DNA from: an uncultured Alphaproteobacteria bacterium
GTDB taxonomy: Bacteria > Pseudomonadota > Alphaproteobacteria > Micavibrionales > UBA1664
NCBI GenBank assembly: GCA_943789475.1
Contig: CALSUG010000006.1
Location: 62,001-126,000 of the forward strand
Length of the DNA stretch: 64,000 nt
Direction: 5' to 3'
Below, piece by piece: positions 1-64,000 of this stretch; the first letter of the stretch is position 1, and each line of letters begins with the position of its first letter. Position numbers and translations under genes: made by a program. The notes beneath the pieces are model-generated. The model did not search any database. It saw only the letters and a list, made by a program, of their open reading frames with translations, and had not been told where the DNA came from.

Positions 1-72
1 ACCCGCATGCCCGATATAAGCATTCTCAGCCGATGGCTCGGTTACTCTGACTGTTAGTTCATACATGTCCAT
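1..72 (-). CDS. possible start of an unidentified gene, cut by the window edge
   Basis: An open frame begins with ATG at 72 (or ATG at 66) and runs off the left end, reading MDMYELTVRV... for 24 residues. It follows yejE on the same strand, where a yejF ATPase gene would be expected, but these residues do not look like the start of an ABC ATPase. There is no clear ribosome binding site. Too little is visible to assign a function or to be sure it is coding. Confidence 0.3.
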   Translation of the reverse strand, partial: MDMYELTVRVTEPSAENAYIGHAG

Positions 73-102
73 ATTATGACACAGAATATATTAAAAAAGC
101 CT

Positions 103-1128
103 TTATAGTCCAGTTTTGCGTGGGTCAAACGCATCACGCACGGCCTCACCAATAAAAGTTAATAACGTCAACATCACCGCCAGTGAAAAAAACGCCGTTA
201 AACCCAACCAAGGTGCATGAATATTATTTTTCCCTTGGGCCAACAATTCACCCAAAGACGGCGACCCGGGCGGCAACCCAAACCCTAAAAAATCCAATGA
301 TGTCAGTATGGTAATCGAACCCGTTAGGATAAAAGGCATCAATGTTAATGTCGCAACCATCGCATTAGGCAACACATGACGACGCATAATAGTGACATTC
401 GACACACCCAACGCCTTTGCCGCGCGCACATAGTCTAAATTTCGCGCACGGAAAAATTCAGCACGCACAACATCAATCAAATTTGTCCATGAAAATAACA
501 ACATCATCCCCAACAATACCCAAAATGTAGGTGTAATAATCGAGGCCATAATAATAATGATAAACAAGACAGGCAAACCTGACCAAATCTCAATAAAGCG
601 TTGAAAAATCAAATCAACCCAACCGCCATAATATCCCTGCACACCACCAGCAATAATTCCGACAATTGAACTAAATATAGTCAGGACAAGACCAAACAAA
701 ATAGAAATTCGAAACCCATATATAAGGCGGGCCAAGACATCGCGCCCCTGATCGTCCGTCCCCAATAAATTGTCACCCGTTGGCGCACTGGGTGCGGGAA
801 CATTCAAATCATAATTAATGGTGTCATAGGAATATCGAATGGTCGGCCAAACCATCCATCCCTTTTCATTGATTAAATCCATCACGAATTCATCACGGTA
901 ATCGGCCTCAGTTTCAAAATCTCCACCAAAAACCGTTTCGGCATATTCATTTGCCAATGGCCAATAATGACCCTCGTCATAATTGATATAGAGAGGTTTG
1001 TCGTTCGCAATAAAATCAGCCGACAATGTCAAAATAAACAGAATAGAAAAAATCCATAGAGACCAATAACCACGTTTATTCGCCTTAAATTGTTCAATAC
1101 GTTTTTGTGTAATGGGTGAAAATGCCAT
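103..1128 (-). CDS. yejE: YejE-like ABC transporter permease (peptide uptake)
   Basis: Inner-membrane permease of the DppC/YejE type, which with YejB and a dimeric ATPase moves oligopeptides delivered by periplasmic YejA. The N-terminus has one membrane span after a basic stretch. A long periplasmic segment follows, then the family motif NLLGTDDQGRDVLARL, and the EAA loop (RAAKALGVSNVTIMRRHVLPNA) that contacts the ATPase lies in the second half. I start it at ATG 1128 (MAFSPITQ), which has a GAGGGGAAG ribosome site; the open frame reaches 1173 but that would overlap yejB. It is the last complete gene of the minus-strand run and lies directly behind yejB. About 341 residues, the usual length. 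Confidence 0.9.
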   Translation of the reverse strand: MAFSPITQKRIEQFKANKRGYWSLWIFSILFILTLSADFIANDKPLYINYDEGHYWPLANEYAETVFGGDFETEADYRDEFVMDLINEKGWMVWPTIRYSYDTINYDLNVPAPSAPTGDNLLGTDDQGRDVLARLIYGFRISILFGLVLTIFSSIVGIIAGGVQGYYGGWVDLIFQRFIEIWSGLPVLFIIIIMASIITPTFWVLLGMMLLFSWTNLIDVVRAEFFRARNLDYVRAAKALGVSNVTIMRRHVLPNAMVATLTLMPFILTGSITILTSLDFLGFGLPPGSPSLGELLAQGKNNIHAPWLGLTAFFSLAVMLTLLTFIGEAVRDAFDPRKTGL

Positions 1129-1129
1129 G

Positions 1130-2251
1130 TTACGACTTCCCCTCAAAACTAATCCGCGGGTCAACCAACACATATGTGATGTCGGACACCAATTTCAAAA
1201 TCAATCCCATCAATGTAAAGATAAATAACGTTCCAAACATGACTGGATAATCACGATTAATCGTACTTTCAAAACCGAGCAAACCAAGACCGTCTAGAGA
1301 GAATATAACCTCGATCAACAATGCGCCTGTAAAAAATATACTCATAAACGCGCTTGGAAAACCTACAATCACAATCAACATTGCATTACGAAATACATGC
1401 TTATACAAAACAGCTTTTTCACCCAAACCTTTTGCCCGTGCCGTTAAAACATATTGTTTATTAATCTCGTCCAAAAATGAATTTTTGGTCAGCATCGTCA
1501 AACCTGCAAAACCACTCACCACCATCGCCGCCACCGGCAAAACCATATGCCATGCATAATCCAATATTTGCTGAATCACATTCATGTCTTCAAATCCGTC
1601 TGATGTCAGTCCACGCAATGGAAACCAATCAAGATACCGCCCACCGGCAAACACAATGATCAACAAAATCGCAAATAAGAATGATGGAATGGCGTACCCG
1701 ACAAAAATAATACCGCTGCTCCACACGTCAAATTTTTCACCATCCTTCACGGCCTTTTTAATCCCCAATGGAATAGAAATTAAATAAATAATGAGTGTCG
1801 ACCACAACCCCAATGAAATGGACACAGGCATTTTTTCAAAGATCAAATCGATGACACCAACATCACGATAATAGCTATCCCCAAAATCAAATTGTAAATA
1901 ATTCCAAACCATTAAAAAGAAACGCTCATGTGCTGGTTTATCGAAACCAAACTGCTTTTCCATCTCTTCAATAAATTCTGGTGGCAAACCTTGTGCTCCA
2001 CGATATTTAGAATTCAATGATGATGAAACAGATTTCCCCTCAGTCATAGAGCTGTTTAAATCTGCACCAACTTCTGCGCCAGTTGATCCACTAATACGTG
2101 CCGTAGCATCACTACCCAACCCCTGCATTTTGGCAATCATTTGTTCGACAGGACCACCAGGCGCGGCCTGCACAATCATGAAATTAATCAAAATAATCCC
2201 AAACAATGTTGGAATCATCAAAAGCAATCGTCGTAAAATGTAATTAAACAT
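1130..2251 (-). CDS. yejB: YejB-like ABC transporter permease (peptide uptake)
   Basis: DppB/YejB-type permease, partner of YejE. It opens with the classic [19 protein letters not shown] first span and has a large periplasmic insert containing [19 protein letters not shown], typical of YejB rather than DppB. It ends with the EAA motif ([21 protein letters not shown]) and closing spans. The 373-residue length fits YejB. Residues about 45-80, between the first span and that motif, are rich in Gly and Ser. The stop lies 1 bp from the yejE start, so the two are co-transcribed and probably translationally coupled. The binding-protein gene yejA is about 2.5 kb upstream on the same strand, with three other genes between. 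Confidence 0.92.
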
Positions 2252-2286
2252 GGTCGCAGTATAAATGCGTTATACAAAAAAGAAAA

Positions 2287-2904
2287 CTATTCAGGGCGTT
2301 TATTCCAAAACACATATCGCCATGCATTACCATCATGCTCGAATAGCCCCATGGACGCTGTTTTCACCTTTGGGGCAACATCATCAGGCAAACCGTTTTC
2401 AAGGATAATCGGTGCAAAGCGGATGACACCACCACTACTCACCACACAAGTCAACTTACCCTCACGTTTTTCACGTGTTTCATTGGCAAAATCAATCCAT
2501 GATTGCTGAAGCGCGCGTGGATCAACAATCCACCCATCGGGAACAACGCCAAATTCATTCCAATCTTCCATTGTTTTTTTACCCAACCGTTCCAATATTT
2601 CAGGTTCGGTTTTATTCTCATCGGGGCCATGGTCAATCTCATTAAAGGTTTTATCCGTTTGAATATCGATATCAACATTCGCATTACGCACCATTATCTG
2701 CGCCGTCTCCTGTGCGCGTTGCAATTCGGACGCATAAATATAATCAGGAATAAGGTTTTCGCGATCTATATATGACCCCAACGCACATGCCTGATCTATC
2801 CCCGATTGTACCAGTGGAATATCGGTTCGACACCCCACACGTCGTGGTTCATCATCAGGTCCAAATGTATTACCGTGGCGAATGATTAATAATCTTGTTG
2901 TCAT
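2287..2904 (-). CDS. histidine phosphatase (phosphoglycerate mutase-like) family protein
   Basis: 205 residues of the histidine-phosphatase superfamily. The N-terminal signature LLIIRHGNTF carries the nucleophile His10 with Arg9. The late-strand motif that normally contains the second catalytic His (HGGxxR) reads SSGGVIRF here (about residues 156-163), so the second His is Ser. The protein may therefore be a weak phosphatase, use another acid/base, or be non-catalytic. The start overlaps the kdsB stop by four bases (ATGA), so it is translated together with the Kdo-activating enzyme. A role in Kdo metabolism is suggested by position only; the substrate is unknown. Confidence 0.8.
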   Translation of the reverse strand: MTTRLLIIRHGNTFGPDDEPRRVGCRTDIPLVQSGIDQACALGSYIDRENLIPDYIYASELQRAQETAQIMVRNANVDIDIQTDKTFNEIDHGPDENKTEPEILERLGKKTMEDWNEFGVVPDGWIVDPRALQQSWIDFANETREKREGKLTCVVSSGGVIRFAPIILENGLPDDVAPKVKTASMGLFEHDGNAWRYVFWNKRPE

Positions 2905-3707
2905 GCAACCCGCGCCTTTGCACGCATAATTGTTTCGGCGCGATCTATGTCCTCTGGTGAATCAACACCACTATGCACAATGTCATCATGTGGAATTTCA
3001 ACACATTGAATATCAATATCATTTTCAAGAAAGCGAAGCTGTTCTAACCCTTCTATTTCCTCATACTTCCCCTCTGGCAAATTAACGAATTTTTTCAACA
3101 CATCAAATCGATATCCGTATAATCCCAAATGTTGGTAAACAGGCGATAACTCCCCACCATGACGATAGCTGTCTTCTTTACGCATCGCAGGCATAATATT
3201 TTTTGAAAACCACATCGCACGATTACGCTTATTTATCACGGCCGTGGTACCGCTAAATGGTGTTGTTTCTTTATTACGGCGAAGTTTATCCAGATCGTTC
3301 CACGCCAATTGCTGTACGGGCGTCACCACCCGCGCCTCAGGGTTAGCGCTAAATTCACGGATAACTTTTTCTAAAGCACTGAGCGGAGTTAATGGCGCGT
3401 CGCCTTGTAAATTAATCACAATATCAGGTTGGTCCGATAATTTTACCGCGGCTTCTAACACTCGATCAGACCCCGTCTTACACGTGTCCGATGTCATCAA
3501 TACATCATGCCCCTGTGATTTTGCATGCGCCTCAATTCGTTCATCATCGGTCGCTATAATAACCTGCACATCTTTGTAACCTTTAGATGCCTTAACCGCT
3601 AAATCATATACATGATCAATCATGGCCTTACCATTAATGGGTACCAACGGTTTACCAGGAAAGCGCGTTGACCCATATCGCGCAGGTATAATAATTGCAA
3701 TTTTCAT
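2901..3707 (-). CDS. kdsB: 3-deoxy-manno-octulosonate cytidylyltransferase
   Basis: Cytosolic CMP-Kdo synthetase: couples Kdo to CTP to activate it for the inner core of lipopolysaccharide. The N-terminal nucleotide-binding motif IIPARYGSTRFPGKPLV, the later INLQGDAPL (metal and nucleotide site) and the GLYGYR segment are all present. 268 residues, slightly longer than the common 245-255. It is followed with a 4-bp overlap by the histidine-phosphatase gene. It stands between parts of a split yej transporter set, not beside other Kdo genes. Confidence 0.95.
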   Translation of the reverse strand: MKIAIIIPARYGSTRFPGKPLVPINGKAMIDHVYDLAVKASKGYKDVQVIIATDDERIEAHAKSQGHDVLMTSDTCKTGSDRVLEAAVKLSDQPDIVINLQGDAPLTPLSALEKVIREFSANPEARVVTPVQQLAWNDLDKLRRNKETTPFSGTTAVINKRNRAMWFSKNIMPAMRKEDSYRHGGELSPVYQHLGLYGYRFDVLKKFVNLPEGKYEEIEGLEQLRFLENDIDIQCVEIPHDDIVHSGVDSPEDIDRAETIMRAKARVA

Positions 3708-3752
3708 GAATCAAATCATAAAGCACAGGCGCGATCAGGTCACGGATAGATT

Positions 3753-4682
3753 TTAAACAGAATACACAGGGTGATTATCTGGCAATGAATGCATAAACTC
3801 TTTTTGTATTCTATCCCGTACCCACATAATTAATGCCCCTGGTCGCTTCCCTTCAACAGGAACTAGTCCTCCTTGATCATTTCGATCAAAAGTCATTTGT
3901 AAAATTTTTGAGGTTGCCGCCGAAAAAGGACACTTATTATACTCCCCTTCTCTACTAACACTTTCGAACGCCCCTTTTGCAAAACATTGATGCACACCGC
4001 GATGCAATGATTTTTCATCACACGTTTCCATTACGCTCGCCATAATTGTCGTCATATCCTGAATAAATGAAGCCCCCTTCGCATTCAATAAAGCACGCCT
4101 AAAACCTTTTCGAAAATACCTTAACGATACAGTATCAAATGGCCCATAAGAATCATCAGCAACGTCAACAGCATATTCGACAGAGATTTCTTTTCTCAAT
4201 GCTTCAAAATAATCAACCACACACATTTTAATAGCAACCATGGATAATAAAAACTCAGAGTTTCTATCGATAAATTCTAATCCTTTTTTAATTTCACCAA
4301 TATTCAATGGGAACTCTTCCTGCGGACGAACTTTCATTTTTGAGGTAGATCGAACACCAAATGTAGAATACGTATAACCTAAGCTAATCCTATTAACTTC
4401 ATCACCCTCTCCTGCAAAAAAACTATATAGACTCATATCATTCGCATCTGTTGATGCTAGGTTATTATATTTATCTACACGCAAAGCCTCTTCAGCTTTA
4501 CTGAAAAAATCTTCTTGAGAAAAATACCACGCAGCAAATTCAGGAAACTGTGGCATCGCTAATAACGGCATTGCAGCATATGCATTATAAGCATCATAAT
4601 CTTCACGACTAGGATCAACATAAGGCGCACACATTGATGCCGCTTCTTCTAATTTTATGGTCTTTATCTTCATAAAAACCAT
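3753..4682 (-). CDS. unknown protein between yejA and kdsB
   Basis: 309 residues, soluble by appearance: no signal peptide and no convincing membrane span. I recognise no domain. Visible features are an acidic, aromatic N-terminus (MCAPYVDPSREDYDAYNAY), a basic helix-like stretch (RYFRKGFRRALLNAKG) near residue 190, and several scattered Cys with no metal motif. Codon use resembles the neighbours, so it is not obviously imported. The start is ATG 4682 or ATG 4673; neither has a strong ribosome site. It shares strand and close spacing with yejA (upstream) and kdsB (downstream). Confidence 0.75.
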   Translation of the reverse strand: MVFMKIKTIKLEEAASMCAPYVDPSREDYDAYNAYAAMPLLAMPQFPEFAAWYFSQEDFFSKAEEALRVDKYNNLASTDANDMSLYSFFAGEGDEVNRISLGYTYSTFGVRSTSKMKVRPQEEFPLNIGEIKKGLEFIDRNSEFLLSMVAIKMCVVDYFEALRKEISVEYAVDVADDSYGPFDTVSLRYFRKGFRRALLNAKGASFIQDMTTIMASVMETCDEKSLHRGVHQCFAKGAFESVSREGEYNKCPFSAATSKILQMTFDRNDQGGLVPVEGKRPGALIMWVRDRIQKEFMHSLPDNHPVYSV

Positions 4683-4744
4683 AAAACACTCATTTTAAAC
4701 TATGTCAATATTTTATATGTAATTTAAATAAAAAATTACCCACT

Positions 4745-6553
4745 TTATTTATTCCACCATGTATCCATTGCACCCAACGCATACTGTGCCTGAACACTTG
4801 GCTTACCAAACTTATCCCAATGCGCAATACGCCATGTATTGATATGCCATTGTGGTATTGCGTGATACCCCCACAACAACACACGATCCAACGCACGTGT
4901 ACGATGCACTAATTCAGCGCGATCCGGTGCGTTTATTACCATCTCAACTAATGTATCTACAACTGGATTTTTAATCCCCATATGATTACGCGATCCTGGC
5001 GTATCCACCTTTGTCGAATGCCAATATTCCAATTGTTCATTCCCAGGTGATAATGACTGTCCTGCCCCCCCAATGGTCATGTCATAATCAAAATTTGTCA
5101 TGCGTTCAACAAACTGAGGCGTATCAACAACACGGAAATTCGCCTCAACACCAATGCGTTTTAAATTTTTAATAAACGGCAATACCCAACGTTCAAACTC
5201 GGCTTGACGATGCATGACTTCGAATGACAGACGCTGTCCTGTTCTTTTATGAACACGGATCTTATCCGCACCTAATTTATACCCTGCATCATCCAATGCC
5301 TTCATCGCCATACGAAGCTGTTCACGATTTTTACCACTGCCATCTGTTTTAGGATTTGTAAACGGCACATTGAATAATTCTGCAGGGAGCTGATCTTTAA
5401 ATTCACTCAATATTTCCAACTCACGCCCTTGCGGAACCCCCGATGAGGCCAATTCTGAATTCTCAAAATAACTGTCAGTACGTTTATAGGCACCAAATGC
5501 AAATTGTTTATTTGACCATTCAAAATCAAATGCCAATTGTATTGCACGACGAACGTTTTTATCTTGGAACACAGGATGGCGATTATTCATGATAAAGGCC
5601 TGCATACCTGCTGGTTTTTGGTTAGCAATTTGCTTCTTAATAATTTGTCCAGATTTAACAAGATCATTGTCGTATCCTGTCGCCCATGTCTTGGCAATAT
5701 ATTCTTCACGAATATCATATTCACCGCCAAACAACGCTTCCAAGGCAACGGTTGCATCACGGTAATACTGCACCGTAATTTCATCAAAATTATAACGTCC
5801 TTTGTTCACAGGCAAATCGGTTGCCCACCAATCATTCACGCGTTCATATGTAATAGAGCGCCCAGCATCAATAGATTTGATTTTATACGGACCAGATCCT
5901 AACGGAAATTCAAACGTTGTTTTGTCAAATTCTCGTCCCTCAGCTGTCCAATAATGGCTTGGCAACACAGTTAAGCCAGCCACAATCAGGGGCAATTCTT
6001 TGTTTTCATTAGTCTTGAAATAAAAAGTAACAACACCACCTTGGGTTCTTTCACCATTACCATGCTGGAGAGCTTCTGTCCCCTCTACCCGTTCAACATC
6101 GGCATAATACGCTTTATAAAACGGCGCGCCCTTCTCTCGCAATGTATTGAAAGTCCAAACGACATCATTCGCCGTTATTAAACGCCCATCATGCCACTTG
6201 GCTTTTGGATTTAATTGAAATGTTACTGACTTCCCGTCTGGTGCTACCATAATGCTTTGTGCAATTTCTGCATATTTTGAAAATGCTTCATCTGCACTCG
6301 CACTCATTAATGGTTGATATAATAATCCAAGGTTCGCCGCGGCAACCCCCTTGGTAATAAAACCATTCAAACTGTCATATGTTCCAATGGTCGCCTCAGT
6401 AAAACTACCGCCCTTTGGCGCATTCGCATTCACGTAATCAAAATTGGGAAACCCTTGTACGTATTTCGCGTCACCGTGCATTGCTATCGACGCAGATTGT
6501 GCATAAACATTAAGTGGGAAAAGAACAAAAATAAGTGCGTATATATATTTCAT
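4745..6553 (-). CDS. yejA: YejA-like periplasmic oligopeptide-binding protein
   Basis: Family-5 extracellular solute-binding protein feeding the YejBE permease. From ATG 6553 it has a clean signal peptide (MKYIYALIFVLFPLNVYA, cut near AQS). The mature protein begins SIAMHGDAKY, typical of YejA. Later features include WHDGRLITANDVVWTFNTL, the GSGPYKI substrate-fold segment and C-terminal IPQWHINTWRIAHWDKFGKP. About 602 residues, normal for the family. The open frame extends to 6586, but those 11 residues would precede the signal peptide and have no ribosome site. It lies just downstream of the 2H-phosphoesterase gene and probably shares its promoter. Confidence 0.93.
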   Translation of the reverse strand: MKYIYALIFVLFPLNVYAQSASIAMHGDAKYVQGFPNFDYVNANAPKGGSFTEATIGTYDSLNGFITKGVAAANLGLLYQPLMSASADEAFSKYAEIAQSIMVAPDGKSVTFQLNPKAKWHDGRLITANDVVWTFNTLREKGAPFYKAYYADVERVEGTEALQHGNGERTQGGVVTFYFKTNENKELPLIVAGLTVLPSHYWTAEGREFDKTTFEFPLGSGPYKIKSIDAGRSITYERVNDWWATDLPVNKGRYNFDEITVQYYRDATVALEALFGGEYDIREEYIAKTWATGYDNDLVKSGQIIKKQIANQKPAGMQAFIMNNRHPVFQDKNVRRAIQLAFDFEWSNKQFAFGAYKRTDSYFENSELASSGVPQGRELEILSEFKDQLPAELFNVPFTNPKTDGSGKNREQLRMAMKALDDAGYKLGADKIRVHKRTGQRLSFEVMHRQAEFERWVLPFIKNLKRIGVEANFRVVDTPQFVERMTNFDYDMTIGGAGQSLSPGNEQLEYWHSTKVDTPGSRNHMGIKNPVVDTLVEMVINAPDRAELVHRTRALDRVLLWGYHAIPQWHINTWRIAHWDKFGKPSVQAQYALGAMDTWWNK

Positions 6554-6594
6554 GTCATAATTTTTACCACGAAGATAAACAGACATAAAAGTTT

Positions 6595-7128
6595 TTATTT
6601 TGGTTTATACGCGCCGAGATAAACACCATGTTCACCCATATGCCCCAGTTCCAATTTCCATCCAGCTGATTTTCCAGTTAGAGCGATAGGCAATTCAACG
6701 GGTTCTGCCAATCTATTAAGATTCTTGGAAAATGTTAAATGTGGCCAATAATCATCACCTTTAGGGTTCTCAACATCTAAATCAAGATCATCATAAATTG
6801 TCACAACACTGTCATGTATAGAGCGTAATTCAGAAGACATCGACACATCAACACCATTATATGGCCTATCAACGCTGTGGTAGTAATCTCCTAACATCAG
6901 ATTACTTCCCTCAGACCAATTCAATTTTGAAATTTCATTATACAATTTTGATATATCAAAATCATTCGGCGCTTTTAACTGTGCTATCGTGACATGCGGC
7001 AGGTGCCCATCTATACCAAGACAATACCCCTCATGCCCCTCACTAAAATTTTTACGTGCGAAATCTATTGCTGCTTTACCAACAAATTCATGGGGAATTA
7101 ATACAGTGTTAAATAATTGCATATACAT
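6595..7128 (-). CDS. 2H phosphoesterase (2'-5' RNA ligase-like) protein
   Basis: Small cytosolic protein with the two HxT/HxS motifs of the 2H phosphoesterase superfamily: PHVTIAQ in the first half and PHLTFSK in the second. The superfamily includes LigT/ThpR RNA cyclic phosphodiesterases, and the two motifs form the active site. The real substrate cannot be told from sequence. Starts at 7128, 7122 and 7155 are all possible; 7128 or 7122 fits the family start (QLFNTVLIP) and neither has a good ribosome site. It is divergent from rpsU across about 115 bp and runs in the same direction as yejA, 41 bp away. Confidence 0.75.
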   Translation of the reverse strand: MYMQLFNTVLIPHEFVGKAAIDFARKNFSEGHEGYCLGIDGHLPHVTIAQLKAPNDFDISKLYNEISKLNWSEGSNLMLGDYYHSVDRPYNGVDVSMSSELRSIHDSVVTIYDDLDLDVENPKGDDYWPHLTFSKNLNRLAEPVELPIALTGKSAGWKLELGHMGEHGVYLGAYKPK

Positions 7129-7162
7129 TGTTACCATATATAAAAACAAAATCACAAGAGAT

Positions 7163-7175
7163 GTGTTTAAAACAC
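7163..7175. promoter_or_regulatory. 13-bp palindrome between divergent genes
   Basis: GTGTTTAAAACAC is a perfect inverted repeat around one base. It sits in the short divergent region between the 2H-phosphoesterase gene and rpsU, so an operator is possible. No known regulator site is recognised. Confidence 0.3.
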
Positions 7176-7242
7176 TTGCATTTACGCCAAAACTATGTGA
7201 TTTTGCGACCTATAGAAACTCTAGAGAATTGAAGAAGGGAGT

Positions 7243-7458
7243 GTGAGACCAATAGTACAGGTAAATGTCCGTGACAATAATGTCGAACAAGCGTTACGCG
7301 TTTTAAAGAAAAAAATGCAACGTGAAGGCCTATTCCGTGAAATGAAGGAACGTCGCCATTTTGAAAAAAATTGTGAAAAGAAAAAACGTACTCAGGCTGA
7401 GGCTGTTCGTCGTGCGCGTAAAGACGAACGCAAACGTCGCGAAAAGCAAGGTTTCTAA
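7243..7458 (+). CDS. rpsU: 30S ribosomal protein bS21
   Basis: 71-residue basic ribosomal protein of the small subunit, involved in initiation on leadered mRNAs. The N-terminus [20 protein letters not shown] and the Arg/Lys-rich C-terminal helix are diagnostic. Translation starts at GTG 7243, preceded by the purine-rich site GAAGAAGGGA; no ATG is available in frame nearby. It is a single-gene unit: the upstream gene is divergent and a terminator follows 42 bp after the stop. Confidence 0.96.
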
Positions 7459-7499
7459 ATTATTAGAAAACTTAAACTCACACTTAAATTTATATTTTA

Positions 7500-7530
7500 A
7501 AACCGCTTTCATTATTTAGGCGGTTTTTTT
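7500..7530 (+). terminator. intrinsic terminator of rpsU
   Basis: Stem AAACCGC / GCGGTTT with a 13-nt loop, directly followed by a run of T. It faces the convergent DUF924 gene, whose stop is six bases away, and may work in both directions. Confidence 0.8.
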
Positions 7531-7535
7531 ATTAA

Positions 7536-8090
7536 TTAAAATCCACTATTCGGATCGGATAAATATACCAACTCTTCTGATGTGCTTTCGCGTCCTAGCA
7601 AGACATTACGGTGGGGGAAACGTCCATATTCCTTGATCACGTCATAATGTGCCTGAGCATATGAATGAAAGGATTTTCCATTCTCACCTAAAGCACCAAA
7701 CAACATTAGTGACTTTTCTTGGTCTTTTAAATTTTCACTATGTTCAAAAGGTAAATAGGCAAATACTTTTTCATGAAGGTTGAATAAATCATCATACCCT
7801 TCATTTATTAGATGTTTTGCCATCTCTAAAGCCTTCTTATCACTTGCAAACATATTACATGTGCCACGGAATATATTGCGAGAAAATTGATCCAACAGAA
7901 CAACAAGAGATAAACATCCCTTTGCATCATCCATCCAATGATCATAATCACCCTGCATCGCTTTTTCATGATGTTGTAAAAAACGATCACGCAACATCAC
8001 GTCAAACTCATCATTTTTTTGGAACCATTGTTTGGAATCAATATCCTGAAACCATAGTTTCCAAATATCAATTTGAATATTTTCCATCAC
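7536..8090 (-). CDS. DUF924 family protein
   Basis: 184-residue helical protein of the DUF924 family, recognised by LLDQFSRNIFRGT, the PFEHSE motif and GRFPHRN near the C-terminus. The family has a TPR-like all-helical fold and no established biochemical role. Translation can start at GTG 8090 or ATG 8087, immediately after the cheR stop at 8091, so it is probably the last gene of the chemotaxis operon by read-through. The connection to chemotaxis is positional only. Confidence 0.85.
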   Translation of the reverse strand: MMENIQIDIWKLWFQDIDSKQWFQKNDEFDVMLRDRFLQHHEKAMQGDYDHWMDDAKGCLSLVVLLDQFSRNIFRGTCNMFASDKKALEMAKHLINEGYDDLFNLHEKVFAYLPFEHSENLKDQEKSLMLFGALGENGKSFHSYAQAHYDVIKEYGRFPHRNVLLGRESTSEELVYLSDPNSGF

Positions 8091-8918
8091 CTAAACAGAT
8101 GTTGCATCATAAGGCACATAAAGACCACGTTCACCTGGGAGAGGTTTAAACTTGTCTGTTATCCCAACAACTGTTTCTGCACCACCAAGGAACAATGAGC
8201 CATGCTTTGCAATATGGCCATGCATCTCCGCCAACACTTTACCCTTTGTTTCTGCATCAAAATAAATCAAAACATTACGACAGAAAATAATATCAAATGT
8301 TCCCATTGTTGCCATTGAATCAAGGAGGTTAAATTTACTAAAGTTCACCATCGATTTAATTTCATCGTTGATAAGCCAGTTTGCACCATCTTGCGTAAAA
8401 TATTTAACAAGCAATGTAATTGGCATTCCACGCTGTACTTCAAATTGAGAATATCTACCCGTGCGAGCTGTATCCAAGATATCATCGGACAAATCCGTCG
8501 CTTTAATTTCAAAATTATAACCTGCAAATTTTGCCGCGTTTTCTTTTAAAATAATGGATAGAGAGTAGGGTTCCTGACCACTTGAACATGCCGCACACCA
8601 AATACGAATGGTTGAACCCGCTGGCTTACTTTCTAACACCTTGGGCAATACAACCTTTTCAAAACGTTCAAAAGGATGAGTATCACGAAAGAAGAAAGTT
8701 TCATTCGTCGTCATAGCCTCAATCACTTCATTTTTTGCCGCAGCATCATTCATTTTGATCTTTGACGTTAATGCATCCAAATCATTAAGGCCCAGCTTTT
8801 TTATAACTGGACTTAAACGTGATTCAAGAAGATACGCCTTTTCAAAAGTAATCGATAATCCAGAATCTTTATATAAAAAGGTACGGTATACTTCGAAATC
8901 TTGTTCATTAATTTTCAT
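8091..8918 (-). CDS. cheR: chemotaxis protein methyltransferase CheR
   Basis: Transfers methyl groups from S-adenosylmethionine to glutamates of chemoreceptors, setting adaptation. The N-terminal helical CheR domain covers about residues 1-75. The catalytic Rossmann domain carries the SAM motif IWCAACSSGQEPYSL (about 106-120) and the CRNVLIYFD motif. No C-terminal pentapeptide-binding extension or TPR is seen; 275 residues is the basic family size. It is 11 bp downstream of cheB. Confidence 0.96.
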   Translation of the reverse strand: MKINEQDFEVYRTFLYKDSGLSITFEKAYLLESRLSPVIKKLGLNDLDALTSKIKMNDAAAKNEVIEAMTTNETFFFRDTHPFERFEKVVLPKVLESKPAGSTIRIWCAACSSGQEPYSLSIILKENAAKFAGYNFEIKATDLSDDILDTARTGRYSQFEVQRGMPITLLVKYFTQDGANWLINDEIKSMVNFSKFNLLDSMATMGTFDIIFCRNVLIYFDAETKGKVLAEMHGHIAKHGSLFLGGAETVVGITDKFKPLPGERGLYVPYDATSV

Positions 8919-8929
8919 TTTTTATCATC

Positions 8930-9982
8930 CTAAATCTGCTCTTTTACCCACTTTGCGATATCTTTTAATGGCAAGACAGCACTACATAATCCTTGTGTTG
9001 CAACAGCTCCTGGCATTCCCCATACGACACTTGTTTCCTGATCTTGTGCGACACAATACCCACCTGATTCAACAACCTTTTTTACACCGCCTGCCCCATC
9101 ACTTCCCATTCCTGTCAAGATTACCGACAAGACCTGTCCTTCATATAACTCATTCAATGATTCAAGCATAGGATCTACAGCGGGTTTACAAAAATTAATA
9201 GCTGGACCATCCGTTAGCTCTACCATGACATTACCAGATGTATCTTGTACAAATTCCATATGGCGACCGCCTTGGGCAATAATAGCCTTTCCTTTTTCAA
9301 CCTTCATTCCCTGCAATGCTTCGACACAATTAAATCCTGCATTATCGGCAATGTGCTTTGCCAGCAAATTAGTGAATGTCGGTGGCATATGTTGTGTAAT
9401 AACGACAGGCAAATCTACATCTTTTAATTCACCCATAAATTCAAATAAAGCCTGAGGCCCTCCCGTTGAACTCCCCACTGCTATAACTTTTGGTTTCCAA
9501 TGTAATGGAGGCCTAGGCTTTAATGAAAGCGGGCCAGAAACTTCCATTCCACCAACAATTCCTGTTTTCCTTCCATTCGGTTTCTTAAATTGCTTTACCA
9601 ATTCAACAAGGCGTATTTTAAATTCTTCCGAGCCACTGACTTCACCAGTACTTGTTGGTTTTGCAATATAATCTATTGCACCAATACGCATGGCACGCAT
9701 CGTGATTTCCGCATTATCAACCGTTAGTGTTGAACACATAATAACTTTTGCATTTTTATCGTGCTTTATTATGTGTTCTAACGCCGTGATGCCATCCATA
9801 ACTGGCATTTCAATATCCATGACAACCACATCAGGTTTTTCTGCCTTGTATTTTTCAACAGCATCAACACCGTCACGGGCAGGCTCTAAAAGTTCAATAT
9901 CGTCGTCACGGCGCAGAATACTTTTTATTATTCTTCGTATAACAGCAGAGTCATCAACATGTAAAACACGAATTTTATTCAT
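8930..9982 (-). CDS. cheB: chemotaxis response regulator methylesterase CheB
   Basis: Removes methyl groups from (or deamidates) chemoreceptors when phosphorylated by CheA. Receiver domain at residues 1-125 with acidic D10/D11 and phospho-acceptor D56 in VVVMDIEMPVMDG. The C-terminal methylesterase domain has the catalytic triad motifs: Ser in GSSTGGPQAL, His in TQHMPPTFT and Asp in GMGSDGAGG. 350 residues, complete. Lies between cheY and cheR in the usual alphaproteobacterial order. Confidence 0.97.
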   Translation of the reverse strand: MNKIRVLHVDDSAVIRRIIKSILRRDDDIELLEPARDGVDAVEKYKAEKPDVVVMDIEMPVMDGITALEHIIKHDKNAKVIMCSTLTVDNAEITMRAMRIGAIDYIAKPTSTGEVSGSEEFKIRLVELVKQFKKPNGRKTGIVGGMEVSGPLSLKPRPPLHWKPKVIAVGSSTGGPQALFEFMGELKDVDLPVVITQHMPPTFTNLLAKHIADNAGFNCVEALQGMKVEKGKAIIAQGGRHMEFVQDTSGNVMVELTDGPAINFCKPAVDPMLESLNELYEGQVLSVILTGMGSDGAGGVKKVVESGGYCVAQDQETSVVWGMPGAVATQGLCSAVLPLKDIAKWVKEQI

Positions 9983-10001
9983 TCACAATCAACCGACCCT
10001 T

Positions 10002-10367
10002 CTACAAAAGGCCAGTTTGTTCAAATTTTGTTTGCACAATGTCACTATCAAACGGTTTCATAATATATTCATTAGCACCTTCTTGAAGTGCTTCCTGGAT
10101 AAAACTCATCTCATTTTCCGTTGTGCAGAAAATAACAATCGGTGTACCGCCGTTACTTTCGGAACGTAGTGCACGTAAAAATTCAATACCTGTCATATTC
10201 GGCATATTCCAATCTAATAAAATAGCATCTGGCATACTCTCTTTGCATTTTTCAATTGCCACTACACCGTCCTCAGCTTCCTCAGCTTTAAATCCCAAAT
10301 CTTCCACGATGCGGCGCGCAACTTTTCTTACAACACGACTATCATCAACAACCAAACATGTTTTCAT
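10002..10367 (-). CDS. cheY: single-domain response regulator CheY
   Basis: 121-residue receiver. D8/D9 form the metal pocket, D52 in LLDWNMPNMTG is the phosphorylation site, the conserved Thr lies in FCTTEN, and the conserved Lys in MKPFDSD. It would carry the signal from CheA to the flagellar switch. It lies between cheA and cheB with short gaps, matching the alphaproteobacterial cluster order. Confidence 0.95.
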   Translation of the reverse strand: MKTCLVVDDSRVVRKVARRIVEDLGFKAEEAEDGVVAIEKCKESMPDAILLDWNMPNMTGIEFLRALRSESNGGTPIVIFCTTENEMSFIQEALQEGANEYIMKPFDSDIVQTKFEQTGLL

Positions 10368-10418
10368 TTTTTTTCCTTTACGTCAGTTTTTCTTATGTTA
10401 TCTCTTAGGCATTAACAC

Positions 10419-13400
10419 TTAATGAATAGCCGTTAATAATTTGGGAACATCCAAAATAATCATCAATTTTCCATCCATACGATAGATTCCCATTGCAATA
10501 TCACGCCACAAACTATCCAATGTCGGTGGGGCTGGCTCTATATCCTTATCATCAATAGAAAAAACATCATTCACTGTGTCGATGGTCAAACTATATAGCT
10601 CTCCCTTATGCTCAACAACGACACTTAATGGTGCTTTTTCACCTTTATATTCAGGTAGCCCCAAACTTTTTCGAACATTAATCGCCGTCACAATACGTCC
10701 ACGAAGATTCAATGCTCCTGAAACTTCTGGTGGTGCCAAAGGTACTTTTGTCACCTGAATACCACCTAGAACATCTTGAATTTGTAAAACAGGTATTCCA
10801 AATGTTTGGTCCGCCAAATTAATTGTTAAATAATCGGCGCTCGGTTCAATATCGTCTTGCAACCCCAAACGTTTACGTTTGAAATTTGTAACTTCACCAC
10901 CTAATGTTGCGCTTTCACTAATACTCATGATTATGCCACTCCCCGCTTTATCTTCTATCGCCTTAGCATGACGCAAAGCATCTGACAGAGCGCTTAACAA
11001 TGTTTCCCGATCAAATTTTGCAACATACTCATCAAAACCAACCAACTTTCCACGCTCGACATCTTTATCCGTTGCATGAGATGTAAGTGCAATCAATGGC
11101 ACCTCTTTCCAACGACCTGATTGAACTTTTTCTGCAAAATCAAAACCATTCATTTCCGGCATTTCAATATCCGAAATAATAGCGTCAAATTTTTCACCAT
11201 CTTCCATCATCGACAATGCCTGCAATGGATGCTCTACCGTTTCAACAGAATATCCCGCAACACCCAAAATTGGCGCCAACATATTGCGGAAAAACGGACT
11301 ATCATCGACAATTAAAACTCGTTTCTGTGTATCCATTAAATTCGATTTTTCAGAAAAATCTTCTTCACCATGATCTGCAAACCACTCAGGATATGCCGTT
11401 TGTAAATAGTGTCCTACATTAATTACATCCGTGGCTTTACCATTAATAATCGCGCTCCCTAGGCATGTTTCATCATTTGAGTTCAATTGAACATTAATAT
11501 AATCTTCTAAAATATCAACAATACTAGACACCATTAATCCCATTGTACGACGTCCATCATCGAACACTAACGTTGGCTGAGGAGTTCCTTCATTCAATTC
11601 CATCGCAGGATCAAATTTAACTAATGGCATCAATGAACCGCGATATTGAACCATCATTTGATCGCCTGAATATTCAATTTTTGCAACATCGACATCTTCT
11701 AAACGAGACACTAATTGTAATGGAACTGCTTTTGGTGTTTCATCATGTGCCTTGAATAACAGCAAGCTTGTTTTTTGCAATCCTTTATGACGTTGAGCTT
11801 CTTCTTTCTTCTCAACCGTATCAGACATTGTAATATCACCTGTCGCGCGCGCTATTCCACCTGGATCAAGAATCATAATAACCGTTCCATCTCCAAGAAT
11901 TGTATTACCAGAAAACAATTCAATGTGACGCAAGACACCTGCAACTGGCTTCACCACAATTTCTTCTGTGTCATACACTTTATCAACAACGATACCGAAA
12001 GAATATGCCCCAACCCTTTGTCACGATAATATAACTATTATCATTTACTGGCGCCAATTCCTTAGAATCTGACTTCTCAGATTTAACATCCGAACTTTCT
12101 TCAATTTTTTGGATTACAGCATCTTCATTTATCGATTTATTTTCACTTTTCAATTCCAACAAATCATCCAAATGAATAAGCGGTAATAAATGATCGCGCA
12201 AGCGGTAAACTGGCGCCCCTTTAATCATTTCTATCTTATTAACACCACCAACAGATCCCATAACTAATTCTTGAACCGCTAATTGTGGAATAGCAAATCG
12301 TTCCCCCGCAGATTCAATAATTAATGCGGACACAATCGCCAATGTCAGTGGAATTTTAATACTAACCGTTGTTCCTTCACCTTCAACAGAATCCAAATCA
12401 ATTGTTCCACCAATTTTTTCAATATTAGTTCGCACAACATCCATACCAACCCCACGGCCAGATACGGCTGTCACTTCAGCAGCGGTTGAAAAACCAGCAG
12501 CGAAAATAAATTGGTTAATTTGTTTGGACGTCATAGCATCCAATTCAGATGCAGTGGCGACGCCATTTTCAATGGCTTTTTCACGAATACGTGCGGTATT
12601 CAACCCCTTACCATCATCCTTAATTTCCATGATAATATGACCACCCTCATGAAACGCATTCAAAACAATCGTTGCCCTTTTCAGGTTTTCCAACGGCAAG
12701 ACGTTCTGCAGGTGTTTCAATTCCGTGATCTGCAGAATTTCGCACCATATGGGTAAGTGGATCCTTGATTAAATCCAAAACTTGACGATCAAGTTCTGTT
12801 TCTTGACCTTCCATATTAAGGTCAATTTTCTTATCTAACTCGACTGAAATATCACGAATAATACGTGGTAATTTCGCCCAGGCATTTCCAACAGGTTGCA
12901 TACGCGTCTTCATGACACCTTCTTGCAAATCCGACACAACATGATTCAAACGCTGTAATGACCCATTAAAATTTGTATCCTTAGTATGACGCATAATTTG
13001 CATCAACTGATTTCGTGTCAAAACCAATTCCGATACCATTGTCATCAGGTTTTCAAGAACATCAACATTAACCCGCAATGATTGAACGGCGGCAGGTGCA
13101 GCCGCCTTCACTGGTTTTTCTTCAACTTGACTGGATGTGCTTTCCGTCACTGCAGGAACAGTTACATCAACATCTTCTTCTACAGAAACCTCTTCTGTTT
13201 TCTTTTCAATTGCGTCACCCTCTGGAGCGGGCGCGTCATTAAATGCCGCTTGCAATATTGCGATGTCATAATCACTCAATCCACCTTCATTTGCAGGATT
13301 TGGTTCTTTTGACAATTCACCGTTGGGCACTTCTTCTCCAGGTGCATCACCACCCTCTTCACGACCCTCATAAACAATATCTAATTTTTCAATAAGATCC

Positions 13401-13738
13401 GCATCACCACCCTCAGGCTCGGATCCTGTTGTTTCTATCACTTCGACAATCAATTTAATTTGATCAACAGATTCGAGGATAAGCGTTACGTATTCTTCCT
13501 TAACTTCCAAATCACCATCACGAAAACGTCCCATAACATTTTCCGCATGATGAGCTAACTTTTCAAGACGACCAAGCCCCAAAAATCCACACGTTCCTTT
13601 GATCGTATGCATCAATCGAAATATATTACCAATAATTTCAGAATTATTAGGGTCCTGCTCCAGTGTGATTAAATCATTATCAATCAGACCTAGGCTTTCA
13701 TTCGTTTCAGCAATAAATTCAGATATTAAATCGTCCAT
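10419..13738 (-). pseudogene. cheA: chemotaxis histidine kinase CheA with extra CheW and receiver domains, broken by two frameshifts
   Basis: Three consecutive frames join into one CheA of about 1,100 residues. Frame A (13738-12647): Hpt domain with phospho-His in MHTIKGTCGFLGL, dimerisation domain and N-box HMVRNSADHGIETP. Frame B (to 11983): rest of the ATPase and CheW-like P5. Frame C (11978-10419 plus upstream codons): end of P5, a second CheW-like segment, a receiver (SDIEMPEMNG) and a third CheW domain. Frame A is left near 12,670-12,676 (GGCAACG on the coding strand, one base too many after KPEKG) and frame B near 12,014-12,019 (AAAGGGTTGGGG). Removing one base at each restores the family sequence. 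Start ATG 13738 has an AAAGGAAG site. It is either a recently inactivated gene or carries sequencing errors; all domains are otherwise intact. Confidence 0.85.
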
Positions 13739-13882
13739 ATGATACTTCCTTTGCAACTTCCCTTTTACAAATCAATACGTTGTACAAGTGTACCGATTTT
13801 TCTTAGATGTGACCATGCCCCAATTATTATTTTAGGGAATAATACCAGAATACAGGCGAAATCTTACAAAACAGTAAGGATA

Positions 13883-14518
13883 TTATGGAATTTTGATTGC
13901 TATTTTAATCGCTTGATCATCACATGAATGTGACAATGACAGCCCAAACAAGTTCACATACGCCCGCGTAATATATCCATGAATTGATTTAGGAGACAGG
14001 TCTTCCGTTGACATACCATCACCAAGCGCGTCAATTGCACCATCCTTTGGCTTTATCAAGTCACCATTTCCACTTACAATCATTTCACCATCAACAATAG
14101 AAACAGACACAACACCACCTTTTGGCATTGCCTCCCCCACAAATACCATTGCATTCAATAATGTCTTCATAAATCCAGCTGGCAAATCACAATCCGGCAT
14201 ATCATTCATCAAATCCCATTCCATAGACAACTTTGTCCCCGCAACGAAATTTTGAAATGTTTCATAAACCATTTTACCTGTGGTTTTTGAATCACTTCCC
14301 CCTGCACCATAACACATACGGAATAACTGAAGTCGAACAGACGCCTGCTTGGCCGAATGCTCGATCAAGCCCAGGCCATCCTCAAGACCATCCGCACCCA
14401 TATCATTCAAAAATTCAATACCATTATTCACCGCACCAACAGGTGAAACCAAATCATGACAAATTTTTGAAATCAAAACTTCACTCGCGCGTGTTGGGAT
14501 AGAATGATCAATATTCAT
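13883..14518 (-). CDS. chpT: histidine phosphotransferase ChpT
   Basis: In alphaproteobacteria ChpT receives phosphate from CckA and passes it to CtrA and CpdR. Phospho-acceptor His21 lies in ISKICHDLVSPVGAVNNGIEFL, the DHp-like helix pair. The rest is a degenerate HATPase-like domain without ATP-binding boxes. 211 residues, the normal length. It is about 145 bp upstream of cheA on the same strand, a neighbourhood known from several alphaproteobacterial chemotaxis loci. It marks the host as an alphaproteobacterium with the CtrA pathway. Confidence 0.88.
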   Translation of the reverse strand: MNIDHSIPTRASEVLISKICHDLVSPVGAVNNGIEFLNDMGADGLEDGLGLIEHSAKQASVRLQLFRMCYGAGGSDSKTTGKMVYETFQNFVAGTKLSMEWDLMNDMPDCDLPAGFMKTLLNAMVFVGEAMPKGGVVSVSIVDGEMIVSGNGDLIKPKDGAIDALGDGMSTEDLSPKSIHGYITRAYVNLFGLSLSHSCDDQAIKIAIKIP

Positions 14519-14541
14519 TTATTTAAACCTTTTTATTTTTA

Positions 14542-15525
14542 TTATTTTGAAAATAAATGCGCAACCGCATCGCGCTCCTCACGCAATTCTGTTTCCGTTG
14601 CTCTCATACGCTCTGATGAAAATTCATCCACCGATAACCCTTGAACGATTTCATATTTTCCATCCTTACATACACATGGGTAACCGAAAATAATACCTTC
14701 CTTCACTCCGTATGATCCATCGCTTGGAATCGCCATCGACACCCAGTCACCCTCATTTGTACCCAATGCCCAATTGCGCATATGATCAATTGCCGCCGAC
14801 GCCGCCGACGCCGCAGATGACGCGCCACGCGCCTTAATAATCGCTGCACCACGTTGCTGAACTGTCGGAATAAAATCATCCTTGTACCACGCCATATCGA
14901 TCAAATCGATTGCCGCCGATTTATTAACAACCGCGTTTGAAATATCAGGATATTGCGTTGAGGAATGATTACCCCAAATTGTCATTTTAGTCACATCCGA
15001 TGAATGAACATTCACTTTATCCGCCAATTGAGACAACGCACGATTATGATCCAAACGCATCATTGCCGTGAAACATTTTGGGTCAAGGTCAGGCGCATTT
15101 TGTTGTGCAATTAATGCATTTGTATTCGCCGGATTCCCAACAACCAAAACCTTAACATCACGGGATGCATGGTCATTCAACGCTTTCCCTTGTGGGCCAA
15201 AGATCGCACCATTGGCCTCTAACAAATCTTTACGTTCCATTCCTGGGCCACGCGGACGCGCACCAACCAACAATGCAAAATCAACATCTTTGAACGCTAC
15301 ATTTGGATCATCCGATGTCACCACACCCGCCAATGTTGGGAACGCACAATCATTCAATTCCATCACCACACCTTCCAACGCAGGCAGTGCAGGTGTAATC
15401 TCCAATAAATGTAAAATCACCGGCTGATCCGCACCCAACATCGCTCCCGATGCAATGCGGAATAATAACGCGTATCCAATTTGTCCTGCCGCGCCTGTAA
15501 CGGCTACTCTTACTGGTGATTTCAT
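14542..15525 (-). CDS. mdh: malate dehydrogenase (NAD-dependent, cytosolic-type)
   Basis: Interconverts malate and oxaloacetate in the TCA cycle. The NAD-binding motif [19 protein letters not shown], the mobile-loop substrate arginines in [15 protein letters not shown], the RLDHNRA segment and catalytic His in [12 protein letters not shown] are all present. 327 residues. This is the cytosolic-like subgroup, not the LDH-like enzyme (MxxKIALIGAGxIG) usual in alphaproteobacteria, and it is not next to sucCD as in many relatives. Subgroup replacement by transfer or lineage-specific retention is possible. Divergent from the alpha-CTD-like gene. Confidence 0.95.
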
Positions 15526-15659
15526 GATGTGTGATCCTTTCCCGATTTATCAACAGGTAAAGATTATTCAATCCGCCCCATCATGTAAAGAGATAGAGAA
15601 AAAACTTGATTTTTAATTGTCATATCTCTACATTAAAGGAGATTTTTAGGAGAAAATAA

Positions 15660-16355
15660 ATGACAGACCAAAAACCACCATTCTATGGTGATCCAAATAT
15701 GCTTATGCCCCTTAAGGAATCTGCAGTTTTATCAATCCGCACAAGAAACGCTCTCATATCAGACAAAAAGATATATATTGCAGACATATTGCAATATCCC
15801 CAAAAATGGCTTTTGCGAACTCCCAATTTTGGACCTAAAGGCTTAAACGAAGTCCTTATGATGCTGCAAGACATATCCGATGAGACAGCGACCTATGAAT
15901 TACCTAAAGCGATTGATTTCAACATACTTTTTGATGGCAACAAAGATAAAATCGAACAACATTACGGTTTAGGCAACTATCAACCAAAACCCATGCATGG
16001 TTTTACCGCAAGCGATTTTAAGGTTGCGAGCTTTGAAGGCGATGTAAGTGAGGAATCACTGGCTGTCACCTTTGATCTCCCCCCTATGCTTGGCCAAGCT
16101 ATTAAAGATGATGATATGCCATTTGCATCGCCAAAAATTGATATCACAATAAACGCCAATCCCGATGATATAACAGTGCAAGCAACAAAAAATACCGAAG
16201 CATTTCTAGAAGATCTTTCCGCAAGCTATGCAGAAACAAACGATGACGCCACACAACTCACAATCTATTTTGAAATGGCACATAATGGAACAAAAATAGA
16301 TGCAAAAGCTCTTACCGAAAAAATGGCAGCATCATTTAAAAAATTAGCACCATAA
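15660..16355 (+). CDS. stand-alone protein with RNA polymerase alpha C-terminal-like domain
   Basis: 231 residues. Residues about 18-72 closely resemble the alpha-subunit C-terminal domain (alpha-CTD). LSIRTRNAL aligns with the LTVRSANCL strand, IYIADILQ with IGDLVQ, and RTPNFGPKGLNEV with the second helix-hairpin-helix (LLRTPNFGRKSLNEI in rpoA). Matches to E. coli DNA/UP-element residues are R27 (R265), N30 (N268), G58 (G296) and K60 (K298); S299 is Gly61. The remaining 150 acidic residues match nothing I know and have no membrane span. The rpoA N-terminal assembly domain is absent, so this is not rpoA itself. The start is supported by the two purine-rich sites AGGAGA and AGGAGAAAA just upstream. 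Monocistronic; divergent from mdh. Function is inferred only as DNA or transcription-complex binding. Confidence 0.8.
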   Translation: MTDQKPPFYGDPNMLMPLKESAVLSIRTRNALISDKKIYIADILQYPQKWLLRTPNFGPKGLNEVLMMLQDISDETATYELPKAIDFNILFDGNKDKIEQHYGLGNYQPKPMHGFTASDFKVASFEGDVSEESLAVTFDLPPMLGQAIKDDDMPFASPKIDITINANPDDITVQATKNTEAFLEDLSASYAETNDDATQLTIYFEMAHNGTKIDAKALTEKMAASFKKLAP

Positions 16356-16448
16356 TAAACAACACATAATTCGACAATTTTGCGTTATAATAATGTCATT
16401 GATGGCGCATGCACACCATCACAATAAAAATAAAAAAACCTAAGTCGG

Positions 16449-16509
16449 TTAAGTCGTTTCCTTTAAAATCAATATATTACACATACCAATTTAAACTTAA
16501 ACGACTTAA
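16449..16509. repeat. 11-bp inverted repeat between convergent genes
   Basis: TTAAGTCGTTT at 16449-16459 and AAACGACTTAA at 16499-16509 are perfect complements 39 bp apart, with a further AAGTCG copy just left at 16442. They lie between the ends of two convergent genes. A long-loop bidirectional terminator or a pair of protein-binding half-sites is possible; there is no clear T-run. Confidence 0.35.
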
Positions 16510-16517
16510 ATACTCAT

Positions 16518-17951
16518 TTAATGGATAGGATTTGTAAGATCCAAACCTTCCGTACGTAGAATTTCTTGAATACCGTCATATATTTTCGTTAGGTTGGCCT
16601 CGTTATCGGCTTCCATACGAATGGTTAGCGCATTTTGTGTGTTCGATGCACGGATCAACCACCACCCATAATCATACTCAACACGCACACCATCAATATC
16701 AATCACCTTTGCCCCTGACGCATTTTCACGCGCAAGATTGGCAAGTTTATCAACCGTTTCGAATTTAGTTTCTTCATCCACTTCCAAACGAACCTCTGGT
16801 GTTGAACATAATGTTGGCAGATCAGCCGTAAGTGATGACATTGTACCTTCCGCCGCATTGAATACATTCAACATACGCACCGCACAATATAATCCATCAT
16901 CAAATCCATACCATGAATCAGAAAAGAAGATATGGCCACTCAATTCACCAGAAAGCGGGGATTTTTCTTCAGCCATTTTGGTTTTAATCAGGCTATGGCC
17001 CGTCTTCCACATGATTGGGTTACCACCCATTTTTTCAATGGCTTGATACATTAATGGTGAACATTTCACATCACCAACAATTGTCGCACCCGGATGACGT
17101 TTCAAAACATCTTGCGCATATAAAATCAACATTGTGTCACAACGAATGACCTCACCCTTTTCATTCACAATACCAATACGATCACCATCACCATCAAAAG
17201 CTATCCCGATATCACAGTTCTTTTCCGCGACCAATTTTTGAAGATCAACGAGGTTTTTATCAACCGTTGGATCGGGGTGATGATTTGGAAAATCACCGTC
17301 GACCTCATCATAAATAACAAAATGTTCCCCTGGTAACTTGGCAACAAGATCCTTTAGTACAGCACCTGCCGCACCATTACCAGCATCCCATGCAACACGT
17401 AATTCTTTAAAAGAACTTCCTACGAAATCTTTGTGCAAACGATTCACGTACTCTTCACGAATATCCAATGAATCTTCGGCACCATAATCACCTGTCGACC
17501 AATCCGCCTCACGTGCAATACGGCCAATTTCTTGAATCATTCCGCCATAAACAGATTTGTTCTGAAGAACCATTTTAAAGCCATTATATTCCGCAGGGTT
17601 ATGTGACCCTGTAATCATAATCGCCCCATCAAATTGACGATCCTTTGCCGCAAAATATGTCATTGGCGTTGGACCAAGTGGAAGACGTGTTACATCAATA
17701 CCAACGGTACGTAACCCCTGCACAACCGCAGCGGATAATGCAGGTGAGCTGTGCCGTCCATCAAAACCAACAACAACTGTTTTACCACCTGCACGACGTA
17801 CCAATGTTCCAAATGATGCACCAATTGCCCATGCGTCAGCATCCGTTACATTATCACCAACGATTCCACGAATATCATATTCACGCAAAATCAGTGGATC
17901 AAAATTATGTGGTTTGCGTGTTGTTTCTTGTTCAGTTTCAAGCGGCTGCAT
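16518..17951 (-). CDS. phosphomannomutase/phosphoglucomutase (AlgC/ManB family)
   Basis: Alpha-D-phosphohexomutase that moves phosphate between C6 and C1 of glucose or mannose, feeding GalU and GDP-mannose synthesis. It has the REYDIRGI N-terminus, the phosphoserine loop MITGSHNPAEYNG, the Mg site IAFDGDGDRIG, the sugar-specificity loop SGELSGHIFF and the C-terminal phosphate-binding RASNTQN. 477 residues, complete. The start ATG 17951 overlaps the galU stop by 14 bp and has an AAGGA site, so the pair is co-translated. The pairing with galU suggests glucose-1-phosphate for UDP-glucose. Confidence 0.93.
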   Translation of the reverse strand: MQPLETEQETTRKPHNFDPLILREYDIRGIVGDNVTDADAWAIGASFGTLVRRAGGKTVVVGFDGRHSSPALSAAVVQGLRTVGIDVTRLPLGPTPMTYFAAKDRQFDGAIMITGSHNPAEYNGFKMVLQNKSVYGGMIQEIGRIAREADWSTGDYGAEDSLDIREEYVNRLHKDFVGSSFKELRVAWDAGNGAAGAVLKDLVAKLPGEHFVIYDEVDGDFPNHHPDPTVDKNLVDLQKLVAEKNCDIGIAFDGDGDRIGIVNEKGEVIRCDTMLILYAQDVLKRHPGATIVGDVKCSPLMYQAIEKMGGNPIMWKTGHSLIKTKMAEEKSPLSGELSGHIFFSDSWYGFDDGLYCAVRMLNVFNAAEGTMSSLTADLPTLCSTPEVRLEVDEETKFETVDKLANLARENASGAKVIDIDGVRVEYDYGWWLIRASNTQNALTIRMEADNEANLTKIYDGIQEILRTEGLDLTNPIH

Positions 17952-18846
17952 TTTTACGATCCTTGTTTATATATTTTTTTAATATTTCATGTGTTGCATC
18001 ACCAAATTCTGGGTCAGCGAGTGCAAAGGCGATATTCGCCTCAATAAATCCAAGGTGATGACCACAGTCATATGTTTCACCCTTTAACTTTACTGATGAA
18101 AACGATTGCGTTTCCATTAATTTTTCCATGGCGTCAGTCAATTGAATTTCACCACCAGCACCAATTTTACGTTCATCCAAAATATCAAATATTTCAGGTT
18201 GCAAGATATAACGTCCAAGAATGTGCAGGTTTGATGGTGCATCTTCTGGTTTCGGCTTTTCAACCATCGCATTAATCGGCGACACGTCGACACCCTCATT
18301 TTCAACATCCAAGATTCCGTATTTGTATGTCAGGTCACGTGGCACAGGTGAACTTGCAATCACATTTCCACCATGTTGATTATACGCATCAACCATTTGT
18401 GCCATGCATCCTTTTTCGCCCAATGTCATCACGTCGACCAAAAACACAGCAAACGGTTCATCACCAACAAGATTTTTTGCACACCACACAGCATGACCAA
18501 GGCCAAGCGCACGTTGCTGCATCGTAATTTGAACTTTTCCAGATGGAATATCACTGTGTGATAACTTTTCTAACAACGCTAATTTATCACGGCGCTCCAA
18601 CTCTTCACGCAATTCTGGTTGAATTTCAAAATGCTGTGTAATTAATGATTTTCCACGCCCAGAGACAAAAATAAACTCTTCAATTCCTGCTTCCTGCGCT
18701 TCCTCTACCGCGCGTTGTATCAACGGTCGATCAACAAGGGGGAGCATTTCCTTTGGCATCACCTTTGTCGCTGGCAAAAAACGCGTTCCCAACCCCGCAA
18801 CGGGAAATACAGCTTTGCGCACTGGCCTTTTCATATCTTTATTCAT
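17938..18846 (-). CDS. galU: UTP-glucose-1-phosphate uridylyltransferase
   Basis: Makes UDP-glucose from UTP and glucose-1-phosphate. The signature AVFPVAGLGTRFLPATKVMPKEMLPLVDRP opens the protein, and FIFVSGRGK and the FAVFLVDVM nucleotide-binding region follow. I start it at ATG 18846 (MNKDMKRPVRK) with a GTGGAGG element slightly far upstream; ATG 18834 is also possible, while the frame extends to a TTG at 18882. About 302 residues, normal for the family. It sits between the RNase A-like gene and the phosphohexomutase in one minus-strand operon. Confidence 0.95.
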   Translation of the reverse strand: MNKDMKRPVRKAVFPVAGLGTRFLPATKVMPKEMLPLVDRPLIQRAVEEAQEAGIEEFIFVSGRGKSLITQHFEIQPELREELERRDKLALLEKLSHSDIPSGKVQITMQQRALGLGHAVWCAKNLVGDEPFAVFLVDVMTLGEKGCMAQMVDAYNQHGGNVIASSPVPRDLTYKYGILDVENEGVDVSPINAMVEKPKPEDAPSNLHILGRYILQPEIFDILDERKIGAGGEIQLTDAMEKLMETQSFSSVKLKGETYDCGHHLGFIEANIAFALADPEFGDATHEILKKYINKDRKNAAA

Positions 18847-18885
18847 GGGGCAAAGAATGCCTCCACAAGGGCAGAAATGCAAGTG

Positions 18886-19374
18886 TTATTTCAATTCTGG
18901 GTAAGCCGTTAAAATATAAAAACCCGTTGCATAGTCATTATCACGAATAAGGACAACACGCGCCTGATTACCTGATCGTGGCGCGCCCCATCCACGTTTT
19001 AGGACACGTCCAACATGCGCATCCATTCGATTATAAAATGCCTTTTTATGTGATCGTTCAGTATTCAACCATGCTTGTACTAAATCACCACGTTTAATCA
19101 AAACAGATCGAACTGCACTTTCCGCCTCAGCCATATTATTAAATGTTGATGCCGTTGATACATCCTCACGCTTCAAACGTTGGCGCAGATATTGATCAGA
19201 TTTTCCAACATGCTTTTCAATGGCATGTCCCTCGACATCCAATCGTTCAAGAAAACCAACACCATACAATGATGATGGCACCTGTACACGGTAATCCTGC
19301 AGCACAAAAACAATGACGACACAAAAAACGAGCCATAACAGCCCGTTTTTAGATTTTAATAACTTATGTTTCAT
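18886..19374 (-). CDS. membrane-anchored RNase A-like (CdiA-CT type) protein
   Basis: 162 residues: short basic N-terminus, one membrane span or uncleaved signal (about 12-25), then a domain matching the bacterial RNase A-fold toxin family known from contact-dependent inhibition tips. Recognised parts are EGHAIEKHVGKSD, ASTF near residue 80, GRVLKRG, and the end FYILTAYPE. In the Yersinia kristensenii CdiA toxin the reported active-site residues are His, Arg 11 residues later, and Thr-x-Tyr near the C-terminus. Here H55, R66, T156 and Y158 keep exactly these spacings. There is no CdiA-like scaffold, so delivery or a housekeeping periplasmic RNase role is open. The start follows the stop of the upstream gene by six bases with no own ribosome site, indicating translational coupling. 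galU follows. Confidence 0.75.
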   Translation of the reverse strand: MKHKLLKSKNGLLWLVFCVVIVFVLQDYRVQVPSSLYGVGFLERLDVEGHAIEKHVGKSDQYLRQRLKREDVSTASTFNNMAEAESAVRSVLIKRGDLVQAWLNTERSHKKAFYNRMDAHVGRVLKRGWGAPRSGNQARVVLIRDNDYATGFYILTAYPELK

Positions 19375-19380
19375 AGAAGG

Positions 19381-19875
19381 TTACATAGCAATAAATTGAG
19401 GTCTTGTAATCAATTTTTGTTTTTTATGCCCAATACGGCGAGGTATAAAAATAACCTCCTCTATCCCCTCTTGTAAAAGTAAGGATGACTCATTAGCAAG
19501 TTTTTTATGGTTTGCAGCCCAACGATCGACCTTTTGTGCCCCTTCAAAAGAGACACAGGCCTGATAAGACGCGTCATCAGAAAACATAAAACCCTCATTT
19601 TCAGGTCGCCCTTCCATACGTAAGCCACTCACTTTTAAATCCGCAAAAGGCGCACACGCCAATCTAAATGCATCTACAGCAGAGAGCAACGCATCAAAAT
19701 CACGGCCAACCTGATCATTACACACAATCTCAAACCATTTAGGATCAAGTGGATCCTTCGATATATCTCTGGTAAAAACATCCATTTCTGGCAATTCAAA
19801 TTGCGCTAAGAATTCCTGCGCCGCGTTCTCATATTCTTTTTTCCAAACCATCGGTCCGCCATCATTTGGTGCCAT
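19381..19875 (-). CDS. unknown cytosolic protein coupled to the RNase A-like gene
   Basis: 164 residues, no signal peptide or membrane span, acidic in the first half (about residues 10-60) with a basic C-terminus (RRIGHKKQKLITRPQF). I recognise no domain. It is the first gene of the operon and has a good GAAGGGGTG site. The next gene, the RNase A-like protein, begins six bases after its stop. Position and size make it a candidate immunity or inhibitor protein, but nothing in the sequence proves this, and an inhibitor of an exported RNase would need to act before export or on incoming toxin. Confidence 0.7.
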   Translation of the reverse strand: MAPNDGGPMVWKKEYENAAQEFLAQFELPEMDVFTRDISKDPLDPKWFEIVCNDQVGRDFDALLSAVDAFRLACAPFADLKVSGLRMEGRPENEGFMFSDDASYQACVSFEGAQKVDRWAANHKKLANESSLLLQEGIEEVIFIPRRIGHKKQKLITRPQFIAM

Positions 19876-19936
19876 AATTCACCCCTTCATTTTAAAAATT
19901 ATGTATTTTGATAGCACACAAAACAAAACTATGTCA

Positions 19937-19966
19937 AAAATAAAAATCCCCGCATGAAAGCGGGGA
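19937..19966 (-). terminator. intrinsic terminator after sucD
   Basis: On the minus strand TCCCCGC, six-base loop, GCGGGGA, then a T-rich tract. It ends the sucCD transcript 30 bp after the sucD stop and separates it from the RNase A-like operon. Confidence 0.85.
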
Positions 19967-19995
19967 CATTTAAACTCACTAATTACTAATACAGG

Positions 19996-20871
19996 TTAAG
20001 CCGCAATTGCTTCTTTCACCGCTTCACCAAGACCTGCTGGTGATTCTGTGACAACAAATCCAGCTGAACGCATTGCATCCATTTTCGCTGGCGCAGTATC
20101 ATCACCACCAGAAATAATCGCACCCGCATGGCCCATACGTTTACCCGGAGGCGCCGTAACACCCGCGATAAAGCCCGCAATTGGTTTTGGATTTTTCAAT
20201 GATTTATAATATTCCGCAGCTTCGATCTCGGCCGCACCACCAATTTCACCAATCATAATGATTGATTCCGTTTCATCATCCGCCATGAACATATCGATAC
20301 AATCGATAAAGTTTGTCCCGTTTACAGGGTCACCACCGATACCGATACATGTTGATTGACCAAGACCAGCCGCCGTTGTTTGTGCAACCGCCTCATAAGT
20401 CAAAGTACCAGAACGCGATACGATACCAACGGATCCACGTTTGTGAATGTGACCAGGCATAATACCGATTTTACATTCGTCTGGCGTAATAACACCTGGG
20501 CAATTTGGCCCGATAAGGCGTGAATTTGAACCAGTCAACGCGCGTTTCACACGAACCATATCCATTACAGGAATACCCTCGGTAATACATACGATCAATT
20601 CTAATTCTGCATCGATTGCTTCCAAAATTGCATCCGCCGCAAACGGTGGTGGTACGTAAATCACAGATGCGTTTGCATCCGTTGCTTCGCGCGCATCATA
20701 AACCGTGTCATACACTGGCAAGTTAAGGTGTTTTGAACCACCCTTACCCGGTGTAACACCGCCAACCATGTTTGTCCCATATGCAATGGCTTGCTCACTA
20801 TGGAACGTACCTTGTGCGCCTGTAAAACCTTGGCAAATTAATTTTGTATCTTTATTTACGAGTACTGACAT
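19996..20871 (-). CDS. sucD: succinyl-CoA synthetase alpha subunit
   Basis: With SucC converts succinyl-CoA to succinate with NTP formation in the TCA cycle. The CoA-binding N-terminal domain ([26 protein letters not shown]), IGPNCPGVI and the phospho-His loop [11 protein letters not shown] are present. 291 residues, complete. The start has a strong GAGAGGA site and lies 25 bp after sucC. A terminator follows. Confidence 0.97.
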
Positions 20872-20895
20872 TTTTTATTCCTCTCTCGTTTCCTA

Positions 20896-22098
20896 TTAAG
20901 CCGCCATGGCTTGTTTTGTTGCATCAACGATTTTTTGTGCGGCATCGCCCAAATTATCGGCCGCGATGATCGGAAGGCCAGAGTTATTCAAAAGATCTTT
21001 CCCCTTCTCAACATTTGTTCCTTCCAAACGCACAACCAATGGCACATTCAATGAAATTTCCTTTGCTGCGGCAATAACACCCTCGGCAATAACGTCACAT
21101 TTCATGATACCGCCAAAGATATTTACAAGCACACCCTGAACCTGTGGGTCAGATAAAATAATTTTGAATGCCGCGGTCACGCGCTCTGTCGTTGCTCCAC
21201 CACCAACATCAAGGAAGTTCGCAGGCTCACCACCATACAATTTAATGATATCCATTGTCGACATCGCCAAACCAGCGCCATTAACCATACAGCCGATATT
21301 TCCATCAAGGCGGACATAGTTCAATTCCCAATCTAACGCTTCTTTTTCTTGCGCGTCCTCTTCGGTTTCATCACGCATCGCAAAAATTTCTTTTTGACGG
21401 TATAGCGCGTTCGGGTCGAAATTCATTTTTGCATCCAATGCCATAACTTCGTTATTATCCGTCACGATCAATGGGTTAATTTCAACGATAGATGCATCCA
21501 GTTCAACAGAACATTTATATAATGCCATGAAAAATTTAACCGCTGATTTCATTGTGTCGCCAGTCAGACCCAGCGCAAATGCCAAACGACGTGCGTGAAA
21601 ACCGCTCATGCCGCTTGCAGGATCAATTGAAACATGTGTAATTTTTTCTGGTGTTTCTTCCGCGACTTCTTCGATATCCATTCCACCTTCGGTTGATACC
21701 ATGAATGTCACGCGTGATGATGCACGATCCAAAACAACAGAACAGTAATATTCTTTTGCAATATCAACACCGTCCGTTACATACAAACGTTGGACTTCTT
21801 TACCTTCTTCGCCAGTTTGTTTTGTCACCAAAACTTCACCCATCATTGCCGTTGCCGCATCGCGCACATCGTCAACCGTTTTACAAAGGCGAACACCGCC
21901 TTTGCCTTCTGGATTATTTTTAAAGTGACCTGCGCCACGCCCACCGGCGTGAATTTGTGCCTTAACAACAAACAAATCGCTGTCCATTGATTCGGCCGCT
22001 TTTACCGCTTCATCAACACTCATCGCAGGGATACCCTTTGGTACTGCAACGCCATATTTCTCTAATAAACCTTTGGCTTGATATTCATGGATATTCAT
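20896..22098 (-). CDS. sucC: succinyl-CoA synthetase beta subunit
   Basis: ADP- or GDP-forming beta subunit: an ATP-grasp N-terminal domain ([34 protein letters not shown]) and a C-terminal flavodoxin-like ligase domain ([26 protein letters not shown]). I start at ATG 22098, with GAAGGA ahead and matching the conserved family N-terminus, rather than the open-frame end at 22140. About 400 residues, as in other alphaproteobacteria. First gene of sucCD; divergent from the unknown basic protein gene. Confidence 0.97.
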
Positions 22099-22247
22099 TA
22101 TTTTCGAATCCTTCACATTAATTTTCGACAGAAACAGCATAACATGACCGTGACCACGTGCAAGGCCACCCCATCATGCATACATATTTATTTCGAATTT
22201 TATACATTAGTAATAGTTTAAAAAGGTTTAATGCATACAATCAGGAC

Positions 22248-23573
22248 ATGAGACAAGAAAATCCAGATATGAACCGCATAGAATACGCAAATGAGAATTT
22301 TGAAGCGATTGCAAAACGTTATGCTTTTATAAACGGAGATAAAAGATTAGAAAGCGACCTTACACTTCTGTCGGACGGCACGAATGAATGCAAAAAAGAA
22401 TCCGTTAGAAAGCGTTTGGATAAAGCCTTTAAGAAAATAGAACGAGTCCAAAAAACAAAAAAAGAAACAAAAAAGAGAAGAAAACGCCCTGTAAGATCTA
22501 CAAAAAAGCTTTTACAAGATGGGATGAAAGCAACAGTAGTAAATTTATCATTATTCACCGCTGCAGCCTATGGAGCCTATGAGGCTCTTGTCACAGATGA
22601 TGGTTTTCTTCGAAATGGCTTAACACATCAATTCCAAATGGCACATGATGGCGTTAACGCCAATCACAACATTCATTATCAAAGCGCCATGCAAGGTATT
22701 GAAATAGGTGTTACACCTGTGGCCCTTATGATGTTACAAGCCATGGAAACAGTTTTTTTTGATGTCGATAGTGGTGGAGACGCACAGGGATTATATCAAA
22801 ATCAAGTTTTAAATCTTATCGAACGAACACAGCGATATGCAGCTAGCATACCTGTCTATCAAGAGTTATCGGACATCCAACGTGATGCCATTGATAATAT
22901 TTTAAATGATTCAAGAATGTCATCTCCCGCAGGCCGTAGAGAAATGGCTCAAGATCTAAAAGATGGACGTGTCTCAGCATTAGAACAAACTTTTTTAAAT
23001 TTACGCAATGATCCCATTTTTATGGGGCAACTTATGGGAGCACACTTACATGAACACCATCCAAGAATTCGATTAGGTAATCTCCCGCTATTTAACACAG
23101 ACGAAGCCATAGAAATTGTTATGGATGAAGTCACACAAATATACGGAAATCATTTTATGGGGAATATGGGGCATTTATATATGCAAGAATTGTCCGTTCA
23201 GGCAGCCAGTTTAAGCATAGCGGATACTCAAGAAGCTCAAGCCATAGCAGACCAAGTTCAAGCAAGCAATGGATGGGGATATCAATTCTATGCCCAATCA
23301 TGGATTCGAAAAGCAGAAGCTAACCCTGGAATTTTTACTGATGGCGTGAATACATTATATGGCGATGTCTTAACCAATTTAAGAGACTATATAGAACTCA
23401 AAACCGCTGATGTACTATCTCCTATGGGAATAGTTTTTGAAACTCCAGAAGAAAATTCTTCACCACAAAGAGAGAGTATTGCAGAAAACAATGGACCAAA
23501 CCTAGCACCAGAAACAAGTCCAAGGCCAAGATCCAATCCACGTCGTGCAGTTACAACACTCGCCCAAAATTAA
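22248..23573 (+). CDS. unknown basic-linker protein
   Basis: About 441 residues from ATG 22248 (CAGGA ahead); the frame opens at GTG 22158. I recognise no family. Visible layout: helical N-terminus, a very basic segment at about residues 50-90 of the short form (KTKKETKKRRKRPVRSTKK), a mildly hydrophobic stretch (VVNLSLFTAAAYGAYEAL), then a long helical body rich in Gln, Met and His (HLHEHHPRIRLGNLP). The Ser/Pro/Arg-rich tail appears disordered. There is no signal peptide. It is a lone plus-strand gene among minus-strand housekeeping genes, and its stop overlaps the erpA stop. Secreted effector or structural roles are guesses only. Confidence 0.75.
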   Translation: MRQENPDMNRIEYANENFEAIAKRYAFINGDKRLESDLTLLSDGTNECKKESVRKRLDKAFKKIERVQKTKKETKKRRKRPVRSTKKLLQDGMKATVVNLSLFTAAAYGAYEALVTDDGFLRNGLTHQFQMAHDGVNANHNIHYQSAMQGIEIGVTPVALMMLQAMETVFFDVDSGGDAQGLYQNQVLNLIERTQRYAASIPVYQELSDIQRDAIDNILNDSRMSSPAGRREMAQDLKDGRVSALEQTFLNLRNDPIFMGQLMGAHLHEHHPRIRLGNLPLFNTDEAIEIVMDEVTQIYGNHFMGNMGHLYMQELSVQAASLSIADTQEAQAIADQVQASNGWGYQFYAQSWIRKAEANPGIFTDGVNTLYGDVLTNLRDYIELKTADVLSPMGIVFETPEENSSPQRESIAENNGPNLAPETSPRPRSNPRRAVTTLAQN

Positions 23574-23905
23574 ACACTAAATGATACACCGCATCCACAT
23601 GATGATGATGCATTAGGATTGATAACCTTTAATATTGATCCACCAAGGGACGTTTCATATTTCAATGTAGAATTATTTAAAAATGGTACAGATACAGCAT
23701 CAATGACCGTGCGGACACCATTTTTTTCAATGATGATATCGTCATCGGCAATCACGTTATCCATATCCATACGGTATTGAAATCCTGAACATCCACCACC
23801 ATCGACAGCAAGGCGAAAGAAATATGTTTCATCCAACTTTTGTTTCTCGATTATTTCAGCGATACGCCCCGCGGCAGCATCAGTGACTGTAAAATTCAAT
23901 TCCAT
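23570..23905 (-). CDS. erpA: A-type iron-sulfur carrier (ErpA/IscA family)
   Basis: Cytosolic 111-residue carrier delivering Fe-S clusters to target enzymes. The three conserved cysteines are visible: one in DGGGCSGFQYRM and two in the C-terminal SSCGCGVSF. No isc or suf genes adjoin, which fits the ErpA-like stand-alone type in alphaproteobacteria, but IscA cannot be excluded. The stop overlaps the end of the plus-strand neighbour by four bases. The HMA-domain gene lies upstream on the same strand, 6 bp away. Confidence 0.93.
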   Translation of the reverse strand: MELNFTVTDAAAGRIAEIIEKQKLDETYFFRLAVDGGGCSGFQYRMDMDNVIADDDIIIEKNGVRTVIDAVSVPFLNNSTLKYETSLGGSILKVINPNASSSCGCGVSFSV

Positions 23906-23911
23906 GACGAA

Positions 23912-24199
23912 TTAATCTTTCACCCGTTTAACAGATACAAATTCGTAATCACGATCGATTAAGTTTTTTTCAATCACTTCATCCGATAAATTATCGACAC
24001 TATCAACATCAATAGTTACTAACTGTTTCTCCAAATCAATTTGAATGTCATTCACGCCTGCTTGCCCCTCAAACCCTTGAGTGATTGTCGCAGCACAGCT
24101 TTCGCACATCATACCTGCTGTTTTCACAACGATTGTATCAGCCATAACCGGCGTGAACACAAGGAACAAGGCCGCTGTTAATAATGTAACTATCTTCAT
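23912..24199 (-). CDS. periplasmic heavy-metal-associated (MerP-like) protein
   Basis: 95 residues: signal peptide (MKIVTLLTAALFLVFTPVMA) followed by a single HMA ferredoxin-like fold with the metal site GMMCESCAATI. Such proteins bind copper, mercury or similar soft metals in the periplasm. No P-type ATPase or mer gene is adjacent, so the metal is unknown. It is tightly packed between the lipoprotein gene and erpA, suggesting one operon. The C-terminal half keeps the usual fold pattern. Confidence 0.88.
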   Translation of the reverse strand: MKIVTLLTAALFLVFTPVMADTIVVKTAGMMCESCAATITQGFEGQAGVNDIQIDLEKQLVTIDVDSVDNLSDEVIEKNLIDRDYEFVSVKRVKD

Positions 24200-24211
24200 A
24201 ATTCTAATTTC

Positions 24212-24811
24212 CTATTTATCTGCAGGGTGCCATCCCCAAAACCATGTATCCATTTCAACGATTTCTGGTTTCTCACCATTATCATGGAACCAACTGTCGA
24301 CAGCATACTTAATGCCTGTTTCTTTTTCAATGATCACCGCCGTACGATGTGGCCCCAAACGACCCGACAAAATTGGTGGGCGCGAGGATAACGCATTCAC
24401 TTCATGGAATTTTAATAGCGTCATCTGGTCAAGCAACATCAAATACGTCGTCGTGTTCGTGCTCTCATCTATACAGTCTTGTTGATAATTACCCAAACGG
24501 ACATACGTTCCCGCGACATCTTCGCCTGTACCCGTTTTTGTACCAATCGTTTTTTCAAAATATGCAATCGCCTTTTGAATATTTTGACGTTCCGTTTTTG
24601 CATCATCATTCGATGTAAAAAATGATTGTATTTTTTTATGGTCCAGATCATTTAACCCAACCATGTCAATATTTTTGCATCCATATGATCTACAATGGGG
24701 AAATTGTTCCATCGACGGCGCATCAATGTTCAACCGTGAATACACAATCGATGGATCGCTCACGCCACTCGCGCACCCTGATAATAAAATAAGGGCAAAA
24801 ATTAATCTCAT
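24212..24811 (-). CDS. lipoprotein with a Cys-His-Asp-like arrangement
   Basis: 199 residues with a lipoprotein signal (MRLIFALILLSGC, lipobox LSGC), so it is expected to be membrane-anchored in the periplasm. The domain shows, in order, GNYQQDCIDESTNT, PHRTAVIIEK and YAVDSWFHDNG. A Cys, then His, then Asp in this order and context suggests a papain/transglutaminase-like fold, but I cannot assign the family firmly. The start overlaps the xthA stop region (24808), so it is co-translated with the DNA-repair exonuclease gene, probably by operon packing. Substrate unknown. Confidence 0.75.
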   Translation of the reverse strand: MRLIFALILLSGCASGVSDPSIVYSRLNIDAPSMEQFPHCRSYGCKNIDMVGLNDLDHKKIQSFFTSNDDAKTERQNIQKAIAYFEKTIGTKTGTGEDVAGTYVRLGNYQQDCIDESTNTTTYLMLLDQMTLLKFHEVNALSSRPPILSGRLGPHRTAVIIEKETGIKYAVDSWFHDNGEKPEIVEMDTWFWGWHPADK

Positions 24812-25575
24812 AATTCAATAATAATTGGGGTATGGTCTGATGCTTTTTCCCATCCACGTGGTTCGCGATCAACCTGCACATCCATCAATTGATCCGCAAT
24901 TTCCGGAGTTAGCAAGAAATGATCAATACGAATCCCTTTATTTTGTGGCCATGCCCCGGCCTGATAGTCCCAAAATGTATAACAATTATCTTCGTTTGGA
25001 TGCATCATGCGATAGGCATCATATAATCCCATATTTGTTAATTCACGCCACAAATCCCAACTTTCCTGACGGAATAATGCATCCCCCTCCCACACCTTTG
25101 GATCATGACAATCAACATCACGCGGAATAATATTAAAATCACCACCAATCAAAAATGGAATTTCTTGTACTTTCAATTCTCGCAAATGATCCACCAATTC
25201 ACGCATCCAGCGCAATTTATATGGATATTTTTCACTATCAACCTGTACGGGGTTACCATTGGGACAATACACATTAATCATCCGTATCCCATCAATTTCA
25301 ACCTCCAGATAACGCGCCTGTTCATCACCCTCCAATATCTCGTCCGAGATTAAGGTGATTGGTGTTTTCGATGCAATGGCCACACCGTTATATGTTTTTT
25401 GTCCTTTTATCTGAACGCTATAACCACGTTCCTCAAATTCAGATACAGGAAAGTTCTCGGCAATGCCTTTTAATTCCTGCATAAACAAAATGTCAGGTTG
25501 GGCGCCATCGATCCATTTTAAAACATTAGGTAATCTGGCCTTGATTGAATTGATATTCCACGATGCGATTTTCAT
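24808..25575 (-). CDS. xthA: exodeoxyribonuclease III
   Basis: Mg-dependent AP endonuclease and 3'-exonuclease of the EEP superfamily, acting in base-excision repair. The N-terminus MKIASWNINSIKARL, the metal Glu in FMQELKG, the GGDFNIIPRDVD and DYQAGAWPQNKGIRIDHFL motifs and the final SDHTPIIIEL are all present. About 255 residues. I start at ATG 25575, the conserved start; the frame extends to 25632 with unrelated residues. It is divergent from zapE. Confidence 0.95.
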   Translation of the reverse strand: MKIASWNINSIKARLPNVLKWIDGAQPDILFMQELKGIAENFPVSEFEERGYSVQIKGQKTYNGVAIASKTPITLISDEILEGDEQARYLEVEIDGIRMINVYCPNGNPVQVDSEKYPYKLRWMRELVDHLRELKVQEIPFLIGGDFNIIPRDVDCHDPKVWEGDALFRQESWDLWRELTNMGLYDAYRMMHPNEDNCYTFWDYQAGAWPQNKGIRIDHFLLTPEIADQLMDVQVDREPRGWEKASDHTPIIIEL

Positions 25576-25648
25576 GTGTTTTTTGTAACATGAAACGATA
25601 TATAAAAAAACACTGTGTGTTCGCCCACGCATCGTTTAAAATTTTATC

Positions 25649-26728
25649 ATGCTGTCATTCAACGACATTTTTAAAGATTACGCCCTGCAAAATGATTTGC
25701 ACCCTGACCCTGTTCAGGATAATGCCGTTAATCATTTATCAGACCTCAATGACAAACTGAACACTCCACAAAAAAAATCGTGGTTTTCACGTATCACCCC
25801 CATAAAAGGTATTTATATGTGGGGTGGTGTTGGTCGTGGTAAGACAATGATGATGGATTTATTTTTTGATCATATTCCCATTGATGCAAAGAAGCGTGTT
25901 CATTTTAACGTCTTTATGTTGGATGTGCATAATAGCATCACTATCCTTCGCAAGGATGGAAAAGGGCAAGATCCATTACAAACCATTGCAAAGGATATTG
26001 CAAATACGATACGGGTTTTATGCTTTGATGAATTTCAGGTCTATGACATTGCCGATGCCATGGTGTTATCCGAATTATTTACACACCTGTTCGATCATGG
26101 AGTAACCGTTATTGCCACCAGTAATGTTGCACCTGACAACTTGTACAAAGACGGGTTACAACGCGCACGATTTTTACCATTCATTCCGCTTATAAAAAAA
26201 CATATGAATGTTATCCATATAGATAGCGACACCGACTATCGCCAACAAGCGCTACGCGATGATGGTGTTTACTTTGTTCAACATGAGGCAAAAATGAATG
26301 ATTTGTTTCAGAAATTGACATCACACGGCACGGTTCGTCCAAATCATATTGACGTTAAAGGTCGCACTCTCCCTATTGAAAAAGCAACGATCGATACCGC
26401 ATGGATATCATTTAGTGAGTTGTGTGAAAAACCACGTGCCGCGATGGATTATCAAGCCTTGGCAAAAAATTATAAAACGATCTTCATCAATGATGTCCCC
26501 CGCATGGGATATGATCGTCGAAACGAGGCAAAACGTTTTATACTGTTGATCGACACATTATATGATGAGCAAATACGCGTTATAATTAATGCGCAAACCT
26601 CCCCAATTGAAATTTACAATGGTGGAGATCATGCATTCGAATTTGAACGCACGGTTTCACGCCTCCTCGAAATGCAAGGACCAGAATATCAAGACAGAAT
26701 TAGTACGGCACAGGATATTGACGATTAA
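25649..26728 (+). CDS. zapE: cell-division/AFG1-family ATPase ZapE
   Basis: AAA-like ATPase of the AFG1/ZapE family, linked to Z-ring function in bacteria and to protein quality control in mitochondria. Walker A MWGGVGRGKTMMMD, Walker B RVLCFDEFQVYDIADA, sensor ATSNVAPDNLY and the FINDVPRMGYDRRNEAKRFILLID C-terminal signature are present. 359 residues, slightly short but complete. The end overlaps the convergent aldo/keto reductase by 29 bp. Confidence 0.94.
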   Translation: MLSFNDIFKDYALQNDLHPDPVQDNAVNHLSDLNDKLNTPQKKSWFSRITPIKGIYMWGGVGRGKTMMMDLFFDHIPIDAKKRVHFNVFMLDVHNSITILRKDGKGQDPLQTIAKDIANTIRVLCFDEFQVYDIADAMVLSELFTHLFDHGVTVIATSNVAPDNLYKDGLQRARFLPFIPLIKKHMNVIHIDSDTDYRQQALRDDGVYFVQHEAKMNDLFQKLTSHGTVRPNHIDVKGRTLPIEKATIDTAWISFSELCEKPRAAMDYQALAKNYKTIFINDVPRMGYDRRNEAKRFILLIDTLYDEQIRVIINAQTSPIEIYNGGDHAFEFERTVSRLLEMQGPEYQDRISTAQDIDD

Positions 26729-27755
26729 CCGCGTCTATATCATTCAAAATTTCATCTGATAATACGATATCCTTTGCATCAATATCCGCCTTTAATTGAT
26801 CCATTTTTGTCGCACCAATAATGACCGATGTAACAAATGATCGTTGGTAACAGAATGCCAATGCCATCTGACACACATCTAACCCATGTTTGTCTGCCAC
26901 GGCCATATAGGCACGAATGGCATCTTGTGAATGATTAACATCACGTTGATTATTACGCCCCATATCCTTTTCAATTTGCCACCTTGTTCCTTGCGGTCTT
27001 GCACCATCAAGATATTTTCCGCTAATTGCACCACAAACAAGTGGTGAATATGTCAGGTACGAAACATTTTCATGTGTGCATGTTTCCGCCATATATGGTT
27101 CATCCCCACGATACATAACCGAATACTCGTTTTGAACAGATGTAACCTGTGGCAAATCATGTTTTCGTGCTAATTCCAAATATTTCATCACGCCCCACGG
27201 AGTGTCATTTGATAATCCAAACGCACGAATTTTTCCATCTTTCACTGCTTTATCAAGTGCCTGAAGTATTTTGAACATACCTTCCACTTCTTGCTCTGTA
27301 TCCATTTGAGTGTGATCAATATCTCCTGCATGATGATTACCAAAATGTGGAAATTTATAATTTGGCCAGTGCAACTGGTAAAGATCAAGATAATCTGTTT
27401 GTAATCTTTTTAGACTGCGCTCTATCGCCATCTCAATACGATTTGGAGAAATAGGATCGCCATTATCAATCCATGGTAGGCCAACGCCTGCAACTTTTGT
27501 TGCCAAAACGATATCCTTACGCTTTCCAGTTTTTGTAAACCAGTTTCCAATATATGTTTCTGTTAATCCTTGCGTTTCCGGTTGTGGAGGAACAGCATAC
27601 AGTTCGGCCGTATCAAAAAAATTAACGCCATTTTCAACGGCGTAATCCATTTGTTCGTGACCTTCGGCCTCGGTATTTTGACATCCCCATGTCATTGTTC
27701 CTAGACACACTTCCGAAACCGACATATCGGTTTTTCCTAATTTTTTATACTTCAT
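26700..27755 (-). CDS. tas: Tas-like aldo/keto reductase
   Basis: NADP(H)-dependent TIM-barrel oxidoreductase. Its start MKYKKLGKTDMSVSEVCLGTMTWG, the FFDTAELYAVPPQPETQG segment and LQTDYLDLYQLHWPNY are very close to E. coli Tas (YgdS). The catalytic Tyr of the AKR tetrad is in TAELYAVP and the His in LYQLHWP. 351 residues, complete. Physiological substrate unknown. Its end overlaps zapE, and the unknown single-span gene lies directly upstream on the same strand. Confidence 0.93.
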   Translation of the reverse strand: MKYKKLGKTDMSVSEVCLGTMTWGCQNTEAEGHEQMDYAVENGVNFFDTAELYAVPPQPETQGLTETYIGNWFTKTGKRKDIVLATKVAGVGLPWIDNGDPISPNRIEMAIERSLKRLQTDYLDLYQLHWPNYKFPHFGNHHAGDIDHTQMDTEQEVEGMFKILQALDKAVKDGKIRAFGLSNDTPWGVMKYLELARKHDLPQVTSVQNEYSVMYRGDEPYMAETCTHENVSYLTYSPLVCGAISGKYLDGARPQGTRWQIEKDMGRNNQRDVNHSQDAIRAYMAVADKHGLDVCQMALAFCYQRSFVTSVIIGATKMDQLKADIDAKDIVLSDEILNDIDAVNRQYPVPY

Positions 27756-27764
27756 GATTTTTCC

Positions 27765-28262
27765 TTACTCGAACTTTAAATCTTCAATAGCATTTGACAA
27801 ACGCGGCGGTAATTCCAAGTTTAAATCTTCACGTGCCATAATAATTGGAATTGTTTTATTAAATTCTTTGATAAAATTTTCTTGTAATGGTTTTCGATCA
27901 AGCGTTATTTTATTAATCACAACACGTCCTCCCCCCGTATTAAAGAAACATTCCATCAATTGAGATTCTCGAGAACCATAGGAATTGGTTGTTAAATAAC
28001 CAATTTGCGCTGAATTTTGTTTTTCACCTGTCGTTAATATTTTTAAATTTGTCGGATATTGAACATAACGTTCTAAAAAAGTTTTACACAAACCATATCG
28101 CCATGTGCCTGTTCGTTGCGATGTCGACGCGGTTGAAATAATAATAACAACAATAATGACCGCAAAAACACCACCAATAAGAACAAAGTCCTGATATTTT
28201 TTTAATACTGCTGTAAACTGGGTATCTTTATCATTCGGCTCACCAAAAATTTTAGGTAACAT
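27765..28262 (-). CDS. single-span membrane protein next to the IcmB-like ATPase
   Basis: 165 residues with one strong membrane span (about 27-45, rich in Val and Ile) after a short cytosolic N-terminus. The remainder would be periplasmic, with two Cys (GLCKTF, MECFFN) that could pair. The single-span topology recalls DotI/IcmL-type proteins of type IVB secretion, but no sequence motif confirms it. It follows the IcmB/DotO-like gene by 11 bp and is clearly in its operon, so I infer a role in the same membrane complex. Confidence 0.75.
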   Translation of the reverse strand: MLPKIFGEPNDKDTQFTAVLKKYQDFVLIGGVFAVIIVVIIISTASTSQRTGTWRYGLCKTFLERYVQYPTNLKILTTGEKQNSAQIGYLTTNSYGSRESQLMECFFNTGGGRVVINKITLDRKPLQENFIKEFNKTIPIIMAREDLNLELPPRLSNAIEDLKFE

Positions 28263-28273
28263 AAAATAATTTC

Positions 28274-31200
28274 CTACTCTATTTCTTCACCCATTAATTG
28301 ACGTTGGCGTTCCGCCTCATAGCGTTCTTCACTCGCTCTTACCAATTCATTTACAATTTCCTCAATAATTGCCGATGTTGCCGCGCTTGCTGTTTCGCCT
28401 TCTTCTGACATCGCAAAAACACGACGCTTAATTTCTGATCTTGCACTTCCCCCTGGAAAAGCTGCTGACAACATTTGACGCGCACGTGATGCTCCTAACT
28501 TTTCATACAAACGGTTGCGAATAGCAACATCTTCCGCTGAAGTAGATAATGCCCACAATTCAATTGGACCAAGCGTATTGATCAAATGTTGTTCGTATCG
28601 ACCATCACTTGTTCCCAAGACTAACAATGCTGGCGCCCCCGATGAACGAGGCCCCGTCAAACGATATCGAATAACATTACGTGCCGTGTTCGACAAACCA
28701 AAACGTTCTTGTGTATTATCAACAACACGATCCGAAATCGCCGTACCAAGCACCCAAACTCCCGTAGCAAGGTCAATCATATCATCACTAAAATCTTCCA
28801 ATAACTGTGATGTTAAAACAATTTGGACTCCACGCTTACGCCCCTCACGCACATCACGAATCAATTGTCCACGGACAGAATATGATTTACTTGTTCTATG
28901 AAATTCATCGTAACAAAGACGTTTAGGTGTTTCAGCAATATCCTGCAGTCGACGCTCGTGATACGGTTTATATTTATCTGGCATTTGATCAACGGCCTCT
29001 TTGGACATCCACCAACTACGCACCAGAGCGTGACGTGCCAACATGTACATGATAGATGTTTGGCGATCTGCCGTCTCATCCCCTTGAGGACACACATCCA
29101 TTAAGTCCAGAGAGCAAATTCGTGCATCCGTAATCTCAAATTTTGTTACTGATGACAAGATAGGAAATTCACGAATTGCCGATGTAATCATTCGCTCAAA
29201 TGCACTAATCACACTTTCTGCACTTCCACCAATTTGCGCCTCATCCAACAAGGCACGAATTTGAGGACGACGTGCCGCCGTAATAGCATCACCAAGAACC
29301 GGAACAGCATAACGTTGCGCCAAGTTTGCATAATGATATTGTTCAATATCATAAAATTTATCTACAACATCCCACCAATATGGATCTTCGGGCAAATGAA
29401 TATTATGCGCCTTTAAGGCATCATCAATTTCAACGTCTAAACGTGGAAGATATGGGCGCGCCTCTGCATTCGCCTCGACATCATTTCGCCATCTAAACAT
29501 TTCATCAATAACCAAACCTGATAATTGTTGTATCCCATCATAAGGACGGTCTGCACCAGGAGGAGTACATAACAACGTCAACAACTCAACAAGGTAAGAC
29601 CGTTCATCAATTAATGGTTCGCGCATACCAAGTTGTGTATCAAATGGATTAATCGCATATTCCGGTGTCATTTGCAGGCGGTAATAAGCCGCTTCATGTT
29701 GTCGCTCCTGTGGCAAAGATTCCTTAATTAAGGAAATCAATCCAGACGATGAAGGACCAATATCAATAACAGCAACATATGGCAGCTTACTGTTACCTGG
29801 CGCCAAAATTGTCGCAAGATTAAGCGTGTTTAACAAAACAGATTTACCAGCCCCTGGTTGTGCAAAAATAAGGTCAAACCATGTTGTTGTTAAATTGGTT
29901 CCTGTTTGATATGGCCACACCTTACCATCAGGTGTTCGCAACAATAACGCCCCTTTATCAAATGGTGATGATGGCCTTTGCCACGGTAATAGCTTCATAA
30001 CTTCGTGCATTGGAGCTACCGCTGTAGGAGCCGTTGAAGCGCATGCTATTCCCATGGCTGACGACATAACACAATCAAGAGGATCACCAACAACATTAGA
30101 AACCTGACAATATCCCCAGCTCTCTGCAGCCTGCATTAAAATCGAAATACGATCTTCTAACAAACCACGTTTTCCCTCTGGCGCCCATGTAGCCAATGAT
30201 ATACGTAACTTTACGACAGGCTCACTCCTTGATAACGCTTTCAAAGATTCCAATGATTTTTTAATCGTTTTGTTTACAGGATTTGTGATAGCCAAAAATG
30301 TTGCAATAGATGACTTAGCTGTTGTTGCTTCTACTCCACCAGATTCAATTAAAAAGGAAATACGATACGGAATATTGGCCTCGAATAACCTATTCAACAA
30401 CATTGGAAATGGTGACGGATCACTCGGCGCCAATGTCATGTCAATACCTCCCCACAAAAGGCTTCCAATTTGAACCATGCGGTTATTCAAAATTTTACCA
30501 TGAGCCGTGGTTAATTGTTGTCGAAGTGGTGGCCATAAAATATCTGAATAATCTATTTTTGATTCAGGCACACGTACTGGAATATTATCACCTGGCAATA
30601 CAGGACGCCATTGATCATTAGCCATGTCCGGAAACAAATTGTTACGTACAGCAGCCATTGCACTGTGTCCCGTCATCGTATCTGCACGAATACCCAACTC
30701 GTTCAATGCAGATTCAATTCCCATCACATATGATTTATGTCGAGCTCTCAATGGATCTAGTGCGGCTAGCGGATCTTGCGCACTAGATGCAGGAATTCGC
30801 TCTTGTTTTTGACGTTCTTCTGCTGCACGTTTTAACTCCGTTTCATTGAGAATACTAGGACGTGTCCATAAAACATAATAGCATTCTTCATGGATCATAT
30901 AATGCGACAAGTGACGTGCACGTTCATCCAACACGTCTTCAATTTCAAGACCAATATTACGGGCAGCAACCTTTGACGGATAGATTTCTTTTTCTGTTGT
31001 CGCACGAGATTTAGATGGATTGCGTGTAAAAAACACTTGGAGCGCATGACCTGGACGATCAAATCGAGATCCTAGCTTTACCGTCGCTGCCTCAAGAATA
31101 TGATTATATTCTTCTTGACCAATAATTTGACGAGAACCATCAACTTTCATATAGCTAATTAACGATCCATCTTCGGCTACCATTGTGAATTCATCATCTG

Positions 31201-31282
31201 CCGTTTCCAGGCGAATAAAAGATTCAATGGGCTGTTTTGCCAAAGTTACAAAAGGTGCAAAAAATTTACCGAGTCCGCTCAT
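28274..31282 (-). CDS. icmB: IcmB/DotO-like type IVB secretion ATPase
   Basis: 1,002-residue ATPase of the VirB4/TraU/IcmB class. Walker A FAQPGAGKSVLLNTLN lies near residue 470, followed by AVIDIGPSSSGLISLIKE, a hallmark of IcmB/DotO. YAINPFDTQLG and the Walker B-like RLCYDEFHRTSK also fit, as do DVREGRKRGVQIVLTSQ and WVLGTAISD. The N-terminal half carries the variable VirB4-like region. No other dot/icm gene apart from the small membrane protein downstream is visible. This is therefore a scattered or partial system, as in some alphaproteobacteria. It may power conjugation, effector export or an unknown process. Confidence 0.88.
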   Translation of the reverse strand: MSGLGKFFAPFVTLAKQPIESFIRLETADDEFTMVAEDGSLISYMKVDGSRQIIGQEEYNHILEAATVKLGSRFDRPGHALQVFFTRNPSKSRATTEKEIYPSKVAARNIGLEIEDVLDERARHLSHYMIHEECYYVLWTRPSILNETELKRAAEERQKQERIPASSAQDPLAALDPLRARHKSYVMGIESALNELGIRADTMTGHSAMAAVRNNLFPDMANDQWRPVLPGDNIPVRVPESKIDYSDILWPPLRQQLTTAHGKILNNRMVQIGSLLWGGIDMTLAPSDPSPFPMLLNRLFEANIPYRISFLIESGGVEATTAKSSIATFLAITNPVNKTIKKSLESLKALSRSEPVVKLRISLATWAPEGKRGLLEDRISILMQAAESWGYCQVSNVVGDPLDCVMSSAMGIACASTAPTAVAPMHEVMKLLPWQRPSSPFDKGALLLRTPDGKVWPYQTGTNLTTTWFDLIFAQPGAGKSVLLNTLNLATILAPGNSKLPYVAVIDIGPSSSGLISLIKESLPQERQHEAAYYRLQMTPEYAINPFDTQLGMREPLIDERSYLVELLTLLCTPPGADRPYDGIQQLSGLVIDEMFRWRNDVEANAEARPYLPRLDVEIDDALKAHNIHLPEDPYWWDVVDKFYDIEQYHYANLAQRYAVPVLGDAITAARRPQIRALLDEAQIGGSAESVISAFERMITSAIREFPILSSVTKFEITDARICSLDLMDVCPQGDETADRQTSIMYMLARHALVRSWWMSKEAVDQMPDKYKPYHERRLQDIAETPKRLCYDEFHRTSKSYSVRGQLIRDVREGRKRGVQIVLTSQLLEDFSDDMIDLATGVWVLGTAISDRVVDNTQERFGLSNTARNVIRYRLTGPRSSGAPALLVLGTSDGRYEQHLINTLGPIELWALSTSAEDVAIRNRLYEKLGASRARQMLSAAFPGGSARSEIKRRVFAMSEEGETASAATSAIIEEIVNELVRASEERYEAERQRQLMGEEIE

Positions 31283-31330
31283 TGTTAACAGTGTAAAGGC
31301 GTTCCATCGCGAAGTGAAGCGCTGTTTTAA

Positions 31331-31690
31331 CTATTTTACAATCATCGATGGACATTTTTCACCACCAAGAATATGCATATGCATATGAGGCACCTCTTGC
31401 CCTCCATGATCATCCGTATTAAAAATTGCGCGATAACCACTCCCCGACATTTTTTTTATTTCAACGATCTTTTCTACAGCACGATAAAAACCAACGATCT
31501 CTTCATCGCTAGCATTCCTTGAAAAATCGTTCAAATTAACATATGCGCCCTTAGGGATAATCAAGCAATGAATCGGCATTTGCGGATTAACATCATCAAA
31601 ACACAAAACATATTCATCTTCATAAACTGTATTATTAGGAATTTCACCACGCAAAATTTTTGCAAATATATTCTTAGAATTATAAATCAT
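31331..31690 (-). CDS. HIT-family nucleotide hydrolase
   Basis: 119-residue histidine-triad protein (HinT-like), hydrolysing nucleoside phosphoramidates or dinucleotides. The triad HMHMHIL near the C-terminus supplies the catalytic His, and IFAKILRGEIPNNTVYED is the family start. Complete and typical in length. Begins 3 bp from the stop of the M29 peptidase, so both are co-transcribed; the IcmB-like gene follows 48 bp later. Confidence 0.93.
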   Translation of the reverse strand: MIYNSKNIFAKILRGEIPNNTVYEDEYVLCFDDVNPQMPIHCLIIPKGAYVNLNDFSRNASDEEIVGFYRAVEKIVEIKKMSGSGYRAIFNTDDHGGQEVPHMHMHILGGEKCPSMIVK

Positions 31691-31692
31691 TC

Positions 31693-33102
31693 CTAAGCAT
31701 CTCCATTCAAAAATAACAATTCAGGGGCTGTCCATTTACCATCATCCATAATGATTTGGCCATCAGCATAAATTCTCCCTTCTTTACCCCACAACATGGT
31801 TGTAATATCCCAATGCAATCGTGAACGGTTACCATTATCCACATTCACGGGCGCCCCCATATAGTCAGTCATTGTATAAGCATCCCCTAAAGCGATATGA
31901 AATGATCCTCCAATTTTTTCTGCCAATACAATAGACGCAACATGCGTTTTCCAAAACGGATTAGTTCCTATACCAATTTCACCGACATAACGTGCACCAT
32001 CATCTGTTGCCACCGTTTGTTCAAAAATGTCCTGCCCTTTAACGGCAGAGAACTCTTTCAAATACCCATCAACAAATTCCATAGTAATATCTTCAATAAC
32101 TTCCGATTGAAAACCTTTTACCGCAAACTTTCCTTTAGCAACAACTTTACCATTCACACTATCTTTACGAGGAGCCGAAAACACCTCTGACCCCGGTATA
32201 TTGCGCGCCGTTGTTGAATTGCAAAAAGTAAATCCATCAATATCCATTGATAAATCCGTTCCATCATTATTCGTAAACCTCAGCGTCTTTACAGAGTTTA
32301 ACTTATCAATCAAAATTCCTTGAACAGATCCAATCTTATCCCAATCTTGATTACACATTGTAAAATAATCTCGTAAATATTGATCATAATCCAACCCGTC
32401 AATTTCTGCATCCATACGTGTTGGCACAACAGTTAGCGTCGAATGTATCTTACCTGACAACACCCACTCACGCAAAACATAAGCAGCCTTTTCGTAAGCC
32501 TTTTTTTGCATATCTTCCGTTTTTATAACTGTATGTTCTGGCAAATTATAAAGTGCCAAAATTCGATGTGTAATATGCGAACGTGTTAAGGCATATGTCT
32601 CACCAAAACTTGCTGCTTGTTCTTTTGTACAGTTATTCAAAAGAAGTGCTTTAAAATTTTCATCAAAAATAGACACATCGAATTTCACACCATCTTCAAT
32701 ACAACGATCGAACAAAAAACAACCAACCGCGCGAGCATGATCACCAATCTCCAACATAGGTACGTGCTTTTCTGTATCACTCACGTTATATAGCTGATCC
32801 GCCAACCCTTTTTGCAAGCTCTTTTCAACTGGGGGTGATACAAAGTCATGCCACGTCGGAAATGTTCCCCTATAAAATTGATCCCGGAATAATTTATGAT
32901 TTTCCATTCGCGCAGAGAATATATATTCCAAACGCTGAATACGATGCAACAAATCCAAAACGTCATCAGCATGCGCCATATCTTCTTCAGCTGCATCCAA
33001 CAACTTATCAGCATGGTCACGCCATAAGGATGGCACAGATGCCCATCGTGCAAGGCGCTCTAATCTTGAATTAAAGTAAGGAGATATGTTTTCTAATTTC
33101 AT
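31693..33102 (-). CDS. M29-family aminopeptidase
   Basis: Metallo-aminopeptidase of the thermophilic AmpS/AmpT (M29) family, releasing N-terminal residues from peptides in the cytosol. C-terminal metal and catalytic motifs visible in order: NIPGSEVFSAP, VGEIGIGTNP, AEKIGGSFHIALGDAY and SRLHWDITTML. The N-terminal lobe has low conservation. About 469 residues from ATG 33102 (MKLENISPYF); the frame opens at 33120. Lies 22 bp downstream of the GNAT gene and 3 bp upstream of the HIT gene. Confidence 0.9.
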   Translation of the reverse strand: MKLENISPYFNSRLERLARWASVPSLWRDHADKLLDAAEEDMAHADDVLDLLHRIQRLEYIFSARMENHKLFRDQFYRGTFPTWHDFVSPPVEKSLQKGLADQLYNVSDTEKHVPMLEIGDHARAVGCFLFDRCIEDGVKFDVSIFDENFKALLLNNCTKEQAASFGETYALTRSHITHRILALYNLPEHTVIKTEDMQKKAYEKAAYVLREWVLSGKIHSTLTVVPTRMDAEIDGLDYDQYLRDYFTMCNQDWDKIGSVQGILIDKLNSVKTLRFTNNDGTDLSMDIDGFTFCNSTTARNIPGSEVFSAPRKDSVNGKVVAKGKFAVKGFQSEVIEDITMEFVDGYLKEFSAVKGQDIFEQTVATDDGARYVGEIGIGTNPFWKTHVASIVLAEKIGGSFHIALGDAYTMTDYMGAPVNVDNGNRSRLHWDITTMLWGKEGRIYADGQIIMDDGKWTAPELLFLNGDA

Positions 33103-33123
33103 ACCCCAAGTATGGCGCACTCA

Positions 33124-33678
33124 TTAAACAGCGTCTAGTATCTTCATGAAATAATGTCCTGCAACATAGTGATCATCAACATATGCATATGCAGGATGCG
33201 TCGCATAGTTTTCATACCCTTGGGATTCATATAATTTAATCGCAACAACCTGTGTGTCTCGCACATCTAAATTAACGACTGTATACTGTCTGGATTTCGC
33301 TTGCTTTTCCGCACGTTGCAATAACATTTTAGCCAACCCCGCTTCTCTCGACCATGGCGCAACAAAATGAGATGTCAACTGTACTGCGTGGGACTGCGCC
33401 TCATTATTTTGTGGAGGATGAACCAGCACGCACGCCCCACAAATAGAACCATCCATACGTGAAAAAAACACATCACGCTGCGGCATAACGATAGCGCCAT
33501 TCCAAAAACGCTCCAACGTCTCACGTGCCGGTAAATTAACCCAACCAAAACCACCACCGTCTTGAATAGCCGCATCCGTGGCATCACATAAATCATTCAA
33601 ATCAGATAAAGACAACTCCACTTGAGCATGCTCTATCGTTAATTCTGGTTTGTTTTTTTGGATCGCATTTTGGGTCAT
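33124..33678 (-). CDS. GNAT-family N-acetyltransferase
   Basis: 184 residues with a GNAT fold: GACVLVHPP, LTSHFVAPWSREAGLAKMLLQRAEKQA (acetyl-CoA motif A region, with Arg but not the perfect Q/RxxGxG/A) and AIKLYESQGYENY near the end. The substrate is unknown. First gene of a GNAT-M29-HIT-icmB-tas run. It starts 52 bp downstream of the strong terminator that closes the glycosyltransferase gene, so its promoter is in that small gap. Confidence 0.85.
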   Translation of the reverse strand: MTQNAIQKNKPELTIEHAQVELSLSDLNDLCDATDAAIQDGGGFGWVNLPARETLERFWNGAIVMPQRDVFFSRMDGSICGACVLVHPPQNNEAQSHAVQLTSHFVAPWSREAGLAKMLLQRAEKQAKSRQYTVVNLDVRDTQVVAIKLYESQGYENYATHPAYAYVDDHYVAGHYFMKILDAV

Positions 33679-33729
33679 AGTTACCCCTTTTCAACATGTA
33701 ATATACATCACAAAATAGAATATTATAAA

Positions 33730-33758
33730 AAAGTGAATATTTGTATAATATTCACTTT
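33730..33758 (-). terminator. intrinsic terminator of the polysaccharide-locus glycosyltransferase gene
   Basis: A perfect 12-bp stem (AAAGTGAATATT / AATATTCACTTT) with a five-base loop, followed on the minus strand by a further T-run. It closes the 33803-35035 gene and separates the polysaccharide locus from the GNAT operon. Confidence 0.75.
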
Positions 33759-33802
33759 AAAATAGCTTAACAACGAATTGTGGCAATACCATGTTACTTT
33801 TT

Positions 33803-35035
33803 TCAAACACCCAGAGCTTTCAGCATTTTTTTCATATGAATTGAAATCAAATTATTTTGCAATAAATATTGATATCCATTTTCCCCGTATTTTGCACGCT
33901 GTTTTACTGTCATTTTATAAAATTTTTCTATACCAGACACAATATCAGAAACGTTTTCAGCCTCGCAAGACACGCCACATCCACTTAACTCAACCGTATT
34001 ATTAGGATCACCAATAGCGTACAAAACAGGCCTTTTAGCAAACATATAATCATTCATTTTTGTAACGCTTGCACCATAATCATACAGTTTCTTTTTACGA
34101 GTTCCCACATAGGCCAGGTGAATATTTTTTAAAAAATAATGCATTTGATCAGATTCAATCGAATCAAAAATATGAACACGGTGATTAATTTTTAAATCAT
34201 ACGCTTGAGCCTTAAGCTCTTCTTTTTTAGCACCTTTTCCGACGATAACGCAGTGCACCTCATCATTGACTTGAACCATGGCTTCTAAAAATTTATCCAT
34301 GGCGTTTGCCTCCCCCAAAGAGCCTGTATACCCAACAAAAAATACTCCCTTTTTTTGCAACGTATCAATATGATCAATATAATCTTGTGGCGGCTTTTTA
34401 TGGTTTTTAAGATTCAAATTTGATTCAACAAAACCATTTGGAACATGCAAAAATTTGTTATCTGCCAAACCATGCTCCTTCAAATAAGATTCACAATTTT
34501 GAGGTACCGCTGTAATAAGATCAGCACGTGAACATGCATAATTTTCAGCGCGTTGCATCAACCATATCAATGGATTATACGATCCAGATTTTGACAATTC
34601 CATCAAACTTAGTGGCCACAAATCACGAATATCAAAAACTAATTTCGCTTTATTTTTTTTTGCTAAAAATCGCGCCGCAAAAATTACAAATGGTTGCGGA
34701 GACGATGCAATAACAATATCATATTTACGTTTATGCCTACGCGCAATAACATATGATTTCAACGTAAACCAAAACATTGAAGACAATCGCCCCATTACAC
34801 TCGCTGGATTATAACTTCTTGTTCCCTTAACCCAAAGATAACGAATATCATCAATATGTTCTGTAGATACATTCCCATCGACAACAGGTTGTTTGTATCG
34901 GGCATGAGCATAAGATGACGCCATGATTGTTACATCATGGCCCATTTCAGTTAGCGTCTTTGCCCACTGATAATTTCTAAAAACCATCCCATGTTTTCGA
35001 GAACCTGCAAATTGTGAAAGTATAAGAATTTTCAT
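33803..35035 (-). CDS. GT4-family glycosyltransferase
   Basis: 410 residues with the GT-B fold of family GT4 (WbuB/WcaI-like). N-terminus MKILILSQFAGSRKHG, acceptor-domain KLVFDIRDLWPLSLMELSKSG, and donor-domain VGYTGSLGEANAMDKFLEAM. Located at the end of the polysaccharide cluster on the minus strand and closed by a strong terminator. It probably adds one sugar of the repeat unit on undecaprenyl phosphate; the linkage cannot be read from sequence. Confidence 0.88.
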   Translation of the reverse strand: MKILILSQFAGSRKHGMVFRNYQWAKTLTEMGHDVTIMASSYAHARYKQPVVDGNVSTEHIDDIRYLWVKGTRSYNPASVMGRLSSMFWFTLKSYVIARRHKRKYDIVIASSPQPFVIFAARFLAKKNKAKLVFDIRDLWPLSLMELSKSGSYNPLIWLMQRAENYACSRADLITAVPQNCESYLKEHGLADNKFLHVPNGFVESNLNLKNHKKPPQDYIDHIDTLQKKGVFFVGYTGSLGEANAMDKFLEAMVQVNDEVHCVIVGKGAKKEELKAQAYDLKINHRVHIFDSIESDQMHYFLKNIHLAYVGTRKKKLYDYGASVTKMNDYMFAKRPVLYAIGDPNNTVELSGCGVSCEAENVSDIVSGIEKFYKMTVKQRAKYGENGYQYLLQNNLISIHMKKMLKALGV

Positions 35036-35141
35036 GTAATTAATTATTAATAAAAGATCTCTGAATTCAATTTATAGTCAATACACTCTACCATAGAGGT
35101 TAAAGTAGATTATGCTCTTTTTTGCAACATTAGCAAGAATA

Positions 35142-36434
35142 TTACGACAAACCACAATCCTTTAGTAAAGCTTCTTTCAATTTAGGTTTGTTTTCCAAAC
35201 AAAGGGATTTTTCACCAAACTTTCGCACCAATTCACTAACCATGTTTTGACGATCATTCACCGATACGCCACACCCATGAAAATCAAAATCATCATAAGG
35301 ATTTCTAAACAATGCATCAGGTATTTTTCCACTCACTAAATCCAAATATTTTTGAGCAACCATTTTAGACGACCAATTATGTTTCACAAACAATTGAGCC
35401 TCCAATCCTATTTTTTTACATTCATCTGGATTGGATAACAGATAAATCACTGCTTTTTTCAACTCATCTTTTGATGGTTTTATTCGATAAGTAGGAGGCA
35501 CATCAGCACCACTCACACTATTTTTAATCATTGGCAAATTATACCCACCAATAATAGAGGGCTTTTCAAACCAAGCAGCCTCTGCATCTAAACCCGACAT
35601 AAGCGTATCTGAATAAAGTTCATTAATAACAAAGTTACATTTACTCAACTGATTTAAAACTTCAGCATGAGGCATCCCAAGCAACTCTTTATATTCAAAT
35701 CCAAAGACACCTTCTTTTTGTATTTCCTGAACAACGTCTCGAATAATATCACTACCTTTTATTTTAGGATTTGAGGGTGCATGTAAAATTAACGACTTTT
35801 CATTACTCTCCGCCCCCTCGTTTGAATAGGTACAGTAAAAGGGTAACCCCATATATAGTAAAGGAATGTACGAACGAGTACTAAATTGTGACGTTGTCGG
35901 CGTATCAACTAGATACGTCGTATATTTTACCTTTTTATCTATCTTCTTTTTCTTGATATAAGTATCAAATCTAATTCTTCTCGCGCTTTTACCTACCCAA
36001 CCACCATTCAAATATGGAGGCCGCGCTTCCGATCCCAGCGCGATATCAACCGTAGTTTTTCCCAATAAATTTAATATACATCTATCAACATATCCGCCCA
36101 AATAACTATAATTTGCAGAAAATATAAAAACATCATAACGACATAAAAACCATGGAAATAACAAAACCTTAAAAACAAAAACAATTGGGTACAACACAAT
36201 AAAAAGAGACAATTTTTGCCAAAATTTGTGCGTTGAATTAACAATGATATCATTCAAGAATGTAATCCACTTTTCGATCAACATCCTTGATTTTTCATGC
36301 TTGTAAAACGGATGCGTTCGCTCATAAAAAAAGTAATTATCCACCCCCAACGCGTCAAATCCACGTTGTAAATTCGAATGATACCCTGCGATTTCACGAC
36401 CAACCAATGATATAATACGTTTATTACTTTTCAT
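35142..36434 (-). CDS. glycosyltransferase-like protein with membrane-associated segment
   Basis: About 430 residues, weakly resembling GT4 enzymes: a late segment LNQLSKCNFVINELYSDTLMSGLDAEAAWFEKPSIIGG and a C-terminal LEAQLFVKHNWSSKMVAQKYLDL similar to the end of many glycosyltransferases. Between about 75 and 105 is a hydrophobic stretch (FIVLYPIVFVFKVLLFPWFL) suggesting membrane association. I start at ATG 36434; the frame extends to 36452. Divergent from the flippase gene across 64 bp. Function by resemblance and context. Confidence 0.7.
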   Translation of the reverse strand: MKSNKRIISLVGREIAGYHSNLQRGFDALGVDNYFFYERTHPFYKHEKSRMLIEKWITFLNDIIVNSTHKFWQKLSLFIVLYPIVFVFKVLLFPWFLCRYDVFIFSANYSYLGGYVDRCILNLLGKTTVDIALGSEARPPYLNGGWVGKSARRIRFDTYIKKKKIDKKVKYTTYLVDTPTTSQFSTRSYIPLLYMGLPFYCTYSNEGAESNEKSLILHAPSNPKIKGSDIIRDVVQEIQKEGVFGFEYKELLGMPHAEVLNQLSKCNFVINELYSDTLMSGLDAEAAWFEKPSIIGGYNLPMIKNSVSGADVPPTYRIKPSKDELKKAVIYLLSNPDECKKIGLEAQLFVKHNWSSKMVAQKYLDLVSGKIPDALFRNPYDDFDFHGCGVSVNDRQNMVSELVRKFGEKSLCLENKPKLKEALLKDCGLS

Positions 36435-36497
36435 GTTTTCCTTGAACCCCAAAATCTATTAGAGTGTTAATGCAAGATATAAAAGAAACAACAATAT

Positions 36498-37940
36498 GTG
36501 TCCATGATAAAAGATTTCCTCAAACATTCCGCCATTTATGGTATCGGAAAATTTATTACCATGGTCATTGGGTTTGTGACCCTACCTATAATAACGACAT
36601 CACTGTCACCTGCAGAATATGGAACTTTTGACCTTTTAAGTCTCTGCCTTATCCTGTTAAATTTATCAATTGCCATGGAAGTTTCACAAGCCGTTGCCCG
36701 TTTTATCAACGAGCAAACAGACAAAAAAGATAAACAATCCTATGTTTCCACGGCGTATTTCTTTTCTTTTGTCATGTATTGTATTGCTGGCTTAATCATC
36801 TATTCCATGCAATCCCATATATCACAATGGATATTGAACGATGTTACACAGTCACACTTAGTCCTATATCTTATTCCCTGGCTATTCCTACACGGTAGCT
36901 TTACTTTTATCACCAATCAGTTTAGGTGGGAAAACAAACCACGAGAACAAACATTTCTTATCGCACTCAATGGCGTTTTAACATTGGGTTTTATGTCCTA
37001 TTTTTTAATGATTATATCACCATCAATTGAAATCTTGATCGTTTCCTACCTTCTTGCCCTATCTATCTCCACCGCTATTGGCTTTATCCTTGTTAAGCAA
37101 CACACAATTATGGCATTCACGTTTTCACCTCAAAAACTAAAAGTAATGCTCTTATTTTCACTACCGCTTGTACCGTCTAGTCTTGCTGTATTTGGACAAA
37201 GCTATACCGATCGCCTCATGATCGCGCAAATAATTGATCTTGAAAACGTTGGAATTTATGGCATTGCATTTAAAATTGCCAGCCTACTAAGCGTGATTAC
37301 AGGCATATTACAACTATCGGCCGTTCCATTGATTTACAAACATCACAAAGAAGCCGACGCACAACGTAATTTTGGAAAGGCGACTAACCTCTATATATTT
37401 ATTATACTATCCACAATATTAGGTATCAGCCTTTTTACCCCTGAATTATTTCATTTTTTCATCGGAAAATCATTTGAAGGAGCCATCATTTTTGTTCCCT
37501 TACTATTAACAGCCATCGCGTTTCAGAGCCTATCTGTGTTCACACCGGGATTATCTATTGTCAAAAAAACGCATTACATCGCCGCTATTAACATTGTTGG
37601 TTTGGGTATCAATATAATTTTGAATTATATAATGATCGATCATTATGGATTAATGGGGGCCGCCCTTGCCACAACCATAACATCCGCATTAATATGCGTT
37701 GCCAACACTATCGTTAGCCAACGCCATTACACAATCAATTATGATTATTTAAAAATCTTATTTGCAATGATTGTGACTGGCCTTGTCATTTCGATCACTT
37801 ACCTCACCTCACCGACATCAATCAATATCAACTTCTTCATTACAAAGGTATTAATAACAATAACCATCATAGGTGTGATTGGTTACCCTCTTATTTATCG
37901 TGACATTTCTGTATTAATCAAAGATCATCACAGAAAATAA
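36498..37940 (+). CDS. Wzx-type polysaccharide flippase
   Basis: 480-residue membrane protein with about 12-14 spans of the MATE/MOP exporter superfamily. Family-like segments are HSAIYGIGKFITMVIGFVTLPIITTSL at the start and GIYGIAFKIASLLSVITGILQ in the middle. It would flip the lipid-linked repeat unit to the periplasm. It starts at GTG 36498 or ATG 36504. First gene of the plus-strand sugar-nucleotide run; no wzy polymerase is recognised in the window. Confidence 0.87.
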   Translation: MSMIKDFLKHSAIYGIGKFITMVIGFVTLPIITTSLSPAEYGTFDLLSLCLILLNLSIAMEVSQAVARFINEQTDKKDKQSYVSTAYFFSFVMYCIAGLIIYSMQSHISQWILNDVTQSHLVLYLIPWLFLHGSFTFITNQFRWENKPREQTFLIALNGVLTLGFMSYFLMIISPSIEILIVSYLLALSISTAIGFILVKQHTIMAFTFSPQKLKVMLLFSLPLVPSSLAVFGQSYTDRLMIAQIIDLENVGIYGIAFKIASLLSVITGILQLSAVPLIYKHHKEADAQRNFGKATNLYIFIILSTILGISLFTPELFHFFIGKSFEGAIIFVPLLLTAIAFQSLSVFTPGLSIVKKTHYIAAINIVGLGINIILNYIMIDHYGLMGAALATTITSALICVANTIVSQRHYTINYDYLKILFAMIVTGLVISITYLTSPTSININFFITKVLITITIIGVIGYPLIYRDISVLIKDHHRK

Positions 37941-38009
37941 ACGACCTTGTTGCCCTATCATCACTATGCTAATAATTGATCAAAATTAGATAGTAAAAAG
38001 GGTAATGTC

Positions 38010-38888
38010 ATGAAGGGTATTTTATTAGCGGGAGGATCAGGATCCAGACTTTACCCCCTTACAACTATTACTTCGAAACAGCTTTTACCCGTCTATGATA
38101 AACCCCTAATCTGTTATCCTCTGTCCACTCTTATGATGCTAGGAATAACAGATATTTTAATAATCAGCACCCCTAAAGATACGCCAGTTATTGAAGACTA
38201 TTTAGGCGATGGAGCCGATTTGGGTATTACCCTGTCCTATACTGTACAAGATGAACCAAAAGGTATTGCGGAGGCATTTGTTATTGGCGATGAATTTATT
38301 GGCGATGATCCTGTAACTTTGATCCTTGGCGACAATATATTTAATTTTGGCCCACAAATTCAATCCATTGCAAATACATTGCAGTCTGATTTTGATGGTG
38401 CCTTGATTTTTGGGTATTATGTGACAGATCCGCAACGTTTTGGTGTCATAGAATATGATGAAAGTTACGATGTATTATCACTAGAGGAAAAACCAAAACA
38501 GCCAAAATCAAATTATGCCGCTGTTGGGCTTTACGCTTATGACAACACGGTTGTTGAATATGCCAAAAATTTAAAACCATCCGCTCGTGGTGAGTTAGAA
38601 ATAACGGATCTTAATTTAAAATATTTAGAGAAAACTGCATTAAAGGCCCTTCCCTTTAAACGTGGTATTGCGTGGTTAGATGCAGGAACGCCTCACTCAT
38701 TATTGGCTGCTGCAAATTACGTTGAAATGATAGAGCGTATGCAGGGATTAAAGTTATGCTGTCCAGAAGAGGTAGCTTATCGCATGGGATATATCTCCGT
38801 GAATGATCTAAAACAAAAAATCAAAAATATTAAAGATTGTGATTACACAGAATATCTCGAAAATCACGTCATTCATCAAAAGGGTTAA
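38010..38888 (+). CDS. rfbA: glucose-1-phosphate thymidylyltransferase
   Basis: First step of dTDP-rhamnose synthesis: dTTP + glucose-1-phosphate to dTDP-glucose. MKGILLAGGSGSRLYPLT (nucleotide loop), TSKQLLPVYDKPLICYPLSTLM, LILGDNIF (metal Asp) and RGIAWLDAGTP are all family hallmarks. 292 residues, full length. AAAAAGGG precedes the start. Followed by rfbC after 3 bp. Confidence 0.97.
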   Translation: MKGILLAGGSGSRLYPLTTITSKQLLPVYDKPLICYPLSTLMMLGITDILIISTPKDTPVIEDYLGDGADLGITLSYTVQDEPKGIAEAFVIGDEFIGDDPVTLILGDNIFNFGPQIQSIANTLQSDFDGALIFGYYVTDPQRFGVIEYDESYDVLSLEEKPKQPKSNYAAVGLYAYDNTVVEYAKNLKPSARGELEITDLNLKYLEKTALKALPFKRGIAWLDAGTPHSLLAAANYVEMIERMQGLKLCCPEEVAYRMGYISVNDLKQKIKNIKDCDYTEYLENHVIHQKG

Positions 38889-38891
38889 ATT

Positions 38892-39446
38892 GTGCCATTT
38901 ATACAAACAGATATTCCTGATGTCATTATTTTTGAACCACGCATTTTTGAAGATGATCGCGGTTATTTTTTCGAAAGCTATAACCAAAAATTATTTTCTA
39001 ACGCAGGAATCAACACACATTTCGTACAAGATAACCAGTCAAAATCTGAATATGGAACAATACGTGGATTACATTTTCAATCTGGTGCTTTTGCACAAGC
39101 TAAATTGGTTAGGGCCATAGAAGGAAGAGTTTTAGATGTTGCCGTTGATTTGCGCCATCAATCGTCAACCTATGGACAACATGTTTGTGTTGAATTAAAT
39201 GCAAAAAACAAACAACAACTATTCATTCCTCGAGGATTCGCGCATGGTTTTTCCGTCTTAAGCGACACTGCCATTTTCACCTATAAATGTGATAATTTTT
39301 ATTCCCCGCATCACGAGGGCGGAATTATATATAACGATATTGAATTGAACATTGATTGGAAAATCGACGATGGTAATGCATTACTGTCCCTTAAAGATCA
39401 AAAACTCAAAACGTGGAATGAATACAAGGATAAACCGTGCTTTTAG
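38892..39446 (+). CDS. rfbC: dTDP-4-dehydrorhamnose 3,5-epimerase
   Basis: Third step of the rhamnose pathway. Cupin fold with the catalytic His in IRGLHFQ, FEDDRGYFFESYNQKLF and the GFAHGFSVLSD segment with the conserved Tyr in FTYKCDNFYSPHHEGG. 184 residues. Starts with GTG at 38892. Its last codons overlap the GTG start of rfbD by 10 bp, indicating coupling. Confidence 0.95.
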   Translation: MPFIQTDIPDVIIFEPRIFEDDRGYFFESYNQKLFSNAGINTHFVQDNQSKSEYGTIRGLHFQSGAFAQAKLVRAIEGRVLDVAVDLRHQSSTYGQHVCVELNAKNKQQLFIPRGFAHGFSVLSDTAIFTYKCDNFYSPHHEGGIIYNDIELNIDWKIDDGNALLSLKDQKLKTWNEYKDKPCF

Positions 39447-40291
39447 TATTAGGAGCAAACGGACAATTAGGGCAGGGCTTTAAAAACGCATGGCCTAACG
39501 ATCGTATTATCTATGTTGATCGTACAGAATGCGACATTACAAAGCAGGATCATGTTGCCGCCACATTGGATAGATGCAAACCAACCATTGTTATTAATTG
39601 CGCAGCTTATACAGATGTAAATAAAGCCGAGACTGATGAAGGTCATGTCGCTTGCACATTAATCAACACAACCGCCGTTGAAATTTTAGCTACAGAAACA
39701 GCAAAACGGAACATACCACTTATCCATATTTCAACCGATTATGTGTTCGATGGACAAAAAAACACCCCTTACACAACCACGGACACCCCCTCGCCCATTA
39801 ACTACTACGGGCAATCAAAATTAGATGGTGAAAACGCATTTTTAAAATACGCTAGATACGGTGCAATTATTCGTATATCACACCTATCGTCTGAATTTGG
39901 AAAAAATATTGTAAAAACATTTCATTCACTATTAAAAGCACTTCCCGAAATGAAAGTTGTCAGCGATCAAAAAATTTGCCTTACAACAACCGCAGATATC
40001 GTTAATTTTGTCTACAAACTTTCCAACCTAAATCCTCTAAAAAACAGTAAAAATATTTATCACTTAGGATCAAAAGATGCTTGCACCTTCTTTGACCTAG
40101 CTACCGAAATAAAAAATACTATCCAATCTAAGACAGCCTTAACCCCTATCTCATTAGAATCATTTTCTGGTCCTGTAAAACGTCCGCTTTATTCTGTTTT
40201 AGATACCCAATCAGCTCAAGAAATTATAGATTGCCCCTCATGGAAAAAAAGCGTTCATAACATCATTCAAACATTGGAGGAAGAACAATGA
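39437..40291 (+). CDS. rfbD: dTDP-4-dehydrorhamnose reductase
   Basis: Last step of dTDP-L-rhamnose synthesis, an extended SDR. N-terminal NAD(P) motif LLVLGANGQLGQGF, STDYVFDGQKNTPYTTTDTPSPINYYGQSKLDGE containing the Tyr-x3-Lys catalytic pair. 284 residues. Starts with GTG 39437 inside rfbC and overlaps the following glycosyltransferase gene by 4 bp. Confidence 0.93.
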   Translation: MLLVLGANGQLGQGFKNAWPNDRIIYVDRTECDITKQDHVAATLDRCKPTIVINCAAYTDVNKAETDEGHVACTLINTTAVEILATETAKRNIPLIHISTDYVFDGQKNTPYTTTDTPSPINYYGQSKLDGENAFLKYARYGAIIRISHLSSEFGKNIVKTFHSLLKALPEMKVVSDQKICLTTTADIVNFVYKLSNLNPLKNSKNIYHLGSKDACTFFDLATEIKNTIQSKTALTPISLESFSGPVKRPLYSVLDTQSAQEIIDCPSWKKSVHNIIQTLEEEQ

Positions 40292-41271
40292 ACGTCATCA
40301 GAAAAATATTTGGGTTAAAGCCAAAATATAAATTAAAAACAAAATCTTACAAAATCTTTCAAAAAACATTAATTACAATTAACACAGATGAAAAATCACA
40401 TAATGAAATCGTTATCTTAACAAAACCTCATACAAGTTATTTCGCAAATTTACTCGGTTTTCATTTTGCACAACATGGAATAAATAGCATAATAACCCCC
40501 TATGATATTCCAACAAAAACAATCAGTCACAAAATTGTTTTTTGCCCTCAAACATACGATAATTTACCTAATGGGTATATTGGATATCAAACGGAACAAA
40601 CAACAAACGATCGTTTTTTTCAACCCGCACACCTAGATATTCTAAAAAAATCATCAATCATGATTGATTACGCCCTGGGTAACATTAATTTTCTAAAACC
40701 ACAAATGCCCAACACTCAATTTTATCATTTACCTGTGGCATATTGTCCTAATTACACCTCATTTTTAATTAAGCATGATCTCATATCAAACAATGACATT
40801 TATCCAGATGATGATAGACCATACGATGTTGTTTTTTATGGTGACCCTCGCAATGAAAGACGCCAAGCCTATCTAAGTGAACTTCAAAAACATTTTAAAA
40901 TAAAAATTATTTGCGGCGTCTTTGGTATGGACGTTGTCAAAGAACTTCTAAAGGCAAAAATCATCGTCAATATTCATTATTTCGATCAAGCTATATTAGA
41001 GATTGGCCGCATCTATGAATCCATGTCTTTAGGGTGTCACGTCATTTCTGAAAAGGCAATTGATCAAGAAGCACATGCTGGGTTAGAAGAATTTGTTGAT
41101 TTCACAGAAATTGATGATATTCAGGGCATGGTAACAGCGGTTGAGCACGCCCTCAACAATCAAAAACATCGAACTGACACTAAAAACAAAGCCCTAAAAA
41201 GCAACCTTGATACGACATTAATCAAAAATTTTGATACATTCATCACGGATATATACAAAAAAGGATCATAA
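40288..41271 (+). CDS. GT-B type glycosyltransferase
   Basis: 327 residues. VVFYGDPRNERRQAYLSELQKHFKIKIICG and the later IVNIHYFDQAILEIGRIYESMSLGCHVISE are typical of glycosyltransferase C-terminal donor domains with the E-x-x-R-x-x-E like sequence near a reused nucleotide pocket. Its place inside the rfb set, overlapping rfbD and directly before rfbB, makes a rhamnosyltransferase likely, but that is context only. Confidence 0.8.
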   Translation: MNVIRKIFGLKPKYKLKTKSYKIFQKTLITINTDEKSHNEIVILTKPHTSYFANLLGFHFAQHGINSIITPYDIPTKTISHKIVFCPQTYDNLPNGYIGYQTEQTTNDRFFQPAHLDILKKSSIMIDYALGNINFLKPQMPNTQFYHLPVAYCPNYTSFLIKHDLISNNDIYPDDDRPYDVVFYGDPRNERRQAYLSELQKHFKIKIICGVFGMDVVKELLKAKIIVNIHYFDQAILEIGRIYESMSLGCHVISEKAIDQEAHAGLEEFVDFTEIDDIQGMVTAVEHALNNQKHRTDTKNKALKSNLDTTLIKNFDTFITDIYKKGS

Positions 41272-41275
41272 CCTT

Positions 41276-42307
41276 ATGAACAAACATGAAAAATCAATTC
41301 TAGTTACAGGTGGATGCGGATTTATTGGTGCTAATTTTGTACCCTACATGCTTGAAAAATACCCTAATTACAAGATCATCAACCTTGATCTTTTAACCTA
41401 CGCTGGTGATCTAAAAAATTTAAAAGAAATTGAAGAACATTCAAATTATTGTTTTGAACAGGGCGATATTTGCGACCGAACAAAAATTGAAAATATCTTT
41501 AGAACCCATGACATACGTGGTGTCATACATTTCGCAGCAGAATCCCACGTCGATAACTCGATCAAAGGGCCCGAACTTTTCTTACAAACAAATATAATGG
41601 GTACGTTTACATTATTGGATATCGCGCGGCACCATTGGATGAATGCCCCATCACAATATAAAACCGAATACGAAGGATGCCGCTTCCACCACATATCAAC
41701 TGATGAGGTTTATGGAACATTAGGCGAAACAGGGCTATTCAAAGAAACGACTGCCTATGCCCCTAATTCCCCCTACTCTGCATCAAAAGCATCCAGTGAT
41801 TTTATTGCTCGTTCATATCATCATACCTATGGCATGAACATCACAATCAGTAATTGTTCCAATAATTATGGCCCAAAACAACATGCAGAAAAACTAATTC
41901 CAACTGTTTTACGCAACGCCTTATCTGAAACCCCTATCCCCATTTATGGCGATGGAAAAAATATTCGCGATTGGCTGTATGTTATCGATCATTGCACAGG
42001 AATTGATCATATTTATCACAACGGACAAAGCGGAGAGACATATAATATTGGTGGTAAAAATGAATTAACCAATTTGGAATTAACGCATCATATCTGCAAT
42101 TCTCTCGACACATTACGCCCACGCAAAAACGGACAATCTTATAAGGAACTGATTGTCTTTGTTACAGATCGCGCAGGCCATGATCAACGTTATGCCATTG
42201 ATGCATCCAAAATTGAAAATGATTTGGGATGGTGCGCCGATGAAATTTTTGAAACGGGAATTGCAAAAACTATTGAATGGTATCTAACCACGGGTACATC
42301 TTTATAA
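41276..42307 (+). CDS. rfbB: dTDP-glucose 4,6-dehydratase
   Basis: Second step of the rhamnose pathway: dTDP-glucose to the 4-keto-6-deoxy intermediate. ILVTGGCGFIGANFVPYML NAD motif, HISTDEVYGTLGE, the catalytic YSASKASSDF (Tyr-x3-Lys) and the dTDP-binding NCSNNYGPKQHAEKLIPT. I start at ATG 41276, which directly precedes the NAD-binding motif; the frame opens earlier at 41231 inside the upstream gene. 343 residues. The end overlaps the convergent wbpG by 6 bp. Confidence 0.96.
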   Translation: MNKHEKSILVTGGCGFIGANFVPYMLEKYPNYKIINLDLLTYAGDLKNLKEIEEHSNYCFEQGDICDRTKIENIFRTHDIRGVIHFAAESHVDNSIKGPELFLQTNIMGTFTLLDIARHHWMNAPSQYKTEYEGCRFHHISTDEVYGTLGETGLFKETTAYAPNSPYSASKASSDFIARSYHHTYGMNITISNCSNNYGPKQHAEKLIPTVLRNALSETPIPIYGDGKNIRDWLYVIDHCTGIDHIYHNGQSGETYNIGGKNELTNLELTHHICNSLDTLRPRKNGQSYKELIVFVTDRAGHDQRYAIDASKIENDLGWCADEIFETGIAKTIEWYLTTGTSL

Positions 42308-43507
42308 ATTATCCTTCGATGTGTACTTAATATAAAAACTCCATGGAATAAGATTCATTTTTGCCATGAGATAATAAAATGGACGTAAGCGTTCGAACAA
42401 TTTTTTATATGTTTTATAATCTCTATACGTTTTCTTTGGCGTTTGCATAATTTTTTCAAATTCGCTCTCTGAAAATCCTAATCGCTTTAAAACAACATCA
42501 TAAATTTCATAGTCAATATTTGGTTCTGTTTCTAAAAGCTGCACACCTTCCTCGCGATCCATTTGACCACTACGGATCAATCCACCATATCCTAGCGCGC
42601 GCATATCAATATCAAATTTACGTGGCAAATAATATGTATGGTAAAATGCCGTCATTCTATTTTCTAAATGATGCCCACCATACCACTGCCAATCATATTC
42701 TTTTGTAATTAACGCCTTGGCTTCATCTTTATTATAGTCCAAATACCAGAGGGGTCTTACCTTCTTTATTCGATTGAAAAGCATCCATTTCAATTGACGC
42801 ATAAATCGAAAGTTCGGAAATGTCTTCATTGGCTTCTCACCAAACTGATCGTGAACACTATCGATATATTTTGCATCCATGTAGATCCATCCAACAGGGG
42901 CAATCCCCTCCGTTTTAAATGAGTGCCCTTCAAAGATATATTGAATGCCAAACTTTTCAGCGGCCATCCCCAGCACAGCAGCTAATGCAATATCGGTAGG
43001 AACTTCTAAATCTGGCGTTCCTGACTTTAAAAAGGCACGATAAATGTCATCATATTCTTGTGCATTAACAACATACGTCCATAAATCAACGTCTAATTTT
43101 TCCAACGCATTTTTTATGTTTTGCTGTGCAATCGTTGTATTCCATGTGTTATCAAAATGGACGGCCAACATACGTAATCCGTACTTCTTACCAAGATGAA
43201 GCATATATGTTGAATCCGCACCACCACTAACCCCAACAATCACATCGTATTTTTTCCCTTTACCCGCGATTTTAATTTCATCAACAATTTTCACAAATTC
43301 TTCTTCGCCCTTTTTTCCTCCTGGAAATTGAGCACGCATTTCGTCATCTTTTTCACAGTAGTTACACAATCCCTCATCATTAAATGAGATATGTGGAGTG
43401 TCCACATCATACAAGCACCTTGAGCAAGATTGAATGTTACGTTTTTTCTCTGTGCGCGCTTTCCAGCTTTGCGCCCATAATTTTTTGTCTGTGTACAACG
43501 TTCTCAT
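42302..43507 (-). CDS. wbpG: WbpG-like N-acetyl sugar amidotransferase
   Basis: ATP-dependent PP-loop enzyme adding an amidino group to an acetamido sugar, using ammonia from partner HisH/HisF. A Cys-x2-Cys ... Cys-x2-Cys finger (CSRCLYDVDTPH..., GLCNYC) is at about 29-50, the PP-loop VGVSGGADSTYMLHL at about 95 and YIFEGHSFKTEG at about 190. 401 residues, full length. The start is 2 bp from hisF, which follows hisH, giving the known wbpG-hisH-hisF module of Pseudomonas-type O-antigens. Confidence 0.92.
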   Translation of the reverse strand: MRTLYTDKKLWAQSWKARTEKKRNIQSCSRCLYDVDTPHISFNDEGLCNYCEKDDEMRAQFPGGKKGEEEFVKIVDEIKIAGKGKKYDVIVGVSGGADSTYMLHLGKKYGLRMLAVHFDNTWNTTIAQQNIKNALEKLDVDLWTYVVNAQEYDDIYRAFLKSGTPDLEVPTDIALAAVLGMAAEKFGIQYIFEGHSFKTEGIAPVGWIYMDAKYIDSVHDQFGEKPMKTFPNFRFMRQLKWMLFNRIKKVRPLWYLDYNKDEAKALITKEYDWQWYGGHHLENRMTAFYHTYYLPRKFDIDMRALGYGGLIRSGQMDREEGVQLLETEPNIDYEIYDVVLKRLGFSESEFEKIMQTPKKTYRDYKTYKKLFERLRPFYYLMAKMNLIPWSFYIKYTSKDNL

Positions 43508-43508
43508 T

Positions 43509-44273
43509 TTATTTTTCGTCCAATATTGTTCTTAATGTTTCATAGTCTGGGAAGTTAATGAGTATACCTCTATTTTTATTTTGATAGACCGCCATACTTC
43601 CTAACGCTATTGCATTTGCTCCCGCTTTTTTGGCGCGTCCAATATCAGCTATCTCACCCGCGCCACCTGCAGCAATAACGGGAATATCAATACAATTAGA
43701 AACACTTGAGATCAGATCTAAATCAAATCCATCCATTTTTCCATCACAATCTATCGAATTAATTAATATCTCACCTGCCCCTGCATTTTCAACAAATTTA
43801 GCCCATTCATGAGGCACCCATTTTGTTTTCTTTGTTCCACATTTTTCAAAAACACGCTCGCCAGAAAACAATGTTTTCTTTGCATCTACTGAAACAACAA
43901 CCGCCTGTGATCCATATGCATGTGCTATTTTTTCAATGAGTTCTACATTGTGCAAAGCCGCACTATTTAATGAAATTTTTTCTGCCCCCATATCAAATAT
44001 TTTTTGGGCATCTTCGTATGTTTTTATACCGCCACCATACGTAAACGGCATAAAACATTCCTCAGTCAATTGAGAAATTTTTGAAAAATCTGGCCCTCTA
44101 CCATTCTTCGTTGCATAAATATCAAGAATGATAATTTCATCCACTTCCAACTCGTTATATATACGAACACTATTAATCGCATCGCCAATATAAATAGGAT
44201 TTTTAAAAGAAACTGTTTTAAGTAAACCGCCATCATCCAAAAGAAGGCATGGCATCACGCGTGTTTGAAGCAT
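43509..44273 (-). CDS. hisF: HisF-like subunit of the sugar amidotransferase
   Basis: Imidazole-glycerol-phosphate synthase cyclase-like TIM barrel, here part of polysaccharide synthesis rather than histidine synthesis. The N-terminus reads TRVMPCLLLDDGGLLKTV where true HisF has PCLDVKDGRVVKG, so the catalytic Asp11 is Leu; the second Asp of VSVDAKK is kept. This is expected if only the ammonia tunnel is needed. Phosphate-binding loops YGGGIKTY and GGAGEIADIG are present. 254 residues. Gaps to hisH and wbpG are 1-2 bp. Confidence 0.93.
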   Translation of the reverse strand: MLQTRVMPCLLLDDGGLLKTVSFKNPIYIGDAINSVRIYNELEVDEIIILDIYATKNGRGPDFSKISQLTEECFMPFTYGGGIKTYEDAQKIFDMGAEKISLNSAALHNVELIEKIAHAYGSQAVVVSVDAKKTLFSGERVFEKCGTKKTKWVPHEWAKFVENAGAGEILINSIDCDGKMDGFDLDLISSVSNCIDIPVIAAGGAGEIADIGRAKKAGANAIALGSMAVYQNKNRGILINFPDYETLRTILDEK

Positions 44274-44274
44274 T

Positions 44275-44895
44275 TTAGTTTTCTTCCATCTCAGTAAAAT
44301 TTTTCAATAATGACATACCAAATTTGTGGCTTTTTTCGGGGTGAAACTGAGCGCCATAAACATTATCATTTTGAACAACACAAGGAAAATCATATCCATG
44401 ATTTACCGTTGCCAGAATATTACTCTCATCATCACAAAAAGCATGATAACTATGCGCGAAATAAAAACGTGGTTCGTCAGGAAAATTATCAATTAAGTCA
44501 GATGATTGCTTAATTTGAATTTGATTCCACCCCATATGAGGCACCTTCAAATTCTCATCAATTTTATTCTGGTCAAAATGCTTAACAGATCCCTTAATCC
44601 ACCCAAGACCATCACAGTTTCCCTCTTCACTATGTTCAAACATTAATTGCATCCCCAAACACACACCAAGGACAGGGATTTTGTCTTTTAAAATTTTTTG
44701 TTCCAAAACATCAATCAATCCTGATTTTTTCAAACACGTCATGCCGTGACCAAATGATCCCACGCCTGGAAAAAATATTTTATCCGCCTTGGCAATCTCA
44801 TTTTCATCCGATGATAAGGTTGCGCGCACCCCAATTTTTTTGAACATATTAACGATAGAACCAATATTTCCAACGTTATAATCAACAATTATCAT
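44275..44895 (-). CDS. hisH: HisH-like glutaminase subunit of the sugar amidotransferase
   Basis: Class I glutamine amidotransferase producing ammonia for the HisF/WbpG complex. MIIVDYNVGNIGSIVNMF start, oxyanion PGVGSFGHGM, nucleophile Cys in GVCLGMQLMFEHS, and catalytic His-Pro-Glu in GAQFHPEKSH. About 206 residues from ATG 44895; the frame starts at 44916 inside the formyltransferase gene. The start overlaps the formyltransferase end by 14 bp, so it is translationally coupled to it. Confidence 0.94.
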   Translation of the reverse strand: MIIVDYNVGNIGSIVNMFKKIGVRATLSSDENEIAKADKIFFPGVGSFGHGMTCLKKSGLIDVLEQKILKDKIPVLGVCLGMQLMFEHSEEGNCDGLGWIKGSVKHFDQNKIDENLKVPHMGWNQIQIKQSSDLIDNFPDEPRFYFAHSYHAFCDDESNILATVNHGYDFPCVVQNDNVYGAQFHPEKSHKFGMSLLKNFTEMEEN

Positions 44896-45661
44896 CTGCA
44901 ATTCGCGCCTTTTCAATAATCAATCTTTTTCCATCCGATGTTTTTATGAACGCACCAGGGTAAGGATCCGATTGTGCTCGCACAAAATCATACATTTGTT
45001 TCGCAGTCATGTTCATATCAATCAAGCCGTCTTCTGGCGATCTTTTGTCATGAATTTCTGTCAGACTCTTATCCTGTTTACGAAATTTCAACTGGTCAAA
45101 AACAGGTAGTGTTTCCAATAAAATTTCCTTTGATGATTCAGTAGCCTTTTCGTAAACATTTTTAATTGTATCTTCATATTCAATATCAAATGCCTTTTGC
45201 ATGATAATATCACCACCATCAACAGATTCATCCATTTGAAAAAACGTAACACCAGCCTCTTCTTCTCCATGAATCATTGCCCACACCAATGGTGCCCATC
45301 CCGCATATTTGGGCAAAAGAGACGCATGAATACCACAACAACCATACCTTGGTATTTCACGCACCGCTTTTGGTATCATATAATACCATCCTAACACTAA
45401 AATCACGTCTGGCTTAATTTCTTCTAGAACGTCTATATAAGAAGAGAGTTTCCTATCTTCGTCGACTATATAGTGAGGGGTATTATTAGCCTCAGCTAAT
45501 GGAATAAGGTTAGCATGATTATAATTTTTAACCTTTTCTCCTTTACGAACAGTGAATTCTTGGCCAATAGTAAATAGAGCATCTATTTTAAAACCGTTAT
45601 CATATAGGGTGGATAACAATTCTTCACTAAATTTACTTGCGCCAAAAAATACAATTTTCAT
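44882..45661 (-). CDS. formyltransferase-family protein (sugar N-formylation)
   Basis: 259 residues of the methionyl-tRNA/sugar formyltransferase fold. Substrate-binding and catalytic motifs: VLGWYYMIPKAV, GIHASLLPKYAGWAPLVWAM (His of HxSLLP) and FFQMDESVDGGDIIMQK (Asp). The C-terminal domain is short. Sits ahead of hisH-hisF-wbpG in the same operon. Enzymes of this type formylate amino sugars (4- or 3-amino) using N10-formyl-tetrahydrofolate. The exact sugar is unknown. Divergent from the LbH acyltransferase gene across 74 bp that must hold two promoters. Confidence 0.87.
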   Translation of the reverse strand: MKIVFFGASKFSEELLSTLYDNGFKIDALFTIGQEFTVRKGEKVKNYNHANLIPLAEANNTPHYIVDEDRKLSSYIDVLEEIKPDVILVLGWYYMIPKAVREIPRYGCCGIHASLLPKYAGWAPLVWAMIHGEEEAGVTFFQMDESVDGGDIIMQKAFDIEYEDTIKNVYEKATESSKEILLETLPVFDQLKFRKQDKSLTEIHDKRSPEDGLIDMNMTAKQMYDFVRAQSDPYPGAFIKTSDGKRLIIEKARIADDNC

Positions 45662-45735
45662 GTATGAAACTTAGCAATATCATTTTGTAATGTCTATTGA
45701 TACATTACTCACGATATAATATTAATGAGGTCATA

Positions 45736-46230
45736 ATGACAGACACATATATTCACAACACCGCAACTATTACCAATACCTCCAATATCGGCGAGGGAAG
45801 TAAAATTTGGGTCAACGTTCAAATACGCGAAAACACCCATATTGGAAAAAACACTATTATTTCAAAGGATGTGTACATTGATGAAAGTGTTACTATTGGC
45901 GACAATTGTAAAATTCAAAACAGTGTCTCTGTTTACAAAGGTGTCACAATACAAAACGACGTCTTTGTTGGCCCCAATGCGTGTTTTACAAACGACAAGG
46001 TGCCTCGTGCATTTAACACCGACTGGTCAATCACACCAACATTAGTTGAAAATGGTGCCAGCATTGGTGCAAATGCAACTATTGTTTGTGGAACAACCAT
46101 CGGCGAATATGCCATGATTGCCGCGGGTAGTGTCGTTACAAAAGATGTCCCACCCTATACATTGGTGATGGGAAACCCAGCACGGGCCGTAAGTAAAATT
46201 GATAAATTAGGAAATAAGGTAGAAACATAA
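45736..46230 (+). CDS. left-handed beta-helix sugar N-acetyltransferase
   Basis: About 164 residues of hexapeptide repeats (IGEGSKIWVNVQIRENTHIG, IGDNCKIQNSVSVY), very like WbpD/PglD-type amino-sugar acetyltransferases. A conserved FVGPNACFTNDKVPRAF loop is present. I start at ATG 45736 with AATGAGGTC ahead; the frame opens at 45697. It is the second LbH enzyme in this locus and starts a plus-strand run with Gfo/Idh, SDR and DegT genes, so it belongs to a separate amino-sugar route. Confidence 0.87.
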   Translation: MTDTYIHNTATITNTSNIGEGSKIWVNVQIRENTHIGKNTIISKDVYIDESVTIGDNCKIQNSVSVYKGVTIQNDVFVGPNACFTNDKVPRAFNTDWSITPTLVENGASIGANATIVCGTTIGEYAMIAAGSVVTKDVPPYTLVMGNPARAVSKIDKLGNKVET

Positions 46231-46232
46231 AA

Positions 46233-47198
46233 ATGGATAGTAATACTCCCGTAAAAGTTGGCTTAATTGGATTAGGAAATATGGGGCGCAATCACTTACG
46301 TGTTCTTTCCATGTTGAAACAAGTCGACCTCACATTCATATACGATTTAGATATTGAAAAAGCAACAGATCTAGCAAAAACACATAATACAACAGCCTTA
46401 AAGGATATTAACGATGCCTTTAGCAGTGATATCGACGCTCTCGTCATTTCAACACCAACATCAACCCATGCGCAATATCTAGAACAAGCTATTGGTAAAA
46501 TACAAAATATTTTTGTTGAAAAACCGATGACTGAAACATTGGAAGAGGCCGAAAAAATATCTGCTCTTGCCAATGAACATGGTACGAATATTCAAATTGG
46601 TTTTATTGAGAGATTTAACCCAGCCGTTCAACAATTAAACCAAGTGTTACAAAAATCAAGCAATGTTATTAATGTTGATTTTACACGTACAAATAAATTA
46701 AGTAGTCGTATCACAGATGTTGATGTTATTTCAGATCTCATGATACACGATATTGATCTTGCTATCCACCTAAATGGTTCTGTTAAGCATGTTTCTGCCC
46801 ACGGATCAATCGATAACAACTTAATCAACTTTGCATCTGCAATATTAACGCATGACAATGGACATTTTTCTCGTATTCAAGCGAGCCGTATTACCGAGAA
46901 AAAAATGCGTAAAATTGAAGCTACATGTGAAGATGTTTTCATTGATTGTGAATTACTACGAAAAGAAATTATCGTAACAAGTCAGTCACGGATCAAACAA
47001 GATGATGGCCGCCCCTATACAATCAGTGCAGTTCAAGAAGCAATCGAAGTGAGGCCACAAGAGGCCCTCCTCCTCCAACACCAATCATTCATTGCCAGCT
47101 GTCAGGGTGTTAAAAATCCCACTAACCCAAACATTACAGATGGTCTTGAAAGCCTCAAAATTTGTGACATGATCCAAAAGGAAATTTACGCATGTTAA
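46233..47198 (+). CDS. Gfo/Idh/MocA-family oxidoreductase
   Basis: 321 residues. Rossmann motif VGLIGLGNMGRNHLRVL, STPTSTHAQYLEQA, VEKPMTETLEEAEK (the EKP lysine) and the second-domain signature DLMIHDIDLAIHL. Oxidises or reduces a sugar carbon, in amino-sugar pathways usually creating the 3-keto group for a DegT aminotransferase. It follows the LbH gene by 2 bp and overlaps the SDR gene by 7 bp, confirming one operon. Confidence 0.9.
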   Translation: MDSNTPVKVGLIGLGNMGRNHLRVLSMLKQVDLTFIYDLDIEKATDLAKTHNTTALKDINDAFSSDIDALVISTPTSTHAQYLEQAIGKIQNIFVEKPMTETLEEAEKISALANEHGTNIQIGFIERFNPAVQQLNQVLQKSSNVINVDFTRTNKLSSRITDVDVISDLMIHDIDLAIHLNGSVKHVSAHGSIDNNLINFASAILTHDNGHFSRIQASRITEKKMRKIEATCEDVFIDCELLRKEIIVTSQSRIKQDDGRPYTISAVQEAIEVRPQEALLLQHQSFIASCQGVKNPTNPNITDGLESLKICDMIQKEIYAC

Positions 47199-48154
47199 GA
47201 GCCCCTATTAAAGATCAAACCGTTTTAGTCACTGGTGGTGCAGGGTTTATCGGATCTCATATCGTTGATGCCTGCCTCACCCAAGGTGCAAAACATGTGA
47301 TTGCCGTTGACAATTTATTTTTAGGAAATGAAAATAATTTAAAAGATGCGTTGGAAACAGGAAACGCCACCTTCTATAAAGATGACATCGAAATCCGAAC
47401 CAGTTTAGATTATATTTTCGAGAACCATGACATTGATGTCGTTTTCAATTGTGCCACAAAGGCACTCAACTATTCATTTTTAAACCCTGAAAATGCATTT
47501 TCTACAAATGTAACAGGTGCATTAAATTTGTTAGAATTACAACGTTCAGGAAAATTTAAAACCCTTTGTCATTTTTCAACATCCGAAGTTTATGGATCTG
47601 CTGTTTATGAACCTATGGATGAAGCCCACCCGAAAAATCCATTAACAACATATGCCGCGGGAAAAGCCGCCGCTGATTTAGCGGTTGAGAGTTATGTGCG
47701 TATGTTTGATTTGGATGCATTTATCGTACGTCCATTCAACAATTATGGTCCACGCCAAAATCATAAAGGTATGTTGGCCGGAATTATTCCAATCACCGCA
47801 TACCGTATTTTGAATGATATAACACCAGAAATTCATGGAACCGGTGACCAAACACGTGATTTCATTCATGTATTTGACACGATAAATGCCGTGATGAAAT
47901 TGTATGATAAAATGAAACCTGCGGAATCCATTAACATTTCAACAAACAACCAAGTTTCCATGAATAACTTGGTTACATCAATTTGTAATATAATGAGCTA
48001 TAAGGGTGACGTTTTAAGAAAACCTGAACGTAAATCAGATGTTGAATGTCACAATGCATGTAACAAAAAAATTCATGGTATGATTGACTATCAATTAACC
48101 CCATTCGATGAAGGTTTAAAATCAACATTGGACTGGTACAAGGATAATATTTAA
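47192..48154 (+). CDS. NAD-dependent epimerase/dehydratase (SDR) for a nucleotide sugar
   Basis: 320 residues, extended SDR with VLVTGGAGFIGSHIVDACL, FSTSEVYGSAVYEPMDEAHPKNPLTTYAAGKAAADL (catalytic Tyr-x3-Lys as YAAGK) and RPFNNYGPRQNHKGM. The class includes 4,6-dehydratases and 4-epimerases for UDP- or GDP-sugars; the sequence does not decide which. Overlaps the Gfo/Idh gene and its last base is the first base of the DegT start. Confidence 0.88.
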   Translation: MLRAPIKDQTVLVTGGAGFIGSHIVDACLTQGAKHVIAVDNLFLGNENNLKDALETGNATFYKDDIEIRTSLDYIFENHDIDVVFNCATKALNYSFLNPENAFSTNVTGALNLLELQRSGKFKTLCHFSTSEVYGSAVYEPMDEAHPKNPLTTYAAGKAAADLAVESYVRMFDLDAFIVRPFNNYGPRQNHKGMLAGIIPITAYRILNDITPEIHGTGDQTRDFIHVFDTINAVMKLYDKMKPAESINISTNNQVSMNNLVTSICNIMSYKGDVLRKPERKSDVECHNACNKKIHGMIDYQLTPFDEGLKSTLDWYKDNI

Positions 48155-49260
48155 TGAACGACATGATACGCCTTATAAAACCACATATTTCATTTGATGA
48201 TATCAGAAATGATTTTGAAGATATTTTTAAAACTGGTATGCATACAAAAGGCAAACATGTCAAAGCCTTCACAGAAGAATTTTGCGCCTATACAGGTGCA
48301 AAACACTGTGTGTTTACCACATCTGCAACAACCGCTCTATGGACATGCCTAAAACTTTTAAACATTGGTGAAGGTGATGAGGTTTTGGTCGCCGATTTTT
48401 CATTCCCGGCCAGTGCTAATGTTGTCGAAGATTTAGGTGCAAAGCCCGTCTTTGTTGATGTGTCACTCGACACCTACAACATATGTCCAAAGAATTTAAA
48501 GAAAAAGATCACAAACAAAACAAAAGCCGTTATGTTTGTAGATGCCCTTGGTAACCCGACTGGACTGCATGACATTCAAGATATTTGTACCGCACATAAT
48601 ATTCCATTAATAGAAGACGCGGCATGCGGCATTGGTAGCCACGAAAATGGTATTAAAGTTGGTAATATTGCGGATATTACCTGTTTCAGTTTTCATCCTC
48701 GCAAATTAATGTGCACAGGTGAAGGTGGTGCGATTACAACAAATAATGATGAATGGGCGCAATGGTTAAAACGTAAAATGGATCATGGCGCAGATGGGAT
48801 CAAAGGGATCGCCCTTGATTTTAAAGATTACGGTTATAATTTTCGTTTACCAGAAATTGCCTCCGTTATGGGACGCAAACAATTACCTATGTTAGACGAC
48901 GTTATTAAAACCCGTATCGCAATACAAAAATCATATGATAAAGGCCTGAAGCCACTCGGATACAAAGTTCAAATGGTTGGTGAAAATGCATTCCACAATA
49001 TTCAATCGTTGGCATTTATGGTTCCCGACGACGTGAACCGTGATGACCTGATCCACTATTTAAGAGATAATAATATTGAAAGCACCATCGGCACATATTG
49101 CCTCAGCGGCACAACATATTACGCGAATAAATATAATGATATTCAGCCTAATTCAAACATCTTGTTCGAACGGGTCATTACACTTCCTTGTTTCCCAGGT
49201 GTGGATACAAATTACATTATCGAGACAATTTCCAATTACAAAAGCAAGGCTGCCGCTTAG
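48154..49260 (+). CDS. DegT/DnrJ/EryC1-family aminotransferase
   Basis: PLP-dependent sugar aminotransferase, 368 residues. TTSATTALWTCLKLLNIGEGDEV, EDAACGIGSHENG (cofactor Asp) and FSFHPRKLMCTGEGGAI with the Schiff-base Lys are all visible. It ends the plus-strand amino-sugar run. Its stop (TAG) overlaps the stop (TAA) of the opposite wbpE gene. Works with the upstream SDR and Gfo/Idh to make an aminodeoxy sugar of unknown identity. Confidence 0.92.
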   Translation: MNDMIRLIKPHISFDDIRNDFEDIFKTGMHTKGKHVKAFTEEFCAYTGAKHCVFTTSATTALWTCLKLLNIGEGDEVLVADFSFPASANVVEDLGAKPVFVDVSLDTYNICPKNLKKKITNKTKAVMFVDALGNPTGLHDIQDICTAHNIPLIEDAACGIGSHENGIKVGNIADITCFSFHPRKLMCTGEGGAITTNNDEWAQWLKRKMDHGADGIKGIALDFKDYGYNFRLPEIASVMGRKQLPMLDDVIKTRIAIQKSYDKGLKPLGYKVQMVGENAFHNIQSLAFMVPDDVNRDDLIHYLRDNNIESTIGTYCLSGTTYYANKYNDIQPNSNILFERVITLPCFPGVDTNYIIETISNYKSKAAA

Positions 49261-50399
49261 GCTGCCTTACTGTTTTCATTTATCAAAACATTCCGCAATG
49301 CTTTGATAATTGTATCTTGCGTTTCTTCATCAAGATACGGATGCATTGGCAAACTAATCACAATTTTGCTCAATTTTTCTGAATTCTCTAATGCCGCTGT
49401 TGCAGATGGATAATGCTTATATCCCGTTTGTTTGTTTAGTGGGATTGGATAATAAACTGCGGTTGGAACCCCCACCTCTTTCAATGCAGATTGCACCTCT
49501 TCACGATTTTCAGTGTTAAGACATAATGTATATTGTGCCCAAGATGACGTAACATCATCCATAACATATGGTGTTGTCGCAATATTCGACAATGCATCAT
49601 TATAACGATCCGCTACCTTTTGACGTGCGTTCAGTTCATCCGAAAAAATTTCTAATTTTTCTAATAAAACCGCCGCCTGCATTGTATCCATACGTGCGTT
49701 CAAACCAATACGCGGATTGTCGTATTTATCGGTTCCTTGGCCATGAACACGAATACTGTGCATTAATGCCGCTAATTCATCATCATCTGTGAATACAGCC
49801 CCACCATCACCATAACATCCCAACGGTTTTGCTGGGAAAAAGCTTGTTGCCGTTGCATCACCAATTGTACCAACCTTGCGTCCTTTATATTGAGCACCAA
49901 AGCTTTGCGCAGCATCCGACAACAACCATAAATCATTCTCATTACAAACGGATTCAATCGCGTCGTAATCCGCTGGTTGTCCAAATAAATCGACAGAAAT
50001 CACACAAACGGGATTTAACCCCTGATCCTTCGCCGTAGCTATACCTGCTTTCAGGCTCTGCGTACACATATTGAATGTATCATCACAAACATCTACGAAA
50101 ATTGGTGTTGCACCAACAAGCGCCACCACCTCGGCCGTGGCCGTAAATGTAAATGCAGGCACCATAACAGCATCCCCTGCCTTAACACCTTTCGCCATTA
50201 ATATCATGCTTAATGCATCTGTACCTGATGAACATGTCAGCGCATGCTTCGCACCACAGAATTCAGCCAATTTTGTCTCTAACTCAAAAACCTCTGGTCC
50301 CATGATATAGGCACCATGATCCAAAATTGTTTGAAATCTTTCTTCGACTTTGTTTCTTATTAATTTTTGTTGAGCTTTTAAATCAATAAACGGTATCAT
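49257..50399 (-). CDS. wbpE: WbpE-like UDP-2-acetamido-3-keto sugar aminotransferase
   Basis: 380 residues of the DegT family: IPFIDLKAQQKLIRNKVEERF start, SGTDALSMILMAKGVKAGDAV, SDAAQSFGAQYKG and TSFFPAKPLGCYGDGGA, with the PLP Lys in PAKP. In the Wbp pathway it adds the 3-amino group to UDP-3-keto-GlcNAcA. Last in a minus run wbpA-wbpB-wbpD-wbpE that matches the enzymes of the Pseudomonas UDP-GlcNAc(3NAc)A pathway. Confidence 0.9.
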   Translation of the reverse strand: MIPFIDLKAQQKLIRNKVEERFQTILDHGAYIMGPEVFELETKLAEFCGAKHALTCSSGTDALSMILMAKGVKAGDAVMVPAFTFTATAEVVALVGATPIFVDVCDDTFNMCTQSLKAGIATAKDQGLNPVCVISVDLFGQPADYDAIESVCNENDLWLLSDAAQSFGAQYKGRKVGTIGDATATSFFPAKPLGCYGDGGAVFTDDDELAALMHSIRVHGQGTDKYDNPRIGLNARMDTMQAAVLLEKLEIFSDELNARQKVADRYNDALSNIATTPYVMDDVTSSWAQYTLCLNTENREEVQSALKEVGVPTAVYYPIPLNKQTGYKHYPSATAALENSEKLSKIVISLPMHPYLDEETQDTIIKALRNVLINENSKAA

Positions 50400-50417
50400 A
50401 GCGTGTCCTTCTTTTAC

Positions 50418-50996
50418 TTATTCTTTTGTAACAATTCCATTATTCAAACGATAAACGATTCCTGTATGTGAACATGTTACTGTTTTATCATCATCAAAAT
50501 TAAGTTGTTCACCATATTCGCTCATCCATCCGGCTTGACGGGCTGGCACACCAACCATCAAGGCATAATCAGGAACATCTTTATTAACAACTGCACCCGC
50601 GCCAATAAACGCATGCGTACCAATTGTTACACCACACACAATGGTACAATTTGCACCAAGTGTTGCACCTTTCTTAACCAAAGTATCACGATATTCCCTC
50701 TTACGTTCAACAAATGAGCGCGGGTTATAGACATTAGTAAACACCATAGAAGGTCCACAAAAAACACCATCTTCCAATGTTACATTATCGTAAACAGATA
50801 CATTATTTTGAATTTTACACTCATTACCGATGGCAACCTTATTACCGACAAAAACATTTTGACCAAGTGATACGCCATCACCGATAACGGCCTCGGCACA
50901 AACATGTACGAAATGCCAAACACGCGATCCTTGCCCTATCGTTGCACCATCGTCAACAATTGCACTACCATGTATTTGAACATCTTCATGTATCAT
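50418..50996 (-). CDS. wbpD: WbpD-like sugar 3-N-acetyltransferase
   Basis: 192-residue left-handed beta-helix enzyme: [59 protein letters not shown] and [32 protein letters not shown]. The end is characteristic of WbpD/WlbB, acetylating UDP-GlcNAc(3NH2)A. 3 bp downstream of the wbpB-like gene and 18 bp upstream of wbpE. Confidence 0.92.
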
Positions 50997-50999
50997 TCC

Positions 51000-51971
<972 letters not shown>

Positions 51972-53285
51972 TTAGGCCTTAAACACATTTTCGTTATAAC
52001 CACGGTATTGGCCACGTGTATCAATAATTATTTGAGCATTATTTAAGATCAAATCATAATCAAATTTATCATGATCTGTTGCCAATATAACCGCATCATA
52101 TGATTTTAAAATCTCTGGTGTTAATTCTACAGATGATAAATCAAAACTATGATTACGCATTTTAGGGAAGTTTAATACATGAGGATCACTATAGCTAATC
52201 TTTGCCCCTTTGTATTTTAACAACTCCATAATTTCAACAGATGGTGATTCACGCATATCGTCGACATTTTTCTTATAAGCAATTCCTAAAATCAATATTT
52301 TACTATCGTTTATCGATTTATTACGACGATTCAACGCATTATTTAGCTTTTGGACAACATATTCAGGCATTTTTTGATTTAATTCACCCGAAAGCTCAAT
52401 AAAACGTGTATTTAAGCCATATTGTCGCGCTTTCCACGTCAAATAAAACGGATCAATTGGAATGCAATGTCCACCAAGACCAGGTCCTGGGTAATATGGT
52501 GTAAATCCAAATGGTTTTGTTGCTGCAGCATCAATCACCTCGTGAATATCAATCCCCATACGATCTGCCACAATTTTCATTTCATTCACAAGACCAATAT
52601 TAACGGCACGATGAATATTTTCTAATAATTTTGTCATTTCAGCAGCCTTAGTCGAGCTTACAGGAACAACCTGATCAATCGCATGTTCATATAACGCCTT
52701 ACCAACGGCCAAACAATTTTCAGTATGTCCACCAACAACCTTTGGAATTGTATGCGTTGTGAAATTTTTATTACCTGGATCTTCACGCTCTGGTGAATAA
52801 ACAAGAAATATTTCTTCTCCTACTTTTAAATTTTGAGATTCAATACGTGGTAACAACTCTTCTTCTGTTGTTCCTGGATATGTCGTACTTTCCAACGATA
52901 CAACCTGCCCAGATCGAAGGTACGGCAATGATGCCTCTAGTGTATCAATAACATAACTTAAATCTGGCTCACGGTATTTGTTCAACGGCGTTGGAACACA
53001 TAAAATAATAGCATCAGCATCGGCAATGCGTGAAAAATCAGTTGTTGCCTCCATGTCTTTTTTCAATGCACTTTGGATATCTCCTTCAGGAATATGTTCA
53101 ATATAACTTTTTCCACCTAAGACAGCATCAATTTTTGATTGATCAATATCAAAACCAACAACCTTATACCCAATATCCGCATAACGAAGCATTAATGGAA
53201 GGCCAACATACCCCATTCCCAAAACACCAATTGTTGCCTGTTTTGAATTAAACTTACTAATCGTTGCGTTTTTTACATCTGTCAT
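51972..53285 (-). CDS. wbpA: WbpA-like UDP-N-acetylglucosamine 6-dehydrogenase
   Basis: UDP-sugar dehydrogenase, first enzyme of the pathway from UDP-GlcNAc. [22 protein letters not shown] motif, [26 protein letters not shown], catalytic-Cys loop [13 protein letters not shown] and the C-terminal [17 protein letters not shown]. About 437 residues from ATG 53285; the frame opens at 53306. Starts the minus run wbpA-B-D-E. A strong imperfect hairpin lies about 60 bp upstream, between it and nrdF. Confidence 0.93.
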
Positions 53286-53340
53286 GGCCAAAATATGTAC
53301 CATCACAGCAAAAAAAAGTAAACAATATTAACATGGAGTC

Positions 53341-53369
53341 TCCCGTACAAAAGCATGTTTTGCACGGGA
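53341..53369. repeat. imperfect hairpin between nrdF and wbpA
   Basis: TCCCGT-A-CAAAA / TTTTG-C-ACGGGA pairs with one A/C mismatch around a five-base loop. It lies 40 bp past the nrdF stop. No T-run follows on either strand, so terminator activity is uncertain; an mRNA-stabilising or termination-assisting hairpin at the end of the nrd transcript is possible. Confidence 0.5.
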
Positions 53370-53408
53370 TTCAAACCAACCACTAATAGATAAAAATATT
53401 TCTAAAAA

Positions 53409-54404
<996 letters not shown>

Positions 54405-54429
54405 TTAATTCTTTCTATCAATCACTTTA

Positions 54430-56631
54430 TTACAAGCTACAAGATACACATCCTTTTACTTCTGTTCCTTCAAGAGCCATCTGGCGCAAGCGGATATAAT
54501 AAATTGTCTTAATTCCTTTTTTCCATGCGTAAATTTGTGCCTTGTTAATGTCACGTGTTGTTGCCTCCGCCGGGAAGAACAATGTCAATGACAACCCTTG
54601 GTCAACATGTTGTGTGGCGGCCGCATATGTATCAATAATTTTTTCAGGGCCAATTTCATAAGCATCCTTATAAAATTCCTGGTTATCATTTGTCATGTAT
54701 GCCGCCGGATAATAAACACGCCCAATTTTACCTTCTTTACGAATTTCAATTTTCGATGCAATCGGATGAATTGATGACGTTGAATTATTGATATACGAGA
54801 TTGATCCTGTTGGCGGGACCGCTTGTAAATACGCATTGTAAATACCATGCTTCATCACAGATTTTTTCAACGCTTTCCAATCATCTTGTGTTGGAATGTG
54901 GATTTCCGCATTTTTGAATAATTCAACAACACGATCTGTTTCTGGTGTCCATTTTTGGTCTGTATATTTATCGAAAAATTCACCTGTCGCATATTTTGAT
55001 TTTTCAAAATTAGCAAATGTTTCGTCCTTTTCAATCGCAATATTATTCGATGCCTTAATCGCATGATACGCAACGGTATAGAAATACATGTTTGTGAAAT
55101 CAACACCTTCCTCAGAACCATAGTGAACTGATTCACGCGCTAAATATCCGTGCAAATTCATTTGTCCCAAACCAATCGCGTGAGAATCACTATTCCCTTT
55201 TGCAACTGATGGCACACATTCAAGATTACTCATGTCTGATACAGCAGTCAGTGCACGAATTGCCGTTTCAACAGTTTGACCAAAATCTGGTGAATCCATC
55301 GTTTTTGCAATGTTCAATGAACCAAGATTACATGAGATATCATTCCCCATGTCCTTGTATCCAAGATCCGCATCAAATTCACTTGCTTGTGATACCTGTA
55401 AAATTTCAGAACACAAATTACTCATTGAAATGCGACCATCAATTGCGTTCGCCTTATTCACTGTATCTTCGTACATGATGTACGGGTAACCCGATTCAAA
55501 TTGAATTTCCGCAATTGTTTGGAAAAATTCACGTGCATTCATTTTCTTCTTACGAATGCGTGGATTGTCTGACATTTCCTGATATTTTTCAGTTACTGAA
55601 ATTTCAGAGAATGGAACCCCATAAACCTTTTCAACATCATATGGCGAGAACAAATACATGTCTTCGTTATTTTTTGCCAATTCAAATGTAATATCCGGAA
55701 TAACAACACCAAGAGACAATGTTTTAATACGAATTTTTTCATCTGCGTTTTCACGTTTTGTATCAAGGAAATTCATGATATCAGGGTGATGAGCGTTCAA
55801 ATAAACTGCTCCCGCCCCTTGACGTGCACCCAATTGGTTAGCATACGAGAATGAATCTTCCAACAATTTCATCACTGGAATAACACCTGATGATTGCCCC
55901 TCAACCTTTTTGATTGGTGCGCCTGTTTCACGAACATTCGTCAACATCAACGCAACACCACCACCACGTTTTGAAAGTTGTAGGGCCGAATTAATCGAAC
56001 GTCCAATTGATTCCATATTGTCTTCAATACGAAGAAGGAAACATGACACCAATTCACCGCGTTGTTTTTTACCCGCATTCAAGAATGTTGGCGTTGCCGG
56101 TTGGAAACGACCACTAACGATTTCATCAACTAAATTTTTCGCAACGCGTTCATCACCACGTGCCAATGTTAACGCCGTCATGACCGCACGATCTTCGTAA
56201 CGTTCTAAATAACGCGCACCATCAAATGTCTTTAATGTGTAGCCCGTGTAATATTTATAAGCTCCCAAAAATGTAGAAAAACGGAATTTTAATCCATATG
56301 CGTGGTCATAAAGACCGCTGATAAAGTCAAAATCATACATTTCAAGGACTTCACTTTCGTAATACCCCTTCATCACAAGATGACCTAGTTTTTCTTCTAA
56401 ATTATGAAAAAAAACAGTGTTTTGGTTCACATGTTGTAAGAAGTATTGGCGAGCAGATTCTTTATCTTTATCAAATTGAATTTGACCATTTTCATCAACC
56501 AAATTCAGCATTGCATTCAATGCATGAAAATCCATTTCTTCCGTTTGCGGACGGACATCTTCTACAACTGCAGGGCGACTTGTATTGGCCGCACTAATAC
56601 CTTTTTTCAATGTCGGGTTTGTCGCGCTCAT
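54430..56631 (-). CDS. nrdE: class Ib ribonucleotide reductase large subunit
   Basis: Catalytic subunit reducing ribonucleoside diphosphates. Active-site segment [10 protein letters not shown] (Asn, Cys, Glu), [23 protein letters not shown] (first redox Cys), [18 protein letters not shown] and the C-terminal swinging pair GCVSCSL that takes electrons from NrdH. About 733 residues from ATG 56631, whose ATGA overlaps the nrdI stop. The frame opens at 56667 but that start lies well inside nrdI. Confidence 0.96.
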
Positions 56632-57053
56632 GCTAGCATCTTTTCTTTCTGCTGTTGTTGTGTCCATAATTTTTGGAGTCCTTCCTGTACTCGTTTTACA
56701 TCTGTTGGTGTTCCAGTCAGTTCAAATTTGCACAGAGCCGGAACATGGCATTTGCGTGAAATAACATTTCCCGCATACCCATAATATTTTCCAAAATTCG
56801 TATTGCCGCCCGCAATGACCCCACACATATGAGAGCGATTATTTTTATTATTTAAAAAGTGGATCACCTGTTTCGGCACTGCTCCACTTCCATCATCCCC
56901 TGCATATGTTGGAACAACCAACACAAACGGTTCATTTATTTCGATCATTTGATCTTTTGGAGAAAGAGGGATTCGAACGGCAGGCATCTTCAATTTTTCA
57001 ACGAATCTATGCGTATTCCCTGATAAACTTGAAAAATACACAACCTTGTACAT
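56628..57053 (-). CDS. nrdI: NrdI flavodoxin, class Ib reductase maturation
   Basis: Flavodoxin-like protein supplying oxidant for the Mn/Fe cofactor of NrdF. The N-terminal [19 protein letters not shown] loop, [21 protein letters not shown] and [18 protein letters not shown] match the family. 141 residues. Lies between nrdH (34 bp upstream) and nrdE (4-bp overlap). Confidence 0.95.
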
Positions 57054-57087
57054 GCTCCTCGTTTTCCCTTCTCAATATCTTAACAAC

Positions 57088-57309
57088 TTAAGATAACGCT
57101 CCAATTTTATCTGGACGGAAACCGGCCCAGTGATCTTCACCAGCAATAACAACAGGAACTTGCATATAACCTAGATCTTGAACCTTACTAAATGCTTGAT
57201 CATCTTGTGTTAAATCCACAACACTAAAATCAACGCCTTTGCGTTCTAATTCTTTATAAGTTGCAACACATTGAACACATGCTGGTTTGCTATATACAGT
57301 AACGGCCAT
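57088..57309 (-). CDS. nrdH: NrdH glutaredoxin-like reductant of class Ib reductase
   Basis: Small redoxin reducing NrdE. MAVTVYSKPACVQCVATYKELERKG start with the CVQC redox pair, QDLGYMQVPVVIAGEDHWAGFRPDKI end. 73 residues from ATG 57309, which has a GGAAGGA ribosome site; the frame opens at 57351 with extra lysine-rich residues that are not part of the family. First gene of nrdHIEF. Confidence 0.95.
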   Translation of the reverse strand: MAVTVYSKPACVQCVATYKELERKGVDFSVVDLTQDDQAFSKVQDLGYMQVPVVIAGEDHWAGFRPDKIGALS

Positions 57310-57470
57310 AATTATTCTTCCTTCCAAGTTTCTTTTTTTTATTTTTATCAAGACACTCCGCCGACTCTTGGCAAAAAACAGACAAAATCCCTATAAAAAA
57401 ACCACTTTTTCAAGGGCTTTTTAATGCCGTTTTTCGCGTATTGATTTGACGGGAGAAAATTCCCTCTAAC

Positions 57471-57517
57471 ACATCATATAGTATGTGACCCCCACCAAAA
57501 CTGTCAATATATAGTTT
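57471..57517 (-). promoter_or_regulatory. nrdH promoter covered by a paired NrdR box
   Basis: Two 16-bp sites resemble the NrdR consensus ACACWATATATWGTGT: 57471-57486 (ACATCATATAGTATGT, 12/16) and 57502-57517 (TGTCAATATATAGTTT, 12/16). They are 31 bp apart start to start, the spacing known for NrdR pairs. On the minus strand TTGACA (57507-57502) and TACTAT (57483-57478), 18 bp apart, form a sigma-70-like promoter. The -35 lies in one box and the -10 in the other, so NrdR binding would block transcription of nrdHIEF. The leader to nrdH would be about 160 nt. Confidence 0.65.
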
Positions 57518-57886
57518 TTGTGCATTTTTTGAAAAAACCATTTGCGGGCAATAAAACCGCCATTTTTTACTATAAATTTTATTTTTTATTGTGTGTAAAA
57601 AGTACATTATTCAAAAACAATTCATCGCCACACCCACTACATATAGGTGTATGCGATTCTTACCAGCAACTATATGAAAATCCTATAATAAAGGGCAATT
57701 CGCAAAGATTGTCGATTTCAAAGCGTGATTTTTATAAAAAGGACGAAGTGTATCCCTCTGTAGATGGGGCACAATTTACCCTAAAAATTGATTATATAAA
57801 ATTCTTAAACGCGGCCATTAAAACAGATTCCTCTTATCGTGAAACACATTTAAACGCTGGCAAGATGACCACCTTAAGAGGCTATC
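57518..57886. other. non-coding stretch upstream of the nrd promoter
   Basis: About 370 A+T-rich bases between the nrd promoter and the next real gene end. A plus-strand open frame of 137 codons crosses it (57520-57933), but it shows no family resemblance and overlaps the real minus gene. I see no RNA gene or repeat here. Confidence 0.5.
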
Positions 57887-58333
57887 CTAGAGCCGATTTA
57901 GGTGGTTATATGCCTCTGCAAATTCAGGTGTAATCGTCGGCAAAATTGGATCGTCTGGATTAAGAGCATCATGCTCCTCTACACGTCCCCAAACAGCATC
58001 ATGAAATAAATCTACAAAATTTGTTTGAATATGATTATCCTCACTAACAAATTCCAAACCAATCGGATTACCCAACCCGAACATGTGATCTGGTTCATAA
58101 GATGATCTATCTGCAGGAAGAGAACGAATGGCTCTTTGTCCTTCTGGGACAATTCTCACCTTATGTCCTTCGATTTTTACTTTCTTGCCATCCTCATCTC
58201 TTTTTACTTTTAATTTTGCATTTTTGTTGTCTTTAGATTCGGGTGTTTTAATATCACCGAATAATTTTGCAGCATGCCCTCCCAGCACAGTACTAATTGC
58301 AACCTCTGCCAATGTGTAACTTGTCTGATCATC
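57887..58333 (-). pseudogene. unknown gene, N-terminus cut at the composition break
   Basis: C-terminal about 148 residues of an unrecognised protein (from roughly SDDQTSYTLAEVAISTVLGG to AYNHLNRL). It contains a Lys/Asp/Glu-rich linker (KDNKNAKLKVKRDEDGKKVK) and a globular C-terminus (MFGLGNPIGLEFVSEDNH). The minus-strand frame continues to an ATG at 58366, but those first residues lie inside the relaxase-coding DNA, so the natural N-terminus was lost at about 58,330. Composition matches the left part of the window. Confidence 0.55.
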
Positions 58334-59169
58334 TGATGAACGACCGCGACAACGACCATATTGCACTCGCTGATATTCGCGGATTTATGGCGGATGATCT
58401 GCATGGCGCTTTGGACGAAGCTTATGCGATATCCAAGGCGACCCAGTGCAAACAATATCTGTTCTCTCTCAGCCTTAATCCACCGCAAGATCATGTTGCG
58501 ACAGAGCAAGACTTTCTGGATGCGGCGGAACGTGTTGAAGAACGGCTTGGGCTAGCTGATCAGCCACGCGCCCTTGTCATTCATGAAAAGGAGGGCCGCC
58601 GCCATGCGCATGTCGTATGGTCGCGCATTGATGGCGAGGAAATGAAAGCCATCAACCTACCCCATTTCAAGAACAAATTGCGGGATCTATCCCGCGACCT
58701 CTTTCTGGATCATGGCTGGGCCTTGCCAAATGGGTTGAAAACCTATGGCGACAAGAACCCACTGAACTTCACATTGGCGGAATGGCAGCAGGCCAAGCGG
58801 AAAGACCTAGATCCACGAGAAATCAAACAGACGTTCCGGCAAGCATGGGAACGCTCGGACGGGATGAAGGCGTTATCAAATGCCCTGGAGGAACGTGGTT
58901 TCTATCTGGCGCGGGGAGACCGCCGTGGGTTCGTGGCGCTAGATGTTCACGGCACGGTCTATTCGCTGGCCAAATGGACCGGTGTTCGCACCAAAGAGGT
59001 TCGCGAAAAACTGGGCCAACCAGATGAACTTCGCTCTGTGTCTGCAATACAGACGGACTTGCGCGCCCGCGTGACGGATCAAATGAAGGGATACATCCGT
59101 GAGGTAAATAACCATCAACGAAACGAGGCTGAGCCTCTACTCGAAGAACGCGCCAAGATGGTGCGCTAA
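58330..59169 (+). pseudogene. relaxase/mobilisation nuclease, truncated at both ends
   Basis: Resembles plasmid relaxases common in Rhodobacterales and Rhizobiales. It includes DRDNDHIALADIRGFMADDL, QYLFSLSLNPPQ, ALVIHEKEGRRHAHVVWSRID with the HxH metal histidines, WALPNGL and FTLAEWQQAKRKDLDPREIK. ERGFYLARGDRRGFVALDVHG follows. The first about 20 residues of such proteins (MILKxxxRGGAxxLAxHL) are missing because the sequence joins foreign DNA at about 58,330. The end at 59169 (AKMVR stop) comes early in a coiled region that normally continues. The G+C level is much higher than left of the join. Confidence 0.8.
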
Positions 59170-59296
59170 CGCCGCCGCCATTTCCCAAGCTACTGAAAAG
59201 CGCAATATGTAGAATTCTCCATATACCAAACCAGCCACAATTCGGACTAGCTGACCAAAGTGCACAATTTGAAACTTACGGGCGGAATTTTGAAGA

Positions 59297-59902
59297 ATGG
59301 CTGTATCAGTTGACCAAGGGTTTGAGGAAACCTCAGAAAATGGCGGCACGACAACACGGTTGGCCATCCATGGGTCCGGGATCGGGCCGGGAGCATGGTT
59401 TGGATTTGGTTTCTTTGGGCTGATCATGGGGGGACTGGTTTCGCTGATCATGCTGGCCGAGACTGTCATGCCGTTTTTGGTGGTTTTCCTAGGTTGTTTG
59501 GGAATAGCTGCGTTGCTTCAAAAGTTCCGTACTGAACGGTTTGAGTTTGAGATCTCCGAGACACTCATACGCACCGCAGATAATCGTGAGTATCTGAAAA
59601 CTGACATTTCGGAACTGCTGATCCAAAACAAATCCGGACAGAATATCCAATCTGCCAACACGGAGGGAACAACACTGGTTTTTGGAACAGGCGTTACAGG
59701 TGCTGCATTTGTAGGCGCACAGGTGCTTGGAAACTCAGCCAAGAAGCTAGGTGCAGCGAGCGGGGAAGCCATCCAAGAATCCATGGCGAAACGCGGATTT
59801 TCTCTTTGTATCCGGCACGGAAGGAAAGTCATTCCTTTGGCCAAATATCTGACGGAAGATGACGCGGTCGCTTTGTTCAACAAGGTCGCTCAGCACTATT
59901 GA
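59297..59902 (+). CDS. unknown two-span membrane protein
   Basis: 201 residues. Two adjacent membrane spans at about 33-75 (Gly/Phe-rich, then LAETVMPFLVVFLGCLGIAALL), followed by a cytosolic domain with a PH-like strand pattern (FEFEISETLIRT, YLKTDISELLIQ) and a Gly/Ala-rich middle (GTGVTGAAFVGAQVLG). I do not recognise the family. ATG at 59297 has weak GAAG ahead. It sits among mobile-element remnants and is probably element cargo. Confidence 0.65.
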   Translation: MAVSVDQGFEETSENGGTTTRLAIHGSGIGPGAWFGFGFFGLIMGGLVSLIMLAETVMPFLVVFLGCLGIAALLQKFRTERFEFEISETLIRTADNREYLKTDISELLIQNKSGQNIQSANTEGTTLVFGTGVTGAAFVGAQVLGNSAKKLGAASGEAIQESMAKRGFSLCIRHGRKVIPLAKYLTEDDAVALFNKVAQHY

Positions 59903-59986
59903 CCAAAAGCAACTCGGAATTTGGTGCCGCACATTGGAAACTCGATCTTTCGCTTACCTGGTCCAGTTGGAGCTTCGTAAACTGAT

Positions 59987-60298
59987 ATGAGCTTCTTTTC
60001 AGGATTTATGCTGGGGCACTTATCTGCATCGAATGGCAGGGGGGGTGGTTCGTCCGCCGAGGGCTTTGCCTACTTCTTCGCCTTTGCGTTCGTACTGCTC
60101 GGCATATGGCTTGCCTTTCTCGGAGTGGTAAACGTCGTTAGCGCGATTTCTGAATGGACGGCATATTTCGCTGGAGATGTTTACATTTCTAGTCCGCGAG
60201 CTGAGCACGCAGGGCTTACACATCTTTATGATAGATATTTCCAGTACCACTCAAGCATCAGCATCCCAACCGAGGCAAAAATCCAAAAGTTGCTCTAA
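59987..60298 (+). CDS. small membrane protein, 3' end possibly replaced by an IS110 remnant
   Basis: 103 residues: Gly/Ser-rich N-terminus, one long membrane span (FAYFFAFAFVLLGIWLAFLGVVNVV) and a soluble tail. IS110-type coding sequence begins in another frame around 60,265, inside the last codons of this gene, so its true C-terminus may have been lost. Function unknown; it may belong with the preceding two-span protein gene. Confidence 0.5.
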   Translation: MSFFSGFMLGHLSASNGRGGGSSAEGFAYFFAFAFVLLGIWLAFLGVVNVVSAISEWTAYFAGDVYISSPRAEHAGLTHLYDRYFQYHSSISIPTEAKIQKLL

Positions 60299-60402
60299 CC
60301 GCTGTGATGCGAAAGCTGGTTATCGTTGCCAATACTCTGATCGCCGAAGACAGGAAATGGCAGCCAATAGCACGGGACAGTACTGCGACTTTAAGTTGAT
60401 AA
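60265..60402 (+). pseudogene. C-terminal remnant of an IS110-family transposase
   Basis: A frame without its own start reads GKNPKVALTAVMRKLVIVAN followed by TLIAEDRKWQPIA and a stop at 60402. This is the typical end of IS110/IS116-type transposases (GKPKKVALxAxMRKLLxxxN). The DEDD domain is absent. A small inverted repeat (CATTGTGG ... CCACAATAG, about 60,412-60,447) lies just after it and may be an old element end. Confidence 0.65.
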
Positions 60403-60498
60403 GATGAAGCAGCCATTGTGGCGTTGATTGCTGCACCGCTCCACAATAGGAATATAGTCTTAGTGCAGACATGACTGTTGGTATAGTAACCTATCTAT

Positions 60499-60792
60499 AT
60501 GAACTTAAAACAAACATTCGCGATAAGCTTTTTGCTTTCCATAATTACCCCCCCCCCCCTCAATTCCGCTGATTACATAAATCAAGAAACCGATACGAAA
60601 AGCGACCAACGTGCCGTTCGTATCGTTGAAAATCAACCAAACAAGTCATTTGATTTCATCATTGATGATGAGCTTGTCGGATCGCTTTCAAAATCAGGCC
60701 TAGCCGTATCTGGGCCGGTAAAGGGCAAGGTTTTCTTGCACAATGAGCATTCAATTCCTCACCCTGAAAAAGGAGTGAGCCATGAAAACTAA
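60499..60792 (+). CDS. small secreted protein with an 11-C tract in its signal-peptide region
   Basis: 97 residues starting with a signal-like segment MNLKQTFAISFLLSIITPPPL followed by NSADYINQ. A pure run of 11 C (60548-60558) encodes Thr/Pro residues here. A change of one or two C would shift the frame a few codons after the start and destroy the protein, so this is a candidate slippage switch. The mature part has a short beta-rich stretch (FDFIIDDELVGSLSKSGLAV). The stop overlaps the following secreted protein gene by 11 bp. No family recognised. Confidence 0.6.
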   Translation: MNLKQTFAISFLLSIITPPPLNSADYINQETDTKSDQRAVRIVENQPNKSFDFIIDDELVGSLSKSGLAVSGPVKGKVFLHNEHSIPHPEKGVSHEN

Positions 60793-61300
60793 GATTGCTC
60801 TATTCGTTTATCTAATCTTGGTTGGTTTGTCTTTTGGGGGACAAAATGCTCTTGCCGCCTGCTCATCACCCTCTGGCGTTGCGTCCCAAACACGCTACGA
60901 TACTTCTTCAAACAAGATGTACTATTGCAATAATACATCTTGGGTTGAAATGTCTGGCGGCGGCGGCACAATTGTTTCGCATAACTTGCTTAGCTCAAAT
61001 TATATATCTTCGTCTCTAGCAGGTGCATATGTTCTTACCGTTAACATGCAGGTGAACCCTTCGGTACCTAATGCCGACTATGATGCCAGAGTAACTATCC
61101 GAAATAATGGAACAACTCTTGGTGAGTTAGTTATTGGCTCCCCTGGTGACAGCGATGGGATCGGCACGAAAAGATCAACAACTAGCCGAAGCTTCTTTAT
61201 TTCGAATGCTAGCAACATAAATATATCGCACACATTTTCAAACACCGGAACATCGACCACTTTGGCCGCCCTAGATATGGTTTTATTTGGTGGTTTTTAG
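60782..61300 (+). CDS. secreted protein with a Cys-Pro-Gly/CNNTSW module
   Basis: 172 residues: signal peptide (MKTKIALFVYLILVGLSFGG..., cut near ALAA), then a module CSSPSGVASQTRYDTSSNKMYYCNNTSWVEM. A similar Cys...YN...CN-x-T/W...M module recurs in many exported proteins of alphaproteobacteria with unknown role. A Gly-rich hinge (SGGGGT) and a beta-sandwich-like domain (AYVLTVNMQVNPS, ARVTIRNNGTTLGELVIG) follow. GGAG lies ahead of ATG 60782. It overlaps the preceding secreted gene and is probably cotranslated with it. Composition is lower in G+C than the flanking mobile DNA. Confidence 0.7.
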   Translation: MKTKIALFVYLILVGLSFGGQNALAACSSPSGVASQTRYDTSSNKMYYCNNTSWVEMSGGGGTIVSHNLLSSNYISSSLAGAYVLTVNMQVNPSVPNADYDARVTIRNNGTTLGELVIGSPGDSDGIGTKRSTTSRSFFISNASNINISHTFSNTGTSTTLAALDMVLFGGF

Positions 61301-61600
61301 TTCTGATAGGGTTAGTGCGGAAAAGCGGTTCTCGTTCTACAATGGCGATCAACTGTCTCGCTGACTATTCTGATCAGGTACAGTCGCTTAATTTGCAATT
61401 GGTCATTGAAGTAAATCAATTAGAATTTAAGGAGCTTAAAAGTTAGCTGTTGATAATCGACCTAAATTGATTGTTTCACACACAGATGCTTGCGGTAACC
61501 CTTAATCCACGCCCAAAGGGATTATGACCTTATTCAGAAGAACTCCGAAATCAGGTTAAGGAATGCCAAAACGCCGTCGCCAACGGCGGGAAGCGGTCAT
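61301..61600. other. non-coding stretch between secreted-protein gene and phage-like remnant
   Basis: About 300 bases with many stops in all frames. I see no RNA gene, clear terminator or repeat in it. Confidence 0.5.
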
Positions 61601-61645
61601 TCGCAGCGTGCGCAATGAGAACTCCACAAATTCCCGAAGTCTCTG

Positions 61646-61903
61646 TTGGTAGAGAACCTCGCTGCCGGGATAGAGACAGGCGGTATGACCTTCGCTGATG
61701 ATCTCGTCGGTAAGCAAGATTTGATCAACGAGATCGCCTCTTTCGAGCTGACCACCACATCCGCCGGGAACCTTGTTCTCGCCGGTGGCGACAATGGGCA
61801 TCACGCCGACCGGACCATTGCGGCTGCTCTCGCAAATCTGCGCATCACGCATCTCGACTCTCAGCAGGGCGGAATTGTGCACCGATTGTGTGGTTGGACC
61901 TGA
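61646..61903 (+). pseudogene. probable fragment of a phage terminase large subunit
   Basis: An 85-codon frame reads ENLAAGIETGGMTFADDL, then KQDLINEIASFELTTTSAGN and GHHADRTIAAALANLR. The order Gly/Thr-rich strand, KQxLxxEIxxFE, T-x-G-x, G-x-H-x-D, AxALA resembles the C-terminal nuclease end of large terminases, where the late Asp is a metal ligand. The rest of the protein is missing, so this would be a relic. Identification is by pattern only. Confidence 0.4.
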
Positions 61904-61989
61904 CGCTAACAACCTGCAAAAACGGATCCTAGCCCAGGCTTCGAGACCGCTGGCGGGGAGTTGAGGGCTGAATTAACAACTCCAGCGTT

Positions 61990-62312
61990 CTTGACGATTG
62001 AATCTTTGGTGGCGCTTGACAACGGCTTCCAGTATCAAATCAGGAACGGTAGACCCGTCAATCGCTATACGCTTTGAAGTCGAAAAAGGTACTCTTTCAT
62101 TCATCGACTATCGCGACAATGGTCCCGGCATAGATAAATCACTCATCGAGACTGAGGTAATATTCGACCCTGAGTTCTCAACCAAGCGAGATGGAACTGG
62201 TTTGGGTCTTGCAATTGCAGGCGAGGCGGCATCGAGAAACAGCCTGGAACTGAACGTCTTGGTGTCAGATCAGGGTGCCTATTTTAGGCTACAGCCCGTG
62301 AATGGAGAGTAG
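61990..62312 (+). pseudogene. C-terminal ATPase domain of a histidine kinase, damaged upstream
   Basis: Frame from 61998 (TTG) reads IAIRFEVEKGTLSFIDYRDN then GPGIDKSLIETEVIFDPEFS and TKRDGTGLGLAIAGEAASRN, the G1 (DNGPGI) and G2 (DGTGLGLA) ATP boxes. An N-box-like ESLVALDNGFQYQIRNG appears just upstream in the +1 frame (about 61,995-62,045), so a frameshift near 62,040 seems to have split the domain. Kinase core and sensor parts are missing or unrecognisable. The stop is 2 bp from the response-regulator gene, implying a former kinase-regulator pair. Confidence 0.65.
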
Positions 62313-62678
62313 AATTGACTATTAAGTTATTGTTGGTGGAAGATGACCAAGGTGACCGTCAGGGCTTTGAGCAAAGCGTGACGCGTTTCAATCATGAGAA
62401 TGGAACCAATTTTCAGGTTGTTTCATTTAGCACATTGGACGCGACCTTAAATGCGCTCGACAGTAGCTTTGACTGCGCTGTTATTGACATGAAACTTGGC
62501 GATACAGGCGGCGAGGGGAATGAAATTCTCAGAGCCTTGAACGATGCGAACGTTCGAATGCCGATTGTGATCCTGACGGGGACACCAGGCGAAGCCGACG
62601 ACGGGTTTGTTCATATTGAGGTACTGAAAAAGGGCGAGGCGGATCACTCGGAAATTCTTGAAGATTTCCGCCAAGTGC

Positions 62679-62687
62679 ATGCATCTG
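62679..62687. repeat. 9-bp target-site duplication, left copy
   Basis: ATGCATCTG directly left of the element; the second copy is at 63738-63746 directly right of it. A 9-bp duplication is typical of IS903-like members of the IS5 family. Confidence 0.9.
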
Positions 62688-63737
62688 GGCTTTGTTGCAC
62701 AAAACGGATTGTGACCGGACTTCCCCTTTCCCCGGACAGACCTATCCTACGGGCACCGTGACGGGTATGCCGAGAGAGGTGTAGCGGTTGAGCACCGCGA
62801 CGCGGATCTGGATTTCGGCGACCTGCCGGTCGAAGTCTCTCGACATCAGGGATTGGCCGAGAAGCTTGATACAGTTCATTTTGCTCTCGACGCGGCTTCG
62901 GCGGTGGTATCCGCTCCATTTTCGCCAGATGGCGCGGCCGAGGTATCGCGATGCATTGACTGCCTCGTTCCGGGCGACAGCTCCAGCGCTTGAGGGTTTC
63001 CACGGCTTGGCGTTCTTGCGCGGTGGGATGACTGCATGCGCGCGACGGGCAGCAATCGCGTCGTGGCATTTTCGAGTGTCATAGGCCCCGTCAGCCGTGA
63101 CGCTGCCAATGGCTTGGTCTGGCGGGATTTGCTCGAGCAATTCTGGCAACATGGGCGCGTCGCCGACATTGCTGGTGGTGACCTCGACCGCCCGCACTTC
63201 CAGTGTTTCTTCGTCGATCCCTATGTGTATCTTGCGCCATATCCGGCGTTTCGGGCCGCCATGCTTGCGGGCGTTCCACTCGCCTTCACCTTCCGACTTG
63301 ATGCCGGTACTGTCGATGAGCAGGCTCAGCGGGCCGGTGCCGCAACGAAAGGGCAGGTTCACGTTCAGTGTCTTCTGACGGCGGCACAAGGTGCTGAAAT
63401 CCGGCACCGCCCAGTTCAACCCGACCAACCGCAGCAAGCTCTCGACAAAACCCGTGGTCTGCCGGAGCGGCATGCCGAAAAGCACCTTCAGGGTTAGGCA
63501 GGTCTGGATCGCGGCATCGCTGAATTGTTGCTGCCGCCCACGTTTGCCCGTTGGAGGTGGCGTCCAGTCCATCTCCGGATCAAACCAGATCGAAAGCGAT
63601 CCGCGTTGCTTCAGTGCTGTGTTGTACGAAGGCCAGTTCCTGGTCTTGTACTTCGTAGGGGCCCAACTGCTCATGCCACACAGCTATCATGCTGGATTCA
63701 TACAGTGAATCCCCAGCGTAATTTGTGCAACAAAGCC
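62688..63737. mobile_element. complete IS5-family insertion sequence, 1,050 bp
   Basis: Ends carry a perfect 16-bp inverted repeat GGCTTTGTTGCACAAA (62688-62703 and the reverse complement at 63722-63737) and are flanked by the 9-bp repeat ATGCATCTG. One transposase gene on the minus strand fills most of the element. Size, ends and duplication match IS5-family elements of the IS903/IS427-like type. The intact structure implies a recent insertion. Confidence 0.92.
62742..63674 (-). CDS. IS5-family DDE transposase
   Basis: 310 residues. Catalytic residues visible: Asp in LLIDSTGIK, Asp in SVTADGAYDTR and Glu in RRSRVESKMNC, the IS5 signature (Tyr/Arg ... Glu). The family start WPSYNTALKQRGSLSIWFD and FSTLCRRQKTL are also present. 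It appears intact and could be active. Lies wholly inside the 1,050-bp element in reverse orientation to the gene it interrupts. Confidence 0.93.
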   Translation of the reverse strand: MSSWAPTKYKTRNWPSYNTALKQRGSLSIWFDPEMDWTPPPTGKRGRQQQFSDAAIQTCLTLKVLFGMPLRQTTGFVESLLRLVGLNWAVPDFSTLCRRQKTLNVNLPFRCGTGPLSLLIDSTGIKSEGEGEWNARKHGGPKRRIWRKIHIGIDEETLEVRAVEVTTSNVGDAPMLPELLEQIPPDQAIGSVTADGAYDTRKCHDAIAARRAHAVIPPRKNAKPWKPSSAGAVARNEAVNASRYLGRAIWRKWSGYHRRSRVESKMNCIKLLGQSLMSRDFDRQVAEIQIRVAVLNRYTSLGIPVTVPVG

Positions 63738-63746
63738 ATGCATCTG
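63738..63746. repeat. 9-bp target-site duplication, right copy
   Basis: ATGCATCTG, identical to 62679-62687, immediately after the right terminal repeat. Confidence 0.9.
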
Positions 63747-64000
63747 GGTTGACCAGAGTGATGGGTGGTCGTGGGCTTCTTGAGCAATCATTAAACCAAG
63801 TGTTCAAATCAAACCTTCTCGGCCAGAAAAATTCCTGGAAGCGGTATGGGCAAATTGACTCGGAAAAATCTGAAAAGGCACTGATGCGCCACGTCATGAA
63901 CCATCTGATACAACTCGTTGACCTGGATGAAGAAAGTTGCGTTCCGGAAGAGTTCTACATTTTTCCTCCAATTGGTGACCTCAAGAGAACCGGCACAGTG

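What the first reader, a model, noticed from the sequence alone, without database searches (positions are those of the whole stretch)
18886..19374. Membrane-anchored RNase A-like (CdiA-CT type) protein without a delivery scaffold
H55, R66, T156 and Y158 keep the same spacing (11 residues, and Thr-x-Tyr) as the reported active site of the Yersinia kristensenii CdiA RNase A-fold toxin, and the flanking sequence matches the family. Instead of a CdiA scaffold there is only a single N-terminal membrane anchor, and the gene is in an operon with galU. It may be an exported RNase, an orphan toxin, or a domesticated RNase.
Basis: partly seen in the sequence, partly recalled or inferred. Interest (0 to 1): 0.65.

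Follow-up and report, generated by a model that had tools for sequence, protein, structure and literature searches.

The report
Membrane-anchored bacterial RNase A lacking immunity gene
A Micavibrio-like bacterium carries a small, apparently intact RNase A-type RNA-cutting enzyme that seems tethered outside its inner membrane; nearly all relatives of this enzyme are toxins with a protective 'immunity' gene alongside, but this lineage has none, so it probably uses the enzyme as an ordinary exported RNase and not as a weapon.

Summary
Confirmed: the ORF at 18886-19374 (minus strand, 162 aa) is a genuine bacterial RNase A-like protein (PF18431, E 7e-27; predicted fold 1.2 Å from the Y. kristensenii CdiA-CT toxin 5E3E). 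H55, R66, T156 and Y158 are all kept. It has one N-terminal hydrophobic helix, then the RNase domain, and no toxin scaffold. (1) The galU neighbour is not conserved. Two other genomes of the genus carry the gene (one is Micavibrio sp. UBA1664), and the shared neighbour is sucCD. (2) Small exported RNase A proteins are not rare: lipoprotein, signal-peptide and TM-anchored forms occur in several phyla, and NCBIfam already has a lipoprotein model. (3) Nearly all relatives, scaffolded or exported, have a CdiI-type immunity gene directly downstream or fused. The window genus has none detected, although the same search finds one beside RNase A in all three other RNase A-bearing genomes of the order. 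With purifying selection on the catalytic domain and no RNase T2 in the genus, the best reading is a former toxin domain now used as a periplasm-facing RNase without immunity. Activity, location and substrate are untested. New variant of a known kind.

The parts
18886..19374 (-). 162-aa N-terminally anchored protein with a C-terminal RNase A-like (PF18431) domain
   Evidence: Pfam E 7.4e-27; one hit in the whole genome; orthologues in two other genomes of the genus
18895..19230 (-). RNase A-like domain, residues 49-160, with H55, R66, T156 and Y158
   Evidence: Pfam boundaries; fold 5E3E, rmsd 1.2 Å over 111 columns; residue conservation; dN/dS ~0.1
19297..19347 (-). Predicted transmembrane / signal-anchor helix, residues 10-26 (Lys-rich N-terminus in, domain out)
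   Evidence: Sequence; helix 10-26 in the model; hydrophobic segment also in L038/L039
19381..19875 (-). Upstream 164-aa gene of unknown family, 6 nt before the RNase gene; not a conserved partner
   Evidence: No Pfam/NCBIfam match; found in no other genome of the order; does not match the CdiI profiles
19996..22140 (-). sucD (19996-20871) and sucC (20896-22140): the neighbours conserved with the RNase gene across the genus
   Evidence: Same order in G001 (L018) and G003 (L019)
17938..18846 (-). galU (ATG at about 18846): downstream neighbour in this genome only
   Evidence: ORF list; replaced by DUF4174/sodC/sucA in G001 and by DUF3429 in G003

Best explanation
The gene encodes an enzymatically intact RNase A-superfamily ribonuclease of the bacterial CdiA-CT/Ykris branch. 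A single uncleaved N-terminal helix holds it in the inner membrane with the catalytic domain in the periplasm. It probably began as a toxin domain acquired horizontally in this genus, lost or never carried its CdiI immunity partner, and is now kept as a resident exported RNase. There it would cut RNA outside the cytoplasm without a metal ion, using H55, R66, T156 and Y158 as in the Ykris toxin. The likely use is salvage or clearance of RNA entering from lysed or preyed-upon neighbours, or defence against incoming RNA. Shown: family, predicted fold, residue set, conservation in the genus, purifying selection, no detectable immunity gene. Inferred: topology, RNase activity, the salvage role, loss of immunity from a toxin ancestor.
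For: PF18431 match and fold. Catalytic residues all kept; R66 and T156 nearly invariant in 65 relatives. Domain dN/dS about 0.1 (win/G003 dN 0.19, dS 1.8) against about 0.6 for the N-terminus, so the enzyme part is under constraint. Orthologues in G001 and G003 at the same sucCD locus, all with a hydrophobic N-terminus. No conserved gene accompanies it except sucCD. The cognate immunity family CdiI_2 (best PDB match 5E3E_A) lies beside 51 of 53 scaffolded and, counting the Moorena/Symploca/Maritalea cases, 22 of 27 exported relatives. It is found beside RNase A in all three other RNase A-bearing genomes of the order (G031, G085, G125) but nowhere in G000, G001 or G003. RNase T2, the family of the periplasmic RNase I, is in 1 of 142 genomes of the order and none of this family.
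Against: No activity or localisation data. The N-terminal helix is short (about 17 residues); cleavage or retention could not be predicted. Immunity could be non-homologous, or a CdiI relative too diverged to detect: two exported relatives (L050, L076) also score poorly yet have small downstream ORFs. RNase A was not found in other genera of the family, which also lack RNase T2, so an exported RNase of either family is dispensable for close relatives. The family tree does not resolve the genus's position, so toxin ancestry is not shown.
Confidence: 0.55

Rival explanations
1. An exported antagonistic effector: like its exported relatives, the RNase is displayed on or released from the envelope and delivered into competitors or prey, where it cleaves tRNA/rRNA. 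Self-protection comes from an unrecognised immunity protein or simply from export.
For: Most exported relatives (Aquimarina and Cyclobacteriaceae lipoproteins, Alphaproteobacteria, Acidobacteriota, Chloroflexota, cyanobacteria) carry an adjacent CdiI-like gene, so exported small RNase A proteins are usually toxins. Another genome of the same order (G085, Micavibrio sp. UBA1672) has signal-peptide RNase A genes in arrays with many CdiI_2 genes. The secreted RNase A-fold protein Ribocin is a virulence factor (PMC13189344).
Against: No CdiI-type gene in the genus; neighbours differ in all three genomes, so no conserved alternative partner; the helix looks like an uncleaved anchor; no delivery domain.
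Confidence: 0.25
2. A cytoplasmic-membrane RNase with its domain on the cytoplasmic side, acting in the cell's own RNA turnover.
For: The N-terminal helix alone does not prove topology.
Against: Lys-rich N-terminus before the helix predicts N-in/C-out (positive-inside rule); catalytic residues are intact and nothing detectable would restrain a nonspecific RNase in the cytoplasm.
Confidence: 0.08
3. An orphan toxin remnant (decaying or displaced cassette) without function.
For: Patchy distribution: 6 of 142 genomes in the order, 4 of 54 genera; faster evolution than sucD.
Against: Three intact orthologues, all active-site residues kept, dN/dS about 0.1 in the domain.
Confidence: 0.07

Closest known systems
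CdiA-CT Ykris RNase A toxin (PDB 5E3E; PF18431)
   Same: Same domain family, predicted fold within 1.2 Å, same four active-site residues and spacing
   Different: No CdiA scaffold, no CdiI partner, N-terminal anchor in place of a delivery stalk; conserved neighbours are TCA-cycle genes
NCBIfam NF041883 RNase A-like domain-containing lipoprotein, and the exported small RNase A proteins of Aquimarina, Acidobacteriota, Alphaproteobacteria and others
   Same: N-terminal export/anchor segment followed by the RNase A domain; the window protein matches NF041883 over the domain (60.6 bits)
   Different: Far below that model's cut-off (200 bits); no lipobox evident; most such exported proteins have a CdiI-like gene next door, this one does not
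Ribocin / RbcN (P. aeruginosa; PMC13189344)
   Same: Small exported RNase A-fold protein, no scaffold; the paper puts H60, K75, T159, Y161 in the corresponding active site
   Different: Signal peptide; 15% identity to CdiA-CT Ykris and no annotated domain according to the paper; acts on eukaryotic ribosomes; not compared here by sequence
Periplasmic RNase I (RNase T2 family, PF00445)
   Same: Proposed role: general RNase outside the cytoplasm
   Different: Unrelated family; not found in this genus

Membership tests
Bacterial RNase A domain (PF18431) | Full-length match to the curated model above cut-off | tested here: met
   94.9 bits vs 27, model positions 1-113 of 113
Bacterial RNase A domain (PF18431) | Active-site set H, R (+11), T-x-Y at the C-terminus | tested here: met
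   H55, R66, T156, Y158 align with 5E3E (residue numbers of Ykris from PMC9086364)
Bacterial RNase A domain (PF18431) | RNase A-like two-sheet fold | tested here: met
   AlphaFold2 model, domain pLDDT about 91-98; Foldseek 5e3e_B/D E 2e-11/5e-11, TM (target) 0.92-0.94. Active-site geometry not measured
Bacterial RNase A domain (PF18431) | Metal-independent RNase activity | not testable with these tools
   Needs an assay
CDI / polymorphic toxin system | Toxin domain at the C-terminus of a delivery scaffold | tested here: not met
   162-aa protein with 48 residues before the domain; TPS exoproteins exist elsewhere in the genome, but no second RNase A domain
CDI / polymorphic toxin system | Adjacent cognate immunity gene | tested here: not met
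   No CdiI_2 or CdiI-like gene at the locus or in the genome, with positive controls in the same search. A non-homologous immunity protein is not excluded
RNase A-like lipoprotein (NF041883) | Score above the 200-bit cut-off and a lipobox | tested here: not met
   60.6 bits; no lipobox by eye
Exported, membrane-anchored protein | N-terminal signal or anchor sequence | tested here: inconclusive
   Hydrophobic helix 10-26 after lysines; no signal-peptide predictor or topology assay

The most novel reading that the evidence does not exclude
A toxin-type RNase A domain has been domesticated in a Micavibrio-like lineage as an immunity-free, periplasm-facing housekeeping or feeding RNase, a bacterial counterpart of secreted vertebrate RNase A used for RNA digestion and not for warfare.
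Probability: 0.4. Interest if true: 0.55.

Novelty: new variant of a known kind. Interest (0 to 1): 0.42.

Why it matters
[quoted passage not shown] A lineage that keeps the intact catalytic domain, under purifying selection, at a fixed chromosomal site without a detectable immunity gene gives a directly testable case of a toxin domain changing jobs. The survey also shows that small exported RNase A proteins are widespread and usually paired with CdiI-like immunity genes (apparently fused in Maritalea), which is useful for re-reading such annotations in other genomes.

Tried and rejected
galU linkage as functional clue: rejected, not conserved. Upstream 164-aa ORF as immunity protein: no family, absent from sister genomes, wrong side, no CdiI match. 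First impression that exported small RNase A proteins generally lack immunity genes: rejected when an iterated CdiI profile found the partner beside most of them. Single-sequence AlphaFold model: useless (pLDDT 43), replaced by the alignment-based one. Family tree: only partly resolved; the nearest rows to the window clade are Bacteroidota lipoproteins, with low support. Batot 2017 and Cuthbert 2017 not held, so Ykris details come from a review. Papers on predation plus ribonuclease in Micavibrio: nothing useful.

Full report
What is there. The ORF 18886-19374 is on the minus strand, 162 aa. Residues 49-159 match PF18431 (Bacterial CdiA-CT RNAse A domain) end to end, E 7.4e-27. The only significant PDB sequence match is 5E3E_B, the Y. 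kristensenii CdiA-CT (E 4.6e-10). An AlphaFold2 model from 65 aligned sequences of the window and fetched loci has domain pLDDT about 91-98, and Foldseek places it on 5E3E at E 2e-11, rmsd 1.2 Å, with nothing else significant. Across 65 relatives R66 is 64/65, T156 65/65, and Y158 is Y or F in 64; H50 and H55 were part of the search pattern, so their invariance says nothing.

Architecture. The protein starts with a Lys-rich stretch and one hydrophobic helix (about residues 10-26), then about 20 residues, then the domain. I could not run a signal-peptide predictor; by eye there is no A-x-A cleavage site or lipobox, so a signal anchor with the domain in the periplasm is the likeliest topology. 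This is inference.

Organism and orthologues. The genome is 1.97 Mb in 9 contigs. PF18431 occurs in three of five genomes of the genus examined (the two without it are 66% and 72% complete) and was not found in other genera of the family. It is found in 6 of 142 genomes of the order and 8 of 385 drawn from the class. G001 is Micavibrio sp. UBA1664 and G003 an alphaproteobacterial MAG (matching contig lengths). NCBI files Micavibrio under Bdellovibrionota; from my own knowledge Micavibrio is alphaproteobacterial, and described Micavibrio strains are epibiotic predators. Whether this genus preys is not known.

Neighbourhood. In all three genomes the gene follows sucCD on the same strand: immediately (5 nt) in G003, after DUF4174 and DUF2061 genes in G001, after a 164-aa orphan in the window genome. 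Downstream are galU (window), DUF4174-sodC-sucA (G001) and DUF3429 (G003). Hence galU is incidental, and no gene other than sucCD travels with the RNase. The 164-aa upstream gene is found nowhere else in the order.

Selection. Between the window gene and its G003 orthologue the domain has dN 0.19, dS 1.8; the N-terminus dN 0.49, dS 0.84; sucD dN 0.04, dS 1.15. dS is high, so the ratios are rough, but the catalytic domain is clearly constrained while the anchor drifts.

Relatives. A scan of the GTDB species collection returned 80 loci. They include long scaffolded toxins, a ~280-aa effector class in Burkholderiales, Rhizobiales and others, and small exported proteins: lipoproteins in Aquimarina/Cyclobacteriaceae, signal-peptide forms in Moorena, Symploca and Maritalea, anchored forms in Alphaproteobacteria, Acidobacteriota and Chloroflexota (export classes assigned by eye). 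NCBIfam already holds an RNase A-like lipoprotein model. So exported RNase A without a scaffold is not itself new. On the tree the exported/scaffolded label needs about 6 changes, fewer than every shuffle; the window clade (100/99 support) falls near the Bacteroidota lipoproteins, but that grouping is weak.

Immunity test. CdiI_2 (PF18593) proteins from G085 have the Ykris CdiI (5E3E_A) as best PDB match (E 1e-4). Starting from these, an iterated profile found a CdiI-like gene close beside 51/53 scaffolded and 15/27 exported loci. Inspection then showed a related 95-101-aa gene downstream in Moorena/Symploca and an apparently fused C-terminal domain in Maritalea; adding these to the profile makes it 22/27 (this last step is partly circular because those sequences were added to the model). 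Of the remaining five, one (L060) has no sequence downstream, two (L050, L076) have unassigned small ORFs, and two are the window's own orthologues. Whole-genome searches with PF18593 and with my own CdiI alignment found immunity genes beside RNase A in G031, G085 and G125, and nothing in G000, G001, G003 or the rest of the family. A secreted relative in G518 is likewise followed by what reads as a permease gene, so the genus may not be the only exception.

Function. A catalytically complete RNase without a detectable antidote is tolerable if it never folds in the cytoplasm, which fits an anchored periplasmic enzyme. RNase T2, the family of the periplasmic RNase I, is not found in this genus or in nearly the whole order, so RNase A could supply that activity; but sister genera lack both, so it is not essential. 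I favour a domesticated exported RNase (0.55), with an exported effector (0.25) as main rival. Enzymatic activity, topology and ecological role remain untested.

Noticed in passing
L103:4800-5696 and L117:4824-5687 (Maritalea): A secreted RNase A domain appears fused at its C-terminus to a CdiI-like immunity domain in one ORF: toxin and antidote in a single polypeptide.
   Followed up: partly
L020, L021, L022 (G085, Micavibrio sp. UBA1672): Several signal-peptide RNase A genes sit in arrays with a dozen or more CdiI_2-like immunity matches, one ORF holding several immunity repeats in tandem.
   Followed up: partly
window 28274-31282 and 27765-28262, minus strand: A 1002-aa protein that looks to me like an IcmB/DotO-type secretion ATPase (recollection of the family, not shown), with a 165-aa single-TM protein next to it; neither has a Pfam, NCBIfam or PDB sequence match.
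   Followed up: partly
window 15660-16355, plus strand: 231-aa protein with an RNA polymerase alpha C-terminal-domain match (PF03118, E 1.1e-7) outside an rpoA gene.
   Followed up: partly
G000:C6:262006-267665 (outside the window): Two large two-partner-secretion (TPS domain) exoproteins in the same genome, about 180 kb from the RNase gene; neither carries an RNase A domain.
   Followed up: no
window 62742-63674, minus strand: ORF that reads as an IS5-like transposase near the window edge.
   Followed up: no
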